Positions 1 to 64,000 of a stretch of DNA of 64,000 nt are shown piece by piece. The stretch's first letter is position 1, and each line of letters begins with the position of its first letter. The DNA is from Thermocrispum municipale DSM 44069. Its GTDB lineage: Bacteria > Actinomycetota > Actinomycetes > Mycobacteriales > Pseudonocardiaceae. Position numbers and translations under genes: made by a program. The stretch spans positions 636,157-700,156 of the forward strand of contig NZ_ATYT01000003.1 of NCBI RefSeq assembly GCF_000427825.1. Reading direction: 5' to 3'. Below the pieces are notes generated by a model. That model made no database searches. It had not been told where the DNA came from and saw nothing but the letters and a program-made list of their open reading frames with translations.

Positions 1-984
1 CAGGATGCGACAGTCCACAGTGGCTTCGGCCACCGACGGGATGACGTTGGCCTTGTAGCCGGCGTCGAGCATCGTCGGCGTCGCCATGTCGCGCAGCGTG
101 GCGCCGATGACCCGGGACACTCCCCCCAGCTTGGCGACGGCGGCGTCCAGGTCGTCCTCCGGGAACTCCATGCCGGTGATCTCGGTGACGCCGGCCAGGA
201 ACTCACGGACCGAGTCGGTGAGGACGAGCGGGAAGCGGTGGTTGCCGAGCCGGGCGACCGCTTCGGCCAGCTTCGTCACGGCGTTGTCGTGGTTGATCAT
301 CGAGCCGTGCCCGGCCCTCCCCCGCACCCGCAGGGTCATCCACCGGATGCCTTTCTCGGCGGTCTCGATGAGGTAGGCGCGTTGGTCGTTGTTCAGCGTG
401 ATGGAGAACCCGCCGACCTCGCCGATCGCCTCGGTCGCGCCGGCGAACAGGTCCGGGCGGTTGTCCACCAGCCATTGGGCGCCGAAGGTGCCTCCGGCTT
501 CTTCGTCGGCGAGGAAGGCGAAGATCAGGTCGCGAGGCGGGACGATGCCCTCGCGCTTGTAGTAGCGGGCGATGGCCAACGTCATGCCCAGCATGTCCTT
601 CATGTCGACCGCGCCGCGGCCCCACACGTAGCCGTCACGGATCGCCCCGGAGAACGGATGCACGGACCATTCGGTGGGGTCCGCGGGCACCACGTCCAAG
701 TGGCCGTGGATGACCAGGGCGCCACGCTCCGGGTCGGCTCCGGGTACCCGGGCGAACACGTTGCACCGGTTCGCCGCGCCGGACTCCACCAGCTCGGTTT
801 CGTAGCCGACCTCCTGGAGCTTGGCGGCGACGTATTCGGCGGCCTCGCGCTCCCCGACGACCGTTTCCGGATCACCGGTGTTGGTGGAGTCGATCTGGAT
901 GAGTTCGCTGGTCAGTACGACGGACTCGGCTGCCGCGGCGTCGAGTCCGCGGGCAGCGGCCGGGCTTTCGTGGTGGGCGCACAC
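1..984 (-). CDS. M20 family zinc metallopeptidase (3' end outside the window)
   Basis: This is the N-terminal 328 residues of an M20/M25/M40 peptidase or deacylase; the gene runs off the left edge. Visible metal-site motifs are HGHLDVVP at about residues 93-100, the bridging Asp in GAVDMK (about 127) and the ADEEAGG glutamates (about 161-162). The segment around GHGSMINHDNA fits the start of the dimerisation domain. The start is taken as GTG 984, preceded by a GGTAGGAA ribosome site; the overlapping ATG at 986 is in another frame and soon meets a stop. Family members cleave dipeptides, N-acyl amino acids or succinylated substrates; the sequence does not say which. It is transcribed away from the neighbouring tRNA. 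Confidence 0.9.
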   Translation of the reverse strand, partial: MCAHHESPAAARGLDAAAAESVVLTSELIQIDSTNTGDPETVVGEREAAEYVAAKLQEVGYETELVESGAANRCNVFARVPGADPERGALVIHGHLDVVPADPTEWSVHPFSGAIRDGYVWGRGAVDMKDMLGMTLAIARYYKREGIVPPRDLIFAFLADEEAGGTFGAQWLVDNRPDLFAGATEAIGEVGGFSITLNNDQRAYLIETAEKGIRWMTLRVRGRAGHGSMINHDNAVTKLAEAVARLGNHRFPLVLTDSVREFLAGVTEITGMEFPEDDLDAAVAKLGGVSRVIGATLRDMATPTMLDAGYKANVIPSVAEATVDCRIL

Positions 985-1109
985 ATAGGGATTCCTACCA
1001 TTGCCGGCGGCCACCCCGCGCGCGGCCGCGGTCGGCACGCCGTGGCGTGGCTAACCCTCACCCCCCCGTGCATGGATCTTGCTCCATCCGCTACCCTGGA
1101 CGCCGCAAA

Positions 1110-1193
1110 GTCCGGGTGGCGGAATGGCAGACGCGCTAGCTTGAGGTGCTAGTGCCCGTAAAGGGCGTGGGGGTTCAAGTCCCCCTCCGGACA
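1110..1193 (+). tRNA. tRNA-Leu(GAG)
   Basis: The acceptor stem GTCCGGG (1110-1116) pairs with TCCGGAC (1186-1192), and A1193 is the discriminator base. The anticodon loop reads CTTGAGG, giving anticodon GAG (codon CUC). A long variable arm with stem CCC/GGG follows, then a T-arm GGGGG-TTCAAGT-CCCCC. The long variable arm fits a class II leucine tRNA. CCA is not encoded. The 3' end overlaps the last codons of the integrase remnant on the other strand, as at an integration site. Confidence 0.95.
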
Positions 1194-1500
1194 CGGTTGT
1201 TGTTCACCCGCAATGCGGGCTGGATGGTCACAGTCGCGATCTTGTCCTCGGGTTCGTAGAGGACGTCCAAGCTCAGCGTCGAGTAGAGCTCGGCAAGCCG
1301 CTCCGGCTTGGCCGTGTTCAGGGAATCTCCGACATCGGCGAGCGAGTCGATCATGGCGTAGCCCTCTGCCTCTGTGATGGCGTCTGTGGCTGCCGCCGTG
1401 CTGGGAGCGGCCCTGGCTGCGTCACGTTCGGCGAGGGCGGCGTTGACCGGCTCGACGAGTGCGGCGGGGTTTACCCCGGCTTCGATGGCGTCCTGCAAGC
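1175..1500 (-). pseudogene. C-terminal remnant of a serine recombinase/integrase
   Basis: About 108 residues match the C-terminal segment common in actinobacterial large serine recombinases: an AALVEPVNAALAERDAA helix, then a DSLADVGDSL / LAELYSTLSL pattern, a VTIQP strand and a final RVRRGT before the stop. The resolvase catalytic domain, the zinc-ribbon region and any plausible start are absent; upstream sequence in this frame is not protein-like. The final VRRGT codons and stop lie inside the tRNA-Leu T-arm and acceptor. That geometry is typical of an integrase whose attachment site is the 3' end of a tRNA. On the plus strand at about 1534-1578 a VREIHENPRYT string also resembles recombinase sequence and could be a rearranged fragment, but this is weak. 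Confidence 0.65.
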
Positions 1501-1832
1501 CTCCGTGGCAATCCTCATCGTCTGGCGATGGTTGGCAGGGCAGCACGTGCGGGAGATTCACGAGAACCCGCGCTACACCGCTACGCCTTCTTCTTCGGGT
1601 GCTGGCACCGCCTTGCCGGCCAGCAAACACTCGACAGCGGCGAGGATCTTGCGCCGGTTGCGCGCCCCGTCGGCCGATTCGACCTACCGGGCCGCCTGGA
1701 CGCCGCGCCAAGATGAATCGCGTCAGAGTGCTCGCCGTGCTTCCGGCGTCTCACTCGCGCACCGGACACACCGACGGCCGGTCTCGGCCACAGGTTGCCG
1801 CTCATCCCGGCGGACGTCCGGGAGGCATCGGC
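1501..1832. other. Intergenic stretch without a recognisable intact gene
   Basis: No frame gives a convincing protein. A short minus-strand run around 1605-1690 (RRKILAAVECLLAGK) and the plus-strand recombinase-like string near 1534-1578 look like debris of the integrated element whose integrase tail lies to the left. Nothing else could be supported. Confidence 0.4.
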
Positions 1833-2540
1833 TCATGCCCGCCGCTCGTGCTCCTCGACGAAGCGCGCGAGCGATTCGCTGGCCGACTTGATGTGATCGA
1901 CCATCGCCTGCCGTGCCGCTTCGGCGTCCTGTGCCAGGATCGCTTCGGCGATCCGTTGATGCTCCCGCAGGTTCTGCTTCAGCAGCCGCGTGTTGCCCGC
2001 ATACGCCGGGTAGCTCGAGTTGAGCGGAAGCCTGCGGCCGATGTCTTCCAGGCTGAGCATCAGTTGCCGGTTGCCCGACCCGGTCACGATCGCGCTGTGG
2101 AAGTCGCTGTTGGTCCTCGACCACCGCTCGTTCGCCTCGTCGGACTCCGACAGCTCGGGGCTGCCGGTGTACCGGTCGATGGCCTCGGCGAAGTCGTCGA
2201 GCGCGCGCTGCATCTGCGCCACCTGCGCGTCGTTGATCCGCTCCACGGCCAGCTCGGCGGCCAGTCCTTCGATGGCCGCGCGGACCTGTCCCAGCTCGCG
2301 CACGTCCCGGCCGGAGTGCCCGTTCACCCGGGCACCCCGGTTCTTGACGATCGTGACGATGCCACGGGCGTGCAGCACCCGGAGTGCTTCCCGCACCGGA
2401 GTCCGGCTCACCCCGAACTCCTCGGCGATCGAGTTGTGCCGCAACCACGAGCCGACCGGGATGGCGCCGTTGAGGATCCGGCGCTGCAGCTCGTCGGCCA
2501 CCCGGTCGCTGATCGACTCGGAACCCTCGATGTCATCCAT
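1833..2540 (-). CDS. GntR family transcriptional regulator, FCD (FadR-like) subfamily
   Basis: A 235-residue one-domain-plus-sensor regulator. Residues about 13-75 form the GntR winged helix with the typical SRTPVREALRVL recognition helix, and about 90-230 form an all-helical FCD ligand domain (VRAAIEGLAAELA, then FHSAIV and a late VDHIKSA helix). FCD regulators usually repress nearby catabolic operons and are released by a small carboxylate. The gene is last in a same-strand block of transport and catabolic genes. Its upstream region carries GGATTATGCATCC (2599-2611), a version of a motif also found before three other units here, so autoregulation is plausible. Confidence 0.92.
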   Translation of the reverse strand: MDDIEGSESISDRVADELQRRILNGAIPVGSWLRHNSIAEEFGVSRTPVREALRVLHARGIVTIVKNRGARVNGHSGRDVRELGQVRAAIEGLAAELAVERINDAQVAQMQRALDDFAEAIDRYTGSPELSESDEANERWSRTNSDFHSAIVTGSGNRQLMLSLEDIGRRLPLNSSYPAYAGNTRLLKQNLREHQRIAEAILAQDAEAARQAMVDHIKSASESLARFVEEHERRA

Positions 2541-2598
2541 ATGGGATACGCACTCCTCGCGACGGAATCCTCACCCGGGCTGTTGGCATGTAACGGGA

Positions 2599-2611
2599 GG
2601 ATTATGCATCC
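2599..2611. promoter_or_regulatory. Candidate GntR operator (GGAT-N5-ATCC)
   Basis: The sequence GGATTATGCATCC is a 13-bp site with symmetric GGAT/ATCC ends. It lies 58 bp upstream of the GntR start at 2540. It shares GGATGCAW (read on the minus strand) with sites at 5833-5840, 13093-13103 and 14320-14345. Assignment to a GntR protein is inferred from position and recurrence. Confidence 0.4.
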
Positions 2612-2614
2612 ACC

Positions 2615-3361
2615 CTAGTGATCAGCTTGCCGGGTGATCCGCTCGAGACGTTTACTGCTCGTGGTCAGCACCATCCCCAGCGCGAGGACCAGCACCAGGG
2701 GTACCAGTTGCGTCAGCGGCGCCAGCGCCCACGCTTTCGCGGTGAGCACCGCGCCCAGTGCGGCTCCGCCGATCAGCCCGAGCAACAACGCGGCGTTGCG
2801 CCCGACGCTGCGGACTCCTCCACCGGTCGCCAGCCGGACGACGAGTCCGGTGAGAGTGCCGGTCAGGTAGGTCGTCGACAAGCCCCCGGCACCGAAGCGC
2901 TGCACGGTGCTGCTCTGCAGGCCCAGCGCCAGAGCGTGTCCGCCGAGCAGGATCAACCGCACCGTTTCGCCGCGCTCGGGTCCGGTGACCCACCAGGCGA
3001 TCGAGAGCATCACGGTCAGCGCGGTCTGCACCGCCAGCGCACGGGTGACAGCGGCAGGCCACACCGGATCACCGGATTGCGGCAAGCCGGCCAGCCGTGC
3101 GCCGACGGCGCACCCGACGACGAAACTGACGATCGCGCTGACGGCCAGCACGATCAGGCTCCCGTCGCCCGTCGCCGCGCCGACACCGGTGATCACCATG
3201 TTCCCGGTCATCACGCTGGCGAACGCTCCGCCGAGCGCGAGGAATCCGATGGCGTCCGTCGCCCCGCTGGTGACGGCCAGCAGCACCGCGAGGCGGTCCC
3301 GGACACGTTCCTGCGCGGCGCGACGGGCGTCGTCGCGCTCCAGCTGGTCAGCCCCAGGCAT
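2615..3361 (-). CDS. YoaK family (DUF1275) membrane protein
   Basis: A 248-residue integral membrane protein with about six hydrophobic segments and the family signature TDAIGFLALGGAFASVMTGN near residues 35-54, plus ATGDGS after the second segment. YoaK/DUF1275 proteins have no firmly established function. The ATG start at 3361 lies 14 bp inside the end of the upstream cupin-like gene, so the two are probably translationally coupled. Confidence 0.88.
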   Translation of the reverse strand: MPGADQLERDDARRAAQERVRDRLAVLLAVTSGATDAIGFLALGGAFASVMTGNMVITGVGAATGDGSLIVLAVSAIVSFVVGCAVGARLAGLPQSGDPVWPAAVTRALAVQTALTVMLSIAWWVTGPERGETVRLILLGGHALALGLQSSTVQRFGAGGLSTTYLTGTLTGLVVRLATGGGVRSVGRNAALLLGLIGGAALGAVLTAKAWALAPLTQLVPLVLVLALGMVLTTSSKRLERITRQADH

Positions 3362-3809
3362 ACGTGACGCGCTTCTCCTTCGGCTCGACGAAGTCGTTCG
3401 GGTCGATGATGTCGTGGTTGCGACCCGACAACCCGCGGCCGTTGGACTGCGGCTTACCCGGCTCCTCGGTCGCCGATTCCCGCACCAATTCGATGATGTA
3501 GTGGGTGACCGGGTGGTCCTCGAGATTCTTCAGCCGGTGCGGCTTGAGGCCACCTTGCCTGCCGACGGTCTTGAAGAACGCATAGCCCGCCTCGGCGTTC
3601 TGGGCGTGGCTGAATTCTTCCTCCTCGTCGAACTCCATCGACGCGGCACGGCCCGGATGCGGCCACAGGATCAAGTGGTCGTACTGGTGCGAGTGGTAGA
3701 AGATCGCCTCGCCGGGCTGCAGCGTCATCGCCCACACCCGCACGTGCTCATTGGCGAAGATCAGTTCGTTTCCCGGGTCGGTGGGGAACCCCTGCGGGGT
3801 CTCGCTCAT
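3348..3809 (-). CDS. Cupin-like protein of unknown substrate
   Basis: A 153-residue soluble protein. Residues about 10-100 look like one small beta-barrel cupin domain: ANEHVRVWAMTLQPGE, then FYHSHQYDHLILWPH with the histidines expected for metal binding, and a later GLKPHRLKNLED strand. The ATG at 3809 follows a GGAG-like ribosome site. It lies between an FAD monooxygenase (20 bp upstream) and the YoaK gene (overlapping), so it probably belongs to that catabolic block. It could be a small dioxygenase or isomerase; the substrate is unknown. Confidence 0.72.
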   Translation of the reverse strand: MSETPQGFPTDPGNELIFANEHVRVWAMTLQPGEAIFYHSHQYDHLILWPHPGRAASMEFDEEEEFSHAQNAEAGYAFFKTVGRQGGLKPHRLKNLEDHPVTHYIIELVRESATEEPGKPQSNGRGLSGRNHDIIDPNDFVEPKEKRVTYAWG

Positions 3810-3829
3810 GATTTCTCCTTGGTTTGTGG

Positions 3830-4942
3830 TCACTGCCGGCTGGCTTCGGATTCGCGAACTTCCTGCAGGTACGCCGTGACGGCTTCGGCGGTCGCCGGCA
3901 CGTTGCGGTCGATCGAGCCTGCGACGCCTGCCTGCGCGCGGTCGACGTAGGGGCGCTGACGCTCCTCGTACTCGGTGAAAGCGGCCGCAAGGTCGTCCGG
4001 GTGCTTCTCCAGCGCCTCGGCGAGGAAGTAGCTGCCGCTGATGGCGAGCGATGTGCCACGCCCGGACAGTGGTGCGGCACAGTGCGCCGCGTCCCCGACC
4101 AGTACCACCCGGCCTTTGGACCACGTCGGCATCTTGGTCTGACCGCATTCGTCGAAGTACAGGCCGTCGCTTTCGCCCATCCGCGCGACGAGCTCCTGGA
4201 TCCGCCACACGTCGTCCTGGTAGACGCCGCGCAGGACCTCGTGGACGGCTGCCGGATCGCGATAGTTGATGTCGAGCTTCGGCGACCGGAAGTACCCGGC
4301 CACGATCTCCTCGTCCGGCGTCTGCAGCAGGCTGAGCATCCGGCCGGGCGCCAAGTGCATCTGCCCGGGCGTTCCGGCAGGTGCGGGCGGGCCGATCGGC
4401 GCGAGGACGACGTAGACGCCGAGGAAGTTGACGTAGTCCTCTTCCGGGCCGAACACGAGCGCGCGGGTCCGGGAGTGAATTCCGTCGGCACCCACCACCA
4501 GGTCGTAATCGTCCTCGGTGCCGTCACTCAGCACGACGTGTACCGAGTCGCCGTTGTCGGACAGCTCGGTGACCGTCGTGGAGAACCGCACATCGGTGTT
4601 CTCGTCGAGCGCGCCGGTGAGGATGGGCATCAGCTTCGGCCGCGGGATCTCGATGTCGTCCGGCCGGTCGTTGGCGTACCTGGTGGAGAAGCCCGCGACG
4701 CGCTTCCCGTCGTCGTCGACGTACTCCGTGCCGACGGTCATGCTGATCTCGGCGGCCCGCATCTCGTGGTAGATGCCCATCTCCCGGACCATGTCCAGGG
4801 CATCGCCCCGCACGTCGATCGGCGAGCCGGTCGTCCGGACGACGGGTGCCTGTTCGATCAGCGTGACTGTGTGGCCGCGGCGCTGCAGGGTGATGGTGGC
4901 GGCCAGGCCGGCCACACCGGCCCCGGTTACCAGAATTTTCAT
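3830..4942 (-). CDS. FAD-dependent monooxygenase (PHBH-type fold)
   Basis: A 370-residue flavoprotein hydroxylase. The N-terminal dinucleotide fold has VTGAGVAGLAATITL followed by a basic strand and VTLIEQ. A DDYDLVVGADG motif lies near the middle, and the FAD ribityl-binding GDAAH motif is VVLVGDAAHCAAPLSG at about residue 275-290. Such enzymes use NAD(P)H and O2 to hydroxylate aromatic or polyketide-like substrates. The neighbouring cupin-like and alpha/beta hydrolase genes fit a small oxidative degradation pathway, but the substrate cannot be read from the sequence. Confidence 0.9.
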   Translation of the reverse strand: MKILVTGAGVAGLAATITLQRRGHTVTLIEQAPVVRTTGSPIDVRGDALDMVREMGIYHEMRAAEISMTVGTEYVDDDGKRVAGFSTRYANDRPDDIEIPRPKLMPILTGALDENTDVRFSTTVTELSDNGDSVHVVLSDGTEDDYDLVVGADGIHSRTRALVFGPEEDYVNFLGVYVVLAPIGPPAPAGTPGQMHLAPGRMLSLLQTPDEEIVAGYFRSPKLDINYRDPAAVHEVLRGVYQDDVWRIQELVARMGESDGLYFDECGQTKMPTWSKGRVVLVGDAAHCAAPLSGRGTSLAISGSYFLAEALEKHPDDLAAAFTEYEERQRPYVDRAQAGVAGSIDRNVPATAEAVTAYLQEVRESEASRQ

Positions 4943-4990
4943 GCGTATCCGATCTTGTTGTGAGGTGAGCAGCGGCGAGCCGCCCGGCTG

Positions 4991-5785
4991 TTACGTACCG
5001 ATGCGATTCGCCAGAACGTGTTCCCGGACGAGCCGGGCGACGGGTTCCTTGAACTCCGAGCTCAGGCCGTGCCGCGCGTCGGGCACGCATACGAAGGTGG
5101 CATTGGGGATCCGCTCGGCGATGAACCGCCCGTCGTCGGGGCTGGCCAGCGGGTCGTCGGCGCCGTAGATGAGCAGCGTCGGGGCCTTGATGGTCCGCAG
5201 TTCCTCGTCCAGATCGTGCGTCCGCAAACACTGGATCCGGTACGAGTCGGGGTCACTGACCTGCCCGGCCATCATGGTGCGCAACCGCTCCAGCTGCGCC
5301 GGATCGGACTGACCGGCCGGGCTGAGGATGGCCTGCACCATGATGTCGAAGCGTTCCTCGGGCGGACGGGCCAGAGCGGCCTTGGTGAACTCGTTGATGT
5401 TCCGGAAGCTCGCGGGGGCCGCTCCACAGATCAGGCTCTGCACACGGTCGGGATGGCGGATCGCGATGTGCAACGACACCGCGCCACCGAACGAGAACCC
5501 CATGATGTGGGCCCGCTCGATCCCAAGGGCGTCCAGCAGGGCCACGCTGTCATCGGCGATGTCGCCGATCTCGTAGGGGTCGGTGCAGCGGAAGCTGTCC
5601 CCGACGTCTCGCTGGTCGTACGAGATGGCGCGGATGCCCTCGCCGAGCAGTGGGGCGAATCCGGCGTACTGCCCACGGTGAGACTCCCCGCCGTGATGCA
5701 TGAGCAGGACTTCACCCGAGCCGAGCTCGTGGTAGGCGATCGGTCCGTTGGTCGTCTCCGCCACCTTGACGGTGCTGAAGCTCAT
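4991..5785 (-). CDS. Alpha/beta hydrolase
   Basis: A 264-residue alpha/beta hydrolase. The oxyanion HG motif is LLMHHGGE at about residue 27-34, the nucleophile elbow is GFSFGG (Ser98), the acid lies in LIYGADDPLASP and the catalytic His in VPDARHGL. The ATG at 5785 is preferred because AGGAGAAGG lies just upstream; the frame is open for another 29 codons to an ATG at 5872 but has no ribosome site there. It is 48 bp upstream of the FAD monooxygenase on the same strand. A GGATGCAAT element sits in the region upstream of the start. Confidence 0.9.
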   Translation of the reverse strand: MSFSTVKVAETTNGPIAYHELGSGEVLLMHHGGESHRGQYAGFAPLLGEGIRAISYDQRDVGDSFRCTDPYEIGDIADDSVALLDALGIERAHIMGFSFGGAVSLHIAIRHPDRVQSLICGAAPASFRNINEFTKAALARPPEERFDIMVQAILSPAGQSDPAQLERLRTMMAGQVSDPDSYRIQCLRTHDLDEELRTIKAPTLLIYGADDPLASPDDGRFIAERIPNATFVCVPDARHGLSSEFKEPVARLVREHVLANRIGT

Positions 5786-5832
5786 CGCGTCGACCTTCTC
5801 CTTCCGGATGAGTGAATCCAGTTTATCACTTA

Positions 5833-5840
5833 TTGCATCC
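5833..5840. promoter_or_regulatory. GGATGCAA element upstream of the hydrolase gene
   Basis: TTGCATCC on the plus strand (GGATGCAA on the minus strand) lies 48 bp upstream of the hydrolase ATG. It is one of four copies of this motif near genes of the same catabolic blocks. It is a half-site, so the support is weaker than for the palindrome at 14320. Confidence 0.3.
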
Positions 5841-5896
5841 CAAATTGAGTGAAATGGTGCCAGTTCCTTCATTCGTGGTACGGGCGGGCGAGTGCG

Positions 5897-7708
5897 CTAC
5901 TGCTCGACGCGCGGGATCGAGGCGACTAGCCGCTTGGTGTAGTCGTGCGCAGGCCGGTCGAGGACGTCCGGTGTCTGGCCGGACTCCACCACCTTGCCGT
6001 GGTTGAGCACGTACACCCGGTCGGTGATCTGCCGGACGACGGCGAGGTCGTGGGTGATGAACACGTAGGTCAGCCCGAGGTCGGCCTGCAGTTCGCGGAG
6101 CAAGTTCAGGATGTGCGCCTGGACGGACACGTCGAGGGCGGAGACAACCTCGTCGCACACCACGATGCGCGGGTTACGGCTCAGCGCGCGAGCGATGGCC
6201 ACCCGCTGGCGCTCGCCGCCGGACAACTGGCCCGGCCAGCGGTGCGCGTATCCGGCAGGCAGCCCGACTCGTTCCAACAGCTCGGCGGTCGCCGCCTCGA
6301 GATCGTCCGCTCCGGACAGGCGCAGGCCCTCGCGAAGCGTGGAGCCGATCGTCCTGGTGGGGTTCAGCGTCGACATCGGGTCCTGGAACGCCATCTGGGC
6401 AAGCCCGCGCACCGTCGCCCATTGCTGTCTGGACACCCGTTTCGCGGCCAGCTCCACGCCGCCTACCCGCACACTTCCCGCGCTGGGCCGGGTCAGCCCG
6501 ACCATCATGCGAGCCAGCGTCGTCTTGCCCGAGCCGGACTCCCCTACCAAACCGACGCTTTCCCCGGCGTACACGTCCACGTCGACACCGTCGACAGCGA
6601 CTTTGTCCTGATAGTTCTTGCGGACCGCACGCATCTTCACGAGGAGATCGCCTGGCTGGACCGTCTCCGCACCGGCAGCGGGCCCGCCGGCCGCCTCGTC
6701 GGTGATCAGCGTGATCTCCTCGGCGCGATCGCACCGAACCCGATGTTCGCCGGACTCGTCAGTGATGCGTAGTGAGACCGGCGAATCGGTACAGGCGGCT
6801 ACGGCGTAGGAGCAGCGCGGGGCGAAGCGGCACCCGTCCGGCCTGCTACCGGGCGACGGGACCGAGCCGGGAATCGTCAGCAGACGCGGCACCCGATGAT
6901 CCAGCGGCGGTTCGGCGGCCAGCAACGCCGCCGTGTACGGATGTCGCGGCTGGGTGCGGATGGCGTCCGTCTCCCCCACTTCCACGATCTGGCCCGCATA
7001 CATCACGTAGACGCGGTCGCAGGTGGCGAACGCGACGCGGAGGTCGTGGGTGATCAGGATCAGGCCCAGCTCGTGGGTCTTGCGCAACCGGTCGAGCAGC
7101 TTCAGCACTTCCTGCTGCGTGGTGACATCCAAAGCGGTGGTGGGCTCGTCGGCGATCAGCACCCGCGGGTTCTCCGCGATCGCGGCCGCGATACCCACCC
7201 GCTGGCGCATCCCGCCGGAGAGCTGGAACGGGTACTTGCCCGCCACGGCCGGATCGGTGATGCCGACCTCGTTCAGCCTGGCCACGGCCTCGGCTCGCCG
7301 CTCCGCCTTGGACAGCTTGCGCCCGTCCTCGCCGCGCAGCGCCGCGGTGACCTGGTCGCCGACCTTCAGCACCGGGTTCAGCATGGTGAACGGGTCCTGC
7401 ATGATGAAGGCGATCTCGTTGCCGCGCAGCCTGCGCCGCGCCGCCTCGCTGAGCCGCAAGAACGACGTGCCCGCGACGCTGACGTCGCCTTCGCTGGTCA
7501 GCTCGGGCGGCAACAGGCCCAGAAGGGCGCGGGCGGTGACGGACTTGCCGCTACCGGACTCGCCGACGATCGCGATCGACTCCCCCGGCGCGACCCGCAG
7601 GCTGATCGACTCCGCGATCGGTCTGCGGGCGCGACCTTGTTCGAGCCAGACGCTGAGCGAGTCCGTGGCCAGACCGGTCTGCCGCCCGGTCGAGATGGTC
7701 GGGTTCAT
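5897..7708 (-). CDS. Fused double ABC ATPase of an oligopeptide/glutathione-type importer
   Basis: A 603-residue protein with two complete DppD/OppF-like ATPase modules. The first (about 10-270) has Walker A GESGSGKS, signature LSGGMRQRV and Walker B VLIADEPTTALD, followed by an oligopeptide-transporter C-terminal extension with cysteines (CRFAPRCSYA). The second (about 310-600) has Walker A GESGSGKTT, LSGGERQRV and VVCDEVVSALD. Peptide importers usually have two separate ATPase genes; the fused form is known in E. coli GsiA, the glutathione importer ATPase. The ATG at 7708 overlaps the stop of the upstream permease by 4 bp (ATGA), so the whole importer is one operon. Confidence 0.93.
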   Translation of the reverse strand: MNPTISTGRQTGLATDSLSVWLEQGRARRPIAESISLRVAPGESIAIVGESGSGKSVTARALLGLLPPELTSEGDVSVAGTSFLRLSEAARRRLRGNEIAFIMQDPFTMLNPVLKVGDQVTAALRGEDGRKLSKAERRAEAVARLNEVGITDPAVAGKYPFQLSGGMRQRVGIAAAIAENPRVLIADEPTTALDVTTQQEVLKLLDRLRKTHELGLILITHDLRVAFATCDRVYVMYAGQIVEVGETDAIRTQPRHPYTAALLAAEPPLDHRVPRLLTIPGSVPSPGSRPDGCRFAPRCSYAVAACTDSPVSLRITDESGEHRVRCDRAEEITLITDEAAGGPAAGAETVQPGDLLVKMRAVRKNYQDKVAVDGVDVDVYAGESVGLVGESGSGKTTLARMMVGLTRPSAGSVRVGGVELAAKRVSRQQWATVRGLAQMAFQDPMSTLNPTRTIGSTLREGLRLSGADDLEAATAELLERVGLPAGYAHRWPGQLSGGERQRVAIARALSRNPRIVVCDEVVSALDVSVQAHILNLLRELQADLGLTYVFITHDLAVVRQITDRVYVLNHGKVVESGQTPDVLDRPAHDYTKRLVASIPRVEQ

Positions 7709-8577
7709 CGTTGTCTCCTCGCCTGGTCGTGCTTGCGCTGGAGGTATTCGCCGATCAGGTTGGTCGAGACGGCGAGCAGCACGATCGCCACCGCGGGAAC
7801 GACGGCGGGCCACACATTGGTGAAGATCGTCGCCCGGTTGTCCGAGACCATCCGGCCCCAGTCGGGCGCCCCGGGCGGGGAGCCCAGGCCGAGGAACGAC
7901 AGCGACGAGAACTCCACCACGCCGTAGGTGAAGACCAGGAAGAACGTGGCGACCATGTTCGGCACGATGGTCGGCACCAGGTGCGTCAGAACGACCCGCC
8001 ACGTGGGCAGGCCGAGCGTGACCGCGGCTTCCATGTACGGCAGATGTGCCCGCTCCATGACGGCGGCGCGCAGGTTGCGCACGTGCAGCGGAAGACCGAA
8101 GACGATCAGTACCGCGAGCGTGATGCCGAACCCTCCACCGGTGACCCCGGCGACCACGATCGCCACCAGCAGGGCGGGCACCGAGTACAGCAGGTCCACC
8201 AGGCGGCTGATCACGGTGTCGGTGCGGCCACCGAAATAGCCCGCCGCCACGGCCAGCAGAGTGCCGATGACGGTGACGCCGATGGCCAGCAGGAGCGGGC
8301 CGAGCAGTGACGTCCGGGCTCCGGCGATGATCCGCGAGAACATGTCACGGCCGAGCTGGTCGGTGCCGAGCAAGTGCTCGCCGCTCGGTCCTTCCAGGCT
8401 GACGGCGGCGTCGATGGCGCCCGGGTCCGCCGGGGCCAGGCCGGGGAAGATCGCGCAGGCGGCGACGGCGAGCAGGAAAAGCCCGGCCAGCGCCGTCAGG
8501 ACCGGGATCCGCGGCACCCGGAAGCGGGCGGCGCGAGAACGGTTGGAGGTGGACGTGGAGTGTGGCACCGCGGTCAT
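7705..8577 (-). CDS. ABC importer permease, DppC/GsiD type
   Basis: A 290-residue permease. It has an N-terminal membrane segment (LTALAGLFLLAVAACAIF), the short extracytoplasmic region with the DppC-family HLLGTDQLGRDMFSRII motif, then five more hydrophobic segments with the EAA loop (EAAVTLGLPTWRVVLTHLVP). It partners the DppB-type permease encoded just upstream. Both ends overlap neighbours by 4 bp, which indicates tight translational coupling. Confidence 0.93.
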   Translation of the reverse strand: MTAVPHSTSTSNRSRAARFRVPRIPVLTALAGLFLLAVAACAIFPGLAPADPGAIDAAVSLEGPSGEHLLGTDQLGRDMFSRIIAGARTSLLGPLLLAIGVTVIGTLLAVAAGYFGGRTDTVISRLVDLLYSVPALLVAIVVAGVTGGGFGITLAVLIVFGLPLHVRNLRAAVMERAHLPYMEAAVTLGLPTWRVVLTHLVPTIVPNMVATFFLVFTYGVVEFSSLSFLGLGSPPGAPDWGRMVSDNRATIFTNVWPAVVPAVAIVLLAVSTNLIGEYLQRKHDQARRQR

Positions 8578-9584
8578 CGTGCGGACTCCAATCGGACGCG
8601 CAGGCGGGGATCGACCAGCATGCAGAGCAGGTCGACGACGAGGTTGACCACCACGACGAGCAACGCGGCGCACAGCGTCACGCCTTGAATCACGGGCATG
8701 TCCTGGTCGTGGATGGCCTCCACCATGAGGCTGCCGATGCCCGGCAGGTTGAACACGCGCTCGACCAGGATCAACCCGGTGAACAAGCTGACCACGATCG
8801 TGCCGGACAGCGTGATCAGCTGGACGCCTGCGTTCCGCAGCACGACGTTGCGCAGCGTCCACCAGCGTCCAAGACCCCTGGCGCGGGCGAACAACGCCTG
8901 GTCCTCGGCGAGGATCTGCCCGATCCGGACCCGGCTGATCCTGGTGGTGATGGCCAGCACGGCGATGGCCATGGTGGTCGCGGGCAGGACGAGGTGGGCG
9001 ATGGTGTCGAGACCACCGTCGCCGATCCCCAGCGCCGGGAACCAGCCGAGCTCGACACCGAAGAACCACGCGAACACCGTGCCGACCACGAACGCCGGAG
9101 TGCTCGCCCCGAGCGTCGTCATGCCCAGCGCGAACCGGTCGATCCGGGACCCCGCCCGGTAGGCCGTGACGATGCCGATCGCCACACCGGCAACCAGGGC
9201 GATGACCCAGGTGAACAGCAGCAGCGGTACCGTGACCTGAGCCGCCTCGCCGAGCAGGGCGGCCACCGGCCTGCGCTGGATCACCGACTCACCGAGCTCG
9301 CCGTGCAGCAGCTGGCCGAGATACGTCCAGTACTGCTCGAGCAGCGGCCGGTCGAAGCCGTAGATCTGCCGGATGTTCGCCAGTTGTTCCTCGGTCGCCA
9401 GCTTGCCCGCGATGGCGTACTCCGGCCCGCCGGGTGCGGCATGGACGAACAGGAACACCACGAAGCTCACCACGAGCATGACCACGATCGCCGCGGATAT
9501 CCGCAGCAGCACGTAGCGCAGCAAACCTGGTGGGATGCCGCCTGGGCGTTTGCGGGTGGCTGCCGGGGCTTGCGTAGTGGTCAT
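8574..9584 (-). CDS. ABC importer permease, DppB/GsiC type
   Basis: A 336-residue permease starting at ATG 9584, which overlaps the stop of the solute-binding protein gene (ATGA). It has the DppB-family N-terminal membrane segment, then PGGPEYAIAGK and IRQIYGFDRPLLEQYW, and the EAA-type loop ARGLGRWWTLRNVVLRNAG near residue 220. It forms the channel together with the DppC-type protein. Confidence 0.93.
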   Translation of the reverse strand: MTTTQAPAATRKRPGGIPPGLLRYVLLRISAAIVVMLVVSFVVFLFVHAAPGGPEYAIAGKLATEEQLANIRQIYGFDRPLLEQYWTYLGQLLHGELGESVIQRRPVAALLGEAAQVTVPLLLFTWVIALVAGVAIGIVTAYRAGSRIDRFALGMTTLGASTPAFVVGTVFAWFFGVELGWFPALGIGDGGLDTIAHLVLPATTMAIAVLAITTRISRVRIGQILAEDQALFARARGLGRWWTLRNVVLRNAGVQLITLSGTIVVSLFTGLILVERVFNLPGIGSLMVEAIHDQDMPVIQGVTLCAALLVVVVNLVVDLLCMLVDPRLRVRLESAR

Positions 9585-11173
9585 CGGTTCACCCCCACCA
9601 GCAGGTCCCAACGCTGCATCCACCAGTAGTTGGTGAATCCGTCGATCGTCATCGGCTTCTTCAGGCCGAACGTCATGTCGGGAATCGCCAACGGCAGCGA
9701 CACGCCGGCGGAGTGGTAAGCCTCCAGCCCCGACAGCAGCGCTTGCCCCCGCTTCGCCTCGCCGACCGGGATGGCGTGGCTGCGGGCCAGCGCCTCGTCG
9801 GCCGCCGGGGTGTTCTGGCGCGTCAGGTTGAGGTGCGACTTCGCCGGGACGAAGTAGTCCATCGGCATGACCGGGTCGGGGGCGTTGCTGGAGAACTGGA
9901 ACAGCAGGACGCCTTCGTGCTTGCCGCGCAGGATGACCTCGACGTAGTCGTCACCCTTCTGCTCGAGCCGGACGTCGATTCCTACCCGCTTGAGGTCCTG
10001 CGCCAGCGCCTGCGCGACGAGGCTGGCGTCCGCGTCGGTGGACTCGACCGGGAGCGTCACGCTGAACCCGTTCGGTTTCCCGGCCTTACGCAGCAGCCGT
10101 TTCGCCAGGTCGGGATCGAACGCGTTGTCCTTGTCGAACTTGCCGAGGGTGTTCTCGACCGCATGCGGGCTCGCGACGCGTTCGAGCGTGGACGCCGACA
10201 CCAGGGTGCGGGCCACCTGCCCGTTGCCGGCCAGCGCGGAGTCGACCACGCCTTGCCGGTTGATGGCGTGCCGGACCGCGGCGCGCACGTCCGGATCGTC
10301 GAACGGCGGCTTCGTCACGTCCATCATCAGCATGATCAGTGACGTGCCGTCGATCGTGGTGAACGTGAAGTCCTCGACGGTCCGCACCGCTTTGATCTGG
10401 CCGGTGGGGATTTCGAAGATCGCGTTGGCTTCGCCGGAGTGCAGCGCCAGCAACCGTGCCGAGTCGTCCGACACGATGGTGAAGGTGATCGACGCGAACG
10501 GTGCCTGGTCGCCCCAGTAGTCCGGGTTGCGCCCGATCGTCATCGTCTTGTTGGGCTCGAACTTGACCAGCTGGTACGGGCCGCTGCCCAGCTGCCCCAC
10601 ATCCGGGGTGCCCACTTTGTCCCCGTGCTTGTCGTAGAACGCTTTGCTGACGATGCCGGTACGGGCGACGGTGTAGAGGAACAGTGAATGCGGTTGGGCG
10701 AGCTCGACGGTGAGGGTCTTGCCCGAGACGTCAATCGACTTGATGGCTTTCATGACGATGTGCGTGGTGCTCATGTGGTCGTCGCGCATCGCCTGCTGGA
10801 AGGTGAACTTCACGTCCTCGGCCGTCAGCTCACTCCCGTCGCTGAATCGCACGTCGTCGCGCAGTTCGAACACGAACTTGGTGGGCGAGACCTGATCGAA
10901 CGACGCGGCCACGTTCGGCTGGAAGCCGTCCCCGTCGTAGCGGATCAAGGGTTCGTTGACCAGCAGCAGCACACCTTGCGTGGTCACCCCGCCTTGCCAC
11001 TGGTCGAACACCGGCTGCATCGCCTCGACCAGAACATGCAGCTCGTCGGGCTGACCGGAAGAGCCCGCGCCGCTGGACACCCCGCAGGCGGCCAAGCCGG
11101 TGAAGACGGTCAGCGCGGCGAGGGCCGCGGATAATCGTCGGCGCACGCGCCGTAAGCTCCCGTGCGGTTTCAT
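9581..11173 (-). CDS. ABC importer solute-binding lipoprotein (SBP_bac_5 family)
   Basis: A 530-residue extracytoplasmic binding protein. The N-terminus is a basic stretch, a hydrophobic core and the lipobox TGLAAC (Cys about 29), so it is a lipid-anchored, exported protein. The mature part has the family-5 layout: FELRDDVRFSDGSELTAEDVKFT near residue 110, and a C-terminal region ending in NYWWMQRWDLLVGVNR. The family binds peptides, glutathione, nickel or opines. The ATG at 11173 follows GAGGAGA. It is the first transporter gene after gamma-glutamyltransferase. Confidence 0.93.
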   Translation of the reverse strand: MKPHGSLRRVRRRLSAALAALTVFTGLAACGVSSGAGSSGQPDELHVLVEAMQPVFDQWQGGVTTQGVLLLVNEPLIRYDGDGFQPNVAASFDQVSPTKFVFELRDDVRFSDGSELTAEDVKFTFQQAMRDDHMSTTHIVMKAIKSIDVSGKTLTVELAQPHSLFLYTVARTGIVSKAFYDKHGDKVGTPDVGQLGSGPYQLVKFEPNKTMTIGRNPDYWGDQAPFASITFTIVSDDSARLLALHSGEANAIFEIPTGQIKAVRTVEDFTFTTIDGTSLIMLMMDVTKPPFDDPDVRAAVRHAINRQGVVDSALAGNGQVARTLVSASTLERVASPHAVENTLGKFDKDNAFDPDLAKRLLRKAGKPNGFSVTLPVESTDADASLVAQALAQDLKRVGIDVRLEQKGDDYVEVILRGKHEGVLLFQFSSNAPDPVMPMDYFVPAKSHLNLTRQNTPAADEALARSHAIPVGEAKRGQALLSGLEAYHSAGVSLPLAIPDMTFGLKKPMTIDGFTNYWWMQRWDLLVGVNR

Positions 11174-11262
11174 GGTGTTGTCTCCTCGTGCCGGGTGAGC
11201 GGTGAACTTCGTCAGACGTGCGGTACGAGCTGGGGCTTTCGACGCCGGGTGAGCCGGTGGGG

Positions 11263-13065
11263 CTATCGCCCCACCGCGTATCCCTGTGCGCCACGCGGGT
11301 TGGCGCCCGCGCGCATCTGGCCGGTGACCGGGTCCCGGTCGACGGCGGACAGCCTGCCGAGGTTGCCGGGGTTGGACACGGTGACGGCGTGTCCCCGGCG
11401 GCGCAGGCCTTCGATGACGTCCGCGCCGAGGGCCGCCTCCACGACCAGGCCGCCCGGGGTCCATTCCCGGGGCCAGAAAGACTGCGCGACGGCGGTGGTG
11501 TGGAACATCGGTGACTCGATCGCCTGCTGCGGGTTGTAGCCGCCGACCAACGTGCGCAGCAGATACAGCAGTTGCCACTGGTCCTGCTGGTCCCCGCCGG
11601 GCGAGCCGATTGCCGACACCGCGACGGAGCCGCGTTCCAGGATCGTCGGGGTCAGCGTCGTCCTGGGCAGGCGGCCGGGGCGAAGCGCGGACGGGCTCGC
11701 CGGGTCGAGCCAGGTCATCTGCAGGCGGGTGCCCAGGCAGAAGCCGAGTTCGTCGATCGCGGGATTGGACTGCAGCCAACCGCCGGACGGGGTCGCGGAC
11801 ACGACATTGCCGTGCCGGTCGATCACATCGATGTGGACGGTGTCGCCGCGGGTTTCCCCGGTCGGGCGCACGGTCGGTTCGCCAATTCCGTAAGCGTTGG
11901 ACACCGCGGCGTCCACCTCTGCTTTGGTGCGCAGCGGCGGGAAATACGGGGGCGTGCCGGGAATCGTGCCCGGCCGCCATTCCGCCGACGCACGAGAAGT
12001 GATCAGTGCGGCACGCTGTTTGGCGTACTCCGGCGAGAGCAGGGTGCGCAGGACTTCGTGGTCGTCGCGAGCGTCGCCGTAGTAGGCGTCGCGGTCGGCC
12101 ATCGCGAGTTTGAGGGCCTCGGCGATGGTGTGCACGCCGCGCTCGGTCGACGGATCGAGGTCGGCGTCGTCGAAGTGGTCGAGGATGGCCAGCGTCTGGA
12201 GCAAAACCGGACCTTGCGACCAGAACCCCGCCTTGACCACCGTGGTGTCCCGGAACGTCAGCCGTACCGGGTCCTCCAGCCGCACGGTGAACTCGGCGAA
12301 GTCGTCGACCGACAACACGCCGGCGTAGTCGTTTCCATCGGCATGCCGGTGCCGGGTCTGGGCCGCTCGCGCGGCGGCGGTGGCGACGAATCCGGTCTTC
12401 CATTCGCGCAGCGCGGCATCGATGCGAGCTTCCCGTGTCGCCCCGGCGTCGGCGGCTGCAATGAGGCGGCGCAACGTACGGGCGTACTGCGGGTTCTTGT
12501 GCAGCATCCCCGCAGCGGGCGCCTGACCGTCGACCAGCCATAGCTTGGCGGATTCCGGCCAGTGGTCGCGGAAGAGACCGGCGACAGAGGCGATGGTGCC
12601 GGCCGCGTTCGGCAGCAGCGGATGCCCCACCTCGGCGTAGTGCAGGACGTACGACAGGACGTCCCGCAACTCCCACGTGCCGAACTCGCGCAAGATCACC
12701 AGCCAGGCCTCCACGGCGCCAGGCACGGCACTGGCGAGCGCTCCGGAGCCTGGGACGAATTCCAGCCCGAGCGACCGGTAGTGCGCGATGTCAGCGCCCT
12801 GCGGCGCGGGACCTTGCCCGTTGACCACCATGGTGTCCTCGCCCGCGGGAGTGACCAGGGCGACGAGGTCTCCGCCGGGCCCATTCAGATGCGGTTCCAC
12901 GACGTGCGTCACGAATCCAGCGGCAACGACGGCGTCGAACGCATTCCCGCCGCGCTCCAGCACGCTTTGCGCCACGGCGGAAGCGACCCAGTTGGTCGAC
13001 GCGGCCATCCCGAACGAGCCGGTCAGGGCGGGACGGCTCAAGTGGTCAGGTGGAGCAGTGAACAT
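11263..13065 (-). CDS. Gamma-glutamyltransferase family Ntn-hydrolase
   Basis: A 600-residue protein of the gamma-glutamyltranspeptidase/acylase family. The large-subunit N-terminal region contains AVAQSVLERGGNAFDAVVAA and GPGGDLVALV. Autocleavage would occur before the Thr in GDTVHIDVIDRHGNVVSATPSGG, which starts the small subunit. A later SAIGSPGGDQQ motif completes the oxyanion/substrate loop. No secretion signal is evident from the ATG at 13065, so it may act in the cytoplasm. Lying 89 bp upstream of a peptide/glutathione-type importer, it suggests uptake followed by release of glutamate from gamma-glutamyl compounds. A cephalosporin-acylase-like activity is an alternative. Confidence 0.9.
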   Translation of the reverse strand: MFTAPPDHLSRPALTGSFGMAASTNWVASAVAQSVLERGGNAFDAVVAAGFVTHVVEPHLNGPGGDLVALVTPAGEDTMVVNGQGPAPQGADIAHYRSLGLEFVPGSGALASAVPGAVEAWLVILREFGTWELRDVLSYVLHYAEVGHPLLPNAAGTIASVAGLFRDHWPESAKLWLVDGQAPAAGMLHKNPQYARTLRRLIAAADAGATREARIDAALREWKTGFVATAAARAAQTRHRHADGNDYAGVLSVDDFAEFTVRLEDPVRLTFRDTTVVKAGFWSQGPVLLQTLAILDHFDDADLDPSTERGVHTIAEALKLAMADRDAYYGDARDDHEVLRTLLSPEYAKQRAALITSRASAEWRPGTIPGTPPYFPPLRTKAEVDAAVSNAYGIGEPTVRPTGETRGDTVHIDVIDRHGNVVSATPSGGWLQSNPAIDELGFCLGTRLQMTWLDPASPSALRPGRLPRTTLTPTILERGSVAVSAIGSPGGDQQDQWQLLYLLRTLVGGYNPQQAIESPMFHTTAVAQSFWPREWTPGGLVVEAALGADVIEGLRRRGHAVTVSNPGNLGRLSAVDRDPVTGQMRAGANPRGAQGYAVGR

Positions 13066-13092
13066 GGCGGAAGTATGCAGTCTTCTGGAGTT

Positions 13093-13103
13093 GGATGCAA
13101 TCC
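13093..13103. promoter_or_regulatory. Candidate operator GGATGCAATCC upstream of the gamma-glutamyltransferase operon
   Basis: GGATGCAATCC (an imperfect GGAT/ATCC inverted repeat) lies about 28 bp upstream of the transferase ATG. It has the same GGATGCAW core as the sites before the GntR gene, the hydrolase and the CoA-transferase. Either GntR protein of the window could bind it. Confidence 0.35.
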
Positions 13104-13200
13104 CGAAATGATAGGATCCTCGAGTTGTAACGGTGCCGAAATCGCTGCCGCCTGTGGCTACCGTCGTCGGTGGCGCGGACCGGAGCCGGGCCGGCGGGAC

Positions 13201-13418
13201 GTGACGATCATCGTGCAAACGGCCGGCGCCAACCAGCTCGCCCTGATCGCCTGGGGACTTGCTGGAGTACCACCAATAACGATGGGAATCGGTCCGGTAC
13301 CGGCGACGGCAGACGCCATGCGGCGAGCGGGGTTGCGGCTCGTCGACGACGCGCGAGGGCCGTTGCCCACGCCGATGCCTTCGCGATCAATGTGCTGCGT
13401 CAGGATGAACCGGACTGA
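13201..13418 (+). pseudogene. C-terminal remnant of a thiolase (acetyl-CoA acyltransferase)
   Basis: The plus strand encodes ITMGIGPVPATADAMRRAGL, which fits the thiolase C-domain pattern (MGIGPVPAT..AL.RAGL). A frame change follows and ADAFAINVL, a worn form of the NEAFAxxVL catalytic-histidine-loop region, before a stop. The N-terminal two thirds with the nucleophilic Cys are missing and there is no start. It is a leftover of a beta-ketothiolase of the type used in beta-ketoadipate or fatty-acid degradation. Confidence 0.6.
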
Positions 13419-13536
13419 CGTTGCTGCCAGCGGTCCGCAGCTCCTCGCGGTGGCAAGCGCCCGCGTGGCGCCCGGCTCAACGGATCGAGGGCGGGCAGAT
13501 GGTGGGTGTCGTGGAGGCGAACAATGGGCAGGAGGG

Positions 13537-14214
13537 TCAGCTGCCCTCGTCTTGCTGGGCATTTCGTACCGTGCCGGCCTCGTCGAGGTGCTGGACCATG
13601 ACACGTTCGGCCTTGACGGCGTCGCGTTTCGTGAGGGCCTCCACCAGCGCGCCGTGGTGTTCGAGGAAACGTTTCGCGTTCGACGGTTCGTGCCACAGCG
13701 ATGTTCTCAGCGGCACCGGATGGTTGCGCCACACCGTGTCGAGGTGGTCGGCGAGCAATGCAGGCCCACCCGCACGCGCGATGAGGTCGTGGAATCGTCT
13801 GCTGTCCTCAGCAAGATTCTCGACACGACCCGCCTCGAAGTCGCGCAACATCTGCTCGTGCAACTCGCGCAGGGTCGCCAGTTCGTCATCCGTGATCCGC
13901 TCGGCGGCCAACCGCGCGCAAAGTCCCTCGATAGCGCCGCGCAGGAGGTAGAGCTCGAGCACCGCCTCCCTGCTCAGTTCGGACACGGTCGCACCGCGAT
14001 GAGATCGATATGAGATCAGCCCTTCGCTTTCCAGCCGACGCAATGCCTCGCGTACGGGAGTGATCGAGACGCCAAGCCTTCGGGCGATCTCGTCTTGAGG
14101 TACTGGGGCGCCGGCCGACAACTTGCCGCTGATGATCTCCTCGCGTAGCACCTGGTGCACGTAGTCAGCTTTGCTACCCGGTGGACGTGGCCGTGTCGGC
14201 CTCGCTGAGACCAC
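13537..14214 (-). CDS. GntR family transcriptional regulator, FCD subfamily
   Basis: A 225-residue regulator with a winged helix at about residues 14-80 (QDEIARRLGVSITPVREALRRLESEG) and an FCD domain from about 88 (LRGAIEGLCARLA, then RRFHDLIARA and VMVQHLDEA). The GTG start at 14214 follows GGAGGGAG. It is divergent from the CoA-transferase/lyase/TRAP operon, and a near-perfect 26-bp palindrome lies between them, so it is the likely regulator of that operon and of itself. Confidence 0.92.
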   Translation of the reverse strand: MVSARPTRPRPPGSKADYVHQVLREEIISGKLSAGAPVPQDEIARRLGVSITPVREALRRLESEGLISYRSHRGATVSELSREAVLELYLLRGAIEGLCARLAAERITDDELATLRELHEQMLRDFEAGRVENLAEDSRRFHDLIARAGGPALLADHLDTVWRNHPVPLRTSLWHEPSNAKRFLEHHGALVEALTKRDAVKAERVMVQHLDEAGTVRNAQQDEGS

Positions 14215-14310
14215 GCGAGCTCCCTCCAGACATCAGCGGACGTCCCTCACAGTAGCCGAGCGTCACTGCGGGTCAGCCGGAATGGCCGCCCTGACGGAGA
14301 AAACAAGGCC

Positions 14311-14345
14311 TTGACCGCAAGGATGCATTTTATAAGATGCATCCT
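14311..14345 (+). promoter_or_regulatory. Promoter with a 26-bp palindromic operator
   Basis: A TTGACC -35 box (14311-14316) and a TAAGAT -10 box (14333-14338), 16 bp apart, would place transcription start at about 14346. A palindrome at 14320-14345 covers the -10 box: the left arm begins AGGATGCATTTT and the right arm ends AGATGCATCCT, and only one symmetric position pair fails to match. A bound dimer there would block polymerase. This is the best copy of the GGATGCA motif in the window and fits the divergent GntR gene. Confidence 0.65.
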
Positions 14346-15533
14346 GTGAATCCACTCTCCGGAATCAAGGTCGTGGACGTCTCGACGCTGTTCGCGGGCC
14401 CGACGGCAGCCATGCTCATGGGCGACTTCGGTGCCGACGTGATCAAGGTCGAACACCCGCGACGCGGCGACCCGTCCCGCGGGCACGGATACGCCAAGGA
14501 TGGTGTTGGCCTGTGGTGGAAGGTCCTGTCCCGCAACAAGCGCACGACAGCGATCGACCTGTCCGCCCCGGAAGGTCAACAGTTGCTCAAGCGCATCCTC
14601 GCCGATGCCGACGTACTGATCGAGAACTTCCGTCCCGGCACCCTCGAGCGCTGGAACCTCTCTCCCGCGCAGCTGCACGAGGTCAATCCCCGGTTGGTGA
14701 TCGCCCGCTTCACCGGATTCGGACAGGTCGGTCCCAAGTCGAATGAACCTGGTTTCGGCACCCTGGCCGAGGCGATGAGCGGCTTCGCGGCAATGACCGG
14801 CGAGCCCGACGGCCCACCGACCCTGCCACCGTTCGCGCTTGCCGACGGAGTCGCCGGGCTTGCCGGGGCCTACACCATCATGGTCGCGCTGCAAGGCAGG
14901 CAGAAGTCCGGCAAGGGTCAGGTGCTGGACCTGGCGATCATCGAGCCGATCCTGACGGTGCTCGGCCCCCAGATCACGGCGTACCGCGCGCTCGGCGTGG
15001 TTCCGGAACGCACGGGCAATCGGTCGTTGAACAACTCGCCGCGCAACATCTACCGCACCCGCGACGGGCGGTGGCTCGCCGTCTCGACCAGTGCGCAGTC
15101 CATCGCTGAACGGGTGATCCGGCTTGTCGGCAGACCGGACTTGGTCGACGAACCGTGGTTCTCCTCCGGCCGCGCCCGCGCCCAGCACGCTGACGAGCTC
15201 GACGCAGCGGTCGGCAGCTGGATCGCCGAGCGAGACGCGGACGAAGTCATCGCTGCATTCCGGGAAGCGCAGGCTGCCGTCGCCCCGGTGTACGACGTCG
15301 CGGACATCGTCGCCGACCCACAGTTCCAGGCGCTCGGCACGATCGTCGACGTTCCAGACCCCGAGCTCGGCACTGTGTCCATGCAGAACGTGCTGGCACG
15401 CCTGTCGGATACACCCGGCGAGATCCGGTGGGCCGGCCCTCGCTTCGGTGAGCACACCTCGGAAATCCTCGCTGAAGCGGGCGTTCCGACCGACGACATT
15501 GCGGCACTACGCGAACGTGGAGTGATTGCCTGA
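14337..15533 (+). CDS. Class III (CaiB/BaiF) CoA-transferase
   Basis: A 398-residue family III CoA-transferase, which moves CoA between acids through an aspartyl-CoA intermediate. Typical features are PLSGIKVVDVSTLFAGP at the N-terminus, GADVIKVEHPRRGDPSR, and the RNKRTTAIDLSAPEGQ block, followed by VLIENFRPGTLERW. The ATG at 14337 lies inside the operator and has no ribosome site. An in-frame GTG at 14346 coincides with the predicted transcription start, so a leaderless message starting there is likely; the protein would then begin directly with NPLSG. It overlaps the lyase gene by one base. Together with a CitE-like lyase it could activate and cleave a malate- or citramalate-type acid. Confidence 0.92.
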   Translation: MHPVNPLSGIKVVDVSTLFAGPTAAMLMGDFGADVIKVEHPRRGDPSRGHGYAKDGVGLWWKVLSRNKRTTAIDLSAPEGQQLLKRILADADVLIENFRPGTLERWNLSPAQLHEVNPRLVIARFTGFGQVGPKSNEPGFGTLAEAMSGFAAMTGEPDGPPTLPPFALADGVAGLAGAYTIMVALQGRQKSGKGQVLDLAIIEPILTVLGPQITAYRALGVVPERTGNRSLNNSPRNIYRTRDGRWLAVSTSAQSIAERVIRLVGRPDLVDEPWFSSGRARAQHADELDAAVGSWIAERDADEVIAAFREAQAAVAPVYDVADIVADPQFQALGTIVDVPDPELGTVSMQNVLARLSDTPGEIRWAGPRFGEHTSEILAEAGVPTDDIAALRERGVIA

Positions 15534-16396
15534 TGCCGACGTCCGTGCCGGTCACCTCGCTGTACGTACCTGCCAGCAGGCCCGAGATGCTGCCCAAAGC
15601 GCTGAACAGCGGCGCCGACGTCGTCCTCGTCGACTTGGAGGACGCGGTCCTGGCAGGGCAGAAAGAAGCAGCCCGAGCCAACGCCCTCGCGCTGCTCGAC
15701 GAACTCCCCGACGAACCCGCCGTGCAGATTCGTGTCAATCATCCTCGCGGGGATTACGGGATTCGCGATCTGCTCGCACTCGGCCGGCATCCGGTGTTCC
15801 GGCAGGGGCGTGTCGGATTGCGTATCCCTAAAGTCACTGCTCCGGACGACGTCGACGTGGCGTTGCGACTCCTCGGAATCGACGACGTCGAGTCGGCTCC
15901 ACCGGTGCACTGCCTGCTCGAATCCGCGGCGGGTGTGGAGAACGCGAACGCCATCGCCCGCCATCCTGCCGTCGTCGGTCTCGCGCTGGGCGAAGCCGAT
16001 CTGGCGGCCGAGCTGTCCCTCGAAGGTGAGGAGGCGTACACGTGGATCCGTAGCCGGATCGTCGTCGCAGCGGCTGCGGCAGGCCTGCCGGCCCCCGCTA
16101 TGGCGGTTTACACCGACCTCGACGACCTTGCCGGGCTCGCGAGGTCCTGTGCCCGCGGAAAAGCCCTCGGCATGTTCGGGCGCAGCGCGCTGCATCCCAA
16201 ACAGCTTTCCACGATCAAATCGGCATTCGCCCCGACCGACGACGAGATTCGTCGGGCTCGCGAGGTCGTCGCAGCAGCGGCGGCCGGAGAGGCAGACGGC
16301 ACCGGAGCTCTCGCACTCCCGGACGGTCGGTTCATCGACGCGCCGATCATCGAGTCCGCCCGTCGCACCCTTCAGCTGGCAGAACAGCTCAGCTGA
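15533..16396 (+). CDS. HpcH/HpaI aldolase/CitE family lyase
   Basis: A 287-residue TIM-barrel lyase of the CitE/malyl-CoA lyase group. Visible features are SLYVPASRPEMLPKAL, the metal-site VDLEDAV, an IRVN strand with the substrate Arg, a LLESAAGVENA glutamate strand, and LGEADLAAEL, followed by GMFGRSALHPKQL. These enzymes cleave citramalyl-, malyl- or citryl-CoA. Its start overlaps the CoA-transferase stop (TGATG). The pairing suggests CoA activation then C-C cleavage to acetyl-CoA plus pyruvate or glyoxylate. No hydratase is nearby, which argues against the full itaconate route and for a hydroxy-acid substrate; that part is inference. Confidence 0.9.
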   Translation: MPTSVPVTSLYVPASRPEMLPKALNSGADVVLVDLEDAVLAGQKEAARANALALLDELPDEPAVQIRVNHPRGDYGIRDLLALGRHPVFRQGRVGLRIPKVTAPDDVDVALRLLGIDDVESAPPVHCLLESAAGVENANAIARHPAVVGLALGEADLAAELSLEGEEAYTWIRSRIVVAAAAAGLPAPAMAVYTDLDDLAGLARSCARGKALGMFGRSALHPKQLSTIKSAFAPTDDEIRRAREVVAAAAAGEADGTGALALPDGRFIDAPIIESARRTLQLAEQLS

Positions 16397-16438
16397 TGCG
16401 TTCTTCCGTTCCTGTTCCTACAACGAAGTGGATCCCTC

Positions 16439-17776
16439 ATGCTTGGCATCTGGGCGCTGGTCGCCTACATCGCGATCATCATCGCGTGGAACGGCGTGTT
16501 CAAGCGCAATATCGGGGAAGCCATGATCCTCGGCTTCGTAGCAGTTGCTGCGTTCGGCGGCAGCTCGTTCCTCGACATCTTGTGGGCCGGGCTCAAGGGC
16601 GCAGCCACCGAGGAAATCGTCTTCGCCGCGTTGACTTTCGTGTTCATGGGATTCGTCCTCGGTAAGACCGGAGTTGTCGATCAGCTCATCGCGATGCTGA
16701 ATTCCCTGTTGGGTCGACGTCGCGGCGGCGCGGCATATGTGTCGACCGTGGCCTCCGGCCTGTTCGGCGCGGTATCCGGATCGGGATCAGGAAACGCTGC
16801 TGCCGTGGGCTCGGTGACGATCCCGTGGATGGAGAAGTCGAACTTCAGCCCGAAGCTTTCCGCCACCATCGTCGCGGGCAACGCCGGCCTCGGCATCGCC
16901 ATCCCGCCCAGCTCTTCGCTGTTCATCCTCACCGGATCCGCTGCTGTCGCGAGCTACGTGACAGCAGATCAGCTCTTCGTCGCGTTGTTCCTGGGCGGCG
17001 CTTGGACGCTGCTGTACCGCTTGATCCTCGTGTACTACTTCGTGCGCCGCCACAAGATCGGCGCAGTCGATCCGACGCTGATCGAACCCTTCAAGCGAAC
17101 GTTCGCCGCGGGCTGGTCCAGCCTGCTGGTGTTCATCGGCATCATCGTGCCCGTGTTGCTGACGTCCGGACCCACCGGCGATGCACTTGTCTCGTGGATC
17201 GGAGAAGATCCGGCGGACGAGATCTCGATCATCACCTGGATCCCGGTGCTCGTCACGATCATCGGGCTCATCCTCGGGCGGAAAGCCTTGCCTCGGCGGG
17301 CATCCGGTTGGTGGCAACTCCTCGGAGAGGTCGGGCCGCGCTACGCCGTCATCGGCGCGACACTGTTCTTCGCTTTCGCCGCCGCCGAATCGCTCGGTGA
17401 GCTCGGGCTCGCCGAGCAGCTCGCTTCGCTACTGGGCGAGCTCGACTTGCCGCCGTTCCTGGTGGCTCTCGTGATCGGCTTGATCGTGGTCGGTGTCGCT
17501 GCGCCCCTGACTGCAACCGCGACCGTCGCGGCTGTGGGCCCGGTCGCGTTCACCACATTGCTGGCCGCGGGTGTGTCACCGATCCCTGCCGCCGTCGCGA
17601 TCCTCGTCTTCGCCTCGACCGAGGGTGCGTCCCCGCCCGGTGCCGCACCAATCTACATCGCCAGCGGCATCGCACGCGTCAACCCGGCACGAACGTTCGT
17701 TCCGCTGGTTGTCTGGTACGTCCTGCCGATCCTCGTCATCGGCTCGCTGATCGCGGTCGGCGTGCTGCCGGTCTGA
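16439..17776 (+). CDS. TRAP transporter large permease (DctM-like)
   Basis: A 445-residue membrane protein with about twelve hydrophobic segments. The DctM hallmarks are present: FGAVSGSGSGNAAAVGSVTIPWME near residue 110, then GNAGLGIAIPPSSSLFILTG, and in the second half STEGASPPGAAPIYIASGIARVNP. TRAP permeases import dicarboxylates and similar acids with Na+ and normally need a DctP binding protein. None is encoded here, and the only partner is the tiny gene downstream. It probably imports the substrate of the CoA-transferase/lyase pair. Confidence 0.87.
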   Translation: MLGIWALVAYIAIIIAWNGVFKRNIGEAMILGFVAVAAFGGSSFLDILWAGLKGAATEEIVFAALTFVFMGFVLGKTGVVDQLIAMLNSLLGRRRGGAAYVSTVASGLFGAVSGSGSGNAAAVGSVTIPWMEKSNFSPKLSATIVAGNAGLGIAIPPSSSLFILTGSAAVASYVTADQLFVALFLGGAWTLLYRLILVYYFVRRHKIGAVDPTLIEPFKRTFAAGWSSLLVFIGIIVPVLLTSGPTGDALVSWIGEDPADEISIITWIPVLVTIIGLILGRKALPRRASGWWQLLGEVGPRYAVIGATLFFAFAAAESLGELGLAEQLASLLGELDLPPFLVALVIGLIVVGVAAPLTATATVAAVGPVAFTTLLAAGVSPIPAAVAILVFASTEGASPPGAAPIYIASGIARVNPARTFVPLVVWYVLPILVIGSLIAVGVLPV

Positions 17777-17793
17777 TGCCAAAGGAGACTTGG

Positions 17794-18021
17794 ATGATCA
17801 CACGAACGTTGGACATCACTTTCCGCGTCAGCTTGGCCTTGTTCCTCATCGGTGGCGTGGTTGTGGTCGTGACACAGGCGATCGGGCTCGTCGTCCGAAA
17901 CGGGCCGCTCGTCGAATCAGTTGTCGAATGGGCTGGTACCCCGACCTATGTCCTGGCCGGGATCGCCGGTCTGCTCGGCTTCGTCCTGTCCTATGTGAAG
18001 GGCTGGGACACCAGCGACTGA
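17794..18021 (+). CDS. Small two-helix membrane protein, putative TRAP partner
   Basis: A 75-residue protein with two membrane helices (about 8-32 and 45-68). It starts at ATG 17794, preceded by AAAGGAG; an ATG at 17776 overlapping the permease stop has no ribosome site of its own. DctQ small subunits are usually about 160 residues with four helices, so this would be a half-size version if it is one. Direct linkage to the DctM-like gene and the terminator just downstream make it the last gene of the operon. Confidence 0.7.
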   Translation: MITRTLDITFRVSLALFLIGGVVVVVTQAIGLVVRNGPLVESVVEWAGTPTYVLAGIAGLLGFVLSYVKGWDTSD

Positions 18022-18042
18022 GACCCGGGTAGTTTCCACGAC

Positions 18043-18069
18043 ACCGACGCCGAGCGGCTCGGCGTCGGT
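18043..18069 (+). terminator. Intrinsic-type terminator hairpin
   Basis: ACCGACGCCGAG pairs perfectly with CTCGGCGTCGGT (12 bp) around a CGG loop, 22 bp after the end of the TRAP operon. There is no T-run, as is common in actinobacteria. It would separate this operon from the convergent DUF5313 gene. Confidence 0.75.
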
Positions 18070-18329
18070 CGTCACGAGCCGGCGGAACGTGGGTGAGCCA
18101 CACGTGGTACCGATCGCTAGGGATACCGCGGGTGTCCTGGACGATGCCGCCAGCGGCTCGGGGTGAACATCCAGTTGAGGTGCCAGGCAGCGTCTCGAGA
18201 GTCATCGAGGCGGCCGAAGACCCACGCTGTCCGACGTCGCCTGAGGGAATCGATCACGGCGCGGAGGCCTAGGCTTCGCTTGCACTCCAGCTGTACGCGG
18301 CACGCCGCGTACAGCACAGACGACGTGGG

Positions 18330-18725
18330 TCACTCGCGGCGATAGATCGCGGCGTACTCGGCCCGGGCCCGAGCGATCGACTCGCGGTTGGCCTCGGCCC
18401 GGGCGGCGCGGAAGGTGCCAGGCGGAAAGCCGTGCTTGGTCAGGCGGTGCTCCGCGCTCTCGGTGCTGTAGGCGCCGGAGTAGAAGTAGCTCACGATCAA
18501 CGCGAGCAAGCTCATCCCGACATGCATCAGCGGTTCGGCAGGCAACAGCCACCACACCGCAGCGAGTGGCCAGATGACAACACTCGCCCGCACGAAGTGG
18601 CGCAGCAGCCAGCGGCGCCCGGTCACGTCCTGCAGCACCCACTCGCGGTACCGGTCCGGCAGTCGTCCACCCGCGGCGTACCACAGCCAGCGCAGCGGGC
18701 CGGGTCGCCTCAATTCGCTCTTCAT
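18330..18725 (-). CDS. DUF5313 family membrane protein
   Basis: A 131-residue protein with the family pattern LRRPGPLRWLWYAAGGRLPDRYREWVLQDVT followed by two hydrophobic segments (about 50-85), then a basic cytoplasmic tail ending AIYRRE. The start is taken at ATG 18725 because the conserved region begins there; the frame extends 17 codons further upstream. The function of the family is unknown. It stands alone between a terminator and the AraC gene. Confidence 0.75.
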   Translation of the reverse strand: MKSELRRPGPLRWLWYAAGGRLPDRYREWVLQDVTGRRWLLRHFVRASVVIWPLAAVWWLLPAEPLMHVGMSLLALIVSYFYSGAYSTESAEHRLTKHGFPPGTFRAARAEANRESIARARAEYAAIYRRE

Positions 18726-19045
18726 CAAGTCCGACCATACGCACGCCTCGGCCTGGGAGGGTGTTAGAACGATCACGACGAGGCGGGCCGAACTCGCAGG
18801 TCGCTGCGGCCGCGGAAACGTCCATAGCCAGCGGCGCCGGAAGGAACCCGTGCGTTGTACGCCCGCCGTGCGGTCCGGTGCCGGCGGACATCGGCGTGAT
18901 CGAACTGGACCAGCCGCGGAGCGGTCTGCTTCTGATCAACCAGTGGCGGGAGTGAGCCGCGAACTCCACGGCTCGGTCGCCGATACTCCCGCGGCAAATC
19001 ACCGGATTCACCCCGAAAGGCGCGCTGAAGTGCGACGATTAGTCG
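18726..19045. other. Intergenic region, no recognisable gene
   Basis: These 320 bp separate the DUF5313 gene from the AraC gene, which are divergent, so both promoters should lie here. Short open frames exist but none is similar to a known family or has a ribosome site. No clear operator was found. Confidence 0.4.
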
Positions 19046-19876
19046 ATGGAGTACGTGGAACGTTCTCCCGTACCGGCTCTGGCGGGCGTCGTGCGGACTG
19101 TCTGGATCCACCGCACCGGCACAGATCCGTACGTGCAACGGCACCTGCCGACCGGCGGAGTCGAGATCCACTGCCCCATCGGCGGGCGGCCACAGCTGAT
19201 CGGCCCGCTCACCGGCCCGAAGGTCGACGTCATCCCACCACGCACGACCATCGTGGGCGTCCGATTTCAACCGGGAACCCCGCCCCCACTGCCGGCCGTC
19301 CCCGGCGAGCTGCTCGACCAGCAGGTAGATCTCTCGGACCTGTGGGGACGGCTGGTCGACCGCCTCGTGGCGGCGATGGCCGAGACGGGCTCGCCCGAGC
19401 GAGCACTGACGTACCTGCAAGCCCACCTGCTCGCCGAGTATCGCCACGCAGGCGGCCCGGACCCGCTGATGCGCGAACTCGTGAGCGCGCTGATGCCGTG
19501 GCATCCGGTCAGCATCGACGCGATCGCCTCGCACCTGTCACTGTCGATCAGTCAGCTGCGTCGGCGCTGCGTACACGAAGCCGGGGTGAGCCCGAAGGTG
19601 CTGCAGCGGACGTTGCGGTTCCAGGGTTTCCTCGCGCTCGCCCAGGCCGGTGCTGCCGCCACGGGCCGGCGTGGCACGGACGGAGTCGCCGGGCTCGCGA
19701 TCGACGTCGGGTACGCCGACCAGGCGCATCTGACCCGCGAGTGCGTCCGGCTCACCGGATGCACACCGCGTCAACTCCTCGGCGGTGACATCGACCGGTG
19801 CGCATGCGGACACGACCACGCCGCCTCCTACCGGCCGTTCCTCGCGACCCGCCTGCGGCCGCCGTTGCGGGGGTAG
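19046..19876 (+). CDS. AraC family transcriptional regulator
   Basis: A 276-residue regulator. The N-terminal half (about 1-150) resembles the DUF6597-type sensor of many actinobacterial AraC proteins (HLPTGGVEIHCPIGG). The C-terminal HTH pair covers about 150-250: DAIASHLSLSISQLRRRCVHEAGVSPKVLQRTLRF, then a second helix set ending AHLTRECVRLTGCTPRQLL. It lies 53 bp upstream of the FAD oxidoreductase on the same strand and is likely the activator of the three oxidoreductase genes that follow. Confidence 0.9.
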   Translation: MEYVERSPVPALAGVVRTVWIHRTGTDPYVQRHLPTGGVEIHCPIGGRPQLIGPLTGPKVDVIPPRTTIVGVRFQPGTPPPLPAVPGELLDQQVDLSDLWGRLVDRLVAAMAETGSPERALTYLQAHLLAEYRHAGGPDPLMRELVSALMPWHPVSIDAIASHLSLSISQLRRRCVHEAGVSPKVLQRTLRFQGFLALAQAGAAATGRRGTDGVAGLAIDVGYADQAHLTRECVRLTGCTPRQLLGGDIDRCACGHDHAASYRPFLATRLRPPLRG

Positions 19877-19929
19877 ACCTGCGCGATTCGTTCAAGAATC
19901 GCCTTCTCGCCACGCCTAGCGTCGAGGGC

Positions 19930-21237
19930 ATGACAGACCTTGCCCGGCTCGACGGCACCGTCTTCGCCCCGGGATCGCCGGGATACGAAGCGAACCGCCG
20001 CCCAGCCAACGTCGCGTATCACGACGTGAGGCCCCGACTGGTGGTGTCGTGCCGCTCAACCTCGGACGTCGTCGCCGTTGTGTCGTACGCGGCGACCGCC
20101 GGGGAACGACTCGCGGTGCGTGGGGGTGGGCATTGCTTCGCCGGACGTTCGTCTACCGACGGAATCGTGCTCGACCTCTCCGAGCTGAACGACGTCACCG
20201 TGGCCGCCGACGGCGTCGCGACGATCGGCGCCGGCGCCCGCCTGGGACAGGTCTACCCCGCGCTGCACGCGCACGGCCGGACATTGCCGGCCGGGTGCGG
20301 ACCGACCGTCGGCATCACCGGCCTCACGCTCGGCGGCGGCATCGGCCTGCTCGGACGACAGTACGGATTGACCTGCGATCGCCTGGTCGGAGCACAGGTC
20401 GTACTGGCCGACGGCAGCGTGGTGAACTGCGACGATGCGCACGAGCCGAAGCTGTTCTGGGCGCTCCGTGGTGCGGGCGGCGGACAGTTCGGAGTCGTCA
20501 CCGCGCTGCAGTTCGCCACCGTCCCGGAGCCGCTGACCACACGCGTGGAGGCGTGGTGGTCCGACGTCGCCGTCGAACGGGTCATGGCCGCATGGCAAGC
20601 GTGGGCACCGGACGCCCCGGACCAACTCACCGTCAACCTCGCGGTCATCGCCGAGCCGGGCGAGCCGGTCGCGGTCACGGCATTCGGAGCGGCCACGTTG
20701 CCCGAGGCCGACACCCACGGGTTGCTGCGCGAGTTCACGCAGCTCGCCGGACTGCCACCGGTGACGGAGCTGATCCCGGACATGCCCGTGCATCGGTTGA
20801 AGGCGTCCTTCTCCGACTCGGGCGAGCCGGGCCGAGCCGTGCGGATCAGATCGGAGTTCTTCACTCGCCCGATGCCGGACGACACTCTCGCATCGCTCAC
20901 CTCTGACCTCACTGCCGGGCCGATCCACACCACCCGCCAGCTGTCGTTCACCGCCATGGGCGGGGCATACGACCGCGTGCCGGTCGGCGCCACCGCGTTC
21001 GCCCACCGCGGCCAGCGTTTCCTGCTCGAGCACACCGCAGCCGCGGGAGACCCGTGGGTGGACCGTTCGTGGCACGCCGCGCACGGCGACGCCTCCGGTC
21101 GGGTGTACCCGAACTTCCCGGATCTCGAGCTCGACGACTGGCCCGCGGCCTATCACGCCGAGAACCACGCTCGGCTGGTCGAGGTCAAGAACGCCTACGA
21201 CCCGCACCGGTTCTTCCGCTTCCCGCAATCCCTCTGA
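19930..21237 (+). CDS. FAD-linked oxidoreductase, PCMH/BBE (berberine-bridge-like) family
   Basis: A 435-residue flavoprotein. The FAD domain has the VRGGGHCFAGRSSTDGIVLDLSELN region, with the His position often used for covalent FAD, and TLPAGCGPTVGITGLTLGGGIG. GAGGGQFGVVT follows. The C-terminal BBE motif is YDPHRFFRFPQSL. Enzymes of this family oxidise sugars, alkaloids and antibiotics. The ATG at 19930 follows GTCGAGGG. It begins a run of three small oxidoreductases with gaps of about 20 bp. Confidence 0.9.
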   Translation: MTDLARLDGTVFAPGSPGYEANRRPANVAYHDVRPRLVVSCRSTSDVVAVVSYAATAGERLAVRGGGHCFAGRSSTDGIVLDLSELNDVTVAADGVATIGAGARLGQVYPALHAHGRTLPAGCGPTVGITGLTLGGGIGLLGRQYGLTCDRLVGAQVVLADGSVVNCDDAHEPKLFWALRGAGGGQFGVVTALQFATVPEPLTTRVEAWWSDVAVERVMAAWQAWAPDAPDQLTVNLAVIAEPGEPVAVTAFGAATLPEADTHGLLREFTQLAGLPPVTELIPDMPVHRLKASFSDSGEPGRAVRIRSEFFTRPMPDDTLASLTSDLTAGPIHTTRQLSFTAMGGAYDRVPVGATAFAHRGQRFLLEHTAAAGDPWVDRSWHAAHGDASGRVYPNFPDLELDDWPAAYHAENHARLVEVKNAYDPHRFFRFPQSL

Positions 21238-21260
21238 ACCCGGCGAGCAAGGAGCACACG

Positions 21261-21854
21261 ATGGGCAAGGTCTACAGCGCACATTCGGTCTCGGTCGACG
21301 GATACATCACCGGCCGCGGGCCGGCGCCCGGACGCGGACTCGGCGACGGCACCGTGCTGTTCGACTGGTACTTCGACGGCGACACGCCGAGTCGGGTGTT
21401 CGACGGGTTCCGGCTGAGCGAATCCAGTGCGAAGTTCTTCGACGCGCTGGCCGGGCGGGACGGCGCCATTGTCGCCGGTCGCAACACCTACGAGGACTCC
21501 GACCGCTTCGGCGGCGGGAGCCCGCACCCCGACGCTCCGCTGTTCGTGGTCAGCCACCGGCCCGCGCCGGAGATCACCGAGCGGCAGACCCTGGTCACCA
21601 CCGGCATCGAGGACGCCATCGCCGCCGCCCGCAAGGTCGCAGGCGACAAGGACGTCGGCTTGATGGGCGGCGGTGTGCTGACCGCCGCGCTGAGAGCCGG
21701 ACTGGTCGACGAGGTCGTGCTGCACCAGGTGCCCGTCCTGCTGGGCGGCGGCCGCTCGTTCTTCCAGGAACTGCCTGAACACATACACCTGCGGCTACTG
21801 GAGGTCGTGCCCGCACCTGGCGTCACACACCTGCACTACGAAGTCGTCCGCTGA
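21261..21854 (+). CDS. Dihydrofolate reductase-like (RibD C-terminal domain) protein
   Basis: A 197-residue single-domain protein of the RibD_C/DHFR-like family. It begins VYSAHSVSVDGYITG, contains GAIVAGRNTYEDSDRFGG and the NADPH-side GLMGGGVLTAALRAGLVDEVVLHQVPVLLGGG. It starts at ATG 21261 after GCAAGGAGC. The family includes many uncharacterised NADPH reductases used by actinobacteria for small-molecule reduction; it is unlikely to be the folate enzyme. Confidence 0.9.
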   Translation: MGKVYSAHSVSVDGYITGRGPAPGRGLGDGTVLFDWYFDGDTPSRVFDGFRLSESSAKFFDALAGRDGAIVAGRNTYEDSDRFGGGSPHPDAPLFVVSHRPAPEITERQTLVTTGIEDAIAAARKVAGDKDVGLMGGGVLTAALRAGLVDEVVLHQVPVLLGGGRSFFQELPEHIHLRLLEVVPAPGVTHLHYEVVR

Positions 21855-21873
21855 ACCCGCCGAAGGAGCAACC

Positions 21874-22257
21874 ATGCTTGACCCCGCTGTCCGCCGCGTC
21901 CTCGACGGCACCCCGATCGCGCACCTTGCGAGCGTCTCACCCGACGGGGCGCCGCACGTGGTTCCCGTCTGGATCGGCACGCGCGGCGACCACGCCGTCG
22001 TGCTGACCGGGCCCGGCTCGCGCAAGGCACGCAATCTCCGTCGCGACCCACGTGTGGCGCTGTCCATCGCGCCCGCCGACAACCCGTTCGAACCGGTCGT
22101 CATCCGCGGCAAGGTCGTCGAGTGGCTCGACGGGGACGCGGGATGGGAGGTCGTCGACCAGTTGTCGGACAAGTACGTCGGTGCTGCCTACCCTCGTGAC
22201 GACGAGCGGGTCGTGGCCGTCATCGAGGTCGTTCGGCAGACCGTCGGCGTCGGGTGA
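21874..22257 (+). CDS. PPOX-class F420/FMN-dependent oxidoreductase
   Basis: A 127-residue split-barrel protein of the pyridoxamine-phosphate-oxidase-like superfamily. Typical segments are IAHLASVSPDGAPHVVPVWI, then SRKARNLRRDPRVALSIAP and VIRGKVVEW. The length and RKxRNLRRDPRV pattern suit the actinobacterial F420-dependent group. It starts after GAAGGAGCAACC and is the last gene of the run before the terminator. Confidence 0.88.
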   Translation: MLDPAVRRVLDGTPIAHLASVSPDGAPHVVPVWIGTRGDHAVVLTGPGSRKARNLRRDPRVALSIAPADNPFEPVVIRGKVVEWLDGDAGWEVVDQLSDKYVGAAYPRDDERVVAVIEVVRQTVGVG

Positions 22258-22339
22258 GCTCACGCTCTCGCGCCAGCATCACCTGTCTGCGGGGGTCAGC
22301 GTCACCGCTGCACACACCTCCGGTCGCGGCACAGATCAA

Positions 22340-22373
22340 CAAGGCCCGTCGAGCACTCTCTCGACGGGCCTTG
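22340..22373. terminator. Bidirectional terminator hairpin
   Basis: CAAGGCCCGTCGAG pairs perfectly with CTCGACGGGCCTTG (14 bp) around a 6-nt loop. It lies between the convergent PPOX gene and imine-reductase-like gene. Confidence 0.85.
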
Positions 22374-22395
22374 TCACCTGTCTGGCTGTCGGCCG

Positions 22396-23292
22396 CTATC
22401 CCTTCCGCGGGCCCCGGTAGTACTTGATCATGCTCGCGTAGCTCTCGCCGGCGAGGCCGTCGGCGATCGCTTGCCGGGTGAGCTCGGCAAGATGACGGGG
22501 TAGCGCCGCGTTCACCTCGTGGTCCTCGCTGGTGCGGGTCACGTGCTCCAGTGCCGTCAGATTCATTTCCGTGGTGTCGATCGTGCCCGCGAACTCGCCC
22601 GCATCGATCTTCGGCGCTTGGTCGTCGAGGATCGGCACGACCACCGAGTTGAGAAACCATCCCGTGGCCATCGACTCGAACTCCGTGGCGGAGACTCCGG
22701 CCGTCCCGACGAGTGCCGCTGCGTGGTAGAAGCCGTTGACCGTCGCGTACATGAAGCCCAGCAGTGCTGTGTTGTACAGCACCGCCAGCCCGGGGTCGGT
22801 CCCCACGTGCGACGACGCGCCGCCCAACACGTCCAGGGTCGATCTGTGCGTGTCGAACACGGCGCGATCGCCGCTGTAGAGAATCACGGCGTCCGGCTGC
22901 CCGACGGCGGGCACCGGCACCATGATCGCGCCGTCGAGGTAGTCGACGCCGTGTTCCTCGGCTCAGGCCGCGGCCTGACGGGCCTGTTCCGGAGTACCCG
23001 AGCTCAAGTTGACCAGCAGTCGCCCGCGGAGGGCGTCCACGCTCGAACCGAGAACGTCGTACATGGCGTCGTAGTCCGCGACGCAGGAGATGACGATCTT
23101 GCTGGCGGTCACGGCGTCATCGACTGTGTCGGCGCGAGACGCGCCTTCTGCGACGAGCGCGTCAGCCTTGGCGGCCGTGCGGTTCCACACCGTCGTGGCG
23201 TGGTCGTGCCGCAGGAACGCCCGAGCCAACGCCGAGCCCATCGGACCGAGCCCGAGGACCGTCACCGATAGTTGATCATCCATGTGCGCCAT
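22396..23292 (-). pseudogene. Imine-reductase-like NADPH dehydrogenase broken by one in-frame stop
   Basis: The two halves together give a normal-length (298-codon) protein of the 6-phosphogluconate-dehydrogenase-like/imine reductase group. The N-terminus has TVLGLGPMGSALARAFL and TVWNRTAAKA; the C-terminal half has GFMYATVNGFYHAAALVG and the late MIKYYRGP. Codon 110 is TGA (22963-22965), between QAAA and AEEHGVDYLDGAIM; relatives often have Trp there (TGG), so a single TGG to TGA change explains the break. No frame change is needed. Possible explanations are recent inactivation, a base-call error or readthrough. The start is taken at ATG 23292, just after the hydrolase gene. Confidence 0.82.
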
Positions 23293-23302
23293 TGTGGTGC
23301 CG

Positions 23303-24091
23303 TCACCGCGCGATCGCTTGTGCGATGTATTTCGCCAGGACTTCCGGTGCCTGAGCGTGCGCGAGGTGGCCCTGCCCCGGCATGCGAACCACGTCGGCTT
23401 GTGGCAGGGCATTCCGGATGACCTCGAACGCCGTGCCGTACGGCGGCGCGCCCTCGTTGAGTTCGCCCAGCAGGAGTGTGACCGGAACGTCGATCTCGGG
23501 GTACCGGTCCCACGCCGGAGTGTGTGCGTTCAGCGCGACCAGCTCGTCCGCAAGGGGGTGGGCGAGCGGACGTAGCACGGGCCAGACGGGGTTCGCGCGT
23601 AGCTCGGCGACGTACTCGGCGGAGAACCCCGACACGGTGCGGTTGACGATCTCGACGGCCCGGTCGAGATCCCCGTCGTGGTGCGCGTTCCGCAGGTCGT
23701 CGAGCGCCTCGATGCCGAACGGGCTCGACACCGGTTCGTAGGCGACGACCGAGCGCAATCTTTGACGGTCGACAGCGACCTCGAGGGCGATCAGGCCGCC
23801 GTAGCTCCAGCCGAACAAGTCGACCGGCTCGCCGATGACGTCCAGCACGTGGTTCAGGTCGTCGATCTCGGTACGCAGCGAGTAGTCCGGCCCGAGCGGC
23901 CCGCTGGGCACTCTCCCCCGCCGGTTGAGCACGATGACCGGATTGGGCACCGGCAGCGCATCGACGACCGGCCGCCAGCTGCAGGCGTCGGCCATGACGC
24001 CGGGTACGACGACCAGCGGTACGCCGTCACCGTCGCTGCGCTCGGCGAACAGCACGGTGCCGTCGCGGTCGAATCGCAGGGTTCGCATCAT
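23303..24091 (-). CDS. Alpha/beta hydrolase
   Basis: A 262-residue alpha/beta hydrolase with VVVPGVMAD near residue 30, nucleophile elbow FGWSYGG (Ser96), an acid near LLLGELNEG and the catalytic His in MPGQGHLAH. The ATG at 24091 (with a second ATG directly after) follows GAAAGGAAG. It lies 11 bp upstream of the broken imine-reductase-like gene and 8 bp from the end of the membrane protein gene, so it probably belongs to the amidase/nitrilase transcription unit. Confidence 0.88.
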   Translation of the reverse strand: MMRTLRFDRDGTVLFAERSDGDGVPLVVVPGVMADACSWRPVVDALPVPNPVIVLNRRGRVPSGPLGPDYSLRTEIDDLNHVLDVIGEPVDLFGWSYGGLIALEVAVDRQRLRSVVAYEPVSSPFGIEALDDLRNAHHDGDLDRAVEIVNRTVSGFSAEYVAELRANPVWPVLRPLAHPLADELVALNAHTPAWDRYPEIDVPVTLLLGELNEGAPPYGTAFEVIRNALPQADVVRMPGQGHLAHAQAPEVLAKYIAQAIAR

Positions 24092-24098
24092 CTTCCTT

Positions 24099-25295
24099 TC
24101 AGGAGGTGAAACCGGGCAGCAAGCCCAGCAGCGGGATGGTGATGGCGGTGCAGACCGTCATCGAGAACACGTTGCCGGCGAACGGGTGGACGCCCGCGGG
24201 CAGACGCCGGGTGGCGAACGCCGCCAGTGGTGGGCCGGTGAGGGCGCCCAGGACCGCGCCGGCAACGATCGCGGGGATCGTCGGGCCGAACGTGAGCACG
24301 GCCGCCGGGGCGACGGAGACGACCGGAACGAAGGTCGGGTACCAGCCGTGCTGGGCCCATTGACGGCGGTAGACCAGCACCCCGACCGTCGCGGTGAGTA
24401 CCTGTGCGGCGAGCAGCGCGGGCAGCAGTGTGCTGCCGTAGACCGGAACTTGCGGGTTCAGCACGTACGCCAGGACCGTCCCCACGATCAGCCCGAGCGA
24501 GGCGATTTCGTTGCCGTGGAACGGCGCCTCGGTGAAGTCGGCGAGTACGCGCCGGACCACCCATGCGGGTCCTTGACGCGGGGGTTCGACGGGCGCTTCG
24601 GGTGCGGGCAGGGGTTGCGGCATCCAGGGCAGCAACCGGCACAGCGGGAAGGCCAGGAGCGCTGATATCCACATCGCGGTGACGTTGCCGACGACGGCGG
24701 GGAGCTCGAGCGGCGCGCACACGTAGTTGACCAGTAGCAGGGCGATCGGAACCGTCAGGCCTGCACCGAGGATCGCGCCGGTGACGGCCACACCCCACCC
24801 GCGGCCGTAGGTCAGTACGACAGCGGGCGGGACGGACACGAACGCCACGAACGTCGGCTGCCACACGCCGGACGTCTCCAGCGTCCAACCCCACAGGAAG
24901 TGCGACACGACCACGGCGAGCAGGGCCGACGCGGTCACCCACGGCCACAGGCCGGTGCCGCCGCTGATGGCGAACCCGGCCCATCGGCGGCCGCGTTTCC
25001 ACGCCACGTGAGCGATCCACCCACCCGCGAGCATCCCGAGCCCGCCGAGCGCGGTCTTGTAGAACTGCGCCTCGGTCGTGTCGCCGAGGCACCAGCGGAA
25101 AAATTGCCAGACGTTGTCGTACGCCTGTGCCTGCCACTCCTCGTAACCGGGCAGGACGTGCGGCAGCGACGCGGCAGCCCGGGCAAGGACGAGAGCGAGG
25201 CCCGCGGTGGCGGCGACCAGAGCGCCGCCGGCGAGCCAGCGCCCGAGCGAGCCCGCACTGCGCGTGTCGGTCGATTCGGCGAGTTCGGTGGCCAT
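24099..25295 (-). CDS. Polytopic membrane protein with an internal duplication, putative transporter
   Basis: A 398-residue protein with about nine or ten hydrophobic segments and no family I can name. Residues 147-224 and 320-394 are clearly related: both contain PTFVxxVSVxPAxVLTxG, a glycine-rich helix, then GNVxxM and a closing PLxxLLP. A proline-rich loop (about 226-243) links the halves. Internal repeats of this kind are usual in transporters and channels. It lies between a nitrilase-family gene (12 bp upstream) and an alpha/beta hydrolase, in a unit headed by an amidase and facing a LacI regulator, so uptake of an amide or nitrile substrate is a reasonable guess. Confidence 0.6.
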   Translation of the reverse strand: MATELAESTDTRSAGSLGRWLAGGALVAATAGLALVLARAAASLPHVLPGYEEWQAQAYDNVWQFFRWCLGDTTEAQFYKTALGGLGMLAGGWIAHVAWKRGRRWAGFAISGGTGLWPWVTASALLAVVVSHFLWGWTLETSGVWQPTFVAFVSVPPAVVLTYGRGWGVAVTGAILGAGLTVPIALLLVNYVCAPLELPAVVGNVTAMWISALLAFPLCRLLPWMPQPLPAPEAPVEPPRQGPAWVVRRVLADFTEAPFHGNEIASLGLIVGTVLAYVLNPQVPVYGSTLLPALLAAQVLTATVGVLVYRRQWAQHGWYPTFVPVVSVAPAAVLTFGPTIPAIVAGAVLGALTGPPLAAFATRRLPAGVHPFAGNVFSMTVCTAITIPLLGLLPGFTS

Positions 25296-25307
25296 GGGTG
25301 CCGCCCG

Positions 25308-26186
25308 TCAGCGCGGGTAGACCTGACCGCCGCGGTAACCGAGCAGCGGATCGTAGAGATCGGTGCGGCGGTCACGGGGCAGGTCGTTGAGCTCGTTCCA
25401 GATCGCGGCCGAGCGGGTCGCCATCAGGTCCAGCTCGGCGAACACCGTGGTCTCCCCCTCAGCCGGAGCCACCTCGCCGACCGGCCAGCCGTTCGTCCCG
25501 GTGATCAACGAGCAGCCGAGGAACTTCGCGCCGCGCTCCTCCCCGACGCGGTCGGCTGCCACGATCGGCACGTTGTTGACGTGCGAGGCGGTCATCGTCA
25601 GGTACGAGGCCATGCACTTGCCCGCGTCGTCGAACAGCGGCGGCGGCGTCCAGACCCAGTTGTTCACGCTGCAGATGACATCGGCACCTTGCACCGAGAG
25701 CAGCCGGGCGACCTCCGGGAACCAGATGTCCCAGCAGACCAGCAAGCCGATACGGCCGATGCGGGTGTCGAACACCGGGAAGCCGAGGTCGCCGGGCGTG
25801 AACACCAGCTTCTCGCGGTTCCACAGGTGCGTCTTGCGGTAGTGCCCGATGAGCCCGTCCGGCCCGATCAGCACGGCGGTGTCGTACAACCGCACACCGT
25901 CCGCCTCGGCCATGCCACCGACCAAGTGAATGCCACGGTCACGGGCGAGTTCGCACCACGCGTGCACCGTCGGCCCGGTCAGCGGCTCGGCGTGCGCGTA
26001 GGCCTCCTCGCGGGTTTCGAACGAGTAGCCGGTGTTGACCAGCTCGGGCAGCACCACGAGGTTCGCGCCCTCGTCGGCGGCCGCGTTCGCCAGCTCGAGG
26101 GTGCGGGCGAGGTTCTTGTCCTTGTTCTCCATGCCGACCTGGGGGTCGCACTGGACCGCTGCGGCGACGATGACGCTGGTGGACAT
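25308..26186 (-). CDS. Nitrilase superfamily amidohydrolase
   Basis: A 292-residue carbon-nitrogen hydrolase with the full Glu-Lys-Cys triad: Glu48 in VVLPELVNTGY, Lys118 in HYRKTHLW, Cys151 in GLLVCWDIWFPE. It resembles N-carbamoyl-D-amino acid or aliphatic amidase members more than true nitrilases, but the substrate is not clear. The ATG at 26184-26186 follows AAAGGAAA. It is 11 bp downstream of the amidase gene. Confidence 0.9.
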   Translation of the reverse strand: MSTSVIVAAAVQCDPQVGMENKDKNLARTLELANAAADEGANLVVLPELVNTGYSFETREEAYAHAEPLTGPTVHAWCELARDRGIHLVGGMAEADGVRLYDTAVLIGPDGLIGHYRKTHLWNREKLVFTPGDLGFPVFDTRIGRIGLLVCWDIWFPEVARLLSVQGADVICSVNNWVWTPPPLFDDAGKCMASYLTMTASHVNNVPIVAADRVGEERGAKFLGCSLITGTNGWPVGEVAPAEGETTVFAELDLMATRSAAIWNELNDLPRDRRTDLYDPLLGYRGGQVYPR

Positions 26187-26197
26187 GCGGTTTCCTT

Positions 26198-27550
26198 TCA
26201 GTGGGTGATGCCTGACAGGGCTTCGGTGGCGGACAACAAGCGGTACTCGGAGCCGGGTGGGCCGACCAGCTGAACGCCGATCGGCAGGCCGTCGACGCGG
26301 CCTGCGGGGACCGAGACCGCGGGCAGGCCCAGCACGCTCCAGGGGCTGGTCAGCGACAACAGGGCCGTGCGAATGTCGACCGGCTCACCTGCGACGCGCC
26401 ACTCGCGGCTGCCGAGCGGTGGGGCCGTCAGCGGGATCGTCGGCAGGGCGAGGAAGTCGACCCGGCGGAAGACCTCCATCACGGATTCGCGGACGCGGTC
26501 GCGACGTTCGAGTGCGCGGACGTACTCCCAGTCGTGGACGTCGCCACCGGCGAAGAGCCGATCGCGTACTTCATCGCTGTACAGCTCGGCTTCGGTGGCG
26601 AGCCGGTCGACGTGCACCGCGTAGGACTCCCTGCCCTGGATGACGCGGTACGCCTCGCGCAGGTCGCGGATCTGTGGGAGCGAGACCGTGCTGGGTTCGC
26701 CGACGGCGAGGCGCGCTGCGCGCGCGATGCGGGGCTCGACGGGATGGACTGTGCTGGGCTCGAGCCAGCCGATGCTTGGCAAGCCGTCCTGACCATGCGC
26801 GGTCTCGCCGGTGGTCAGAGCTGTCCACGCCAGGCGGCATTCCGCACTGCTGCGGGCCAGCACGCCGACGGTGTCGAGCGATGGGGCGAGCGGAAAGACG
26901 CCGCTGGTCGGGACCGCTCCGTAGGTCGGTTTGAGACCGACGACCCCACAACAGGCCGCGGGAACCCGCACCGAGCCACCGGTGTCGGTGCCGAGCGCGA
27001 GCGGGACGATGCCCGCGGCGACCGCGGCGGCCGAGCCGCTGCTCGAGCCACCCGCCATGCGGTCGACGGCGTGGGGGTTGTGGGTGGGGCCGTTCGCGGA
27101 CAAGTCGCCGGTCGGGCCGTTGGCGAACTCGTGGGTGGTCGTCTTGCCGATGATGATCGCGCCGGCCTCCCGCAGCCGCGCCACACACGCGGCGTCCTGC
27201 TCGGCGACATGGCCGGTGAAGTGTCTGGCGCCTGCCGTGGTGGGCAACCCGCGGACGTCGATCATGTCCTTGACCGCGACCGGAAGACCGTGCAGCGGGC
27301 CGCGGTCGGTGCCTGCGGCCAGTTCTTCGGTCGCTTGCTCCGCTGCCCTGCGTGCTCCGGACTCGTCGAGCGTGACGAAGGCGTTGATCCTCGGCTGCCA
27401 GCGGGCGGCTTCGGCCAGTGCGATCTCCACCAGGTCGCGCGGTGACGGCCCGTCCGCGCGCAGCTTCGCCGCCAGCTCGGCGACACCGACCCCGGCGAAG
27501 AGGCCGGCACCAGGCGGCGCGACGAGCCCGGCCTTCAGGGATGACGACAC
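26198..27550 (-). CDS. Amidase signature family enzyme
   Basis: A 450-residue amidase with the Ser-cisSer-Lys triad: Lys94 in LPVAVKDMIDV, the cis-Ser near 170 in GGSSSGSAAAV, and the nucleophile Ser193 in GTDTGGSVRVPA. The family hydrolyses amides, including GatA-like and indoleacetamide-type substrates; the absence of gatB/gatC neighbours argues against tRNA amidation. The start is GTG 27550 after GAGAGGAA. The promoter region carries CAAACGTTTG at 27571-27580, so it should be under the divergent LacI protein. Confidence 0.92.
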   Translation of the reverse strand: MSSSLKAGLVAPPGAGLFAGVGVAELAAKLRADGPSPRDLVEIALAEAARWQPRINAFVTLDESGARRAAEQATEELAAGTDRGPLHGLPVAVKDMIDVRGLPTTAGARHFTGHVAEQDAACVARLREAGAIIIGKTTTHEFANGPTGDLSANGPTHNPHAVDRMAGGSSSGSAAAVAAGIVPLALGTDTGGSVRVPAACCGVVGLKPTYGAVPTSGVFPLAPSLDTVGVLARSSAECRLAWTALTTGETAHGQDGLPSIGWLEPSTVHPVEPRIARAARLAVGEPSTVSLPQIRDLREAYRVIQGRESYAVHVDRLATEAELYSDEVRDRLFAGGDVHDWEYVRALERRDRVRESVMEVFRRVDFLALPTIPLTAPPLGSREWRVAGEPVDIRTALLSLTSPWSVLGLPAVSVPAGRVDGLPIGVQLVGPPGSEYRLLSATEALSGITH

Positions 27551-27570
27551 ACCGGTTCCTCTCTCGGACG

Positions 27571-27627
27571 CAAACGTTTGGGTTTCGTGTCGCGACGCTA
27601 CCCAAACGTTTGGGGCAATCGTTTGGG
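27571..27627. promoter_or_regulatory. LacI-type operators between the amidase operon and the LacI gene
   Basis: Two perfect CAAACGTTTG palindromes lie at 27571-27580 and 27603-27612 (the second inside CCCAAACGTTTGGGG), and a diverged copy CAATCGTTTG at 27616-27625. The first two are 32 bp apart, three helical turns, so dimers would sit on the same face. The central CG and flanking AAA/TTT fit LacI-family sites. Their location between divergent genes suggests control of both. Confidence 0.8.
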
Positions 27628-27686
27628 TAGTATGAACGCACCATGGGCCGGTTCGTCAAGGGGTTGCCGGCGAAAAGGGAGGGGTC

Positions 27687-28700
27687 GTGAAGCGTCAGGG
27701 CGGAAAGAAGCCCGCCACGCTGCGGATGGTCGCCGAGTCCGCCGGGGTGGACGTCTCGACTGTGTCGAGGGTGCTCAACGGGCCGCCCGACGAGGTCTCA
27801 CGCGCGGCGTCCCGGGAGACGGTCAAGGCGATCCGGGAGTGGGCGGCACGGCTGGACTACCGGCCGAACCCGCACGCGAAGAGCCTGCGGACCGCGCGGA
27901 GCAACCTCATCGGCGTGCTGGTCCCCCGATTGTCGGACGTCGTGTTGGCGACGATCTACGAAGGGATCGAGGATGCGGCCGCGCGCCACGGGTTGGCCAC
28001 CTTCGTGATGAACAGCCACGACCGGCCCGAGAAGCAACGGGCGAGGACCGATCTGGCCCTGTCCCGGCGGGTGGACGGGCTCGTGCTGGGAGACGCCCAC
28101 AGCGATGCGCAGCTCGTCGACGAGATCGCCGCGCGCAATGTTCCGTTCGTCCTGGTCAGCAGGCACGCAGGCGACCACCCGTCGGTCACCTGCGACGACT
28201 ACCTGGGCGGCAAGCTCGTGGCGGAACACTTCCTCGAGCTCGGTCATGAGCAGGTCGGCGTGATCGCGGGCGAACCGTTCGCCAGCACCGGGATCGATCG
28301 CACCGCGGGATTCGTCGACCGCTACCGGGAGGCGGGTATCGACGTCCCGGTCGTGCACTCGGCGTTCGACACCGCCGGTGGGCACCGGGCGGCCGAAAAG
28401 CTGCTGCAGCAGGGTGCTCGGCCGACCGCGATGTTCGCGGTGAACGACTTCGCGGCCATCGGCGCCATGGGCGCGGTCCGTGACGCCGGCTTGCGGCCTG
28501 GCGAGGACGTGGCCGTGGCCGGCTTCAACGACATCCCGCTCGCGGCCGAACTGCCGCTGCCGTTGACCAGCGTGCGCTCACCCATGCACGAGATGGGCAA
28601 GCGCGCGCTGGAAGTGCTTGTCGCGATCCTCGGTGGCCAGGAGCCACGATCCGAACGCCTCGCACCGAAGCTGGTCGTGCGAGCCTCCACCCGTCCCTGA
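27687..28700 (+). CDS. LacI family transcriptional regulator
   Basis: A 337-residue regulator. Residues 9-60 form the LacI HTH and hinge (TLRMVAESAGVDVSTVSRVLNG, then ARLDYRPNPHAKSLRTARSNLIGVLVP), followed by a periplasmic-binding-protein-like sensor domain with DGLVLGDAHSD, HFLELGHEQVGVIAG and VAVAGFNDIPLAAELPLPLTSV. The start is GTG 27687 after GGGAGGGG. It likely represses the divergent amidase-nitrilase-membrane protein-hydrolase unit through the CAAACGTTTG sites. The effector cannot be predicted. Confidence 0.93.
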   Translation: MKRQGGKKPATLRMVAESAGVDVSTVSRVLNGPPDEVSRAASRETVKAIREWAARLDYRPNPHAKSLRTARSNLIGVLVPRLSDVVLATIYEGIEDAAARHGLATFVMNSHDRPEKQRARTDLALSRRVDGLVLGDAHSDAQLVDEIAARNVPFVLVSRHAGDHPSVTCDDYLGGKLVAEHFLELGHEQVGVIAGEPFASTGIDRTAGFVDRYREAGIDVPVVHSAFDTAGGHRAAEKLLQQGARPTAMFAVNDFAAIGAMGAVRDAGLRPGEDVAVAGFNDIPLAAELPLPLTSVRSPMHEMGKRALEVLVAILGGQEPRSERLAPKLVVRASTRP

Positions 28701-28783
28701 CGGCCGTCGGCGGTTTCGGACTCCGTCGACGCTTCGCTCAGGCGAGACCGAGGGCCCGTACCCGGTCCGCCGACCTGGTCGAT

Positions 28784-29314
28784 TCAGCCCGCCTTGAGCT
28801 GCTCGACCGCAGCGGCCAACAACTCCTCGCCCAGCTCGCACTGCTTCTCACCGGTATCGAACTCGCGCACCTGCAGCTCGAGGTACGTCTCCGGCCCGGC
28901 GTCCACATAGACGTTGCACGTCTCGGTGTTCGGAAACCAGGCCGTCACCGACGGGTAGCCCGCGAGCGTGCCGGACTCCGACGACCGGTACTTCGAGTCG
29001 CTGGCCACGCCGGCCGACTCCAGGCTTTCGCCGACCAAGCTCAGCGCCAGGATGCCGTCCTCGCGCCATTCGCAACCGTCGACACCGCCGGAGAAGGTGC
29101 GCGGCTGTCCCGGATCGGTGAAACCGGCGGCGGACAGCTCGTCCTTCGGCAGCAACTCACACACCTTGTCGTCCTGGAACTTGCTGACGTCCAGCGGTTG
29201 CTGCCGGCTTTCCTGGCCGGCGCCGCCCTCGCTGTCCGGCCCCTCCTCGCAGGCGACGAGCAGCGCAAGCCCGGCGAGCGCGACCGCCGCTCGTGCCAGG
29301 TGACCGTGCCGCAC
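28784..29314 (-). CDS. DUF3558 family lipoprotein
   Basis: A 176-residue exported lipoprotein: signal ALAGLALLVAC with the lipid Cys at about 22, a short linker rich in Gly, Glu and Gln, then the DUF3558 domain with LDVSKFQDDKVCELLPKDEL, DGCEWRED and a CNVYVDAG strand. The two conserved cysteine pairs are present. The start is GTG 29314 after GGAAAGGAG. Function is unknown; such genes are abundant in Pseudonocardiaceae and mycobacteria and often sit beside WXG-type genes, as here. Confidence 0.88.
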   Translation of the reverse strand: MRHGHLARAAVALAGLALLVACEEGPDSEGGAGQESRQQPLDVSKFQDDKVCELLPKDELSAAGFTDPGQPRTFSGGVDGCEWREDGILALSLVGESLESAGVASDSKYRSSESGTLAGYPSVTAWFPNTETCNVYVDAGPETYLELQVREFDTGEKQCELGEELLAAAVEQLKAG

Positions 29315-29350
29315 GTGGTGCTCCTTTCCTCGCTCAGCGCGCCTGGCCGG

Positions 29351-29932
29351 TCACCTGTCGGCCAGCTTCTCGACGACCGCCTCGGACAGGTCTTCGGCCA
29401 CGTCGCACGGGTCTTCCTGTCCGTCAGGATTGGTGACGGCGATGGTGAAGGACGTCGTGTCGGACGCGCCCACGAACACGCTGCACGCCGCCGCGGGCGA
29501 CTTCTGCGGCGTGGTGGTCACGCTCGGGTAGCCCGCGATCTCGCTCGGCTCGAACTTGTCGAACTTGCCTTCCGCCCGCCTCTGGTAGACCACGTCCAGG
29601 CCCTGGTCCTCGTGCAGGGTCAGCGACACCGTGCCGGTGTCCCACATGCAGATGCCGAAGTCGTTCTCGGTGCCTGCGTCGGTGATGCCGAGCTCGGTCA
29701 GCGCCTCCTCGGGCACCAGTGAGCACTTGTCCTGCGCGGCCTTGGCGATGTCGAGCGGCCGGTCCACCTTCGGTGCCTGCTGGGGTTGCTGCATCGGTGC
29801 TTCCGAGGTGGCTGACGGCTGCGCGCCAGCCTCTTGGTCGGCGTTCTGTGCCGGGTCCTCGCCGCACCCGGCTACCAGCCCGAGGCAGGCGACAGCGGCC
29901 AATGTGGCATTGATCGAGGAGCGCCAGGACAA
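29351..29932 (-). CDS. DUF3558 family lipoprotein
   Basis: A 193-residue lipoprotein. The lipobox is GLVAGC at about residue 23, followed by a low-complexity Gln/Pro/Ala linker (about 30-60), then the DUF3558 domain (RPLDIAKAAQDKCSLVPEEAL, FGICMWDTG, AACSVFVG, DPCDVAEDL). The start codon appears to be TTG at 29932: it follows GGGAG at good spacing, and no ATG or GTG occurs before the signal peptide. It lies 36 bp upstream of the other DUF3558 gene, and the two are probably co-transcribed. Confidence 0.85.
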   Translation of the reverse strand: MSWRSSINATLAAVACLGLVAGCGEDPAQNADQEAGAQPSATSEAPMQQPQQAPKVDRPLDIAKAAQDKCSLVPEEALTELGITDAGTENDFGICMWDTGTVSLTLHEDQGLDVVYQRRAEGKFDKFEPSEIAGYPSVTTTPQKSPAAACSVFVGASDTTSFTIAVTNPDGQEDPCDVAEDLSEAVVEKLADR

Positions 29933-30004
29933 TTCGACTCCCTACCTTCTTCGTTGGTAACGGCTACCAGCAGCGAGGCCTGCGCGGACCATCTCACCGC
30001 ACCG

Positions 30005-30553
30005 TCAGCGCAGGAAATTGATCTGGTCGAAGTCGTCGTCCCAGTCGTCCGGTCCAGGTCGCCTCGGTGCGGTACCGCCGGTGCCGTACCGGGGCTGACC
30101 GGCTCCGCCGTAGGGAGGCGCGGACTCCTCGGCCTGCTGGGCCGCTTCTGCTTCCTGCGCCTCCGCCTTGTTCAGGTCGGCCTTGATCTGCTCCCGCTGC
30201 TCGGGGGTCAGCGGCGGGACGGTCGCCAGCGAGTTGAAGGCGGCCTTGACGTCGGGGTCCATGGTGCCTGCGAAGTAGCTGGCGATCACGTGCCGCCACG
30301 AGAAGTCGCCCTTGGCGATGCGCTCCATGACGACCTGCCACTCCGGGGTGCGCTCGCGCGCCAGGATGCCGGCCTTCATCGCCTCGATCTGCTTGTCGGA
30401 CAGCCGCTCCGCGTCCCGCGCTCGCTTCTCGCGCAGCTCCGCGGTCGAGTGCTCGACCTGCTGGATGCGCCGGTAGGCGGATTCGATGGTCTCGTCGATC
30501 TTGCGCCGCAGGCCGTCCAGATCGGGCAAGTCGACCTTGCCGAATTGCGTCAT
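30005..30553 (-). CDS. Hypothetical protein linked to a WXG-type gene
   Basis: A 182-residue soluble protein. Residues about 8-70 are strongly helical and probably coiled-coil (LRRKIDETIESAYRRIQQVEHSTAELREKRARDAERL). A middle part (about 75-130) includes FSWRHVIASYFAGTMDPDVKAAF, a Glu/Ala/Gln-rich helix follows, and then a Gly/Pro linker and an acidic tail DDWDDDFDQINFLR. It has no signal peptide. It lies 112 bp downstream of the 492-aa WXG-motif gene and 72 bp before the DUF3558 gene, so a chaperone- or partner-like role for that protein is possible. No family was recognised. Confidence 0.6.
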   Translation of the reverse strand: MTQFGKVDLPDLDGLRRKIDETIESAYRRIQQVEHSTAELREKRARDAERLSDKQIEAMKAGILARERTPEWQVVMERIAKGDFSWRHVIASYFAGTMDPDVKAAFNSLATVPPLTPEQREQIKADLNKAEAQEAEAAQQAEESAPPYGGAGQPRYGTGGTAPRRPGPDDWDDDFDQINFLR

Positions 30554-30665
30554 TCCACTACTCCGACCGAGTTGGCTGACATGGCCGCTGCCCGGCCCAC
30601 GCTCCCCTGCGTCGGCTGGGCGGTCACGCCGTCACGTGATCCGGTGCCTCGGTACGCGTCGCGAC

Positions 30666-32144
30666 TCACTTGAAGTCCCGACCGTACTTGACCTCACCGG
30701 AGCCGTCGTTCTTGATGTACGGCCGGTCGTCCTCGTTGAGCACCGGACCCTGGACCGGCGTGTAGTCCTCCTTCTTGGGCTTCTCCTCCTCGGGCAGCGG
30801 GTTGTCCTCCGGCATCCCTTCCTTGAGCCGGTCGGCCCGCTCCTTCGCCTCCTTGTAGTCGCCCTCGTACTTCTCGTAGACCTCGGAGCCCTTCTGCAGC
30901 TTCTTGAACGCGTCGCTGTTCTGCACCTCGGTGGTGATCTCTTTGACCTCGCGGGCGAACTCGCCGGCGTTCTTGACCACCTTGATTTCCGGGATCTTCT
31001 CCAGCGCGCCCTTGAGGTCGTTGAACAGCGAGAAGATCTCCTTGGCCTGACCGACCAACTCCTTCATGGTCTCGTAGGCCTCGAAGATGTCACCGATCAC
31101 CCGGGCGATGCGCTCGATGACGTCGACGATGGTGTTGTCGTCGATGTCGATCCCGAAGAACTCCAGGAACGTGTCGACGACCGCCTTGGCGGTCTCCCAG
31201 ATGGTGCCCAGCTGACCGCGGGTGATGTGCTTGGCGATGAGGTTCACCAAGATGTCGTTGAGGACTTCGCCGATGGCGTTCACCAGCCGCGCGGCCAGCT
31301 GCGCCAACACCTCCGCGATCTTCTTGAACGCGCTGGCGATGAACTCGCCGATCTGTTCCGCGGCACCCTTGACCATCTCGGACCAGTGGTGCTGGATGAA
31401 CCCTTGTGCGGCGGCCGCGGCCTCGCCGGTCCACAAGTGGCTGTCGACGAGCGTGTGGAAGTTCTTGCTCATCTGGATGACGATCGCGGCGAACCCGTCC
31501 GCCAGCACCGCCTTCCAGGCGTTGCCGTTCTTGGTGAGCTCGTTGAAGTCACCCAGCAGCGGGTCGAGCACGACCGTCTCGAACGTCGGCGGGTCGCCCT
31601 CCCCGATCTTGGGCAGGCCGAACTGGTTGGACAGTTCGTACCACGCCTCCAGGAACCAGTCGGCGATCGACGCCGCCTCCTTGGCGGGCCCGCGCAAGTG
31701 CTGCGTCAGGTCCTTGTCGCCGCCTTCTGCGGCCTCGGGCGGCTGCAGAGCGACCTCGGCGATCTGGAAAGCGGACTTGCCGTCCTTGCCGTAGTAGTCC
31801 CGGCCGTGGCTGTCCCCCGGCTTCTCGTCGTCGAGGTGGAACTGGTCGAACAGGCTCGCGTTGGTCTCGTCCCTGCCTTGGATGTTGTCGGCCACGTCGA
31901 TCATGGCGTCGCCGAGATCGGCCATGCCGAAGCCGATCTTGTCGAACACCTGCTCCACGGCGGGCTGGGCGACGTCCTTGATGGCCTCCCCGAACGGCTT
32001 GAGCAGCAGCCCGGCAGCACCACCGACGTTGTCGGTTTTCAAGCCGTAATCGATGGCGTACTTCTCGATGGTCGGAAGGTTGTACGCAGCTTCCGCCGCC
32101 AAATAGGTTCCGTAAGCCCGAATGCTGTCGGGATTGGCTTCCAC
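30666..32144 (-). CDS. WXG-motif helical protein, candidate type VII secretion substrate
   Basis: A 492-residue, almost entirely helical protein with no signal peptide or clear membrane helix. A first bundle (about 5-95) and a second (about 195-300) resemble WXG100-type helical hairpins; the second has the turn motif WTG at 238-240 (HLWTGEAAAAA). Amphipathic helices continue to about residue 400, followed by a highly charged Lys/Glu/Pro tail ending KYGRDFK. The start is GTG 32144 after AGGGGG; ATG codons further upstream are in poor context. The tail shows no recognisable toxin domain. No ESX core genes (EccC, EccD) are in the window, so export by a type VII system encoded elsewhere is inferred. 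Confidence 0.65.
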   Translation of the reverse strand: MEANPDSIRAYGTYLAAEAAYNLPTIEKYAIDYGLKTDNVGGAAGLLLKPFGEAIKDVAQPAVEQVFDKIGFGMADLGDAMIDVADNIQGRDETNASLFDQFHLDDEKPGDSHGRDYYGKDGKSAFQIAEVALQPPEAAEGGDKDLTQHLRGPAKEAASIADWFLEAWYELSNQFGLPKIGEGDPPTFETVVLDPLLGDFNELTKNGNAWKAVLADGFAAIVIQMSKNFHTLVDSHLWTGEAAAAAQGFIQHHWSEMVKGAAEQIGEFIASAFKKIAEVLAQLAARLVNAIGEVLNDILVNLIAKHITRGQLGTIWETAKAVVDTFLEFFGIDIDDNTIVDVIERIARVIGDIFEAYETMKELVGQAKEIFSLFNDLKGALEKIPEIKVVKNAGEFAREVKEITTEVQNSDAFKKLQKGSEVYEKYEGDYKEAKERADRLKEGMPEDNPLPEEEKPKKEDYTPVQGPVLNEDDRPYIKNDGSGEVKYGRDFK

Positions 32145-32512
32145 AGCGGATCCCCCTGAGATGATCTTGCCCGCGGCCGTTGCAGTGTATCGATGCGCAA
32201 TGAATACGCTCGCCGCCCCCGGCAAAGCCAACCGAACGGGTGGTCAATTGGGGTTCCGGCCCGTTTCCGACCTACGACGCCCTTGCCGACGCGCCGGATC
32301 CCGCTATCCGAGAAATGCACACAGGAAAACCCGGTCATATTGGACAATAGGAAGAAATTTGTCCGAATTCACGTGTGCGGGCAGCATGTGGTCACCATTC
32401 GCCGTGACCACATGCTGCGGCCCGAACGGTTCAACCGCCGGCCGGCCTTGCGGGCCTCGATCCGGGCACGACCGTGGTGCCCGCCACCGTGCCCGGGATG
32501 GCCGAGCGGTCC
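32145..32512. other. Intergenic region with a perfect inverted repeat
   Basis: These 368 bp lie upstream of the WXG-type gene and downstream of the decayed CDF gene. The only notable structure is the inverted repeat at 32381-32418. Small open frames are present on both strands but none looks coding. Confidence 0.4.
32381..32418. repeat. Perfect 15-bp inverted repeat, 8-nt loop
   Basis: GCAGCATGTGGTCAC (32381-32395) and GTGACCACATGCTGC (32404-32418) are exact reverse complements separated by 8 nt. It lies about 95 bp past the stop of the CDF remnant and 237 bp upstream of the WXG-type gene. It could be a terminator for the former, an operator for the latter, or a mobile-element relic. No T-run follows on either side. 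Confidence 0.75.
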
Positions 32513-33190
32513 TCACGAACAACGGTGCTCGTGCGCCGAGTGAGCGCGGTGCTCGAGCTGAAGTGTGCTGTGGTCCAGCCCGAACCGTTCACGGAGAATC
32601 GTGACGGCCCGATCCAGCACCGACTCCTCGCCGCAGCCGGTGGCGGGTCGAACCTCGTCTCCCCCGCTGTCGACGACCAGATGTGCTGACGCGGCGGGCG
32701 TGCGGTCGTTGATCGCCCACACGTGGAGGTCGTGGACCTCCACCACTCCCGGAGTGCCTGCGAGCGCATCCTTGACCTCGGTGACGTCGAGTCCCTTCGG
32801 CGCGCCCTCGAGAAGCACATGCGCAGCCTCCCGCAACAAGGCGAAAGCCCTCGGGGTGATCAAGAGCATGATCAACAAGGACGCGACCGTGTCCGCATAG
32901 GGCCATCCCGTCGTCAGCAGCACGACGGCCGCGGCGATGACGCCGACGGATCCCAGGGCATCGCCCAGCACGTGCAGCGCCGCCGCGCCGGCGACGGGGA
33001 CCTGCACTTGCCCGAGTCCGTACGTCCGGCGGAAGGTCGCCGGCCGCGTGGCCAGGATCACGCGATCAATGCGGCGAACAGAATCCTCGCGTCGGTCGAC
33101 AGGTGGCCGGGATCGGCCAGCTGTGCGGGCGAACCCGTGATCAGTGTTCCGACCAGCCCGAACAGGGTGCCGGCGTGTGTGACGTCCAAG
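32513..33190 (-). pseudogene. Decayed cation diffusion facilitator (CDF, zinc/cadmium exporter type)
   Basis: The intact-looking 3' part encodes LHVLGDALGSVGVIAAAVVL with the second HxxxD metal site, and a cytoplasmic domain with VHDLHVWAIN. Upstream, in another frame, LADPGHLSTDA is the first HxxxD site and ends at TGA 33058-33060. The frames join by the loss of one base at about 33060. The sequence between RRTYGLGQ and the second metal site is also too short by roughly two membrane helices, so an internal deletion has occurred. Conserved CDFs have six helices and about 300 residues. The remnant cannot encode a working pump. Confidence 0.8.
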
Positions 33191-33384
33191 ACGCTCGCCA
33201 GTCGCCGGCGATTCCCCTCCGGTGCGTGCTACATATCAGCTCGGCGCCTTCGTCGAGCGCTCCTGTGCGTTTCCGCGCTAGTTCCCCATGGCAAGACGTG
33301 CGCACCCATATCGTACGACTAGATTATTGCCCAACCCATTGCGCAACTGGTTTCGGAAACTCGGCAGTAGAGCCGCAGATGAAG

Positions 33385-33890
33385 TTATTGTCCTGACTTC
33401 AGACGTTCCACCGCTGAAGAAGCCAAGTTTTCTCCCAGGTCGCACAGCACTTCGCGTGACTCAAGATTCCCCACATGAATTTGAAAGTACGATGTCGGAG
33501 AGTCTCTACGTACACTTTGCACGCCCTGGTATCAGGAGACCAGTTGGTTACCGCCGCGAAGCCACCGATGTTCCCTGAATCCGAAACTTTGTCTTCCGTG
33601 TCGGCCTTGACCAGCTCGGACAGCTCCTGGCCGAGGCTGATCACCAGTGGAACGAGCGCGTCCCCGCTCCACTCGCAACCAGGCAGTCCAATCGAAGTAT
33701 CCATGGGGCGACACGGCTCCGTTATCCTGCTCTGGTTCAATTTCTCACCTGGCAAGAGGTCGCAGGCGCTGTCGCCGGAATACTTGTTCACGTCCACCGA
33801 AGCAGACTCATCCGGAGATTCGCTACAGGCAGTCACCATGACCAATGTCGCCCCCATGAGAGCTACCGACCGCTTCGAACGTGCCGTCAT
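33385..33890 (-). pseudogene. DUF3558 lipoprotein gene with a frameshift near its 3' end
   Basis: From ATG 33890 the frame encodes a lipoprotein signal (LVMVTAC), DVNKYSGDSACDLLPGEKL and LPGCEWSG, typical of DUF3558. After ACKVYV (about 33510) the original frame becomes unlike the family, stopping at 33399. The next frame gives DSPTSYFQIHVGN, VLCDLGENLASSAVERLKSG and a stop at 33385, which restores the usual DUF3558 ending. One base is missing at about 33505-33510. It is the third DUF3558 gene of the region and lies in clearly less GC-rich sequence. Confidence 0.78.
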
Positions 33891-34709
33891 CGAATGTTTC
33901 CCTATCTCTCCCGGGTGGATCGACTTCCACAGTGCGACGTCCCCCTCTTGCGAGTCTTGCGAGAGGTTGTGCAGCCGGCGGCCGAGTGCACTTCTTTTGC
34001 TCATTTGCGGTTTTAGAAACTGCGCAAGTGGCACTTTGGGGTTAACTTCCGTGCCGCAGGCGGGAGATAAGTATTGGTTTCTGACGGGGTGAGGTGCTGG
34101 CCATCGCCCGCCAGTTCGCAAGAGGGTCGGTGTGATCGGGTCTTGCAGCTCCCGCCAAGGTGCCCGCTCGCTCGAGGCGACGTACGCATGCCTGCCGGGA
34201 CCGAAAGTTCCTCGAAGGTCTATACATGCAGCCACGGAGACTCGTTCGGCGGCCCGAATTCTTTGTGGAAGGGAAGTCTTAGTGGGCGGCACCTTCGGTA
34301 TACAGCGGTAACCCAGTGTGGCGTTTGTCGAGGGATCGCTCTTTTGGCAGCCGGATGTGAGTGAGCGATCTGGAGCCCCAGGAAATCAGTGCGAAGGTGC
34401 TGCTGAGATTCTGTCCTCTCAATGGGCGGTTTTCGCAAAGGGCTGTCCGGCTGGCGCGCTGCCCAGATCGATTGTCCCAGCAGCGCCTCTCCACAGTAGG
34501 ATGATCAGCGGACCTGAGGAACGCATCGACAAGAATCTGGTGGGCCCGGCGATGGTTCGGCGCAGCGCGGGCGCGGTGACTCGAACGTCGATCCCGGGCT
34601 CCGCGAGGTCCGGCTTCGAGTACACCCGGGTCTGAAAACCACAAGTCAGTCGAGCGGAGCCCTACATGCCTGTGCAGTATCCATGGTCCGCGGCCCGGCG
34701 GGGCGGCAG
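33891..34709. other. Gene-poor stretch of about 820 bp before cobB-cobC
   Basis: No frame on either strand shows family similarity or a credible ribosome site. Base composition is visibly less GC-rich than the flanks, and codon bias is absent in all frames. I looked for a cobalamin riboswitch in front of the cobB-cobC fusion and saw no B12-box-like segment. It may be old, degraded coding sequence continuing the decay seen at 32.5-33.9 kb. Confidence 0.5.
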
Positions 34710-37100
34710 ATGGTGAAGCTCCCGCGCGTGGTCATCGCAGCTCCGGCCACGGGGCAAGGCAAAACCACGATCGCCACCGGGCTGATGGCCGCGCTGACTG
34801 GACGGGGTCTGAGCGTGTCCGGCCACAAGGTAGGGCCGGATTACATCGATCCGGGCTATCACGCACTTGCTACCGGACGCCCGGGGCGCAATCTCGATCC
34901 CTTCCTGGTCGGCGAGGATCTGGTGACGCCGCTGCTGCTGCACGGTGCTCAGGGTGCGGAGGTCGCCGTCGTCGAGGGCGTCATGGGCCTGTACGACGGG
35001 CTGGTCGGCGGAGAAGGATTCGCGTCGACGGCTCATGTCGCCGCGCTGACCCGGACACCCATCATCCTCGTCGTCGACATCACCTATGCCTCACGCAGCA
35101 TTGCCGCCGTCGTCCACGGCATGAGCACGTTCCAACCTGATGTCACCGTTGCCGGGGTCGTGCTGAACAAGGCCGGTCACCCGCGCCATGCGGCCGAAGT
35201 TTCGCGGGCGGTGGAATCTGCAGGCGTGCCGGTTCTCGGCGTCCTGCCACGCGACGACGGCATCCAGGCGCCTTCGCGGCACCTCGGGCTCGTACCCGCC
35301 GCCGAGCGGGGGCTCGCGGCCGAATCGTTGGATGCGCTGTCGGAGCACGTGGCCGCGCATGTCGACCTCGACGCTGTGTTGGATGTCGCCCGGAAGGCAC
35401 CCGAGCTCGACGCAAAGCCGTGGGACCCAGCTGCCCATGTGAGTGCGTCGAGCCACGACTCCCCCGTCGTCGCCGTCGCTGCCGGCAGAGCGTTCACGTT
35501 CCGATACGCCGAGACGACGGAGCTCCTCGCAGCAGCGGGATGCACGATCGCGACCTTCGACCCGGCCCGAGACACTCACCTGCCCTCGGGCACGCGCGGG
35601 CTGTATCTCGGTGGCGGATTTCCCGAGATGCATGCCTCCGCGCTCACCGACAACGCGAGTTTGCGCGCCGAATTGCGGCAAGCGGTGCTCGACGGCGTGC
35701 CGACGATCGCCGAATGCGCTGGGCTCCTCTATCTGTGCCGGAGCCTCGACGGCAAGCCGATGGTCGGAGCGATCGACGCCGAGGCGGTCATGACCTCGGG
35801 CTTCACGCTCGCGTACCACCGGCCTGTGTTGAGTTCGGATTGCCTGCTCGGAGAAGAAGGCACGCCCGCGTCCGCGCACGAGTTCCACAGCAGCACGGTC
35901 TCCCCCACGCACGACGCCCGGCCACTGTGGAATATCGACGGCACGCCTGCGGGCTTCGCCGGGCCGACGTTGGCGGCTTCCTACCTGCATGTGCATTGGG
36001 CGGGCCACACGGATCATGCGCGACGATTCGTCGACGCCGTTCGGGTCGCAGGTGTCCACCGGGGCGCGCCCGCACCGCCGGTGGATGGTCCTGTCCCGGA
36101 CCCGTTACGGCACCACGGCGACGAAGAGATCGGGGACGGCCTGCTCGATTTCGCTGTCAACGTCAGCGATCTGCCGCGCCCGACCTGGTTGGACGAAGCG
36201 ATACGCGAAGGTGTCGCGGCGTCGACGCACTACCCCGACTCGCGCGAGGCGCACGAGGCCGTCGCGCGCCGCCATGGGCGCGCCCGTGCGGAGGTGCTGA
36301 TCACCGCAGGCGCTGCGGAGGCCTTCTACTTGATAGCGCGGGCGCGGCCGTGGCAACGCCCAGTTGTGGTCCATCCGCAGTTCACCGAGCCGGACGTCGC
36401 GCTACGTTCGGCCGGACACGAGGTCGGTCACGTGATCTGTCGATCCGACGACGGATTCGCACTGGAACCGACACAGGTGCCCGACGATGCCGATCTGGTC
36501 ATCATCGGCAACCCGACGAACCCGACCGGCCGCCTGCATCCGGCTGCCGTGCTGAAGTCGTTGACACGGCAAGGGCGAGTGCTGGTGGTCGACGAAGCCT
36601 TCATGGATTTTGTCCCTGGTGAGCCCGAGACGCTGGCGGCGCAGCGGTTGCCAGGTCTGGTAGTCATCCGCAGTCTGACCAAACTGTGGTCGATCCCGGG
36701 CATCCGGGCCGGCTACGTCGTCGGGGACCCGGATGTGCTGGCAGATCTGCGGCATCATCAGCAACCGTGGCCCGTCAGCAGCCCGGCGCTCGCCGCGATC
36801 ACGGCCACCTGCACCCCCACGGCTCGGGCCGAACAGCGGCGCAGGGCCGAGCAGATCGCGCACGACCGCGAGTTCCTGGTCCAGGGATTGGACGACGTGG
36901 GCATCGAGGTGGTCGACTCCACTGCGCCTTTCGTTCTGGCCAGGCTCGGCGGCATGCGTTCGTGGCTACGCCGTGAAGGTTTCGCCCTGCGCAGGGCCGA
37001 CACCTTCCCCGGTCTCGACGAATCGTGGGTTCGGATCGCCGTACGCCGGCGCGAGGCAACACAGCGGTTGTTGACGACGTTGCGGAGCGGCACGACGTGA
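34710..37100 (+). CDS. cobB-cobC: Fused cobyrinate a,c-diamide synthase and CobC-like PLP decarboxylase/aminotransferase
   Basis: A 796-residue two-enzyme fusion for cobalamin synthesis. Residues 1-455 are CobB: P-loop APATGQGKTT (11-20), HKVGPDYIDPGYH, then a class I glutamine-amidotransferase-like domain with GGGFPEMHA, the catalytic Cys336 in IAECAGLLYLC and the His pair in YLHVHWAG. It amidates the a and c side chains of cobyrinic acid. Residues about 470-796 are a PLP fold-type I domain like L-threonine-O-3-phosphate decarboxylase: NPTNPTG, DEAFMDFVPG and the PLP Lys658 in SLTKLWSIPG. That enzyme makes aminopropanol phosphate for the lower loop. ATG 34710 is chosen because CobB similarity begins there; the frame opens at 34683. 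It overlaps cobD by 4 bp. Confidence 0.92.
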   Translation: MVKLPRVVIAAPATGQGKTTIATGLMAALTGRGLSVSGHKVGPDYIDPGYHALATGRPGRNLDPFLVGEDLVTPLLLHGAQGAEVAVVEGVMGLYDGLVGGEGFASTAHVAALTRTPIILVVDITYASRSIAAVVHGMSTFQPDVTVAGVVLNKAGHPRHAAEVSRAVESAGVPVLGVLPRDDGIQAPSRHLGLVPAAERGLAAESLDALSEHVAAHVDLDAVLDVARKAPELDAKPWDPAAHVSASSHDSPVVAVAAGRAFTFRYAETTELLAAAGCTIATFDPARDTHLPSGTRGLYLGGGFPEMHASALTDNASLRAELRQAVLDGVPTIAECAGLLYLCRSLDGKPMVGAIDAEAVMTSGFTLAYHRPVLSSDCLLGEEGTPASAHEFHSSTVSPTHDARPLWNIDGTPAGFAGPTLAASYLHVHWAGHTDHARRFVDAVRVAGVHRGAPAPPVDGPVPDPLRHHGDEEIGDGLLDFAVNVSDLPRPTWLDEAIREGVAASTHYPDSREAHEAVARRHGRARAEVLITAGAAEAFYLIARARPWQRPVVVHPQFTEPDVALRSAGHEVGHVICRSDDGFALEPTQVPDDADLVIIGNPTNPTGRLHPAAVLKSLTRQGRVLVVDEAFMDFVPGEPETLAAQRLPGLVVIRSLTKLWSIPGIRAGYVVGDPDVLADLRHHQQPWPVSSPALAAITATCTPTARAEQRRRAEQIAHDREFLVQGLDDVGIEVVDSTAPFVLARLGGMRSWLRREGFALRRADTFPGLDESWVRIAVRRREATQRLLTTLRSGTT

Positions 37101-38092
37101 GCATTCGAGCTCGTACCGGTCGCGCTGTCGGGCTGGGCTTGGGCTTCATCCTTGACCGGCTTGTCGGCGATCCAGCCCGTTTCCACCCCGTCGCCGGCCT
37201 CGGCCGATATGCCCACGCGCTGGAAAACGCGTTCTACGGCGATCGTCGCAGGTCAGGCATCATCTACCACGCCGCTGTCCTCGTGCCGCTTGTCGCCGCT
37301 GCCGTACTGGTTCAGCGGACCGCACGATCCTCGGCACTCGCTACCGCGGGGGTGACGTGGGCCGTTTTGGGTGGCCGGTCACTCGTGCGGGAGGCCGACA
37401 TCATCGCCGGCCAACTCGCACGCGGCGAGCTCCCGGCGGCGCGCGAGCAGGTCACGCACCTGGTCGGCCGGGATCCACGTCATCTGGACGCCGACGGGGT
37501 CAGCCGGGCGGTCGTCGAGTCACTGGCGGAGAACACCTCGGATGCGGTCGTCGCTCCCCTGGTCTGGGGTGCAGTCCTCGGTATCCCGGGCCTGGTCGGA
37601 TACCGCGTCGTGAACACGCTCGACGCGATGGTCGGCCACCGCAGCGATCGATACGAGCGATTCGGCTGGGCCAGCGCCCGTGTTGACGACCTGGTCAACC
37701 TGGCGCCATCGCGAGTGACGGCCGCATTGGCGGTAGTCCTGGCTCCTCTGGTCGGCGGTCGGCCCGCGGCGGCCGTGCGCGCCTGGCGGCGGGATGCCAG
37801 GCGCCATCCGAGCCCCAACGCGGGCCCGGTCGAAGCGGCGTTTGCCGGAGCACTCGGCATCACGCTTGGCGGCACCAACCACTACGGGGACAGGATCGAG
37901 CACCGTGCCCGCCTGGGTGATGGCCCAGCCCCCACGCTCGCCGATCTGCCCCGCGCCAAGAGGCTCGCAACACTGATCGCCTGGACGGCTGGCGGTATCG
38001 CTGTCGCCTTCGCCCAGGCCGGGAATGGGAAACCACGCGAACACCATGGAAGCCGACGCCGGAGGCTGCTCCGGGCCCGCGCTACCGGGTGA
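37097..38092 (+). CDS. cobD: Adenosylcobinamide-phosphate synthase
   Basis: A 331-residue integral membrane enzyme that joins adenosylcobyric acid to aminopropanol (phosphate), the step that uses the product of the CobC-like domain encoded just upstream. Family motifs are LGFILDRLVGDPARFHPVAGLGRYAHALE at the N-terminus, ESLAENTSDAVVAPLVWGAVLGIPG, and DDLVNLAPSRVTA, then HPSPNAGPVEAAFAGALG. The GTG start at 37097 overlaps the stop of the fusion gene (GTGA). Confidence 0.94.
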   Translation: MSIRARTGRAVGLGLGFILDRLVGDPARFHPVAGLGRYAHALENAFYGDRRRSGIIYHAAVLVPLVAAAVLVQRTARSSALATAGVTWAVLGGRSLVREADIIAGQLARGELPAAREQVTHLVGRDPRHLDADGVSRAVVESLAENTSDAVVAPLVWGAVLGIPGLVGYRVVNTLDAMVGHRSDRYERFGWASARVDDLVNLAPSRVTAALAVVLAPLVGGRPAAAVRAWRRDARRHPSPNAGPVEAAFAGALGITLGGTNHYGDRIEHRARLGDGPAPTLADLPRAKRLATLIAWTAGGIAVAFAQAGNGKPREHHGSRRRRLLRARATG

Positions 38093-38102
38093 GCGGCTGA
38101 CA

Positions 38103-39077
38103 TCAGCCTTCCGCCTCGACGGCCGGGTCCTCGTGATTCCCGGCTTCGCCGGGCATTTCCCGGCGCGACCAGTAGGAGGCGACGATCGGGCCGGAAACGT
38201 TGTGCCACACGGAGAAGATCGCCGCCGGGAGCGCCGCCACCGGGCTGAAATGGGCAGTGGCCAGCGCGGCGGCGAGCCCGGAGTTCTGCATGCCGACCTC
38301 GATGCTGACGGCACGCCGGGCCGGGATGCTGACCCGACAGGCCTTGGCGATCGCGTAACCGAGCGTCAGCCCCAGGCCGTTGTGCAGGATGACCGCGACG
38401 ACCACCAGCAGGCCCACCGACAGCACGGTGTCCGCGCTCCCGCCGACCACGATCATCACCACGGCGGTGATGCCGACGACCGACACGAGCGGAAGAGCGG
38501 GCAGCAGCCGATCCACGAACGACGGGACCACGGTGCGCAGAATCAAGCCGACGACGACCGGCACGACCACGATCTGCACGATCGACACGAACAGGTCTCC
38601 CGCGTCGACCGGAAGGAATTCGTCGGCCAGCAGCAGCACGAGCAGCGGGGTCAGCAGCGGAGCCAGCAGCGTCGACACGGTCGTCATCGCCACCGACAGC
38701 GCCGTGTCGCCCCGGGAGAGGTACACCATGACGTTCGAGGCGGTGCCGCCCGGAGCCGCGCCGACCAGCACCATGCCCGCGGCGAGTTCCGGCGACAGGT
38801 CGAGCGCAAGGGCAAGGCCGTACCCGGCCAGCGGCATCACGACGTATTGAGCGGCCACGCCGAGAAGCAGGGGCCAGGGACGCTTCGCCACCGTCACGAA
38901 GTCGCGAGGCTGCAGCGTCATCCCCATCCCGAGCATGATCAGCGCGAGCAGCCACGACACGGCCGGGCCTCCCGCGGCGAACGTCTCCGGGGTGAGCAGC
39001 GCAATCGCGCCCGCCACGACGACGATGACCGCGAACCAGCGGCCGACCAGCGCGCCTACTCGTTCGAGAGTCTGCAT
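38103..39077 (-). CDS. Bile acid:sodium symporter (BASS) family transporter
   Basis: A 324-residue membrane protein with nine or ten hydrophobic segments. BASS hallmarks are LALIMLGMGMTLQPRDF, VLVGAAPGGTASNVMVYLSRGDTALSVAMTT and, in the second half, SIEVGMQNSGLAAALA, the sodium-site repeat. The ATG at 39077 follows GGGAGC. Bacterial members carry organic anions such as pantoate or sulfonated compounds. It is convergent with cobD, 10 bp away, and apparently not part of that pathway. Confidence 0.9.
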   Translation of the reverse strand: MQTLERVGALVGRWFAVIVVVAGAIALLTPETFAAGGPAVSWLLALIMLGMGMTLQPRDFVTVAKRPWPLLLGVAAQYVVMPLAGYGLALALDLSPELAAGMVLVGAAPGGTASNVMVYLSRGDTALSVAMTTVSTLLAPLLTPLLVLLLADEFLPVDAGDLFVSIVQIVVVPVVVGLILRTVVPSFVDRLLPALPLVSVVGITAVVMIVVGGSADTVLSVGLLVVVAVILHNGLGLTLGYAIAKACRVSIPARRAVSIEVGMQNSGLAAALATAHFSPVAALPAAIFSVWHNVSGPIVASYWSRREMPGEAGNHEDPAVEAEG

Positions 39078-39333
39078 GGATAGCTCCCGCTCCAAGCTTG
39101 TCTCGGTGACCACGCATCGCCCGTCGCGGCCGTGGAGAGTGCCCATCGAGAAGTATGGCCATTTGTCAGACAGTCATGGAACCAGTTCGGCCCGACAACC
39201 CGGGAGTCGACCCGCCCTATGAGACGAACGCAATCGGCGCCTCGCGGCCATGCCCCGGCTGTCGGCTCTCGCCTTGTGACTTCTTGTCGCGTTGTGTGCA
39301 TTCGGGTCGCGGCGTTTGCTTAAGATCTTGCGA

Positions 39334-41255
39334 ATGAGGTGGGGTGATCTTGGGGGCTACGACTGGCAGCTACTTCCCGCAGCGCAGGGCGGTCCCACGG
39401 TACTGGGCCTGACCTTCGGGTACGGGCTGCTCGACGAGTCGATCGCAGAGTACGGAACGCTGCGCTACTTCGCGTCGGCTCTGCGGAGCGAGTTGGCCCG
39501 GCCCGTGGAGCTGGCGACCAACACGGTCGGGGTTCCCGAGGTCGAGATCAACATCCAGCCGGACACCGTCGCCGTCTCGGTCGTCGGTGACCGCGACACC
39601 GTTGTCGGTGCGTGGCAACGGTTGCCCGCGTTCTTCGACGGAACGTTCGCCATCGAGCCGACCGAACCGCACCCGACCGACGAGTGGGGCTGGACGGTCG
39701 ACATGTTCGCCCGTGCTGGGAAGAACTCGTACTCCCTGTCGCTGTTGCCGCAAGAGCCGCCACGGGTCGGCGCGGAAAAGATCGCCCAGCTACGTAGCCA
39801 TCTCGCCCCCCGCAAGGGCGCGGTTCGCTGCCTGTTCTACACCAACGACGAAACACTCGCCGTCTCTCTCCCCTGTCCGCCCCGGAGACCGACCCACGGA
39901 AGACACTGCCGCCTGCCACTCCGCGCGCTCGCGGCAATTCCACCGGCGGATTGATCTCCGCGACCGCCGGTGGGGCGCTCTACTTCACCGGTCTCGTCCC
40001 GCGCACCACCGCCGGCTTGGCGGGCGCCCTGGTCATGCGCACGCATTTCGCCAACGCCCTGCACACGGTCAGCGGCCGGGAATGGCCCGAGGTGAGTTGC
40101 TCACCCCGTGGGATGGGCGCCGACCTGCTGTTCTCGATCAACGCCCGACCGTCGGTATCCGCTGACCTGCTCCGGCGGGCCGTGACCGTGATGCTCAACG
40201 AACCGGTGTCCGACCTACTCGTCGACGCTGTCATCGACGAGGTCGACGCGCTGCCCATCTGGTCGTTCCAGCGTGATCGCCGCGTGCAGGGCCTGCTGGA
40301 CGAGCCACCGTTGAACCGCGAGCAGGTGCGACAAGCCCTGGCCGAGGCAACGCGCACGTTGCACATCACCGACATCGGCATCGGCGAGATTCCCGGCTAT
40401 CCGTCGTTGGACCGCGCCGTTCCGGACGACAAGCAGCAGGAATTCACCGGCGTGCTGCCCGAGGCGCAGCTCAATGCGGCCGGGTTGGCTCACCGCGTCA
40501 CCATCGGGAACCGCACGCTGCGGGTGCCGAGCGAGGATGCCGTCGTCGATCTCGACAATGCGGTGGTTCGGGTCGACCTCGCCGTCGGGGGTGGGTATGT
40601 CGTCTGGGACGACCTGTGCACCGGCATTCCGGTCGACCCCCGCGTCTACGCCAACGGCGCCGAGCTGGAACGCCGGCTCGAGGAAAAGCTCGCCCACGTC
40701 CCCCGCATCACACCACCCGACGTGGGCCCCGATCCAGTCCCCGAGCTGCTGAGCCAGAAAACCAACCAAAAATGGCGTCGCTGGCTCGGGGCCGGTATCG
40801 CCCTCGTCGTCGCCGTCGTCGTCATCGTCGTGACCGCGATGGAGAACTCCAAGCCGTCGCTCGAGCCGGTGCAGAAGCGGCTCACGTTGGGGCAGACCGC
40901 CACACTGGCCAGCGGCACCACCATCACCGTGGAGGCGGTGGACCGCGCGGTGACCAAGGACAACGAGGTGACGCTCACGGTGGGCGTGCGCGCCTGCGCG
41001 GGTGAGAACCTCGACACCGAGGATGACGATGCGATCGCTCAGCGCCGCATCGGGCCGGTCAACTTCCAGCTCTGGTCGGGCTCGGGCACGGCTGCCATGC
41101 GGGTCGACGACGACCGTCAGCAGCTGCAGACGATCACCCTGCCGCCCGGCGAGTGCACCAGAGGCGAGTTGATCTACCAGACTCGCGATCCCGACGATCT
41201 GCGGCTGGGATACGAGAACCCGTTCGGCGACGACGTCGTGTGGTACTTCCGCTGA
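39334..41255 (+). pseudogene. Membrane protein with DUF4352-like C-terminus, interrupted by a frameshift; candidate type VII accessory
   Basis: Two frames together encode about 640 residues. The first (39334 to about 39870) begins RWGDLGGYDWQLLP and ends at LAVSL; the second continues PLSAPETDPRK without loss of coding character. The join lies in CTCTCTCCCCTG (39864-39875); the shift is -1, as if one C were lost. The first 480 residues form two mixed alpha/beta repeats, with DESIAEYGTLRYFASALRSEL in one and TAGLAGALVMRTHFANALH in the other; this faintly recalls inactive M16-type (insulinase) domains. A single membrane helix (WLGAGIALVVAVVVIVVTAM) and an outside domain of DUF4352 type follow. 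The start at ATG 39334 lacks a good ribosome site. A programmed shift (CCC slipping to CCC) is possible but unproven. Confidence 0.62.
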
Positions 41256-41261
41256 ACGGTC

Positions 41262-41780
41262 TCAACCACGGCGTTCCAGCTTGTTCAGCATGCGCGCCTG
41301 CCGACGGCCGATGCGGGCTGCCTGCTGCAGGGCGCGGGTCAACCGTGCGCGCGGGTTCCAGTCGCCGATGTGCTCGCTGAGCGTCGCCGCGGTTTCTGCC
41401 GCCGACGCCGTGAGGTTTCGCTCGAATGCCGCCCGCCCACGCTGCACGATGCCGATGGCGGCGTCGAGCGAATCATCCGAGGCCGCCGTTTTCCGTTCGG
41501 TGCGTGGCAGCGTGCGCTCCTGCTCCAACACGGACTGCCAGCCGTTCAGTGCGACCCGCAGCTTGGCCAGCTGGCGGGTCGACGAGAGGGTGAAAAGCCA
41601 GCCGACACCGACGACGACCGGAACGGCGACGATCGCCACGACGAATGGTCCGACCAGCGTCAGGACACCGACGTCGTACAGCAGGAATACGGCCACGACG
41701 AAGATCACGGCGGAAATCCCGATGAGGTAGCGCACCGGCTTGGGCCACGGCCGGATCTCCTGGCGTCGAGGCGGGCTCAC
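41262..41780 (-). CDS. Two-helix membrane protein with a charged helical tail
   Basis: A protein of about 172 residues. Two membrane helices at about 16-60 (LIGISAVIFVVAVFLLYDVG and VVAIVAVPVVVGVGWLF) are followed by a long cytoplasmic helical region (about 65-172) ending in a basic NPRARLTRALQQAARIGRRQARMLNKLERRG-type tail. No family was recognised. GTG 41780 is the most likely start, though no strong ribosome site is visible. It is convergent with the DUF4352-like gene (6 bp gap) and 47 bp downstream of another membrane protein gene, suggesting a common envelope function. Confidence 0.6.
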   Translation of the reverse strand: MSPPRRQEIRPWPKPVRYLIGISAVIFVVAVFLLYDVGVLTLVGPFVVAIVAVPVVVGVGWLFTLSSTRQLAKLRVALNGWQSVLEQERTLPRTERKTAASDDSLDAAIGIVQRGRAAFERNLTASAAETAATLSEHIGDWNPRARLTRALQQAARIGRRQARMLNKLERRG

Positions 41781-41827
41781 GCTGCCGAACAATAGGCGCC
41801 GAACGATGACCGGGGTGCCGTTCCGGC

Positions 41828-42657
41828 CTATCGAACCCCACCGGGCTCCATCAAGCGGGTCGCCGGGACGGCAGCGAGCTGAGAGCCGACGAGGATGCCG
41901 ACCGCGACCATCACCGGGTGATGCCACACCGCGTACGCGGCCCAGGTGCACAATCCGACGACGAGCGGCCCGAGCCACATCATCAGGCGGCTGCGGAACG
42001 GCTCCCAGCTGAACGGCGTGACCAGCACGCTCAGTACGAACCCGGCGAGGGCCATTCCTGCGAACACCCCGAACGCTTGCTCGAAGCCGTCCTGGCCGAG
42101 CCGGAAACCAGTCAGTGCCCCGGCGATGCTGCCGGCCACGACGAGCAAACCCGTGACGGCGTCCCGCATGGTGACGGCGCTTCTCGGCGTGCCCGCGTGC
42201 ACGATCTGCCAGCCGCGCATCACCACATCCGGTCCGAGCGATGCCCCGACGAACGCACCGATGACCGCGCCGTACCAGCGGCCGAGGAACCAGCCGACAA
42301 GAACTCCGGCCAGCAGACCGAGCAGCAGGCCCCGGCCACCGAGATGCAGCCCGTCGCCGACCCCAGGCGCAGTTGCTGCGGAACCCGACGGTGAAGCCGC
42401 ATAACTGTCGGGGTCCCGGACGTGTTTCGCCCTCCGCACGATCTGTCGCGCCCGTTTCGGCGTGTGCCCACCACCGTCAGCACCTTCAGCAGGAAACGGT
42501 CGCGTTCGGCCAGGGTGTCCGGACCCCAATGGGTGATCTCCGGGACCATCGCGCCGCGGACCCGGACGAACCCGACGGTGCGGAAAGCACCCTCCGCCGA
42601 GACGTACTCGTACAGCAACGGAAGTTCGGTCACGGCGTCGATCCGGAGAACCGACAT
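41828..42657 (-). pseudogene. Membrane protein gene with an apparent frameshift
   Basis: The first 64 codons from ATG 42657 (ending DRFLLKVLTVVG) have protein-like composition, while the rest of that frame does not. Coding character continues in the next frame at GHTPKRARQIVRRAKHVRDP, followed by four to six hydrophobic segments with many glycines and a final RLMEPGG. The switch is a -1 shift at about 42466-42470 beside a GGG run. Joined, the protein would be about 276 residues: a soluble N-terminal head and a polytopic membrane part. A separate downstream start is possible but has no good ribosome site. No family recognised. Confidence 0.55.
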
Positions 42658-42936
42658 CCGGTATCTCGCTGGTTCGGAGATCGCGGCCCCTCCTTGATCA
42701 CTGCAGCGTGCAGCAGCCTACCCACCATGGATCATCGTCGGCCCTGATCGTGACGGGGCGGCTCGTGGCCGACAGCGGACACCAGAGGCCGCGGGACGTC
42801 CGGCTGTTCGGGAAGTCCCGGCGACGGAGGACTTCCAGCAGCGGCCCCGGCCCGCGGCACAGTTCTACGTTCGGGTGGCGGGTCCGGGACGAATCCACGC
42901 GCGTCTCGCCGATCCGGGCGGCCGAAGGAGAACACC

Positions 42937-43302
42937 ATGCCCAATCCCGTCGTGCACTTCGAGATCGGCACCAAGGATTCCGGCCGCGCCCGGTCCTTCT
43001 ACCGCGCTTTGTTCGGCTGGCAGCCCGCGCCCGGTGGCCCCGAGTACTGGTTGATTCCGCCCGAGGGTGACGGCATCGGCGGCGGGATCCGGGAAGCCTC
43101 CGACCAGGTGCCCACCTACATCACTTTCTACGTGCAGGTCGACGACATCCGGGCCAGCGTCGCCAAGGCGCGCGAACTGGGTGGACAGGTCATCGTCGCA
43201 CCGACACCGATACCGGGGGTCGGCGAATTCGCGCTGTTCGCCGATCCCGACGGCAACACCGTCGGGTTGATGACACCGATCGAGGACGGTGGTGACGGCT
43301 AG
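42937..43302 (+). CDS. VOC (glyoxalase/bleomycin-resistance-like) family protein
   Basis: A 121-residue single VOC domain: PVVHFEIGTKDSGRARSFYRALFGW, then GGGIREASDQVPTYITFYVQVDDI and FALFADPDGNTVGLM. Such proteins are small metal-dependent isomerases, dioxygenases or drug-binding proteins; the specific role is unknown. It starts after AAGGAGAACACC and ends 4 bp inside the convergent Rv1733c-like gene. Confidence 0.9.
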   Translation: MPNPVVHFEIGTKDSGRARSFYRALFGWQPAPGGPEYWLIPPEGDGIGGGIREASDQVPTYITFYVQVDDIRASVAKARELGGQVIVAPTPIPGVGEFALFADPDGNTVGLMTPIEDGGDG

Positions 43303-43883
43303 CCGGCGCCCCAGGTGCGGCTCGCCTGTCGCCATTCCTCATCCCATGCGGCATACCGTTGCCGGTTCAGCATCCAGCGGACCAGGCATGCGATGCCGGC
43401 AAGCAGTCCGACGAAGCTGAGCCACACCCACACGGCGAACAAGGTGGCATTGAAGGCTGCTTCGCCCTGCGTGAGCGGCTTGGGTACTCGTTCGCCCCGG
43501 CTGTCGACCCACACAGTTACGGTGACCCCGGCGCGAGATCCAGGTGGTACCTGGGCCGTACCGGTGCGATGCGTCCCGTTGACCGTCCATTCGACCCGGC
43601 CCGTGACCGGCGCTGCGCCCGGACGAGCCGGCGGCGCATCGTCGAGCAGCACCGCGGGTACGGGGCGACTTGCAGCGCTTTCCCGGTCCACACGATCTAT
43701 CAGGTCCGCGTGCGTCGTCGACCAGATGAGTCCGGCGACGGGCAACGCCAACAGCGCGAGGATCACGCACAGCCGCACCACTGCGGCCTCCACGCGGTCG
43801 GACTTGCGCACCAGCGAATTGCGGGAGTCGAGTGGCCGCAACCACGTCGCCCACGCAGACCGATGGTTCGCTTGCGCGCCCAT
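43299..43883 (-). CDS. Rv1733c-like transmembrane protein
   Basis: A 194-residue protein of the actinobacterial type represented by M. tuberculosis Rv1733c. It has a cytoplasmic LRPLDSRNSLVRKSDRVEA segment, a membrane helix (about 40-60), a beta-rich exposed domain (about 70-150) with VPPGSRAGVTVTVWVDSRGERV, and a second helix (VWLSFVGLLAGIACLVRWML). The ATG at 43883 is preferred because the conserved region follows closely. Function is unknown. Confidence 0.82.
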   Translation of the reverse strand: MGAQANHRSAWATWLRPLDSRNSLVRKSDRVEAAVVRLCVILALLALPVAGLIWSTTHADLIDRVDRESAASRPVPAVLLDDAPPARPGAAPVTGRVEWTVNGTHRTGTAQVPPGSRAGVTVTVWVDSRGERVPKPLTQGEAAFNATLFAVWVWLSFVGLLAGIACLVRWMLNRQRYAAWDEEWRQASRTWGAG

Positions 43884-43996
43884 GCCATCAACGGTCGTTC
43901 GCGAGCACGGCCGGGACGAGTGCCGCAAGTCCCTGGCGAAGTGGTCTTTTGCCTGTCCCGTGCCGCGGTGGCCGCGCTTCCCGGCGCGCTCGGCGG

Positions 43997-44032
43997 TTGA
44001 CACGCCAATCGGTAAGTTGTAACTTACGTAAG
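43997..44032 (+). promoter_or_regulatory. Leaderless ArsR promoter with an overlapping operator
   Basis: TTGACA (43997-44002) and TAACTT (44020-44025) are spaced by 17 bp and predict transcription from 44032, the G of the GTG start. The inverted repeat GTAAGTT-GT-AACTTAC (44012-44027) covers the -10 box, and a second palindrome ACTTACGTAAGT (44022-44033) overlaps it. This is the expected layout for autorepression by ArsR on a leaderless mRNA. Confidence 0.75.
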
Positions 44033-44352
44033 TGTCAGCTTACGAAGTCGATGCGTGGGCCGCACTGGGTGATCCGACGAGACGGCGCATCTTGCAACGG
44101 CTCGCCCAACGGCCGCAGTCGGTGACCGATCTGGCCGCCGAGCTACCGATCAGCCGGCCTGCGGTCTCGCAGCACTTGCGCGTACTGAAGCGGGCGTGCC
44201 TCGTCACCGACCGGCCGGTCGGCACGCGGCGAATTTACGAAGTCGATCGCGATGGCCTGGCCGCCCTTCGCCGCGAACTGGACCAGCTCTGGGGCGCCAC
44301 CCTGGACAACTTCAAACGGATCGCCGAGCAGGCGGAACAGGAGCAATCATGA
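44032..44352 (+). CDS. ArsR/SmtB family transcriptional regulator
   Basis: A 106-residue winged-helix repressor: AWAALGDPTRRRILQRLAQRPQSVTDLAAELPISRPAVSQHLRVLKRACLV covers the HTH, and the wing is VGTRRIYEVD. It lacks the CxC metal site of metal sensors and belongs to the group paired with SRPBCC/AHSA1 genes. The GTG start coincides with the predicted transcription start. It overlaps the SRPBCC gene by 4 bp. Confidence 0.93.
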   Translation: MSAYEVDAWAALGDPTRRRILQRLAQRPQSVTDLAAELPISRPAVSQHLRVLKRACLVTDRPVGTRRIYEVDRDGLAALRRELDQLWGATLDNFKRIAEQAEQEQS

Positions 44353-44825
44353 CGTCTACCCAGACTGCCGTCAGGCACGAGATCACGGTGGCGGTGCCCG
44401 TGGAGAAGGCGTTCGCGGTCTTCACCGAGCAGTTCGACCGCATCAAGCCGCGTGAGCACAATCTGCTCGGCGTACCCATCGTGGAGACGGTGTTCGAGCG
44501 GCACGTCGGCGGTCATGTCTACGACAGGGGTGAGGACGGCTCGGTCTGCGCATGGGCGCGCGTGCTCGCGTTCGAGCCGCCGACGCGATTTGTGATCAGC
44601 TGGGACATCTCGCCGCAGTGGCAGATCGAGACCGACTCGAGCAAGTGCAGCGAGGTCGAGGTCACTTTCCTGCCCGAGGGTCCGGGCAGCACGCGGGTCA
44701 CGCTGGAACACCGGCACCTCGCGCGACACGGTGAGGGTTGGCAGGCCGAACGCGACGGTGTGGACGGCGAGGGCGGTTGGCCGCTGTACCTGCAGCGCTT
44801 CATGGACGTTGCCGCACAGGCTTGA
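44349..44825 (+). CDS. SRPBCC/AHSA1 family protein
   Basis: A 158-residue START-like hydrophobic-pocket protein: HEITVAVPVEKAFAVFTEQF, GGHVYDRGEDGSVCAWARVLAFEPPTRFVISW, and a final GWPLYLQRFMDVA helix. Genes of this family are commonly coupled to an ArsR-type repressor, as here (ATGA overlap). The ligand is unknown. Confidence 0.9.
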   Translation: MTSTQTAVRHEITVAVPVEKAFAVFTEQFDRIKPREHNLLGVPIVETVFERHVGGHVYDRGEDGSVCAWARVLAFEPPTRFVISWDISPQWQIETDSSKCSEVEVTFLPEGPGSTRVTLEHRHLARHGEGWQAERDGVDGEGGWPLYLQRFMDVAAQA

Positions 44826-44829
44826 GAAG

Positions 44830-44870
44830 GCGAGGCGGACCGACGGCGACGTTCCGCCGGCCCGCCTCGC
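44830..44870. terminator. Terminator-like hairpin
   Basis: GCGAGGCGG (44830-44838) pairs with CCGCCTCGC (44862-44870), and an inner CGGCG/CGCCG stem stacks inside. It lies just after the SRPBCC stop and before the convergent FMN-reductase remnant. Confidence 0.65.
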
Positions 44871-44874
44871 TCGC

Positions 44875-45189
44875 TCAGCCGGCACACACAGAGGTGTGTT
44901 CCCTGATCTTCGTCACGAACGTCGAGACGACACGCCGGAGCCTCTCCCGCAGATCTGGGTCCCGCAGGCCGTCAGCGCCGAGAACATCGTCTGCGTGACC
45001 AACCGGCAGTTCGCTGTCGACGACGCAAGCCCCCAAGGTGGACAACACCTTGCGTGTCTCGGCCTGAGCCCACACCGCACCGAACATGCCGGTGGAGGCG
45101 CCGATCACCGCTGCCGGTTTGCCGCTGACCGGGTTGGTCGCGAACGGCACGGAAATCCAGTCGAGGGCGTTTTTCAGCGCGCCCGGTGC
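44875..45189 (-). pseudogene. C-terminal half of an NADPH-dependent FMN reductase-like protein
   Basis: About 104 residues match the second half of the flavodoxin-like reductase family: PGALKNALDWISVP, then SGKPAAVIGASTGMFGAVWAQAETRKVL and a closing helix. The first half, with the FMN phosphate loop and the usual start, is absent. The upstream 145 bp are not coding in this frame. It is a truncated leftover. Confidence 0.72.
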
Positions 45190-45334
45190 TCGCCAGCGGG
45201 TGTCGGTGGCTTGCCCCGCCGGGCTGCGCAGGCGGCCTGCACCTGGACGAGGGCACCAGCGACATCCGCCGTCGATCGTCGGTGGTTCACTGGTGCGGAC
45301 GGCCAGGAACGGCGGAGGTTGAGAAAGGGAGCGC

Positions 45335-45790
45335 ATGACCACGGAATTCAGCTCGCTCGACGACATTCGTGACGCGATCGGCACCCCGCTCGGGCCGACC
45401 GAGTGGTTCCCGGTGGACCAGCAGCGCATCGACATGTTCGCCGAGGCCACGGGTGATCACCAGTGGATCCACGTCGACCGGGAGCGGGCGGCGCAAGGCC
45501 CGTTCGGCAAGACCATCGCGCACGGCTACCTGACCTTGTCGTTGATTCCGCAGTTCGCCGGCCAGCTGTTCCGGCTGAACTTCGGCAGCGCCCGGCTGAA
45601 CTACGGTCTGAACAAGGTTCGCTTCCCCGCCCCGGTCCCGGTCGACGCACGGGTGCGGGCGACCGCGGAGTTCGTCGAACTCCGCTCGGTTTCGGCGGGA
45701 GAACAGCTCACCACGCGCTTCACGATCGAGCTCGAAGGCAGTGCGAAGCCGGCCTGCGTAGCAGAAGCCCTGACGCTGCTGCTTCCCTGA
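45335..45790 (+). CDS. MaoC family hydratase (R-specific enoyl-CoA hydratase-like)
   Basis: A 151-residue hot-dog-fold protein. The hydratase motif FAEATGDHQWIHVDRERA carries the catalytic Asp and His, and GPFGKTIAHGYLTLSLIP follows. It is the usual length for a stand-alone MaoC. It would add water to trans-2-enoyl-CoA; the acyl chain is not predictable. The ATG at 45335 follows AAGGGAG. Its neighbours are gene remnants, so it is isolated. Confidence 0.9.
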   Translation: MTTEFSSLDDIRDAIGTPLGPTEWFPVDQQRIDMFAEATGDHQWIHVDRERAAQGPFGKTIAHGYLTLSLIPQFAGQLFRLNFGSARLNYGLNKVRFPAPVPVDARVRATAEFVELRSVSAGEQLTTRFTIELEGSAKPACVAEALTLLLP

Positions 45791-45901
45791 CCGTGAGCCG
45801 TCGCGCTCGGTCGGCCCAGCGCACGCGACCTCGACATCCTGTCGTCGTCCACCGGAACCTGGCACGAACAGCCGGAACAGGCGTCGTTCGCGGAGCTCAT
45901 C

Positions 45902-45989
45902 GGCTTCCGGATACGACTTCGATCTGGACGGCTTGTTCAACTACGGCCTGCAGCGCTTGCTGGACGGACTGGCCGCCCGGATCGGCTGA
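45902..45989 (+). pseudogene. C-terminal remnant of a TetR family regulator
   Basis: About 28 residues, SGYDFDLDGLFNYGLQRLLDGLAARIG before a stop, fit the last helix of TetR_C-type ligand domains (F.yGL.rLLDGL). The HTH and most of the ligand domain are gone. The rest of 45791-46121 has no recognisable gene. The remnant is short, so the call is tentative. Confidence 0.45.
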
Positions 45990-46121
45990 GGCGTGCTCAC
46001 CGACCGCACGCAGCCCGATCCCGGCATTCGACCCTGACGCGCGGGTCCTTCAGCTCTAGCCCGCCGGCGACCACCGTCGAAGGCTCGGAGGGACAGGGGC
46101 CGTTCGGCATCGGAGGTCGCC

Positions 46122-46406
46122 ATGGCCGACAACACCGACGACGTGCGCGAAGCGGCGCGCAAGCGCTTGGAAAGCAGACGAGGATTCGTCCCCCATCTGC
46201 TGGTCTTCCTCGCTGTCAACACGATGCTGGTGTTGATCTGGTGGGTGACCTCCGCGCCGAGTTTCTTCTGGCCGATCATCCCGATCGCGGCATGGAGTAT
46301 CGGGATTCTGGCCCACGCCTGGGACGCCTTCTTCAGCAAGCCGATCACCGAGGAGGACATCGATCGCGAGCTGCAGCGATGGCGCCACAAACCCGGTTTC
46401 CGCTGA
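46122..46406 (+). CDS. 2TM domain-containing protein
   Basis: A 94-residue protein: a charged helix (DVREAARKRLESRRGF), then two membrane helices with FVPHLLVFLAVNTMLVLIWW and FWPIIPIAAWSIGILAHAWDAFF, and a basic tail. This is the 2TM-domain family seen alone or attached to sensor proteins. It starts 18 bp upstream of the truncated alcohol dehydrogenase gene's ribosome-site region. Confidence 0.85.
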   Translation: MADNTDDVREAARKRLESRRGFVPHLLVFLAVNTMLVLIWWVTSAPSFFWPIIPIAAWSIGILAHAWDAFFSKPITEEDIDRELQRWRHKPGFR

Positions 46407-46424
46407 GGTGTCGGAGGGTGCGTC

Positions 46425-47034
46425 ATGCGCGTGTGGCGAGTGCAGAAGCCTGGGCCGTTGACCCACCGACCGCTGCGGCTGACCGACGAGCCACGCCCGG
46501 AACCGGTTGACGGAGAGTTGCTGGTGCGCGTGCTCGCCTGCGGCGTCTGCCGCACCGATCTCCATCTGGTCGAAGGTGACCTGCCGGTCCACCGCGAGCA
46601 CGTGACACCCGGCCACGAGGTGGTCGGTGAGGTCGTGGAGCCCGGCGAGGCGTTTCGGCGCGGTGACAAGGTGGGGATCCCGTGGCTGCGCGGCACGTGT
46701 TATCACTGTCGCTTCTGCCGGGGCGGGCACGAGAACCTGTGCCCGAAATCCCACTACACCGGTTGGGACGTGGACGGCGGATACGCCGACTACGCGACGG
46801 TCCCCGAGCCGTACGCCCTGCCGCTGCCGAACAACTACAGCGACGTCGAACTGGCGCCGTTGCTGTGCGCGGGGATCATCGGCTTCGCGGCGCTCAAGCG
46901 TGCGGAGCTACCCGCGGGCGGGCGGCTCGGCATCTACGGCTTCGGCGCCAGCGCTCACCTTGCCGCGCAGGTCGCGCTCGCGCAGGGGGCAACCGTGCAC
47001 GTGCTGACGCGAAGCGCGAAGGCTCGGGCCTTGG
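46425..47034 (+). pseudogene. Zinc alcohol dehydrogenase truncated at its 3' end by a deletion
   Basis: About 203 residues of a medium-chain zinc dehydrogenase are intact: catalytic-zinc CGVCRTDLH and GHEVVGEV, structural-zinc [15 protein letters not shown], and the NAD fold [19 protein letters not shown]. After [10 protein letters not shown] (about 47034) the family sequence stops; the remaining 13 codons to the stop at 47073-47075 are the reverse strand of the neighbouring gene. Full-length members have about 330 residues, so the NAD-binding half is cut and the product is unlikely to be active. The starting ATG and upstream region look normal. Confidence 0.85.
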
Positions 47035-48075
47035 TCCGTGTTCGCGGCCGCCTTGCCCGTTGCCTTGGCCGGTGAGGCAGCCGTACCCGGATCCGGGCGT
47101 GCCGGGCAACCCGAGTGCGAGCGCCAGGTTGATCCAAGCCGTGACGGTGTCGACGCCGTTGGCGTGTTGTTCGGACCCGCGAGCGGTCAGCACGTAGGCG
47201 TTGCGGGCTTCGGCCAGCATGGCGGCGGCCCGTCGCTGGTCAGCGGCGGCCACCCCGGTGATGCGTTCGACGCGTTCGGGCCACCACGCTGCCGTCTGCC
47301 GCCACGTTTCGGCGAACCCGTTGGTGCGCTCTTCCACGTACTCGCGGTCGACGTGACCGTCCGCCACCGTCGCGTGCAGGATGCCCAGGGCGAGCGCGAG
47401 GTCGGTGCCCGGTGCGAGTTGCAGATGCAGGGCCGCCTTCGCCGCCGTCGGGGTACGGCGAGGATCGACCACGATCAACCCATGGGTGTCGATGGCCCGG
47501 GCGAGGTGACGCAGGAACGGCGGCATCGTCTCGGCGGGATTGGCACCGGCCAGCAGTACCGCGTCGGCGTCGGCCAGATCCGTCATGGGGAACGGCAGGC
47601 CGCGGTCCATGCCGAACGCGCGCATCCCGGCAGCGGCCGCGGACGACATGCAGAACCGGCCGTTGTAGTCGATCTGCGACGTGCCGACGGCGACCCTGGC
47701 GAACTTGCCGAGCAGGTAGGACTTCTCGTTGGTCAGCCCGCCGCCACCGAACACACCGATGGCGTCCGGGCCGTGTTCGGCGCGGACGGCCCGGATGCGG
47801 TCGGCAACCAGATCCAGCGCGTGGTCCCATGTCGTGGGCCGCAAGCGGCCGTCGACGCGCACCAACGGGGTGGTCAGACGCGCCGGTGAGGTCAGCAACG
47901 CGGCCGAGGTCCAGCCCTTCTGGCAGAGCCCGCCGCCGTTCGACGGAAAGTCGCGCGGGCGCACCTGAACCGAGCCCGCCCCGGTGGGCACCACCGTCAT
48001 TCCGCACTGCAACGCGCAGTACGGGCAATGCGTGGCGACCTGGGCCTCGGTTCGGGGATGCAGTGCCGCTGTCAC
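47035..48075 (-). pseudogene. Molybdopterin oxidoreductase (assimilatory nitrate reductase-like) truncated at its 3' end
   Basis: About 347 residues of a bis-MGD enzyme remain: the [4Fe-4S] site CPYCALQCGM...LCQKGW near residues 17-54, SQIDYNGRFCMSSAAAAG, and [18 protein letters not shown]. Full proteins have about 700 residues; the second half, including the remaining cofactor-binding domain, is missing. The family sequence ends at REHG (about 47035), where the tail of the truncated dehydrogenase begins from the opposite side; the frame then runs on to 46894 as nonsense. Similarity to NasC/NarB-type nitrate reductases is fair, but formate-dehydrogenase-like enzymes cannot be excluded. Confidence 0.82.
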
Positions 48076-48164
48076 GGCGAAGACGCTAGGTCGCCGCTGT
48101 TACTGCAGAACGACCGAATGTTTCCGGCAGTTGACATCGGCCGCACGCCACGTGGCGCACACCG

Positions 48165-49025
48165 TCAGCCCTGGGTGTTCACGGGTTTGCGGGCCAGCAG
48201 CGCATACATGAGCGGGATGCGCGGCTCGGTCTGCGGGAGCCGGAACCACCCGCCCTCGGCCGGCTGCATCGACGGCCGGCGTGGCCAGGGCAGGCGATCG
48301 GTCTCGCGCAGCCGCTCGATACGAAGTCCCGCGTCCACGACGGCGGTCGTCAGCTCACCGATCCCGTGCATCCACTCGTACGACACTGTCGCCGATGTCA
48401 GCGCGGGGCCGTCGGTGTAGGTGTAGGTCGCGTCCCGCTCGACAGCATGCCCTCTGCTCAGGTAGTCGTTGCGGATCAGCAGCTCGTCGCGTCCGTTTGA
48501 CGGTGGAACGACTCCGAGTGCGTTCAGCAAGGGATGGAACTCGACGACGTACAGTGCCCCGCCGGGCCGAAGCAAATCGGCCACCACCTTCGCCCACACC
48601 GACAGGTCGGGCAGGTAGCAGACCGCGCCTTTACCGGTGTAGACGACGTCGAACCGCGCGCGACCGAGTGCCTCGACTGCGTCATGCACGTCGGCCTTGA
48701 CATAGGTGACATCGACTCCGGCCTCGCGCGCCAGACGCCGTGCTTCGCGCACGGACGCTTCGGAGATGTCCAGGCCGGTGACCCGTGCACCACGTCTGGC
48801 CAGCACCACGGTCTCGGTGCCGAGATGGCACTGCAGGTGCACCACGTCCCGGCCCGTCAGTTCCCCCAGGTCCGTCCATTCGAAATCGGCGAACCACTGC
48901 TCCGGGTCGCGGCTGCCGTCCACGCCGTAGAACCCGCTGGCCACGTGAATCGGCGTCCGTTCGTCCCAGTTGGCCTCGTTGGCGCTGATCAGTGCCCGGA
49001 CATCGGCGTCGAGTTCTCTCCCCAC
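48165..49025 (-). CDS. Class I SAM-dependent methyltransferase
   Basis: A protein of about 286 residues with a Rossmann-like methyltransferase core: motif I VVHLQCHLGTETVVLARRGARVTGLDIS, motif II YVKADVHDA, and VYTGKGAVCYLPDLSVWAKVVADLLRPGG. The N-terminal WDERTPIHVASGFYG and the C-terminal RPSMQPAEGGWFRLP are typical of an uncharacterised group of actinobacterial methyltransferases. The GTG at 49025 is used because similarity starts soon after it and no better start lies before the recD stop. Confidence 0.85.
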   Translation of the reverse strand: MGRELDADVRALISANEANWDERTPIHVASGFYGVDGSRDPEQWFADFEWTDLGELTGRDVVHLQCHLGTETVVLARRGARVTGLDISEASVREARRLAREAGVDVTYVKADVHDAVEALGRARFDVVYTGKGAVCYLPDLSVWAKVVADLLRPGGALYVVEFHPLLNALGVVPPSNGRDELLIRNDYLSRGHAVERDATYTYTDGPALTSATVSYEWMHGIGELTTAVVDAGLRIERLRETDRLPWPRRPSMQPAEGGWFRLPQTEPRIPLMYALLARKPVNTQG

Positions 49026-49068
49026 GGGGATCCATCGAGCCAGATCGAGCCCGGCGTGTCCAGTCGAA

Positions 49069-50868
49069 TCAGGCGCGGCTGAGACCGGAGGCGCGCAGTG
49101 CCTGCCGCTCGACGGCCGCGCGCAGGGCATCCTCGCTGCCGATGATTCGCACCCGCTGCTGGGCTCGCGTGATCGCGGTGTAGAGCAGCTGGCGGGTGAG
49201 GATCGCGGAGGAGGTGTCCGGGAGCACGATCGACACGGTGTCGTACTGGCTGCCCTGGCTGCGGTGGATGGTCATCGCGTAGGCGGTCTGGACGCCGCTC
49301 AGCCGGCTGGGATGGACCAGCACCCCGGTGTCGAATGCGGCGACGAGCCCGTCGTCGCGCCGGAGGATGACACCGGTGTCGCCGTTGCTGATGCCTGCGT
49401 CGTAGTCGGTCTCGGTGGCCAGCAGGGGCTGGCCGGGAAAGCCCCGATCCGGGTCGAACCGGTGGCCGGCGGCGATGCCCGCCCATTCGACGGCGAGACG
49501 GTTCCAGTGCTGCACGCCTTGCGGGCCGTCACGGTGCGCACACAGCACGCGGTGCGCAGTCAGCGCGCCTCGGGCGGCCGTGGCGTCGCCTCGGTCCGCG
49601 GCCTCGCGCAGCGCGACGGCGCTGGCGGTGACGTCGCGCTGCAACTCGTCGAGGTCAGTGGCCGAGCACAGCTCCACGGCGTCGTCGCCGGAACGGAGCA
49701 GATCGAGGGCTTCGTCAACAGCGCCGCGGCGGACGGCGTCCGCGAGCTCGGCGATGGCGCCGGAGAACCGACGCCCGCGGCGCAACCGGACGATCCCGCC
49801 GCACAGTTTCTCCCGCTCCTGCGCACTGAGCGGAGGCTCTTCACCCCCGGCACCGTCGAGATCCACCAGCTGAGCGAGGGCTGGGTTGGCCGGCCGCCGG
49901 ACCGGGCGCGCGACCAGATCGGCGAGGACGGCGCCGGCGTCCACCGAGGCGAGCTGGTCGGGGTCGCCGAGCAGGATCAGCCGCGTGTCCGCGCGGAGCG
50001 CCTCGATCAGGCGGGCCATCAGGGTCAACGACACCATCGACGTCTCGTCGACGATCACCACGTCGTGCGGCAGGCGTCGGTGTGCGTTGTGGGCGAAGCG
50101 GCTGCGGCTGTCGCGACGCCAGCCGAGGAGCCGGTGCAGCGTCGTCGCGGTCAGCCCGTCAGGAAGTCCGAGGTCTTGCCTGGTGACGGCCTCCTGCATA
50201 CGCGCGGCTGCCCTGCCGGTCGGCGCGGCCAGTGCCACGCGCAGCGACGGGCCGTGCAGGGCGTGGAGCAGCGCGAGGATGCGGGCAGCCGTGTGGGTCT
50301 TCCCGGTACCAGGGCCGCCGGCGACGATGGTGGTCCATTCGGTCGCGGCCAGCGCCGCGGCGACCCGCTGCCGGTCCGGCGCGTCATGGCCGGGGAAGAG
50401 TTCGTCCAGCTTCGCCCGGGCGGCGGACAGGTCGACGTGCGGCCGGGTGCGCTCTCGCTCGGCGAGCGCGGCACGAATGGTCTCCTCCTGCCGGTGGTAG
50501 CGGGTGAAGGACAGCAACCAGCCGCTGTCGGACCGCACCAACGTCAGCGGGATCAGCGGTCCTTGGTCGCCTCCGGTGACGAGCGGACTGGTGCGCAGCA
50601 GCGACACCAACTCGTCGGGCTCCGGCCACGGCAAGTCGTCGGTGTCCTGGTCGGCGCCGTGTTCCCGGAGCCGGTCCAACTCGACACACACCGACCCGAG
50701 CCGCAGTGCACGCACGGTCAGCGCCACGGCCAGCAGCACAGGTTCGCGGTCTTCCTGGCCGAGAGCGCCCAGCCGCAGGGCGACATGGACGTCCGCCGGG
50801 GCGAGGATCCCGGCGTCTTCGAAGACGCGCAGGATTCCGGTCGCTCGCTGGGTGGTCAGTTGGGTCAT
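49069..50868 (-). CDS. recD: Exodeoxyribonuclease V subunit alpha
   Basis: A 599-residue SF1B helicase. Walker A is IVAGGPGTGKTHTA (about 181-194), Walker B VVIVDETSMV, followed by LILLGDPDQLASVDAGAVLADL, and the C-terminal motifs AYAMTIHRSQGSQYDTV and TAITRAQ. RecD is the 5'-3' motor of RecBCD, which processes double-strand breaks. It is the last gene of the recC-recB-recD run; its ATG overlaps the recB stop by 4 bp. Confidence 0.96.
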   Translation of the reverse strand: MTQLTTQRATGILRVFEDAGILAPADVHVALRLGALGQEDREPVLLAVALTVRALRLGSVCVELDRLREHGADQDTDDLPWPEPDELVSLLRTSPLVTGGDQGPLIPLTLVRSDSGWLLSFTRYHRQEETIRAALAERERTRPHVDLSAARAKLDELFPGHDAPDRQRVAAALAATEWTTIVAGGPGTGKTHTAARILALLHALHGPSLRVALAAPTGRAAARMQEAVTRQDLGLPDGLTATTLHRLLGWRRDSRSRFAHNAHRRLPHDVVIVDETSMVSLTLMARLIEALRADTRLILLGDPDQLASVDAGAVLADLVARPVRRPANPALAQLVDLDGAGGEEPPLSAQEREKLCGGIVRLRRGRRFSGAIAELADAVRRGAVDEALDLLRSGDDAVELCSATDLDELQRDVTASAVALREAADRGDATAARGALTAHRVLCAHRDGPQGVQHWNRLAVEWAGIAAGHRFDPDRGFPGQPLLATETDYDAGISNGDTGVILRRDDGLVAAFDTGVLVHPSRLSGVQTAYAMTIHRSQGSQYDTVSIVLPDTSSAILTRQLLYTAITRAQQRVRIIGSEDALRAAVERQALRASGLSRA

Positions 50869-53800
50869 CGCCCCTCCAGCAGGTCGGACAACGCCGTCAC
50901 GGCTGCTGCCGGGGGCTGCCAGGTGAACACACCACAGCCGGGTGGCGTGTTCGGGCCGATCATGCCGCGCACGAACAGGTATTGCGCACCGCCGAGATGA
51001 CGCTCCGGGTCGTAGGCCGGAAGCCGCCAGCGCAGGTATCGGTGCAGGGCGACCAGATACAGCAAGGCTTGCAGCGGGTAGTGCGCGCGCAGCATCTCCC
51101 CCGCCATCGCCTCGTGCGTGTAGTCGGTGGCGTCGACGGGACCGGCGGCGAGCTTGTTGGTCTTGTAGTCGACCACGGTGAACCGAGGCCCGGGACGGCG
51201 CAGCACGGCGTCGATGCTGCCGGTGAGGAATCCGCGCAGCGGTGGCGGCGTCAGCTCGCTGAGCATGTCGGGGTACCCGGCGAGCGGGTCATCGGCCGGC
51301 AGATGTGTCCGGATGGTCTCGGCGATGCGCTGCACCGAGACAGTGGCCGCCACCGGCAACTCGAACTCCAGCTCGGTGAGCCGGTCCGCCGGGGCGACAT
51401 CGGCAAGGGTGTCGCGGCCGATCGGTGTCCGGAGCGCGGCGGTGAGTGCGTGGGCGAGTACGGCGACGTCCACTGTGGACATCGTGCGGGCGACCGCCTT
51501 GGCGCACCGCAGCCGGACCTCGGCGGCCAGGTCGTCGGCCGATGTGTCAACCTCCTCGAGCACGGCGTGCACCAGCGTGCCGAACTCCGCGCCTGCGGGC
51601 AGCTCGTTCATCAACGAAGCCGTCGGGCTGTCCGTGCCCTCGGCCATGCCAGTGATCCTGTCAGGGTTGATGTCACCGCCCGTGGCACCGCCCGTCGGCT
51701 CCGGGGGCTCCGGCTCGTCGATCGTGGTCCGTTCCTCGGTTTCGCTGGCCACACCCTGGTCGGCATGCGCGGCAGCGGTCAACGCGCTGTAGGACGCGCG
51801 GCGCCAGAACGTGTCGAGTCGGCGGTCGAACGTGGCAACGGCCAGCTTGCGGTGCGGCTCGGCCGCCGGCTGCCACCTGCGCGCGACTCGCTCGGCAGGC
51901 AGGGGTTCGACGGAGATCGCGCCCTCCGCCCAGGTCGTGAAGACCTGCTGCAGAGCGGAATCGGACGGCACCGGCGCCGTCGCCGCCGGTTCGGGCCCGG
52001 CACCACGGCCGAAGAGCAGGCGGTTCAGCGGAGCGCTCTTGGTGTTGGTGGTCGGCGCCCACCAGACGACCACACGGGACAGCGCGCGGGTCAGCGCCAC
52101 GTAGAGCAGCCGGAGATCCTCGGCGGCTTCCTCTTTCTGATGTTGCTTCCTGCGCAGGGCGTAGCCCGGACCGTTCGGACCTCCGACGTCGCGCACGCGA
52201 TCGGCGCCCTCGTGCAGCAGTAACGCGTCCACGTCGCGCGGCTTGCTGCCGTCCCAGCCGAACGGCAGATACACCACCGGGTACTCCAGGCCCTTGGCGG
52301 CGTGAATGGTGACGATGTGGATCGCCGCGCTGTCGCGGTCGAGCATGCGGCTGCGATCGGCGGAGGTGACCGGTTGATCCTCGGCCATGCGGGCCGACAG
52401 CCACCGGATCAGGGCGGTGAGACCCAGCCGTCGGGTGCGTGCTTCGCGATTGAGCAGCTGGGCGACGTGCCGGAGGTCGGTGAGTGTGCGTTCGCCGCCT
52501 TCGTGGCGCAGGATGCGCTCGGTCAATCGGGTTCGCGCGGCCAACCGTTCGAACAGCGCCGCCATGCCGTGCGCGGAGAACGTCGCGCCGAGCTCGCGCA
52601 GCAGGCCGGCGTGTTCGGCGAGCAGCTCGTCCCCACGTTCGTCGAGCTCCGCGGCCGTGACACCGACCAGCGGGGTGAGGGCGGCGAGCCGGACCCGGGG
52701 CGGGCGGTGTGGCCGCTCGACGCCTTGCAGTAGCCGCAACCATGCCTCCGCGGCGGGTGCGGCGAAAACGCTGTTGCCGCCCGCTTGCACGCTGGGTACC
52801 CCTGCTTTCTGCAGCGCATCGCGGACCAGTGCGATCTGGCTGCGATTCCGCACGAGCACGGCGATGTCGCTCGGCTTCATCGGCCGCCCGTCGAAGGTCG
52901 GCGAGCTCTGCAGCAGTTCGACGATGTCGTCGGCGAGATCGGCTGCGATGCGCCGCCGCACCGCGTCCACCGGGGGAAAGCCGTTCTTGTGCACCCGACC
53001 GCAGTCGGTTCGGGTCAGATAGCGCAGGCGCAGTGGCGGGCCGGGCAAGCGCTGCGCGGAGTGGGCCGCGGCGACCGGGTTCACCACGATCTGAGGGTGG
53101 CCGAGCGCAGCACCGCCGTAGACCCGCTCGAGCGCGGCGAGCAACCCGGCGTCGCTGCGCCAGTTGACGTCCAGCTCGAGGTGGTGATCGGCCTCGCGCA
53201 CGGCATCGAGGTACGCGAGCACTTCCGCGCCACGGAAGGCGTAGATGGCCTGCTTCGGGTCACCGACCAGGATCAGCGTGCGGTGGCCGTGGAATGCCAG
53301 GCGCAGCACCTGCCACTGGACCGGGTCGGTGTCCTGGAACTCGTCGACGAGCACGACCCGGTAGCGGTCCCGGATGCGTTCGCAGGCGGCTGGGCCGTGG
53401 ACCGGGTGGGCCAGGGTGTCCCGCAACAGGACCAGCAGGTCGTCGAAGTCGCGGATCCCCCGCCGTCGCTTGCGGCGTTCCACCTCGGCACGGGCGGCCT
53501 GGGCGAACTCGACGCGTCGCCCGGCCACCGTGTCCGGGCGCGGCTCGGGGACGAGCCGCGCTTGGCTGTCGCGGATCGCTGCGCGTGCCGCCGCGGTGGC
53601 CTCGTTCAGTGGCAACAGCGTCTCGTCGTTGCGGTACTTCGCCAGATAGAGATCGGAGATCACCTCCTCGGCGATGTCGTCGGTCGACTCGACCAGAACC
53701 GCATCGGGTTCCCGCTCCCCCGCGATCCCCAGGCCGTCCAGCATCTGCTGGCAGAAGCTGTGCGTCGTGGCAATGGTCGCCGCGTCGAAGTCGGACAACG

Positions 53801-54137
53801 CACGCAGCAACCTCCGCCGCCGAAGTTGCACGACCTCGTCGTCACCGTCGGCCAGGTAGGCGACGAGTCGGTCCTGATCCGCACGGGCACGATGCGGCTC
53901 GGTGAGCGCAGCAGCGGTCGCGGCCAGCCTTGCGCGCGTGCGTTCCCGCAGCTCGTGGGTGGCGGCCCGGCCGAAGGTGACCAGCATGATCTGCGACAGT
54001 TCGACCAGGCCCTCGGCCAGGTAGCGCGTGGCCAGCCCGGCGATCGCGTACGTCTTGCCGGTGCCCGCGCTGGCCTCGATCACCGTCGTGCCGGACGGCA
54101 GCGGGCCGGTCAGGTCGAACGTGGCACCCGGGCTCAC
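50865..54137 (-). CDS. recB: Exodeoxyribonuclease V subunit beta
   Basis: A 1090-residue helicase-nuclease. The SF1A helicase begins with Walker A EASAGTGKTYA (21-31); DFDDLLVLLRDT, VVLVDEFQDTDPVQWQVL and LILVGDPKQAIYAFRGAE follow, and VTIHAAKGLEYPVVYLP near the middle. The C-terminal nuclease domain has the DUF2800/PD-(D/E)XK pattern GSIDAVLRR...FTVVDYKTNKL. The 3'-5' motor and nuclease act with RecC and RecD. The GTG start overlaps the recC stop (GTGA). Confidence 0.96.
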   Translation of the reverse strand: MSPGATFDLTGPLPSGTTVIEASAGTGKTYAIAGLATRYLAEGLVELSQIMLVTFGRAATHELRERTRARLAATAAALTEPHRARADQDRLVAYLADGDDEVVQLRRRRLLRALSDFDAATIATTHSFCQQMLDGLGIAGEREPDAVLVESTDDIAEEVISDLYLAKYRNDETLLPLNEATAAARAAIRDSQARLVPEPRPDTVAGRRVEFAQAARAEVERRKRRRGIRDFDDLLVLLRDTLAHPVHGPAACERIRDRYRVVLVDEFQDTDPVQWQVLRLAFHGHRTLILVGDPKQAIYAFRGAEVLAYLDAVREADHHLELDVNWRSDAGLLAALERVYGGAALGHPQIVVNPVAAAHSAQRLPGPPLRLRYLTRTDCGRVHKNGFPPVDAVRRRIAADLADDIVELLQSSPTFDGRPMKPSDIAVLVRNRSQIALVRDALQKAGVPSVQAGGNSVFAAPAAEAWLRLLQGVERPHRPPRVRLAALTPLVGVTAAELDERGDELLAEHAGLLRELGATFSAHGMAALFERLAARTRLTERILRHEGGERTLTDLRHVAQLLNREARTRRLGLTALIRWLSARMAEDQPVTSADRSRMLDRDSAAIHIVTIHAAKGLEYPVVYLPFGWDGSKPRDVDALLLHEGADRVRDVGGPNGPGYALRRKQHQKEEAAEDLRLLYVALTRALSRVVVWWAPTTNTKSAPLNRLLFGRGAGPEPAATAPVPSDSALQQVFTTWAEGAISVEPLPAERVARRWQPAAEPHRKLAVATFDRRLDTFWRRASYSALTAAAHADQGVASETEERTTIDEPEPPEPTGGATGGDINPDRITGMAEGTDSPTASLMNELPAGAEFGTLVHAVLEEVDTSADDLAAEVRLRCAKAVARTMSTVDVAVLAHALTAALRTPIGRDTLADVAPADRLTELEFELPVAATVSVQRIAETIRTHLPADDPLAGYPDMLSELTPPPLRGFLTGSIDAVLRRPGPRFTVVDYKTNKLAAGPVDATDYTHEAMAGEMLRAHYPLQALLYLVALHRYLRWRLPAYDPERHLGGAQYLFVRGMIGPNTPPGCGVFTWQPPAAAVTALSDLLEGR

Positions 54138-57100
54138 ACCGGCACCACCGTTTCACAGGCCAGCATCGGCTCCCAGACGCGACGTGCGAGCTGACCGAAG
54201 CGGCTGGGTTCGTCGCTCCATCGCTCGTCGTCACGTGGCGGGACGGCGCACAACTGCTCGAACGGCACGTCGACACCGTGCACGTAACGAACGGCCGGGT
54301 CTGCGTTCTCGCCGTAGCTGCCGCGGCTGCTGGTCCAGAGGCGCTTGGCGTCGGACATGGCATCGGCGATGCCATCTCCCCGCATGCGACAGCTCGCGTA
54401 CTTTTCCGCTGTGCGCGGGGCCATCGGCAGTGGTTCACGCAGCCCACGGTCGTAGACGTCGAGCACGTGCTCCAGGACTGCGCACGGGTCGGCGGGTGCG
54501 GTCAAGGTCGACCGGCGCGCGCTCGGTTCGCCCGATCTGTACGGGCCGATCGTGACGGCCTGCCATTCGAGGTCACCGGTCGTGGCCGCGACTGCGAGCA
54601 GCCGCAGCCAGGCGGCGAACCGGTGCCGCGGCGACAACGTCGAGAACAAGACCGTCACCAGGTTCTTCCCACGCGCGTCCGGCACGGTGCCCGACAACCG
54701 TCGCCCGCCGGCGAAGTCGATCGAGACGTCGACGGTGGTCGCGACCTCGCCGAGGTGGGGTGCTGCCGCGTGTTGCACCGCGGCGATGCTGTCGGTGATC
54801 TTCCTCAGCGCATTCAGCCCGAGACGCCCGGCGGGGAGGGTTCCGCGGCGCAGCTCCGCCTGGCACACGTCGGCCAGGTCGGCCCCGGCCAGCACCGCTG
54901 ACAGCATCCGGTCGCCGATCTGCCAGCGTTCCAGGCCTTCGACGGTCAGTGGGAGCGTGTCGTCGACGTCGTCGGCGCGGTCCGACAGCGTGACCCCGAG
55001 GCGCTGGCGGAGGAACTCGCGAGCGGGATTGGTGAAGAACGAGACGAGGTCGTCCAGGTCGACGTCGGTCCGGGTGACCGCGGGCAATGCCGTCTGCAAC
55101 AGGGGCGGCATCGGCTGCTGGTCACGAGAGGCAAGGGCCCCGGCGAACGCGTGCGCGTCGAAGCTGAACGGCCTGGGCGGCACGAAGTTCGCCGCGTCGA
55201 ACGGCTGCAAGGGCTGCCGCGTGACGACCTTCTCCGGGTCGGCGACAGTGGCCTTGACGACGTCGATCAGCTCGGCCAGCGGGGCCGCCGGCGGTCTCGG
55301 CGCTCCGGTGACCGGGTCGGCGCCGGTGTAACAGAGCACCAGATGCTCGGTGGCCGCGAGCGCCGCGTCCAGCAAAAGTTGCCGATCCTCGCTGCGTGGG
55401 TCGCGCTCCCCGAGACAGGGATTGCGCGCCAGGATGTCGTCGCCATCGGCCGCGGTCGTGCGTGGGAACGCGTCGTCGTCCAGCCCGATCACCGCGACCA
55501 CGCGATGCGGAACCGACCGCATCGGAACCAACGTGCAGACCGTCAGCTCTCCGGTGCGGAAGTTCGCCCTGGTCGGGCGCGCATCCAGACGGCGGGCGAG
55601 CATCGATCGGACGTCGGCGAGGCGCAGCGTCACCTCGCCGGCGTGTTCGGTCGCCGCAGCGAGCTCACGCGTGGCCTGCACGCGCTGCCACGTCTCATCG
55701 GCCGCCACGTCCGTGAGCAGCTCGAGCGCCTGCCCGAGGGTGGCCGTCCACTCCCCCGCTTGCTGCTCGCCGGTCAGCCGGTCCAGCACCGCCGTGAGCC
55801 GTTCGACGAACTCGGTGAACCGGCCGGCCAGGTCCACGTCACTGGAGTCGACGTCGTCCAACGGAAGCGCGAGCCCCAGCCATTCGAAGCCGGTCTCGTC
55901 GGCGGCCACACCGAGCATCAGACGGTTGAGCGCGGTGTCGAACGTGTTCTGCGGAACGCTTTGCAGGCCGTGCGCGGCGCGCTGCCGAGGTCCCAGCCCC
56001 CAGCGCGCGCCCGCCGTGACCGTCCACCTGCGGATGGTCTCCAAATCCTCCGTGGTGAAACCGAAGCGGCGCGCCACCGGCTCGCGCGCGGCCAGGTCGA
56101 GGACCTCGCTCGCGGTGACCCGGCCGTCGGCCAGCTCGAGCAGGGTCGCCACCACCTCCAGCAACGGGTTGGTGTACGCCGGACTGCGGTCGGCCAGCCG
56201 TACCCGCAGCCGGTGACCGGGATGCTCGGCCACGTCGGGCTGACCGAACGCGGCCGCGATGAACGGGGCGTAGGCCTCCACATCGGGGCACAGCACGATG
56301 ATGTCCCGCGGCTGCAGGGTCTCGTCCGCCGCGAGCAGACCGAGCAGCGCTTCCCGCAGCACCTCGACCTGCCGGGCAGGCCCGTGGCAGGCGTGAATCT
56401 GGACGGTGTCGTCGTTCGGGACTCGGCCTGCCGAGCCGGGAAATCGGTCGGCAGCGATGTCAGCGCGGAGCGCCGCCAGGACCCCGGACGCGGGCTCCTC
56501 GGCCGGATGGTGCACGTCGGTGCCAGGGAGCCGACGTTGCAGTTCGCGGACCTCTCTGGCCAGGCCGGCCAGCAGCGGGCTGTCGAGCAGCAATGCGCTG
56601 TCGTCCTCCGTCCGTCGCAGCGGCACCGGGCGGCCGGACAGCTTCTGCCACATGACCGGACTGGGGTGCGTCAGCCACAGGTGGACGTCGCGGTGCGCCG
56701 ACAGCGCGTCGAGGACGGCGAACTGAGCACGCGTCAACCTGGTCGCGCCGAACAACGACACGCGTTCCGGCAGATCAACCAGCGTCGGATCGTCGGCGAG
56801 TGCCTGGCAGGTCCCCGCGAGCCGCTCCGCTGGGCTGGGTGTCGCGATTCGGTCGCGCAGCCGTCGCCACAGCTCGACCTGCCACGTCAGGTCCTCGTCG
56901 ACGCACCCGCCTGCGCCGTCGGAGCGCCCGCCGGCGGCCCAGTCGACCAGCATGTCGGGGCGATTCTCGCCGTAGGAGGTGAACAATCGGGTCAGCGTCT
57001 CCGCGGTGCTGTACCGCCGACCGCGCCGGTGCGGTTCCGCATCGCCGTCGGCGCCGAGGTGGCGCGCCAGCATGGCGCACCACGGCTCGTCCGCGCAGTC

Positions 57101-57463
57101 GTCGATGATCTCCAGCAGCGTCCAGACGAGTCTGCTCGGCGACCACGGGTCTTCCTCCGGGGCGATGCCCTGTGCTCCGGCGATCGCGTCGGCGACCAGC
57201 TCGTTGGGTTGCGGAAACTCGATGTTCGCCGCCACCCCGAGCCGGGTCGACAGCTGCTGGGAGAGCCAGCGCTCGACGCCCTTGGCCGGCACCGCGACGA
57301 CCTCCGGCGCGAACACGTCGTGCGCCGGGTCCGCCAGCAGCTCGGCCAGAGCCGCGACGAGGGTGTCGGATCGCTCCGCGCGATGCACGGTGAACACGCC
57401 TGGACCTGCCGTTCCGAGTGGTGGCGCCGGTTCGTCTTGCAGGCCAGTTCTAGCAGACGACAC
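54134..57463 (-). CDS. recC: Exodeoxyribonuclease V subunit gamma
   Basis: A 1109-residue RecC protein: an inactivated helicase with PAKGVERWLSQQLSTRLG near the N-terminus, EFPQPNELVADAI, then VVAVIGLDDDAFPRTTAADGDDILARNPCLGERDPRSEDRQLLLDAA and a C-terminal Chi-recognition/nuclease-like region. It splits the strands and holds RecB and RecD. The frame opens at GTG 57463; a second GTG at 57397, just before FTVHRAERSDTL, is an equally good start and matches the usual RecC N-terminus. Confidence 0.94.
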   Translation of the reverse strand: MSSARTGLQDEPAPPLGTAGPGVFTVHRAERSDTLVAALAELLADPAHDVFAPEVVAVPAKGVERWLSQQLSTRLGVAANIEFPQPNELVADAIAGAQGIAPEEDPWSPSRLVWTLLEIIDDCADEPWCAMLARHLGADGDAEPHRRGRRYSTAETLTRLFTSYGENRPDMLVDWAAGGRSDGAGGCVDEDLTWQVELWRRLRDRIATPSPAERLAGTCQALADDPTLVDLPERVSLFGATRLTRAQFAVLDALSAHRDVHLWLTHPSPVMWQKLSGRPVPLRRTEDDSALLLDSPLLAGLAREVRELQRRLPGTDVHHPAEEPASGVLAALRADIAADRFPGSAGRVPNDDTVQIHACHGPARQVEVLREALLGLLAADETLQPRDIIVLCPDVEAYAPFIAAAFGQPDVAEHPGHRLRVRLADRSPAYTNPLLEVVATLLELADGRVTASEVLDLAAREPVARRFGFTTEDLETIRRWTVTAGARWGLGPRQRAAHGLQSVPQNTFDTALNRLMLGVAADETGFEWLGLALPLDDVDSSDVDLAGRFTEFVERLTAVLDRLTGEQQAGEWTATLGQALELLTDVAADETWQRVQATRELAAATEHAGEVTLRLADVRSMLARRLDARPTRANFRTGELTVCTLVPMRSVPHRVVAVIGLDDDAFPRTTAADGDDILARNPCLGERDPRSEDRQLLLDAALAATEHLVLCYTGADPVTGAPRPPAAPLAELIDVVKATVADPEKVVTRQPLQPFDAANFVPPRPFSFDAHAFAGALASRDQQPMPPLLQTALPAVTRTDVDLDDLVSFFTNPAREFLRQRLGVTLSDRADDVDDTLPLTVEGLERWQIGDRMLSAVLAGADLADVCQAELRRGTLPAGRLGLNALRKITDSIAAVQHAAAPHLGEVATTVDVSIDFAGGRRLSGTVPDARGKNLVTVLFSTLSPRHRFAAWLRLLAVAATTGDLEWQAVTIGPYRSGEPSARRSTLTAPADPCAVLEHVLDVYDRGLREPLPMAPRTAEKYASCRMRGDGIADAMSDAKRLWTSSRGSYGENADPAVRYVHGVDVPFEQLCAVPPRDDERWSDEPSRFGQLARRVWEPMLACETVVPV

Positions 57464-57510
57464 CCACGCTCACCGTGCGCAACGACGGCCAGGCGAGTCA
57501 CCGAATCCGA

Positions 57511-58287
57511 TCAGTCGACGCGATAGCGGCCGGCCAGCTGCGGGCTCTGTGCGTGGAACGCGGCGAGCTCGGCGTCGAACACGGCTTGCAGCAGGCCGGC
57601 GTCCTCCACGCCCGGGGCGACCACGGTCTCGCCCAGCTCCAGTCCGCGCAGGCTCGCCGTGACCACGTCGTCGGCGCTCATCCGCGGCACGGCGCTCATG
57701 TCGATCCCCTGCCGCTGGTGGAATTCGGTCGCCACCACGCCGGGGCACAGCACCTGCACCTGCACACCGGTGCCCTCCAGCTCGGCGCTGAGCGTCTGCG
57801 ACATCGTCACCAGGTACGCCAAACCACCGCCGTAGACGACCCGGCGCGGCATCTGCGAGTGTGGCGCCGGCCCGCTGAAGGCGATCATGCCGGACACGTT
57901 GATGATCGTGCCGCGGCCGCGTTCCACCATGCTCGGGACCGCGGCGCGTGACAGCAGCGTGGGCGCCAGGACCTTGACGTTGACCAGTTCCTTGGCCTTG
58001 GCCGCGGGCAGATCGGCCAGCGGCATGTAGTGGGCTACTCCGGCGTTGTTCACCAGCACGTCCAGCGACTCCGCTGCCGCCAAGCCGGACACGGTGTCGA
58101 TGCCGGATTCGGTGGACAGGTCGGCGACCACGGTGCGCACCGCACCCGGGTAGGCCTCGGCGAGTTCCTCCAGTCGCTCCTTGCGCCTGCCGACCGCGAT
58201 CACGTCGTAGCCGTCGCGCAGCAGCCGGTGGGCGAACGCGGCACCGATGCCGGAAGTGGCGCCGGTGACCAGTGCGAGCTTGCTCAT
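57511..58287 (-). CDS. Short-chain dehydrogenase/reductase
   Basis: A 258-residue classical SDR: cofactor loop TGATSGIGAAFA (8-19), AVGRRKERL suggesting NADP(H), LVNNAGV, a Ser in NVSGMIAF, and the catalytic pair near YGGGLAYLVTMSQTLSAEL. The usual YxxxK is unclear: Tyr is in VVYGGG and the Lys position reads Leu/Tyr (YGGGLAY), so the normal catalytic Lys appears to be absent. The ATG at 58287 follows GGAAGGAAC. It is divergent from an XRE-type regulator, a common pairing for SDR genes. Confidence 0.87.
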   Translation of the reverse strand: MSKLALVTGATSGIGAAFAHRLLRDGYDVIAVGRRKERLEELAEAYPGAVRTVVADLSTESGIDTVSGLAAAESLDVLVNNAGVAHYMPLADLPAAKAKELVNVKVLAPTLLSRAAVPSMVERGRGTIINVSGMIAFSGPAPHSQMPRRVVYGGGLAYLVTMSQTLSAELEGTGVQVQVLCPGVVATEFHQRQGIDMSAVPRMSADDVVTASLRGLELGETVVAPGVEDAGLLQAVFDAELAAFHAQSPQLAGRYRVD

Positions 58288-58341
58288 GCGGGGTTCCTTC
58301 CCGAAGTGATTGCTGTGCTTCGAGAGTGCTCCCGCGCGTCC

Positions 58342-58383
58342 GGCGGTACCAGCGACAGCTCTTCCTGGGACTGGCGGTACCAG
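58342..58383. promoter_or_regulatory. Tandem GGCGGTACCAG elements between the SDR and its regulator
   Basis: GGCGGTACCAG occurs at 58342-58352 and 58373-58383, exactly 31 bp apart (three helical turns), in the 129-bp divergent promoter region. Each contains the GGTACC palindrome. Binding by the adjacent XRE/MmyB-type protein is inferred. Confidence 0.6.
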
Positions 58384-58416
58384 GACGTTTCGCTTCCGAC
58401 CGGCGATACTGGCCGG

Positions 58417-59283
58417 GTGGCATCCACCGAGCTCGGCCAGGCACTGAAGAACTGGCGCAACCGCGTGACTCCGGAAGCCGTGGGCTTTCCCGTCGGTTTG
58501 CAGCGACGAGTCCCCGGCCTGCGCCGGGAGGAGCTCGCCATGCTCGCCGGGATCTCGGTCGACTACGTCGTCCGGCTCGAACAGGGCCGGGCCACCGCTC
58601 CGTCCGAGCAGGTCGTCGAGGCGCTGGCCAGGGCGCTCCGGCTGTCCAGCGCCGAGCGCGAGCACTTGTTCGTGCTCAGTGGCTTGCAGCCACCCGGCCC
58701 GGACCGTGTCCCCACCCACCTGACACCGAGTGTGCAACGGCTGGTGGACCGGCTGCACGGCACACCGGTCGCGGTGTTCGACGCGACCTGGACGTTGCTG
58801 ACCGCCAATCCCTGCTACACCGCACTGATGGGTGATCCCTCAGCCTGGCGTGGGCACGAGCGGAATGCCGTGTGGCGCAACTTCCATGGTCTGTCCGAGC
58901 GGGTCCGGCACACCCCGGAGTCCCGTCATGCCCTGCTGACCGCGCTGGTGGCGGATCTGCGCTCGGCGACGGGCCGTTATCCCGCAGATCCACGGCTGAA
59001 GCGGTTGGTCGCCGATCTCCGCGAGAGCAGCGACCTGTTCGTCGAGCTGTGGGACTCCGGGGTGGCCGGACATCACGAGGCCTCCCGTAAGACGATCGAC
59101 CATCCGCAGGTCGGGCCCGTGACGCTGGACTGCGATGTATTGAGCGTGGCGGGCAGCGACCTGCGGATCATGGTCTACACCGCCGAGCCGGGCACCGAGG
59201 ATGCCGAACGCCTCGAACTCGTCTCGGTGGTCGGCATCCAGAACCTCGTCGGCGGTCAGGACGCGACGACCGGAGTGACGTGA
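58417..59283 (+). CDS. XRE family regulator with MmyB-like ligand domain
   Basis: A 288-residue regulator. The HTH covers about residues 5-75 (LGQALKNWRNRVTPEAVGFP, then RRVPGLRREELAMLAGISVDYVVRLEQGR), and a MmyB-type PAS-like domain from about 100 (VFDATWTLLTANPCYTALMG, NAVWRNF, DLRESSDLFVELWDSG). Such proteins are often divergent from an SDR gene and control it. The start is GTG 58417. Its 3' end overlaps the convergent aquaporin gene by 28 bp. Confidence 0.92.
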   Translation: MASTELGQALKNWRNRVTPEAVGFPVGLQRRVPGLRREELAMLAGISVDYVVRLEQGRATAPSEQVVEALARALRLSSAEREHLFVLSGLQPPGPDRVPTHLTPSVQRLVDRLHGTPVAVFDATWTLLTANPCYTALMGDPSAWRGHERNAVWRNFHGLSERVRHTPESRHALLTALVADLRSATGRYPADPRLKRLVADLRESSDLFVELWDSGVAGHHEASRKTIDHPQVGPVTLDCDVLSVAGSDLRIMVYTAEPGTEDAERLELVSVVGIQNLVGGQDATTGVT

Positions 59284-59999
59284 TACATCAGGCCCGCGAT
59301 CGCGCCACCGAGCACCGGGCCGACGATCGGAACCCACGAGTACCCCCAGTCCGAGGAGCCTTTGCCGGGAATGGGCAACAGCGCGTGGGCGATGCGCGGG
59401 CCGAGGTCACGGGTCGGGTTCAGGGCGTACCCGGTGGGTCCGCCGAGCGAGGCGCCGATACCGACCACGAGCATGGCGACCGCCAGTGGGCCCAGGCCGC
59501 TCGGGGTGTTGCCGAACACCAGCACCACGTAGACCAGGACGAACGTGGCGATGGCCTCGGTTGCGGTGTTCCAGCCGTAGGACCGGATCGCCGGGCCGGT
59601 GGCGAAGACCGCGAGCTTGCTCTCCGGGTCCTTCTCGGCGTCGAAGTGCCGCTTGTAGGCCACGAACGTCAGCGTCGCACCGATGAAGGCGCCGACCAGC
59701 TGCGCAGCGAGATACACGAGGAAATTGCCCGCGGTGGCGGGGACGTCGGTGGCGAAATCCTCACCCGCGACCCACAAGCCGACGGTGACCGCCGGGTTCA
59801 GGTGCGCACCGGACAGCGCGGCGGCGTACACACCGGCGAACACGCCCAGTCCCCAGCCGAAGCTGATCAGCAGCCAGCCGCCGTCGAAGCCTTTCGACTT
59901 GGCCAGCACCACGTTGGCGACCACACCGCAGCCGAGTAACAGAAGCAGCGCGCTGCCCATCGCTTCGGAAAAGAAGATCTGCCCCACTGAGCACCCCAC
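59256..59999 (-). CDS. MIP family channel (aquaglyceroporin type)
   Basis: A 247-residue six-helix channel. The two half-helix motifs are SGAHLNPAVTVGLW and GYALNPTRDLGPRI; the second is NPT rather than NPA, and the Asp after the Arg is typical of glycerol facilitators. The start is GTG 59999, though an in-frame GTG at 59987 has a better purine-rich site before it. It lies 101 bp downstream of rpiA on the same strand, consistent with polyol uptake for the adjacent kinase pathway. Confidence 0.9.
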   Translation of the reverse strand: MGCSVGQIFFSEAMGSALLLLLGCGVVANVVLAKSKGFDGGWLLISFGWGLGVFAGVYAAALSGAHLNPAVTVGLWVAGEDFATDVPATAGNFLVYLAAQLVGAFIGATLTFVAYKRHFDAEKDPESKLAVFATGPAIRSYGWNTATEAIATFVLVYVVLVFGNTPSGLGPLAVAMLVVGIGASLGGPTGYALNPTRDLGPRIAHALLPIPGKGSSDWGYSWVPIVGPVLGGAIAGLMYHVTPVVAS

Positions 60000-60100
60000 A
60001 ATTCTTGATCGGTGAAAAAGGCATGGCGAATCCGCCGCAGTAATTTCAGGCGGAAATCAGAAATACTCGAACGGCGGCGTCGAGCGGCCGCCGGTGACCG

Positions 60101-60874
60101 TCATGCGACGGGTGCGCGACCCTTCCGCAGGGTGGTCGTCGGCCGGGCCGACGGTGCCGAACTGGTGTCCCGGATCTCGTGTCGTCCGTCGGCGAAGCCG
60201 ATGACGAACTCGTCGGCGATGCCGGTGAACAGGCCGTTCTCCACGACGCCGGGGATCCAGTTCAGTTCCGCGTCCAGCACCAACGGGTCGGTGATCGCCT
60301 GCAGGTGCGCGTCGATGATGTAGTTGCCGCTGTCGGTGACGACGGTTTCCCCGTCCCGGGTGCGCAGGCGGAGTTCCGGATCGGAATACCCGTGTTTGGC
60401 CAGTAACCGCGCGATCGAGCGTCGCGTGGATTCCCACGAGAACGGAATTACTTCGATCGGCAGCGGAAATGCACCGAGCGTCTCCACGACTTTGCTGTCG
60501 TCGACCACCGCGACCATGCGGTCGGAGGCGTCCGCGACGATTCGCTCCCACAGCAGGCACGCGCCGCCGCCCTTGATCATCGCGCCGTTGTGATCGATCT
60601 CGTCGGCACCGTCGATGGTCAGGTCCAACCGCTCGACGTCGGCCAGCGTGGTCAGTGGGACACCGACCTCCAGCGCCAGGTCACGCGTGGCGGTCGAGGT
60701 CGGCACACCGACCACGTCGAGGCCGTCGGCGACCGCCTTGCCCAGCGCCCGCACGAACCAATGCGAGGTGGTGCCCGACCCCAGCCCCAGTTTCATGCCG
60801 TCTCGCACGTAAGCGTCGATGGCCGCGGTCCCGGCGGTCCACTTGGCGCGGTCTTGTTCAGTGCGCGGTTCCAT
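60101..60874 (-). CDS. rpiA: Ribose-5-phosphate isomerase A
   Basis: A 257-residue isomerase converting ribose-5-P and ribulose-5-P. RpiA motifs are LGLGSGTTSHWFVRALG, the DGADEID catalytic block (LTIDGADEIDHNGAMIKGGGACLLWERIV) and VVDDSKVV with the Lys, and DSGNYIID. Here it lies in a sugar-kinase operon, so it may act on a four- or five-carbon phosphate of that pathway. The ATG at 60874 follows GACAGGAG and is 17 bp inside the HAD gene. Confidence 0.92.
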   Translation of the reverse strand: MEPRTEQDRAKWTAGTAAIDAYVRDGMKLGLGSGTTSHWFVRALGKAVADGLDVVGVPTSTATRDLALEVGVPLTTLADVERLDLTIDGADEIDHNGAMIKGGGACLLWERIVADASDRMVAVVDDSKVVETLGAFPLPIEVIPFSWESTRRSIARLLAKHGYSDPELRLRTRDGETVVTDSGNYIIDAHLQAITDPLVLDAELNWIPGVVENGLFTGIADEFVIGFADGRHEIRDTSSAPSARPTTTLRKGRAPVA

Positions 60875-61517
60875 TCGTCTCTCCTGTCAGGTCCGCGAAG
60901 CGCTCGATCACGGTGTGGTTGGCGATCGGACTCCCCCATGCCACGTGCCGGTACGGCACGCCGAGAGCCTGCGCGGTTTGCGCGTCGATCTCGGTGTCCC
61001 CCACGTATATGACATCGGACGGCCTCACCCCGAGCGCGTCCAACGTGGTGCTGAGGTGGGCCGGATCGGGCTTCGACCTGGGTGTCGCGTCGATCCCGAC
61101 GACGACGTCGACCAGGTCGGCCAGCCCGGTGCCGGCCAGCACGGCCCGCGCCATGTGGGTGCGCTTGTTGGTGCAGACGCCGATCTTGACGCCCGCGGCG
61201 CGCAGTGTCCGCAGCGCCTCTCGGGCATCGGCGTTGACCGTGGTTCCGGCCACCGGTTTCGCCTCGTACGCGGCGCCGTAGTCGGCCAGCACATCGTCCA
61301 CATCGGATTCCTTGCCGCCGGCACGCGCGACGGCCTCGGCAACCAGCGCTCGCGCGCCGACCCCGAGCAGTGGCCGCACGTCGTCGACCGAGAGCCGGCC
61401 GAGCGATCGTGCGGTGAGCGCGACGTTCAGCGCGTCGGTGATGTCCGGCGCGCTGTCGACGAGCGTGCCGTCGAGGTCGAACACCACCGCGGACGCCGGT
61501 TTGTCGTTGTTCAGCAC
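60858..61517 (-). CDS. HAD family phosphatase (phosphoglycolate phosphatase-like)
   Basis: A 219-residue HAD hydrolase: motif I VVFDLDGTLVDSAPDI (nucleophile Asp14), motif II VCTNKRTHM, the Lys in TPRSKPDPAHL and motif III VIYVGDTEIDAQTA. A helical cap of Gph/PGP type lies at about 20-85. It overlaps both neighbours (kinase stop by 7 bp, rpiA start by 17 bp), so it is part of the pathway, possibly removing a phosphate from a dead-end or pathway intermediate. Confidence 0.9.
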   Translation of the reverse strand: MLNNDKPASAVVFDLDGTLVDSAPDITDALNVALTARSLGRLSVDDVRPLLGVGARALVAEAVARAGGKESDVDDVLADYGAAYEAKPVAGTTVNADAREALRTLRAAGVKIGVCTNKRTHMARAVLAGTGLADLVDVVVGIDATPRSKPDPAHLSTTLDALGVRPSDVIYVGDTEIDAQTAQALGVPYRHVAWGSPIANHTVIERFADLTGETNGTAH

Positions 61518-63019
61518 AGGGCCGCGGCCTCCTGGTACACCGGCCGCAACTGGTCGTAGAGCCCGCGGTGGACGGCGAAGACCTTCTCATAGGTCTCGAC
61601 GCTGGCCTGCTGGGGCACGAACGTCTTCTCCACCGAGACACTCGTGAGGGCTTCGTCGAAGTCGCTCCACGTCCCCGAGCCGACGCCCGCGGCCAGCGCC
61701 GCACCGTACGCGCCACCTTCGGTCGCCCCGGTCACGGTGACCGTTTCCCGGTTCAGCACGTCAGCGAGCATCTGCAGCCACAGCGACTCGCTGCTCGCAC
61801 CGCCGGAGGCCACGATCCGCTCGCACGGCACGCCTGCCTGAGTGCACACCTCGAGGATCTCCCGCATGTTCAGCAGCACGCCTTCCATGACGCTGCGCGC
61901 GAGGTGCCCCAGCTTGTGCATCGGCGTCAGACCGATCCAGCATGCCGATGCTTCCGGCGCGACGTGCGGCGAACGCTCGCCCAGCAGGTAAGGCAGGAAC
62001 AGCAAGCCGTTGGAGCCCGGGGTGACTTCCTTGGCGAGCCCGACCAGCCGCTCGAACGACACGGGGTCGGTGGTGGTGGCGGGAGCCAGCGCATCACGGA
62101 GCCAGTGGAATGCGCCGCCTGCGCTGAGCGAGACACCCATGATGTGCCAGCGGCCCGGTGCGTTGCCGCACGACACCTGGACGCGGCCGCCGGGGTTCTC
62201 CGGGCAGTTGGAGGCGCCGCCGGCGACGATGCCCGCGGTGCCGATGGTGAACCCGACCGGGCCGGGATCGACCAGGCCCATCGCGGTCGTCTGGATGACC
62301 GCGTCGCCGCCTCCGCCGTACACCTTGATGCCTTCCGGGAGGTTCCAGCGCCGGGCGAGCTCCGGCAGCAGCGTGCCGGTGTCCTCGATGGACTCGACCA
62401 CGTCGGGCAGCAGCGCCTTGTCGATCTCCAGCTTCGCCAGCAGCTCGTCCGACCACACGCGCCGCTCCACGTCGAACAGGCCCGTGCCGGACGCGTCCGA
62501 GACGTCGGTGATGTAGTTGCCGGTCATCCGCAGCCGGAGGAAGTCCTTGGGATTGAGGATGCGCACCGTGCGGTCGAACAGCTCCGGCTCGTGCTCGCGG
62601 AACCAGATGATCTTGCCGCCGGTGTAGCCGGGCAGCATCCGGTTCCTGGTCATCCGCAGCAGTTCGTCCAGCCCACCCACCTGCTCGGTGATCCAGTCGC
62701 ACTGCGGGGCGCACCGCTGGTCGTTCCACAGAATGGCGTGGCGCAGCGGCTCCCCGGATGCGTCGAGCGCGGTCAGGCCATGCATCTGGCCGCACAAGCC
62801 GATGCCGGTCACTTCCCGTCCACCCTGCGGCAGCGACGCGGTCAACGACGCGATGGCCTCGTCGGTCGCCCGCCACCACTCGGCGGGGTCCTGTTCCGCC
62901 CACCCCTGCCGGAGGTTGATCATCGGATAGTCACGGCTGGCCTTGGCGATGACTTCACCGTTGCCGTCGACGGCGATGACTTTGCAGGTCGACGTTCCGA
63001 GGTCGATACCGATCAACAT
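61511..63019 (-). CDS. FGGY family carbohydrate kinase (xylulokinase-like)
   Basis: A 502-residue sugar/polyol kinase. The N-terminal phosphate loop is LIGIDLGTSTCKVIAVD; GLCGQMHGLTALDASGEPLRHAILWNDQRC is characteristic of xylulokinases. Nucleotide-site motifs are GGGGDAVIQTTAMGLVDPG and, in the C-terminal half, ASGGASSESLWLQMLADVLN. D-xylulose is the likeliest substrate, but other ketoses or polyols phosphorylated by FGGY kinases are possible. It follows the aldehyde dehydrogenase gene by 36 bp. Confidence 0.88.
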   Translation of the reverse strand: MLIGIDLGTSTCKVIAVDGNGEVIAKASRDYPMINLRQGWAEQDPAEWWRATDEAIASLTASLPQGGREVTGIGLCGQMHGLTALDASGEPLRHAILWNDQRCAPQCDWITEQVGGLDELLRMTRNRMLPGYTGGKIIWFREHEPELFDRTVRILNPKDFLRLRMTGNYITDVSDASGTGLFDVERRVWSDELLAKLEIDKALLPDVVESIEDTGTLLPELARRWNLPEGIKVYGGGGDAVIQTTAMGLVDPGPVGFTIGTAGIVAGGASNCPENPGGRVQVSCGNAPGRWHIMGVSLSAGGAFHWLRDALAPATTTDPVSFERLVGLAKEVTPGSNGLLFLPYLLGERSPHVAPEASACWIGLTPMHKLGHLARSVMEGVLLNMREILEVCTQAGVPCERIVASGGASSESLWLQMLADVLNRETVTVTGATEGGAYGAALAAGVGSGTWSDFDEALTSVSVEKTFVPQQASVETYEKVFAVHRGLYDQLRPVYQEAAALC

Positions 63020-63055
63020 GATGCTGGGGTCCTTTCCGCGCTTCGTTGCACGGCT

Positions 63056-64000
63056 TCATCGCGCACCGTGGTGAAGCCTGATGTGCTTGAGGTGCAGGTA
63101 CGACTCGAGCCCTTCGGGACCGTGCTCATAGCCGAAGCCGCTTTCCCTGCGGCCGCCGTAGGGCGCGTTGATGATTCCGGCGTCGACGTTGTTGATCGCG
63201 ACGTTGCCGAAGTCCAGTTCCGAGGCCAGCGCGAAGGTCTCCCGCGTGTCCTGGGTGTAGACGTAGGACGCCAGGCCGCCCGGCACGCCGTTGGCGCGGG
63301 CGACGACGTCGTCCAAGTCGGTGTACGGGGCGACGCCGACGAGTGGGCCGAACGTCTCCTCCCGCATCACCAGAGAGTCGTCGGGTGCATCCGCCACGAC
63401 GGTGGGCCGGACGAACAACCCGGGCGACAGGTCTTCGATGCGACCGCCACCGGCGACCACCGAGGCGCCGCGCTCCCGCGCGTCGGCGATGTGGTCGAGG
63501 GTGCGCTGGAACGTCTCGTCGATGGTCATCGACCCGACGTCGGCCGCGGGGTCCTTGATGCCGTCGGCCACCACCAGTGCGTCAGCCGCGGCTGCCAGCC
63601 CGTTGACGAATTCGTCGTAGACGTCCCGATGCGCGTAGATGCGGTTGATCGCGATGCAGATCTGGCCCGCATTGCGGAACGACCGCCGGGTGGCGCCCTT
63701 GACCGCGGCTTCGACGTCCGCGTGCTTGGTGACGATCATCGGGCAGCTGCCGCCCAGTTCCAGCGACAACGCGGTGATGCCGGTGACCGAGCGCATGATG
63801 GACTGACCGGTGGCGACCGATCCGGTGAAACCGACCTTGGCGATCGCCGGGTGGGCGACCAGGGCCTGTCCCGTGCTGCCGTCGCCGTACACGAAGTTGA
63901 CCACCCCGGCAGGCAGGACGGCGGCGACGCACTCGGACAGCACCTGGGCGCAGCCCGGAGTGTGCTCGGAAGGCTTGATGACGATGGTGCAGCCGGCAGC
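63056..64000 (-). CDS. NAD(P)-dependent aldehyde dehydrogenase (5' end outside the window)
   Basis: The C-terminal 314 residues of an ALDH: the general base Glu in SLELGGSCPMIV, the catalytic Cys in RNAGQICIAINR, then MREETFGPLVGVAPY and the final PYGGRRESGFGYEHGPEGLESY, which is typical of succinate-semialdehyde/lactaldehyde-type dehydrogenases. The start is beyond the right edge. As first visible gene of the kinase-HAD-rpiA-channel operon it would oxidise an aldehyde such as glycolaldehyde released in the pathway; that is inference. Confidence 0.92.
   Translation of the reverse strand, partial: AAGCTIVIKPSEHTPGCAQVLSECVAAVLPAGVVNFVYGDGSTGQALVAHPAIAKVGFTGSVATGQSIMRSVTGITALSLELGGSCPMIVTKHADVEAAVKGATRRSFRNAGQICIAINRIYAHRDVYDEFVNGLAAAADALVVADGIKDPAADVGSMTIDETFQRTLDHIADARERGASVVAGGGRIEDLSPGLFVRPTVVADAPDDSLVMREETFGPLVGVAPYTDLDDVVARANGVPGGLASYVYTQDTRETFALASELDFGNVAINNVDAGIINAPYGGRRESGFGYEHGPEGLESYLHLKHIRLHHGAR

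Follow-up and report, generated by a model that had tools for sequence, protein, structure and literature searches.

In the window analysed here, a stretch of 64,000 nucleotides, an ORF at 24099..25295 on the minus strand (ATG start, 398 amino acids) encodes a membrane protein composed of two halves, with a predicted urea transporter (UT) fold. Judging from the structural model and from the enzymes encoded beside it, the protein is probably a UT-fold channel from a separate, unnamed family, which would admit small amides or urea for the co-encoded enzymes. We also lean, on balance, towards a more specific assignment as a general primary-amide channel: a second branch of the UT fold with a remodelled filter, which travels with the amide-forming or amide-cleaving enzyme of its host and would play a role similar to that of AmiS/UreI. 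The remodelled filter would then carry acidic residues at both ends and an aliphatic centre replacing the threonine pair of the UTs.

The protein had been described in a preliminary description of this DNA as having two homologous halves, and both the halves and the coordinates of the gene, which had come without a strand, proved to be correct. Residues ~60–230 and ~240–398 are homologous to each other: for the window protein alone, the Smith-Waterman comparison of half 1 (60–230) with half 2 (240–398) gave a score of 166, while 1000 shuffles of this comparison gave a mean of 40, a standard deviation of 7.6, and a maximum of 82. A profile-profile comparison of the halves, based on a 32-sequence alignment, yielded a probability of 99.7 and an E-value of 2.4e-25 over 147 columns with 33% identity. 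The repeat itself had been placed at residues 147–224 and 320–394; the repetition is real, but its extent was too narrow, since almost the whole of each half is duplicated. The opening motif is also repeated (RWxxGDxxExxF and RRVLADFxExxF), and each half starts with D-x-x-E-x-x-F and closes with GNV-x-x-M. A search of the window protein against Pfam and NCBIfam profiles returned zero families at E ≤ 1, so that no assignment to a non-transport family emerged, and searches of PDB sequences with the protein and with a profile of its homologues gave nothing useful. All five annotated plasmid homologues are named hypothetical protein, and literature searches covering titles and abstract openings found no description of the family among the records listed.

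The gene belongs to a tight operon on the minus strand. It is preceded by genes for an amidase-signature amidase (26198..27550; PF01425, with VKD and GGSSSGS motifs), whose closest solved chains are 2dc0 (probable amidase) and 6c62 (biuret hydrolase), and for a carbon-nitrogen (CN) hydrolase of the nitrilase superfamily (25308..26186; PF00795). The closest solved chain to the latter is 3ivz (nitrilase/β-ureidopropionase), and the protein contains Glu48, Lys118, and Cys151, which we take to be its catalytic residues. The last gene of the operon encodes an α/β-fold hydrolase (23303..24091; PF12697); such a gene lies near the channel gene in only 9 of 118 related loci and is an optional, accessory member of the operon. 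The gaps between these four genes are 11, 12, and 7 bases, from the amidase onwards, and a LacI-family regulator (27687..28700, plus strand; PF00356 and PF13377) is encoded divergently; the make-up of the operon is as the preliminary description had it. Just downstream of the operon, at 22396–23292 on the minus strand, is an NADPH-dependent reductive-aminase-like gene with a PF21761 C-terminal domain; its reading frame is broken by an in-frame stop at about 22963–22965, which looks like the mark of a pseudogene or an error in the sequence.

The 136 bases separating the LacI gene from the amidase gene contain two candidate LacI-type operators, a perfect 14-bp palindrome, CCCAAACGTTTGGG (27601..27614), and a second near-palindrome, ACGCAAACGTTTGGGT (27568..27583). 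The segment 27568–27628 can be described as two LacI-type operator copies around AAACGTTT, with a possible third, degenerate copy. A LacI gene was identified in 21 relatives, and 11 of these have the core CAAACGTTTG upstream of it. The exact 14-mer occurs twice in Acinetobacter populi (L042) and is also present in several actinobacterial relatives. Among the 21, L004 has a one-base variant of the core, the LacI gene of L010, which follows the channel gene at a distance of ~3.5 kb, looks unrelated, and most of the other relatives lacking the core have a LacI protein only ~50% identical to that of the window.

In order to examine the gene company of the family, we collected 77 genome contig loci, 37 match regions, 5 annotated plasmid regions, and 4 further distant regions. 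One locus with no ORF found for the gene (L074) and four duplicates (L167, L168, L180, and L196, identical to L002, L004, L067, and L003, respectively) were dropped before counting, and a weak partial match (L242, E 1.1e-4) and an unannotated plasmid match (H1) were kept outside the counts. The enzymes tested were amidase, CN-hydrolase, asparaginase, Trp-2-monooxygenase-like protein, arginase-family protein, and urease alpha. At least one of these amide/urea enzymes was encoded within 2.5 kb of the channel gene in 107 of the 118 distinct related loci; as the reference proteins came partly from the same loci, this and the following counts describe a pattern that was found and then counted. In the far flanks used as a control (3.5–6.3 kb), an enzyme was present in 3 of 63 loci; close to the channel gene, the count for these 63 loci was 53. 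An enzyme match was located at 300 bp or less in 98 of the 118 loci, and at least one was on the same strand in 96. CN-hydrolase was the most frequent partner (91 of 118), followed by asparaginase (63), monooxygenase-like protein (53), amidase (30), arginase-family protein (2), and urease (1). The locus set is dominated by Pseudomonas; at the level of 70% identity clusters, which comprise 107 loci and leave 11 outside the cluster set, 26 of 28 clusters agree. The strong co-occurrence with amide enzymes, together with the predicted fold, supports the earlier proposal of a duplicated transport protein that would be coupled to amide hydrolases.

The partner enzymes differ between lineages. One Pseudomonas set consists of genes for a Trp-2-monooxygenase-like flavoenzyme, a CN-hydrolase, the channel, and an asparaginase (e.g. 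positions 4813–10124 of L006), and 45 of the 71 Pseudomonas-group loci, counted with the four duplicates still included, have all four inside 2.5 kb. The flavoenzyme is closest to Trp 2-monooxygenase 4iv9 (E 1e-29), an enzyme class whose product is a primary amide. It is presumably a monooxygenase, and its product might be an amide that could serve the CN-hydrolase and the asparaginase as substrate. In a distant genome of the host's phylum (L165), the channel gene is directly upstream of ureA-ureB-ureC and of a UreE-like gene scoring below the curated cut-off. In another genome (G743), both channel copies adjoin an MFS gene and an arginase-family gene, the latter identified by scanning in one locus (L176) and carried to the other (L178) by similarity. 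All five annotated plasmid homologues adjoin an amidase or nitrilase-family gene. On the plasmids of Rhodococcus qingshengii CS98 and Prescottella equi WH99, the amidase and channel genes are a few kb from an AmiS/UreI gene and its own amidase gene; these paired amidase/channel sets span positions 4255–11554 of L228 and 4243–11544 of L229. The settings in L165, in G743, and on these two plasmids point in particular to urea and amides.

None of the tested enzymes was found within 2.5 kb in the five loci of one subfamily, f27 (L166 and L238–L241), nor in L059, L065, L170, L173, L175, and L177. For L059, enzymes are encoded about 3.5–6.5 kb away, and for L170 an arginase-family gene is ~6 kb away. 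In 4 of the 5 f27 loci, the channel gene and a gene of one conserved family lie side by side in divergent orientation; the L166 member of this neighbour family is an Amidohydro_3 protein. The f27 subfamily is distant (28% identity for the L166 channel).

The channel family is present in Actinomycetota, Pseudomonas, Acinetobacter, and Phyllobacterium. Counting the host, it is carried by 28 of 390 genomes (8 of 46 genera) in the host's family and by 6 of 396 genomes across the phylum; the one other genome of the host genus among those listed is without the gene. The Acinetobacter cassette contains the same four parts as the window, with LacI, CN-hydrolase, channel, and amidase 50%, 65%, 43%, and 39% identical, respectively, to those of the window, and with the same palindrome, which suggests that the cassette may move between phyla. 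Several genomes have more than one copy of the channel gene: channel matches number three in G718 and two each in G743, G674, and G567; L058 contains two copies ~5 kb apart (303–1502 and 6382–7659), and partial second copies are found at the locus edge in L018 (17–448) and L024 (65–445). Given these multiple copies, paralogues may serve different substrates.

The AlphaFold (AF2) model of the window protein has a pLDDT of 85 and a pTM of 0.86. Its best VIA match was human UT-A3 (Z 24.5, rmsd 3.4, 304 residues), and 16 UT entries scored Z 23.2–24.5 over 288–313 residues. In Foldseek, ranks 1–10 were all UTs, with a best E-value of 4.6e-4 and a probability of 1.00. A second model, that of the Acinetobacter homologue L042 (41% identical to the window protein), matched 15 UT entries in VIA at Z 22.9–24.2, the highest value again being for UT-A3, and the next fold scored 13.1; in Foldseek its top match was a UT (E 8.5e-3), the only UT among the best 50 listed. 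The alignments behind the two models overlap for the most part, so that the models are not independent. No match was found in a viral structure library. The window model also has a predicted N-terminal helix (residues 16–41), which lies outside most of the UT-aligned ranges. We conclude that the protein has the predicted fold of the UT/SLC14 family (PF03253, TC 1.A.28; e.g. dvUT, 3k3f, and UT-B, 4ezc), common to both over ~300 residues. The preliminary description had called the protein a carrier; with a channel-type fold predicted, this term is probably wrong.

The next fold after the UTs in the VIA comparison of the window model was that of Amt/Rh proteins (Z 13.9). The main alternative to an amide or urea channel is an ammonia or water pore, similar to Amt/Rh or to a UT leaking NH3, that vents the ammonia released by the amidases instead of taking up amide. 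Most partner enzymes of the channel gene release ammonia, as this alternative would have it, and human UT-B is reported to transport ammonia (PMC12171576). Nevertheless, the resemblance to Amt/Rh is distant, ~10 Z units below the UT fold; there is no ammonium transporter among the 10 Pfam families matched at E ≤ 1 by 32 family members; and the members adjacent to urease and arginase-family genes fit urea at least as well. We consider such a pore unlikely.

The UT assignment rests on predicted structure; the kinship of the family with UTs at the sequence or profile level is not significant. None of the 32 members matched PF03253 at E ≤ 1, and profile-profile comparisons of whole proteins, halves, and pooled half-units with 27 canonical UTs gave non-significant probabilities of 0.2–8.6% (P 0.004–0.23). 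These scores are no better than those obtained with ThrE (3.6–10.4%, P 0.003–0.012). The Pfam family ThrE (PF06738) is, moreover, the most frequent match of the family (11 of 32 members, best E 7.4e-4), so we considered that the protein might be related to ThrE and work as a secondary active carrier or as an exporter, perhaps of the carboxylate product. We inspected the match ranges for 10 members, 5 of which matched, and compared profiles with 18 ThrE proteins. The matched profile segment was identical in the five detailed matches. However, these five covered ~70 residues at 11.2–17.0 bits, below the cut-off of 26.3, the profile probabilities were low, and structure prediction gave a UT fold. 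ThrE did not match the window protein itself in Pfam at E ≤ 1, and no ThrE chain was among the structure matches listed for its model. Given so short and weak a match, we set kinship with ThrE aside, with the proviso that UT is no better by sequence alone, and we regard a carrier of this kind as quite improbable.

In order to compare the filter residues with those of UTs, we counted residues in 109 proteins, namely the window protein and the long enough matches in L002–L078 and L162–L198 after removal of duplicates; this set leaves out the plasmid members and L238–L241. According to PMC4357013, the So residues of dvUT are Glu187, Val188, Phe190, and Leu293, the Sm residues are Leu84, Thr130, Leu247, and Thr294, and the Si residues are Phe80 and Leu129, with Gln67 and Val68 contributing to Si in UT-A2. 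Glu75 of the window protein is kept in 108 of the 109 homologues (one gap) and Glu256 also in 108 (one Gln), Phe78 is found in 104 and Phe259 in 107, and Pro199 and Thr321 are invariant (109 of 109). In all 27 canonical UTs, the first of the two acidic sites is Gln and the second is Gln or Glu, and the filter-end Phe is variable (4 of 27 and 7 of 27). Both families consist of two homologous halves, and an acidic residue or Gln at the opening of each half may be a further likeness. Three structure alignments, starting at residues 61/10 (3me1_A) and 60/52 (8xd7_A) for the window model and 57/8 (3me1_B) for the L042 model, would, if ungapped, place Glu75 (Glu73 in L042) on Gln24 of dvUT or Gln67 of UT-A2, two residues that we assume to be counterparts; the remaining UT alignments start elsewhere and give other offsets for the Glu75 register.

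The centre of the filter would also differ. In UTs, each half carries the signature L(P/S)xxTxPF, which contains the Sm threonine, and both Sm sites are Thr or Ser in all 27 canonical UTs. The window family has LPxVxGNV and xHxxIGNV-type sequences in these places, and the residues in the motif register are mostly Ile or Val, otherwise Leu, Ala, or Phe, with Thr in 2 of the 109 homologues at position 202 and in none at position 373. As the register of the Sm sites is based on the motif only, and the C-terminal ends of the structure alignments (398 with 316 or 360) would give an offset ~3 residues different if ungapped, the site is provisional. Since mostly aliphatic residues would replace the Sm threonines, the filter chemistry would differ from that of UTs, and together with the lack of a profile match this points to a UT-fold sibling family rather than a member of PF03253. 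A non-transport role, in which the protein anchors the amide enzymes to the membrane or acts as a sensor for them, would fit the usual position of its gene near enzymes, but is very improbable: a channel fold is predicted, acidic and aromatic residues are kept almost without exception, and the secondary structure of the model shows no apparent separate soluble domain.

For the UT-fold channel that we favour, we infer the conduction, cargo, direction, residue roles, and regulation as follows. As in UTs, a single pore would lie between the two halves, and Glu75 and Glu256 would stand where the UT filter has its Gln/Glu pair, one at each end. Small, uncharged carboxamides or molecules resembling urea would move through it passively, down their gradient; the amidase and the CN-hydrolase would split the amide inside the cell into acid and ammonia, such that the gradient stays inward. 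The LacI regulator would switch the operon on by de-repression when the substrate or product is present.

With regard to the cargo, an amide or a nitrile had been proposed. The CN-hydrolase matches amide/carbamoyl hydrolases as well as nitrilases; an amide is therefore a safer guess than a nitrile. No canonical UT, AmiS/UreI, or urease alpha was found in the host genome (98.66% complete), which makes an amide the likelier cargo in the host, with urea unlikely as a nutrient. The operon encodes two different amide hydrolases, and in L188 and L227 an asparaginase takes the place of the amidase next to a related CN-hydrolase. This hints that the substrate may bear two carboxamide groups, as malonamide or succinamide do, although this is speculation.

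The family can be compared with two established types of channel. It resembles UT/SLC14 in the genomic link of some members to urea chemistry, but differs in its partners, which are mostly CN-hydrolases, asparaginases, and amidases, and in its extra N-terminal helix. The likeness to AmiS/UreI (PF02293) lies in the genomic place, a channel gene adjoining an amidase gene; AmiS/UreI channel genes also adjoin urease. The proteins nevertheless belong to different families: UreI is a small six-helix protein, and none of the 32 members matched PF02293 at E ≤ 1.

In summary, if our assignment is correct, the urea-channel fold would not be limited to SLC14/PF03253 but would include a family now annotated as hypothetical, whose naturally altered UT filter could be used to test how such channels discriminate between urea and larger amides. 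Uptake can be rate-limiting in bioconversion, for which actinobacteria and pseudomonads that degrade amides are used, and the channel would supply the uptake step for many amide-degradation operons.
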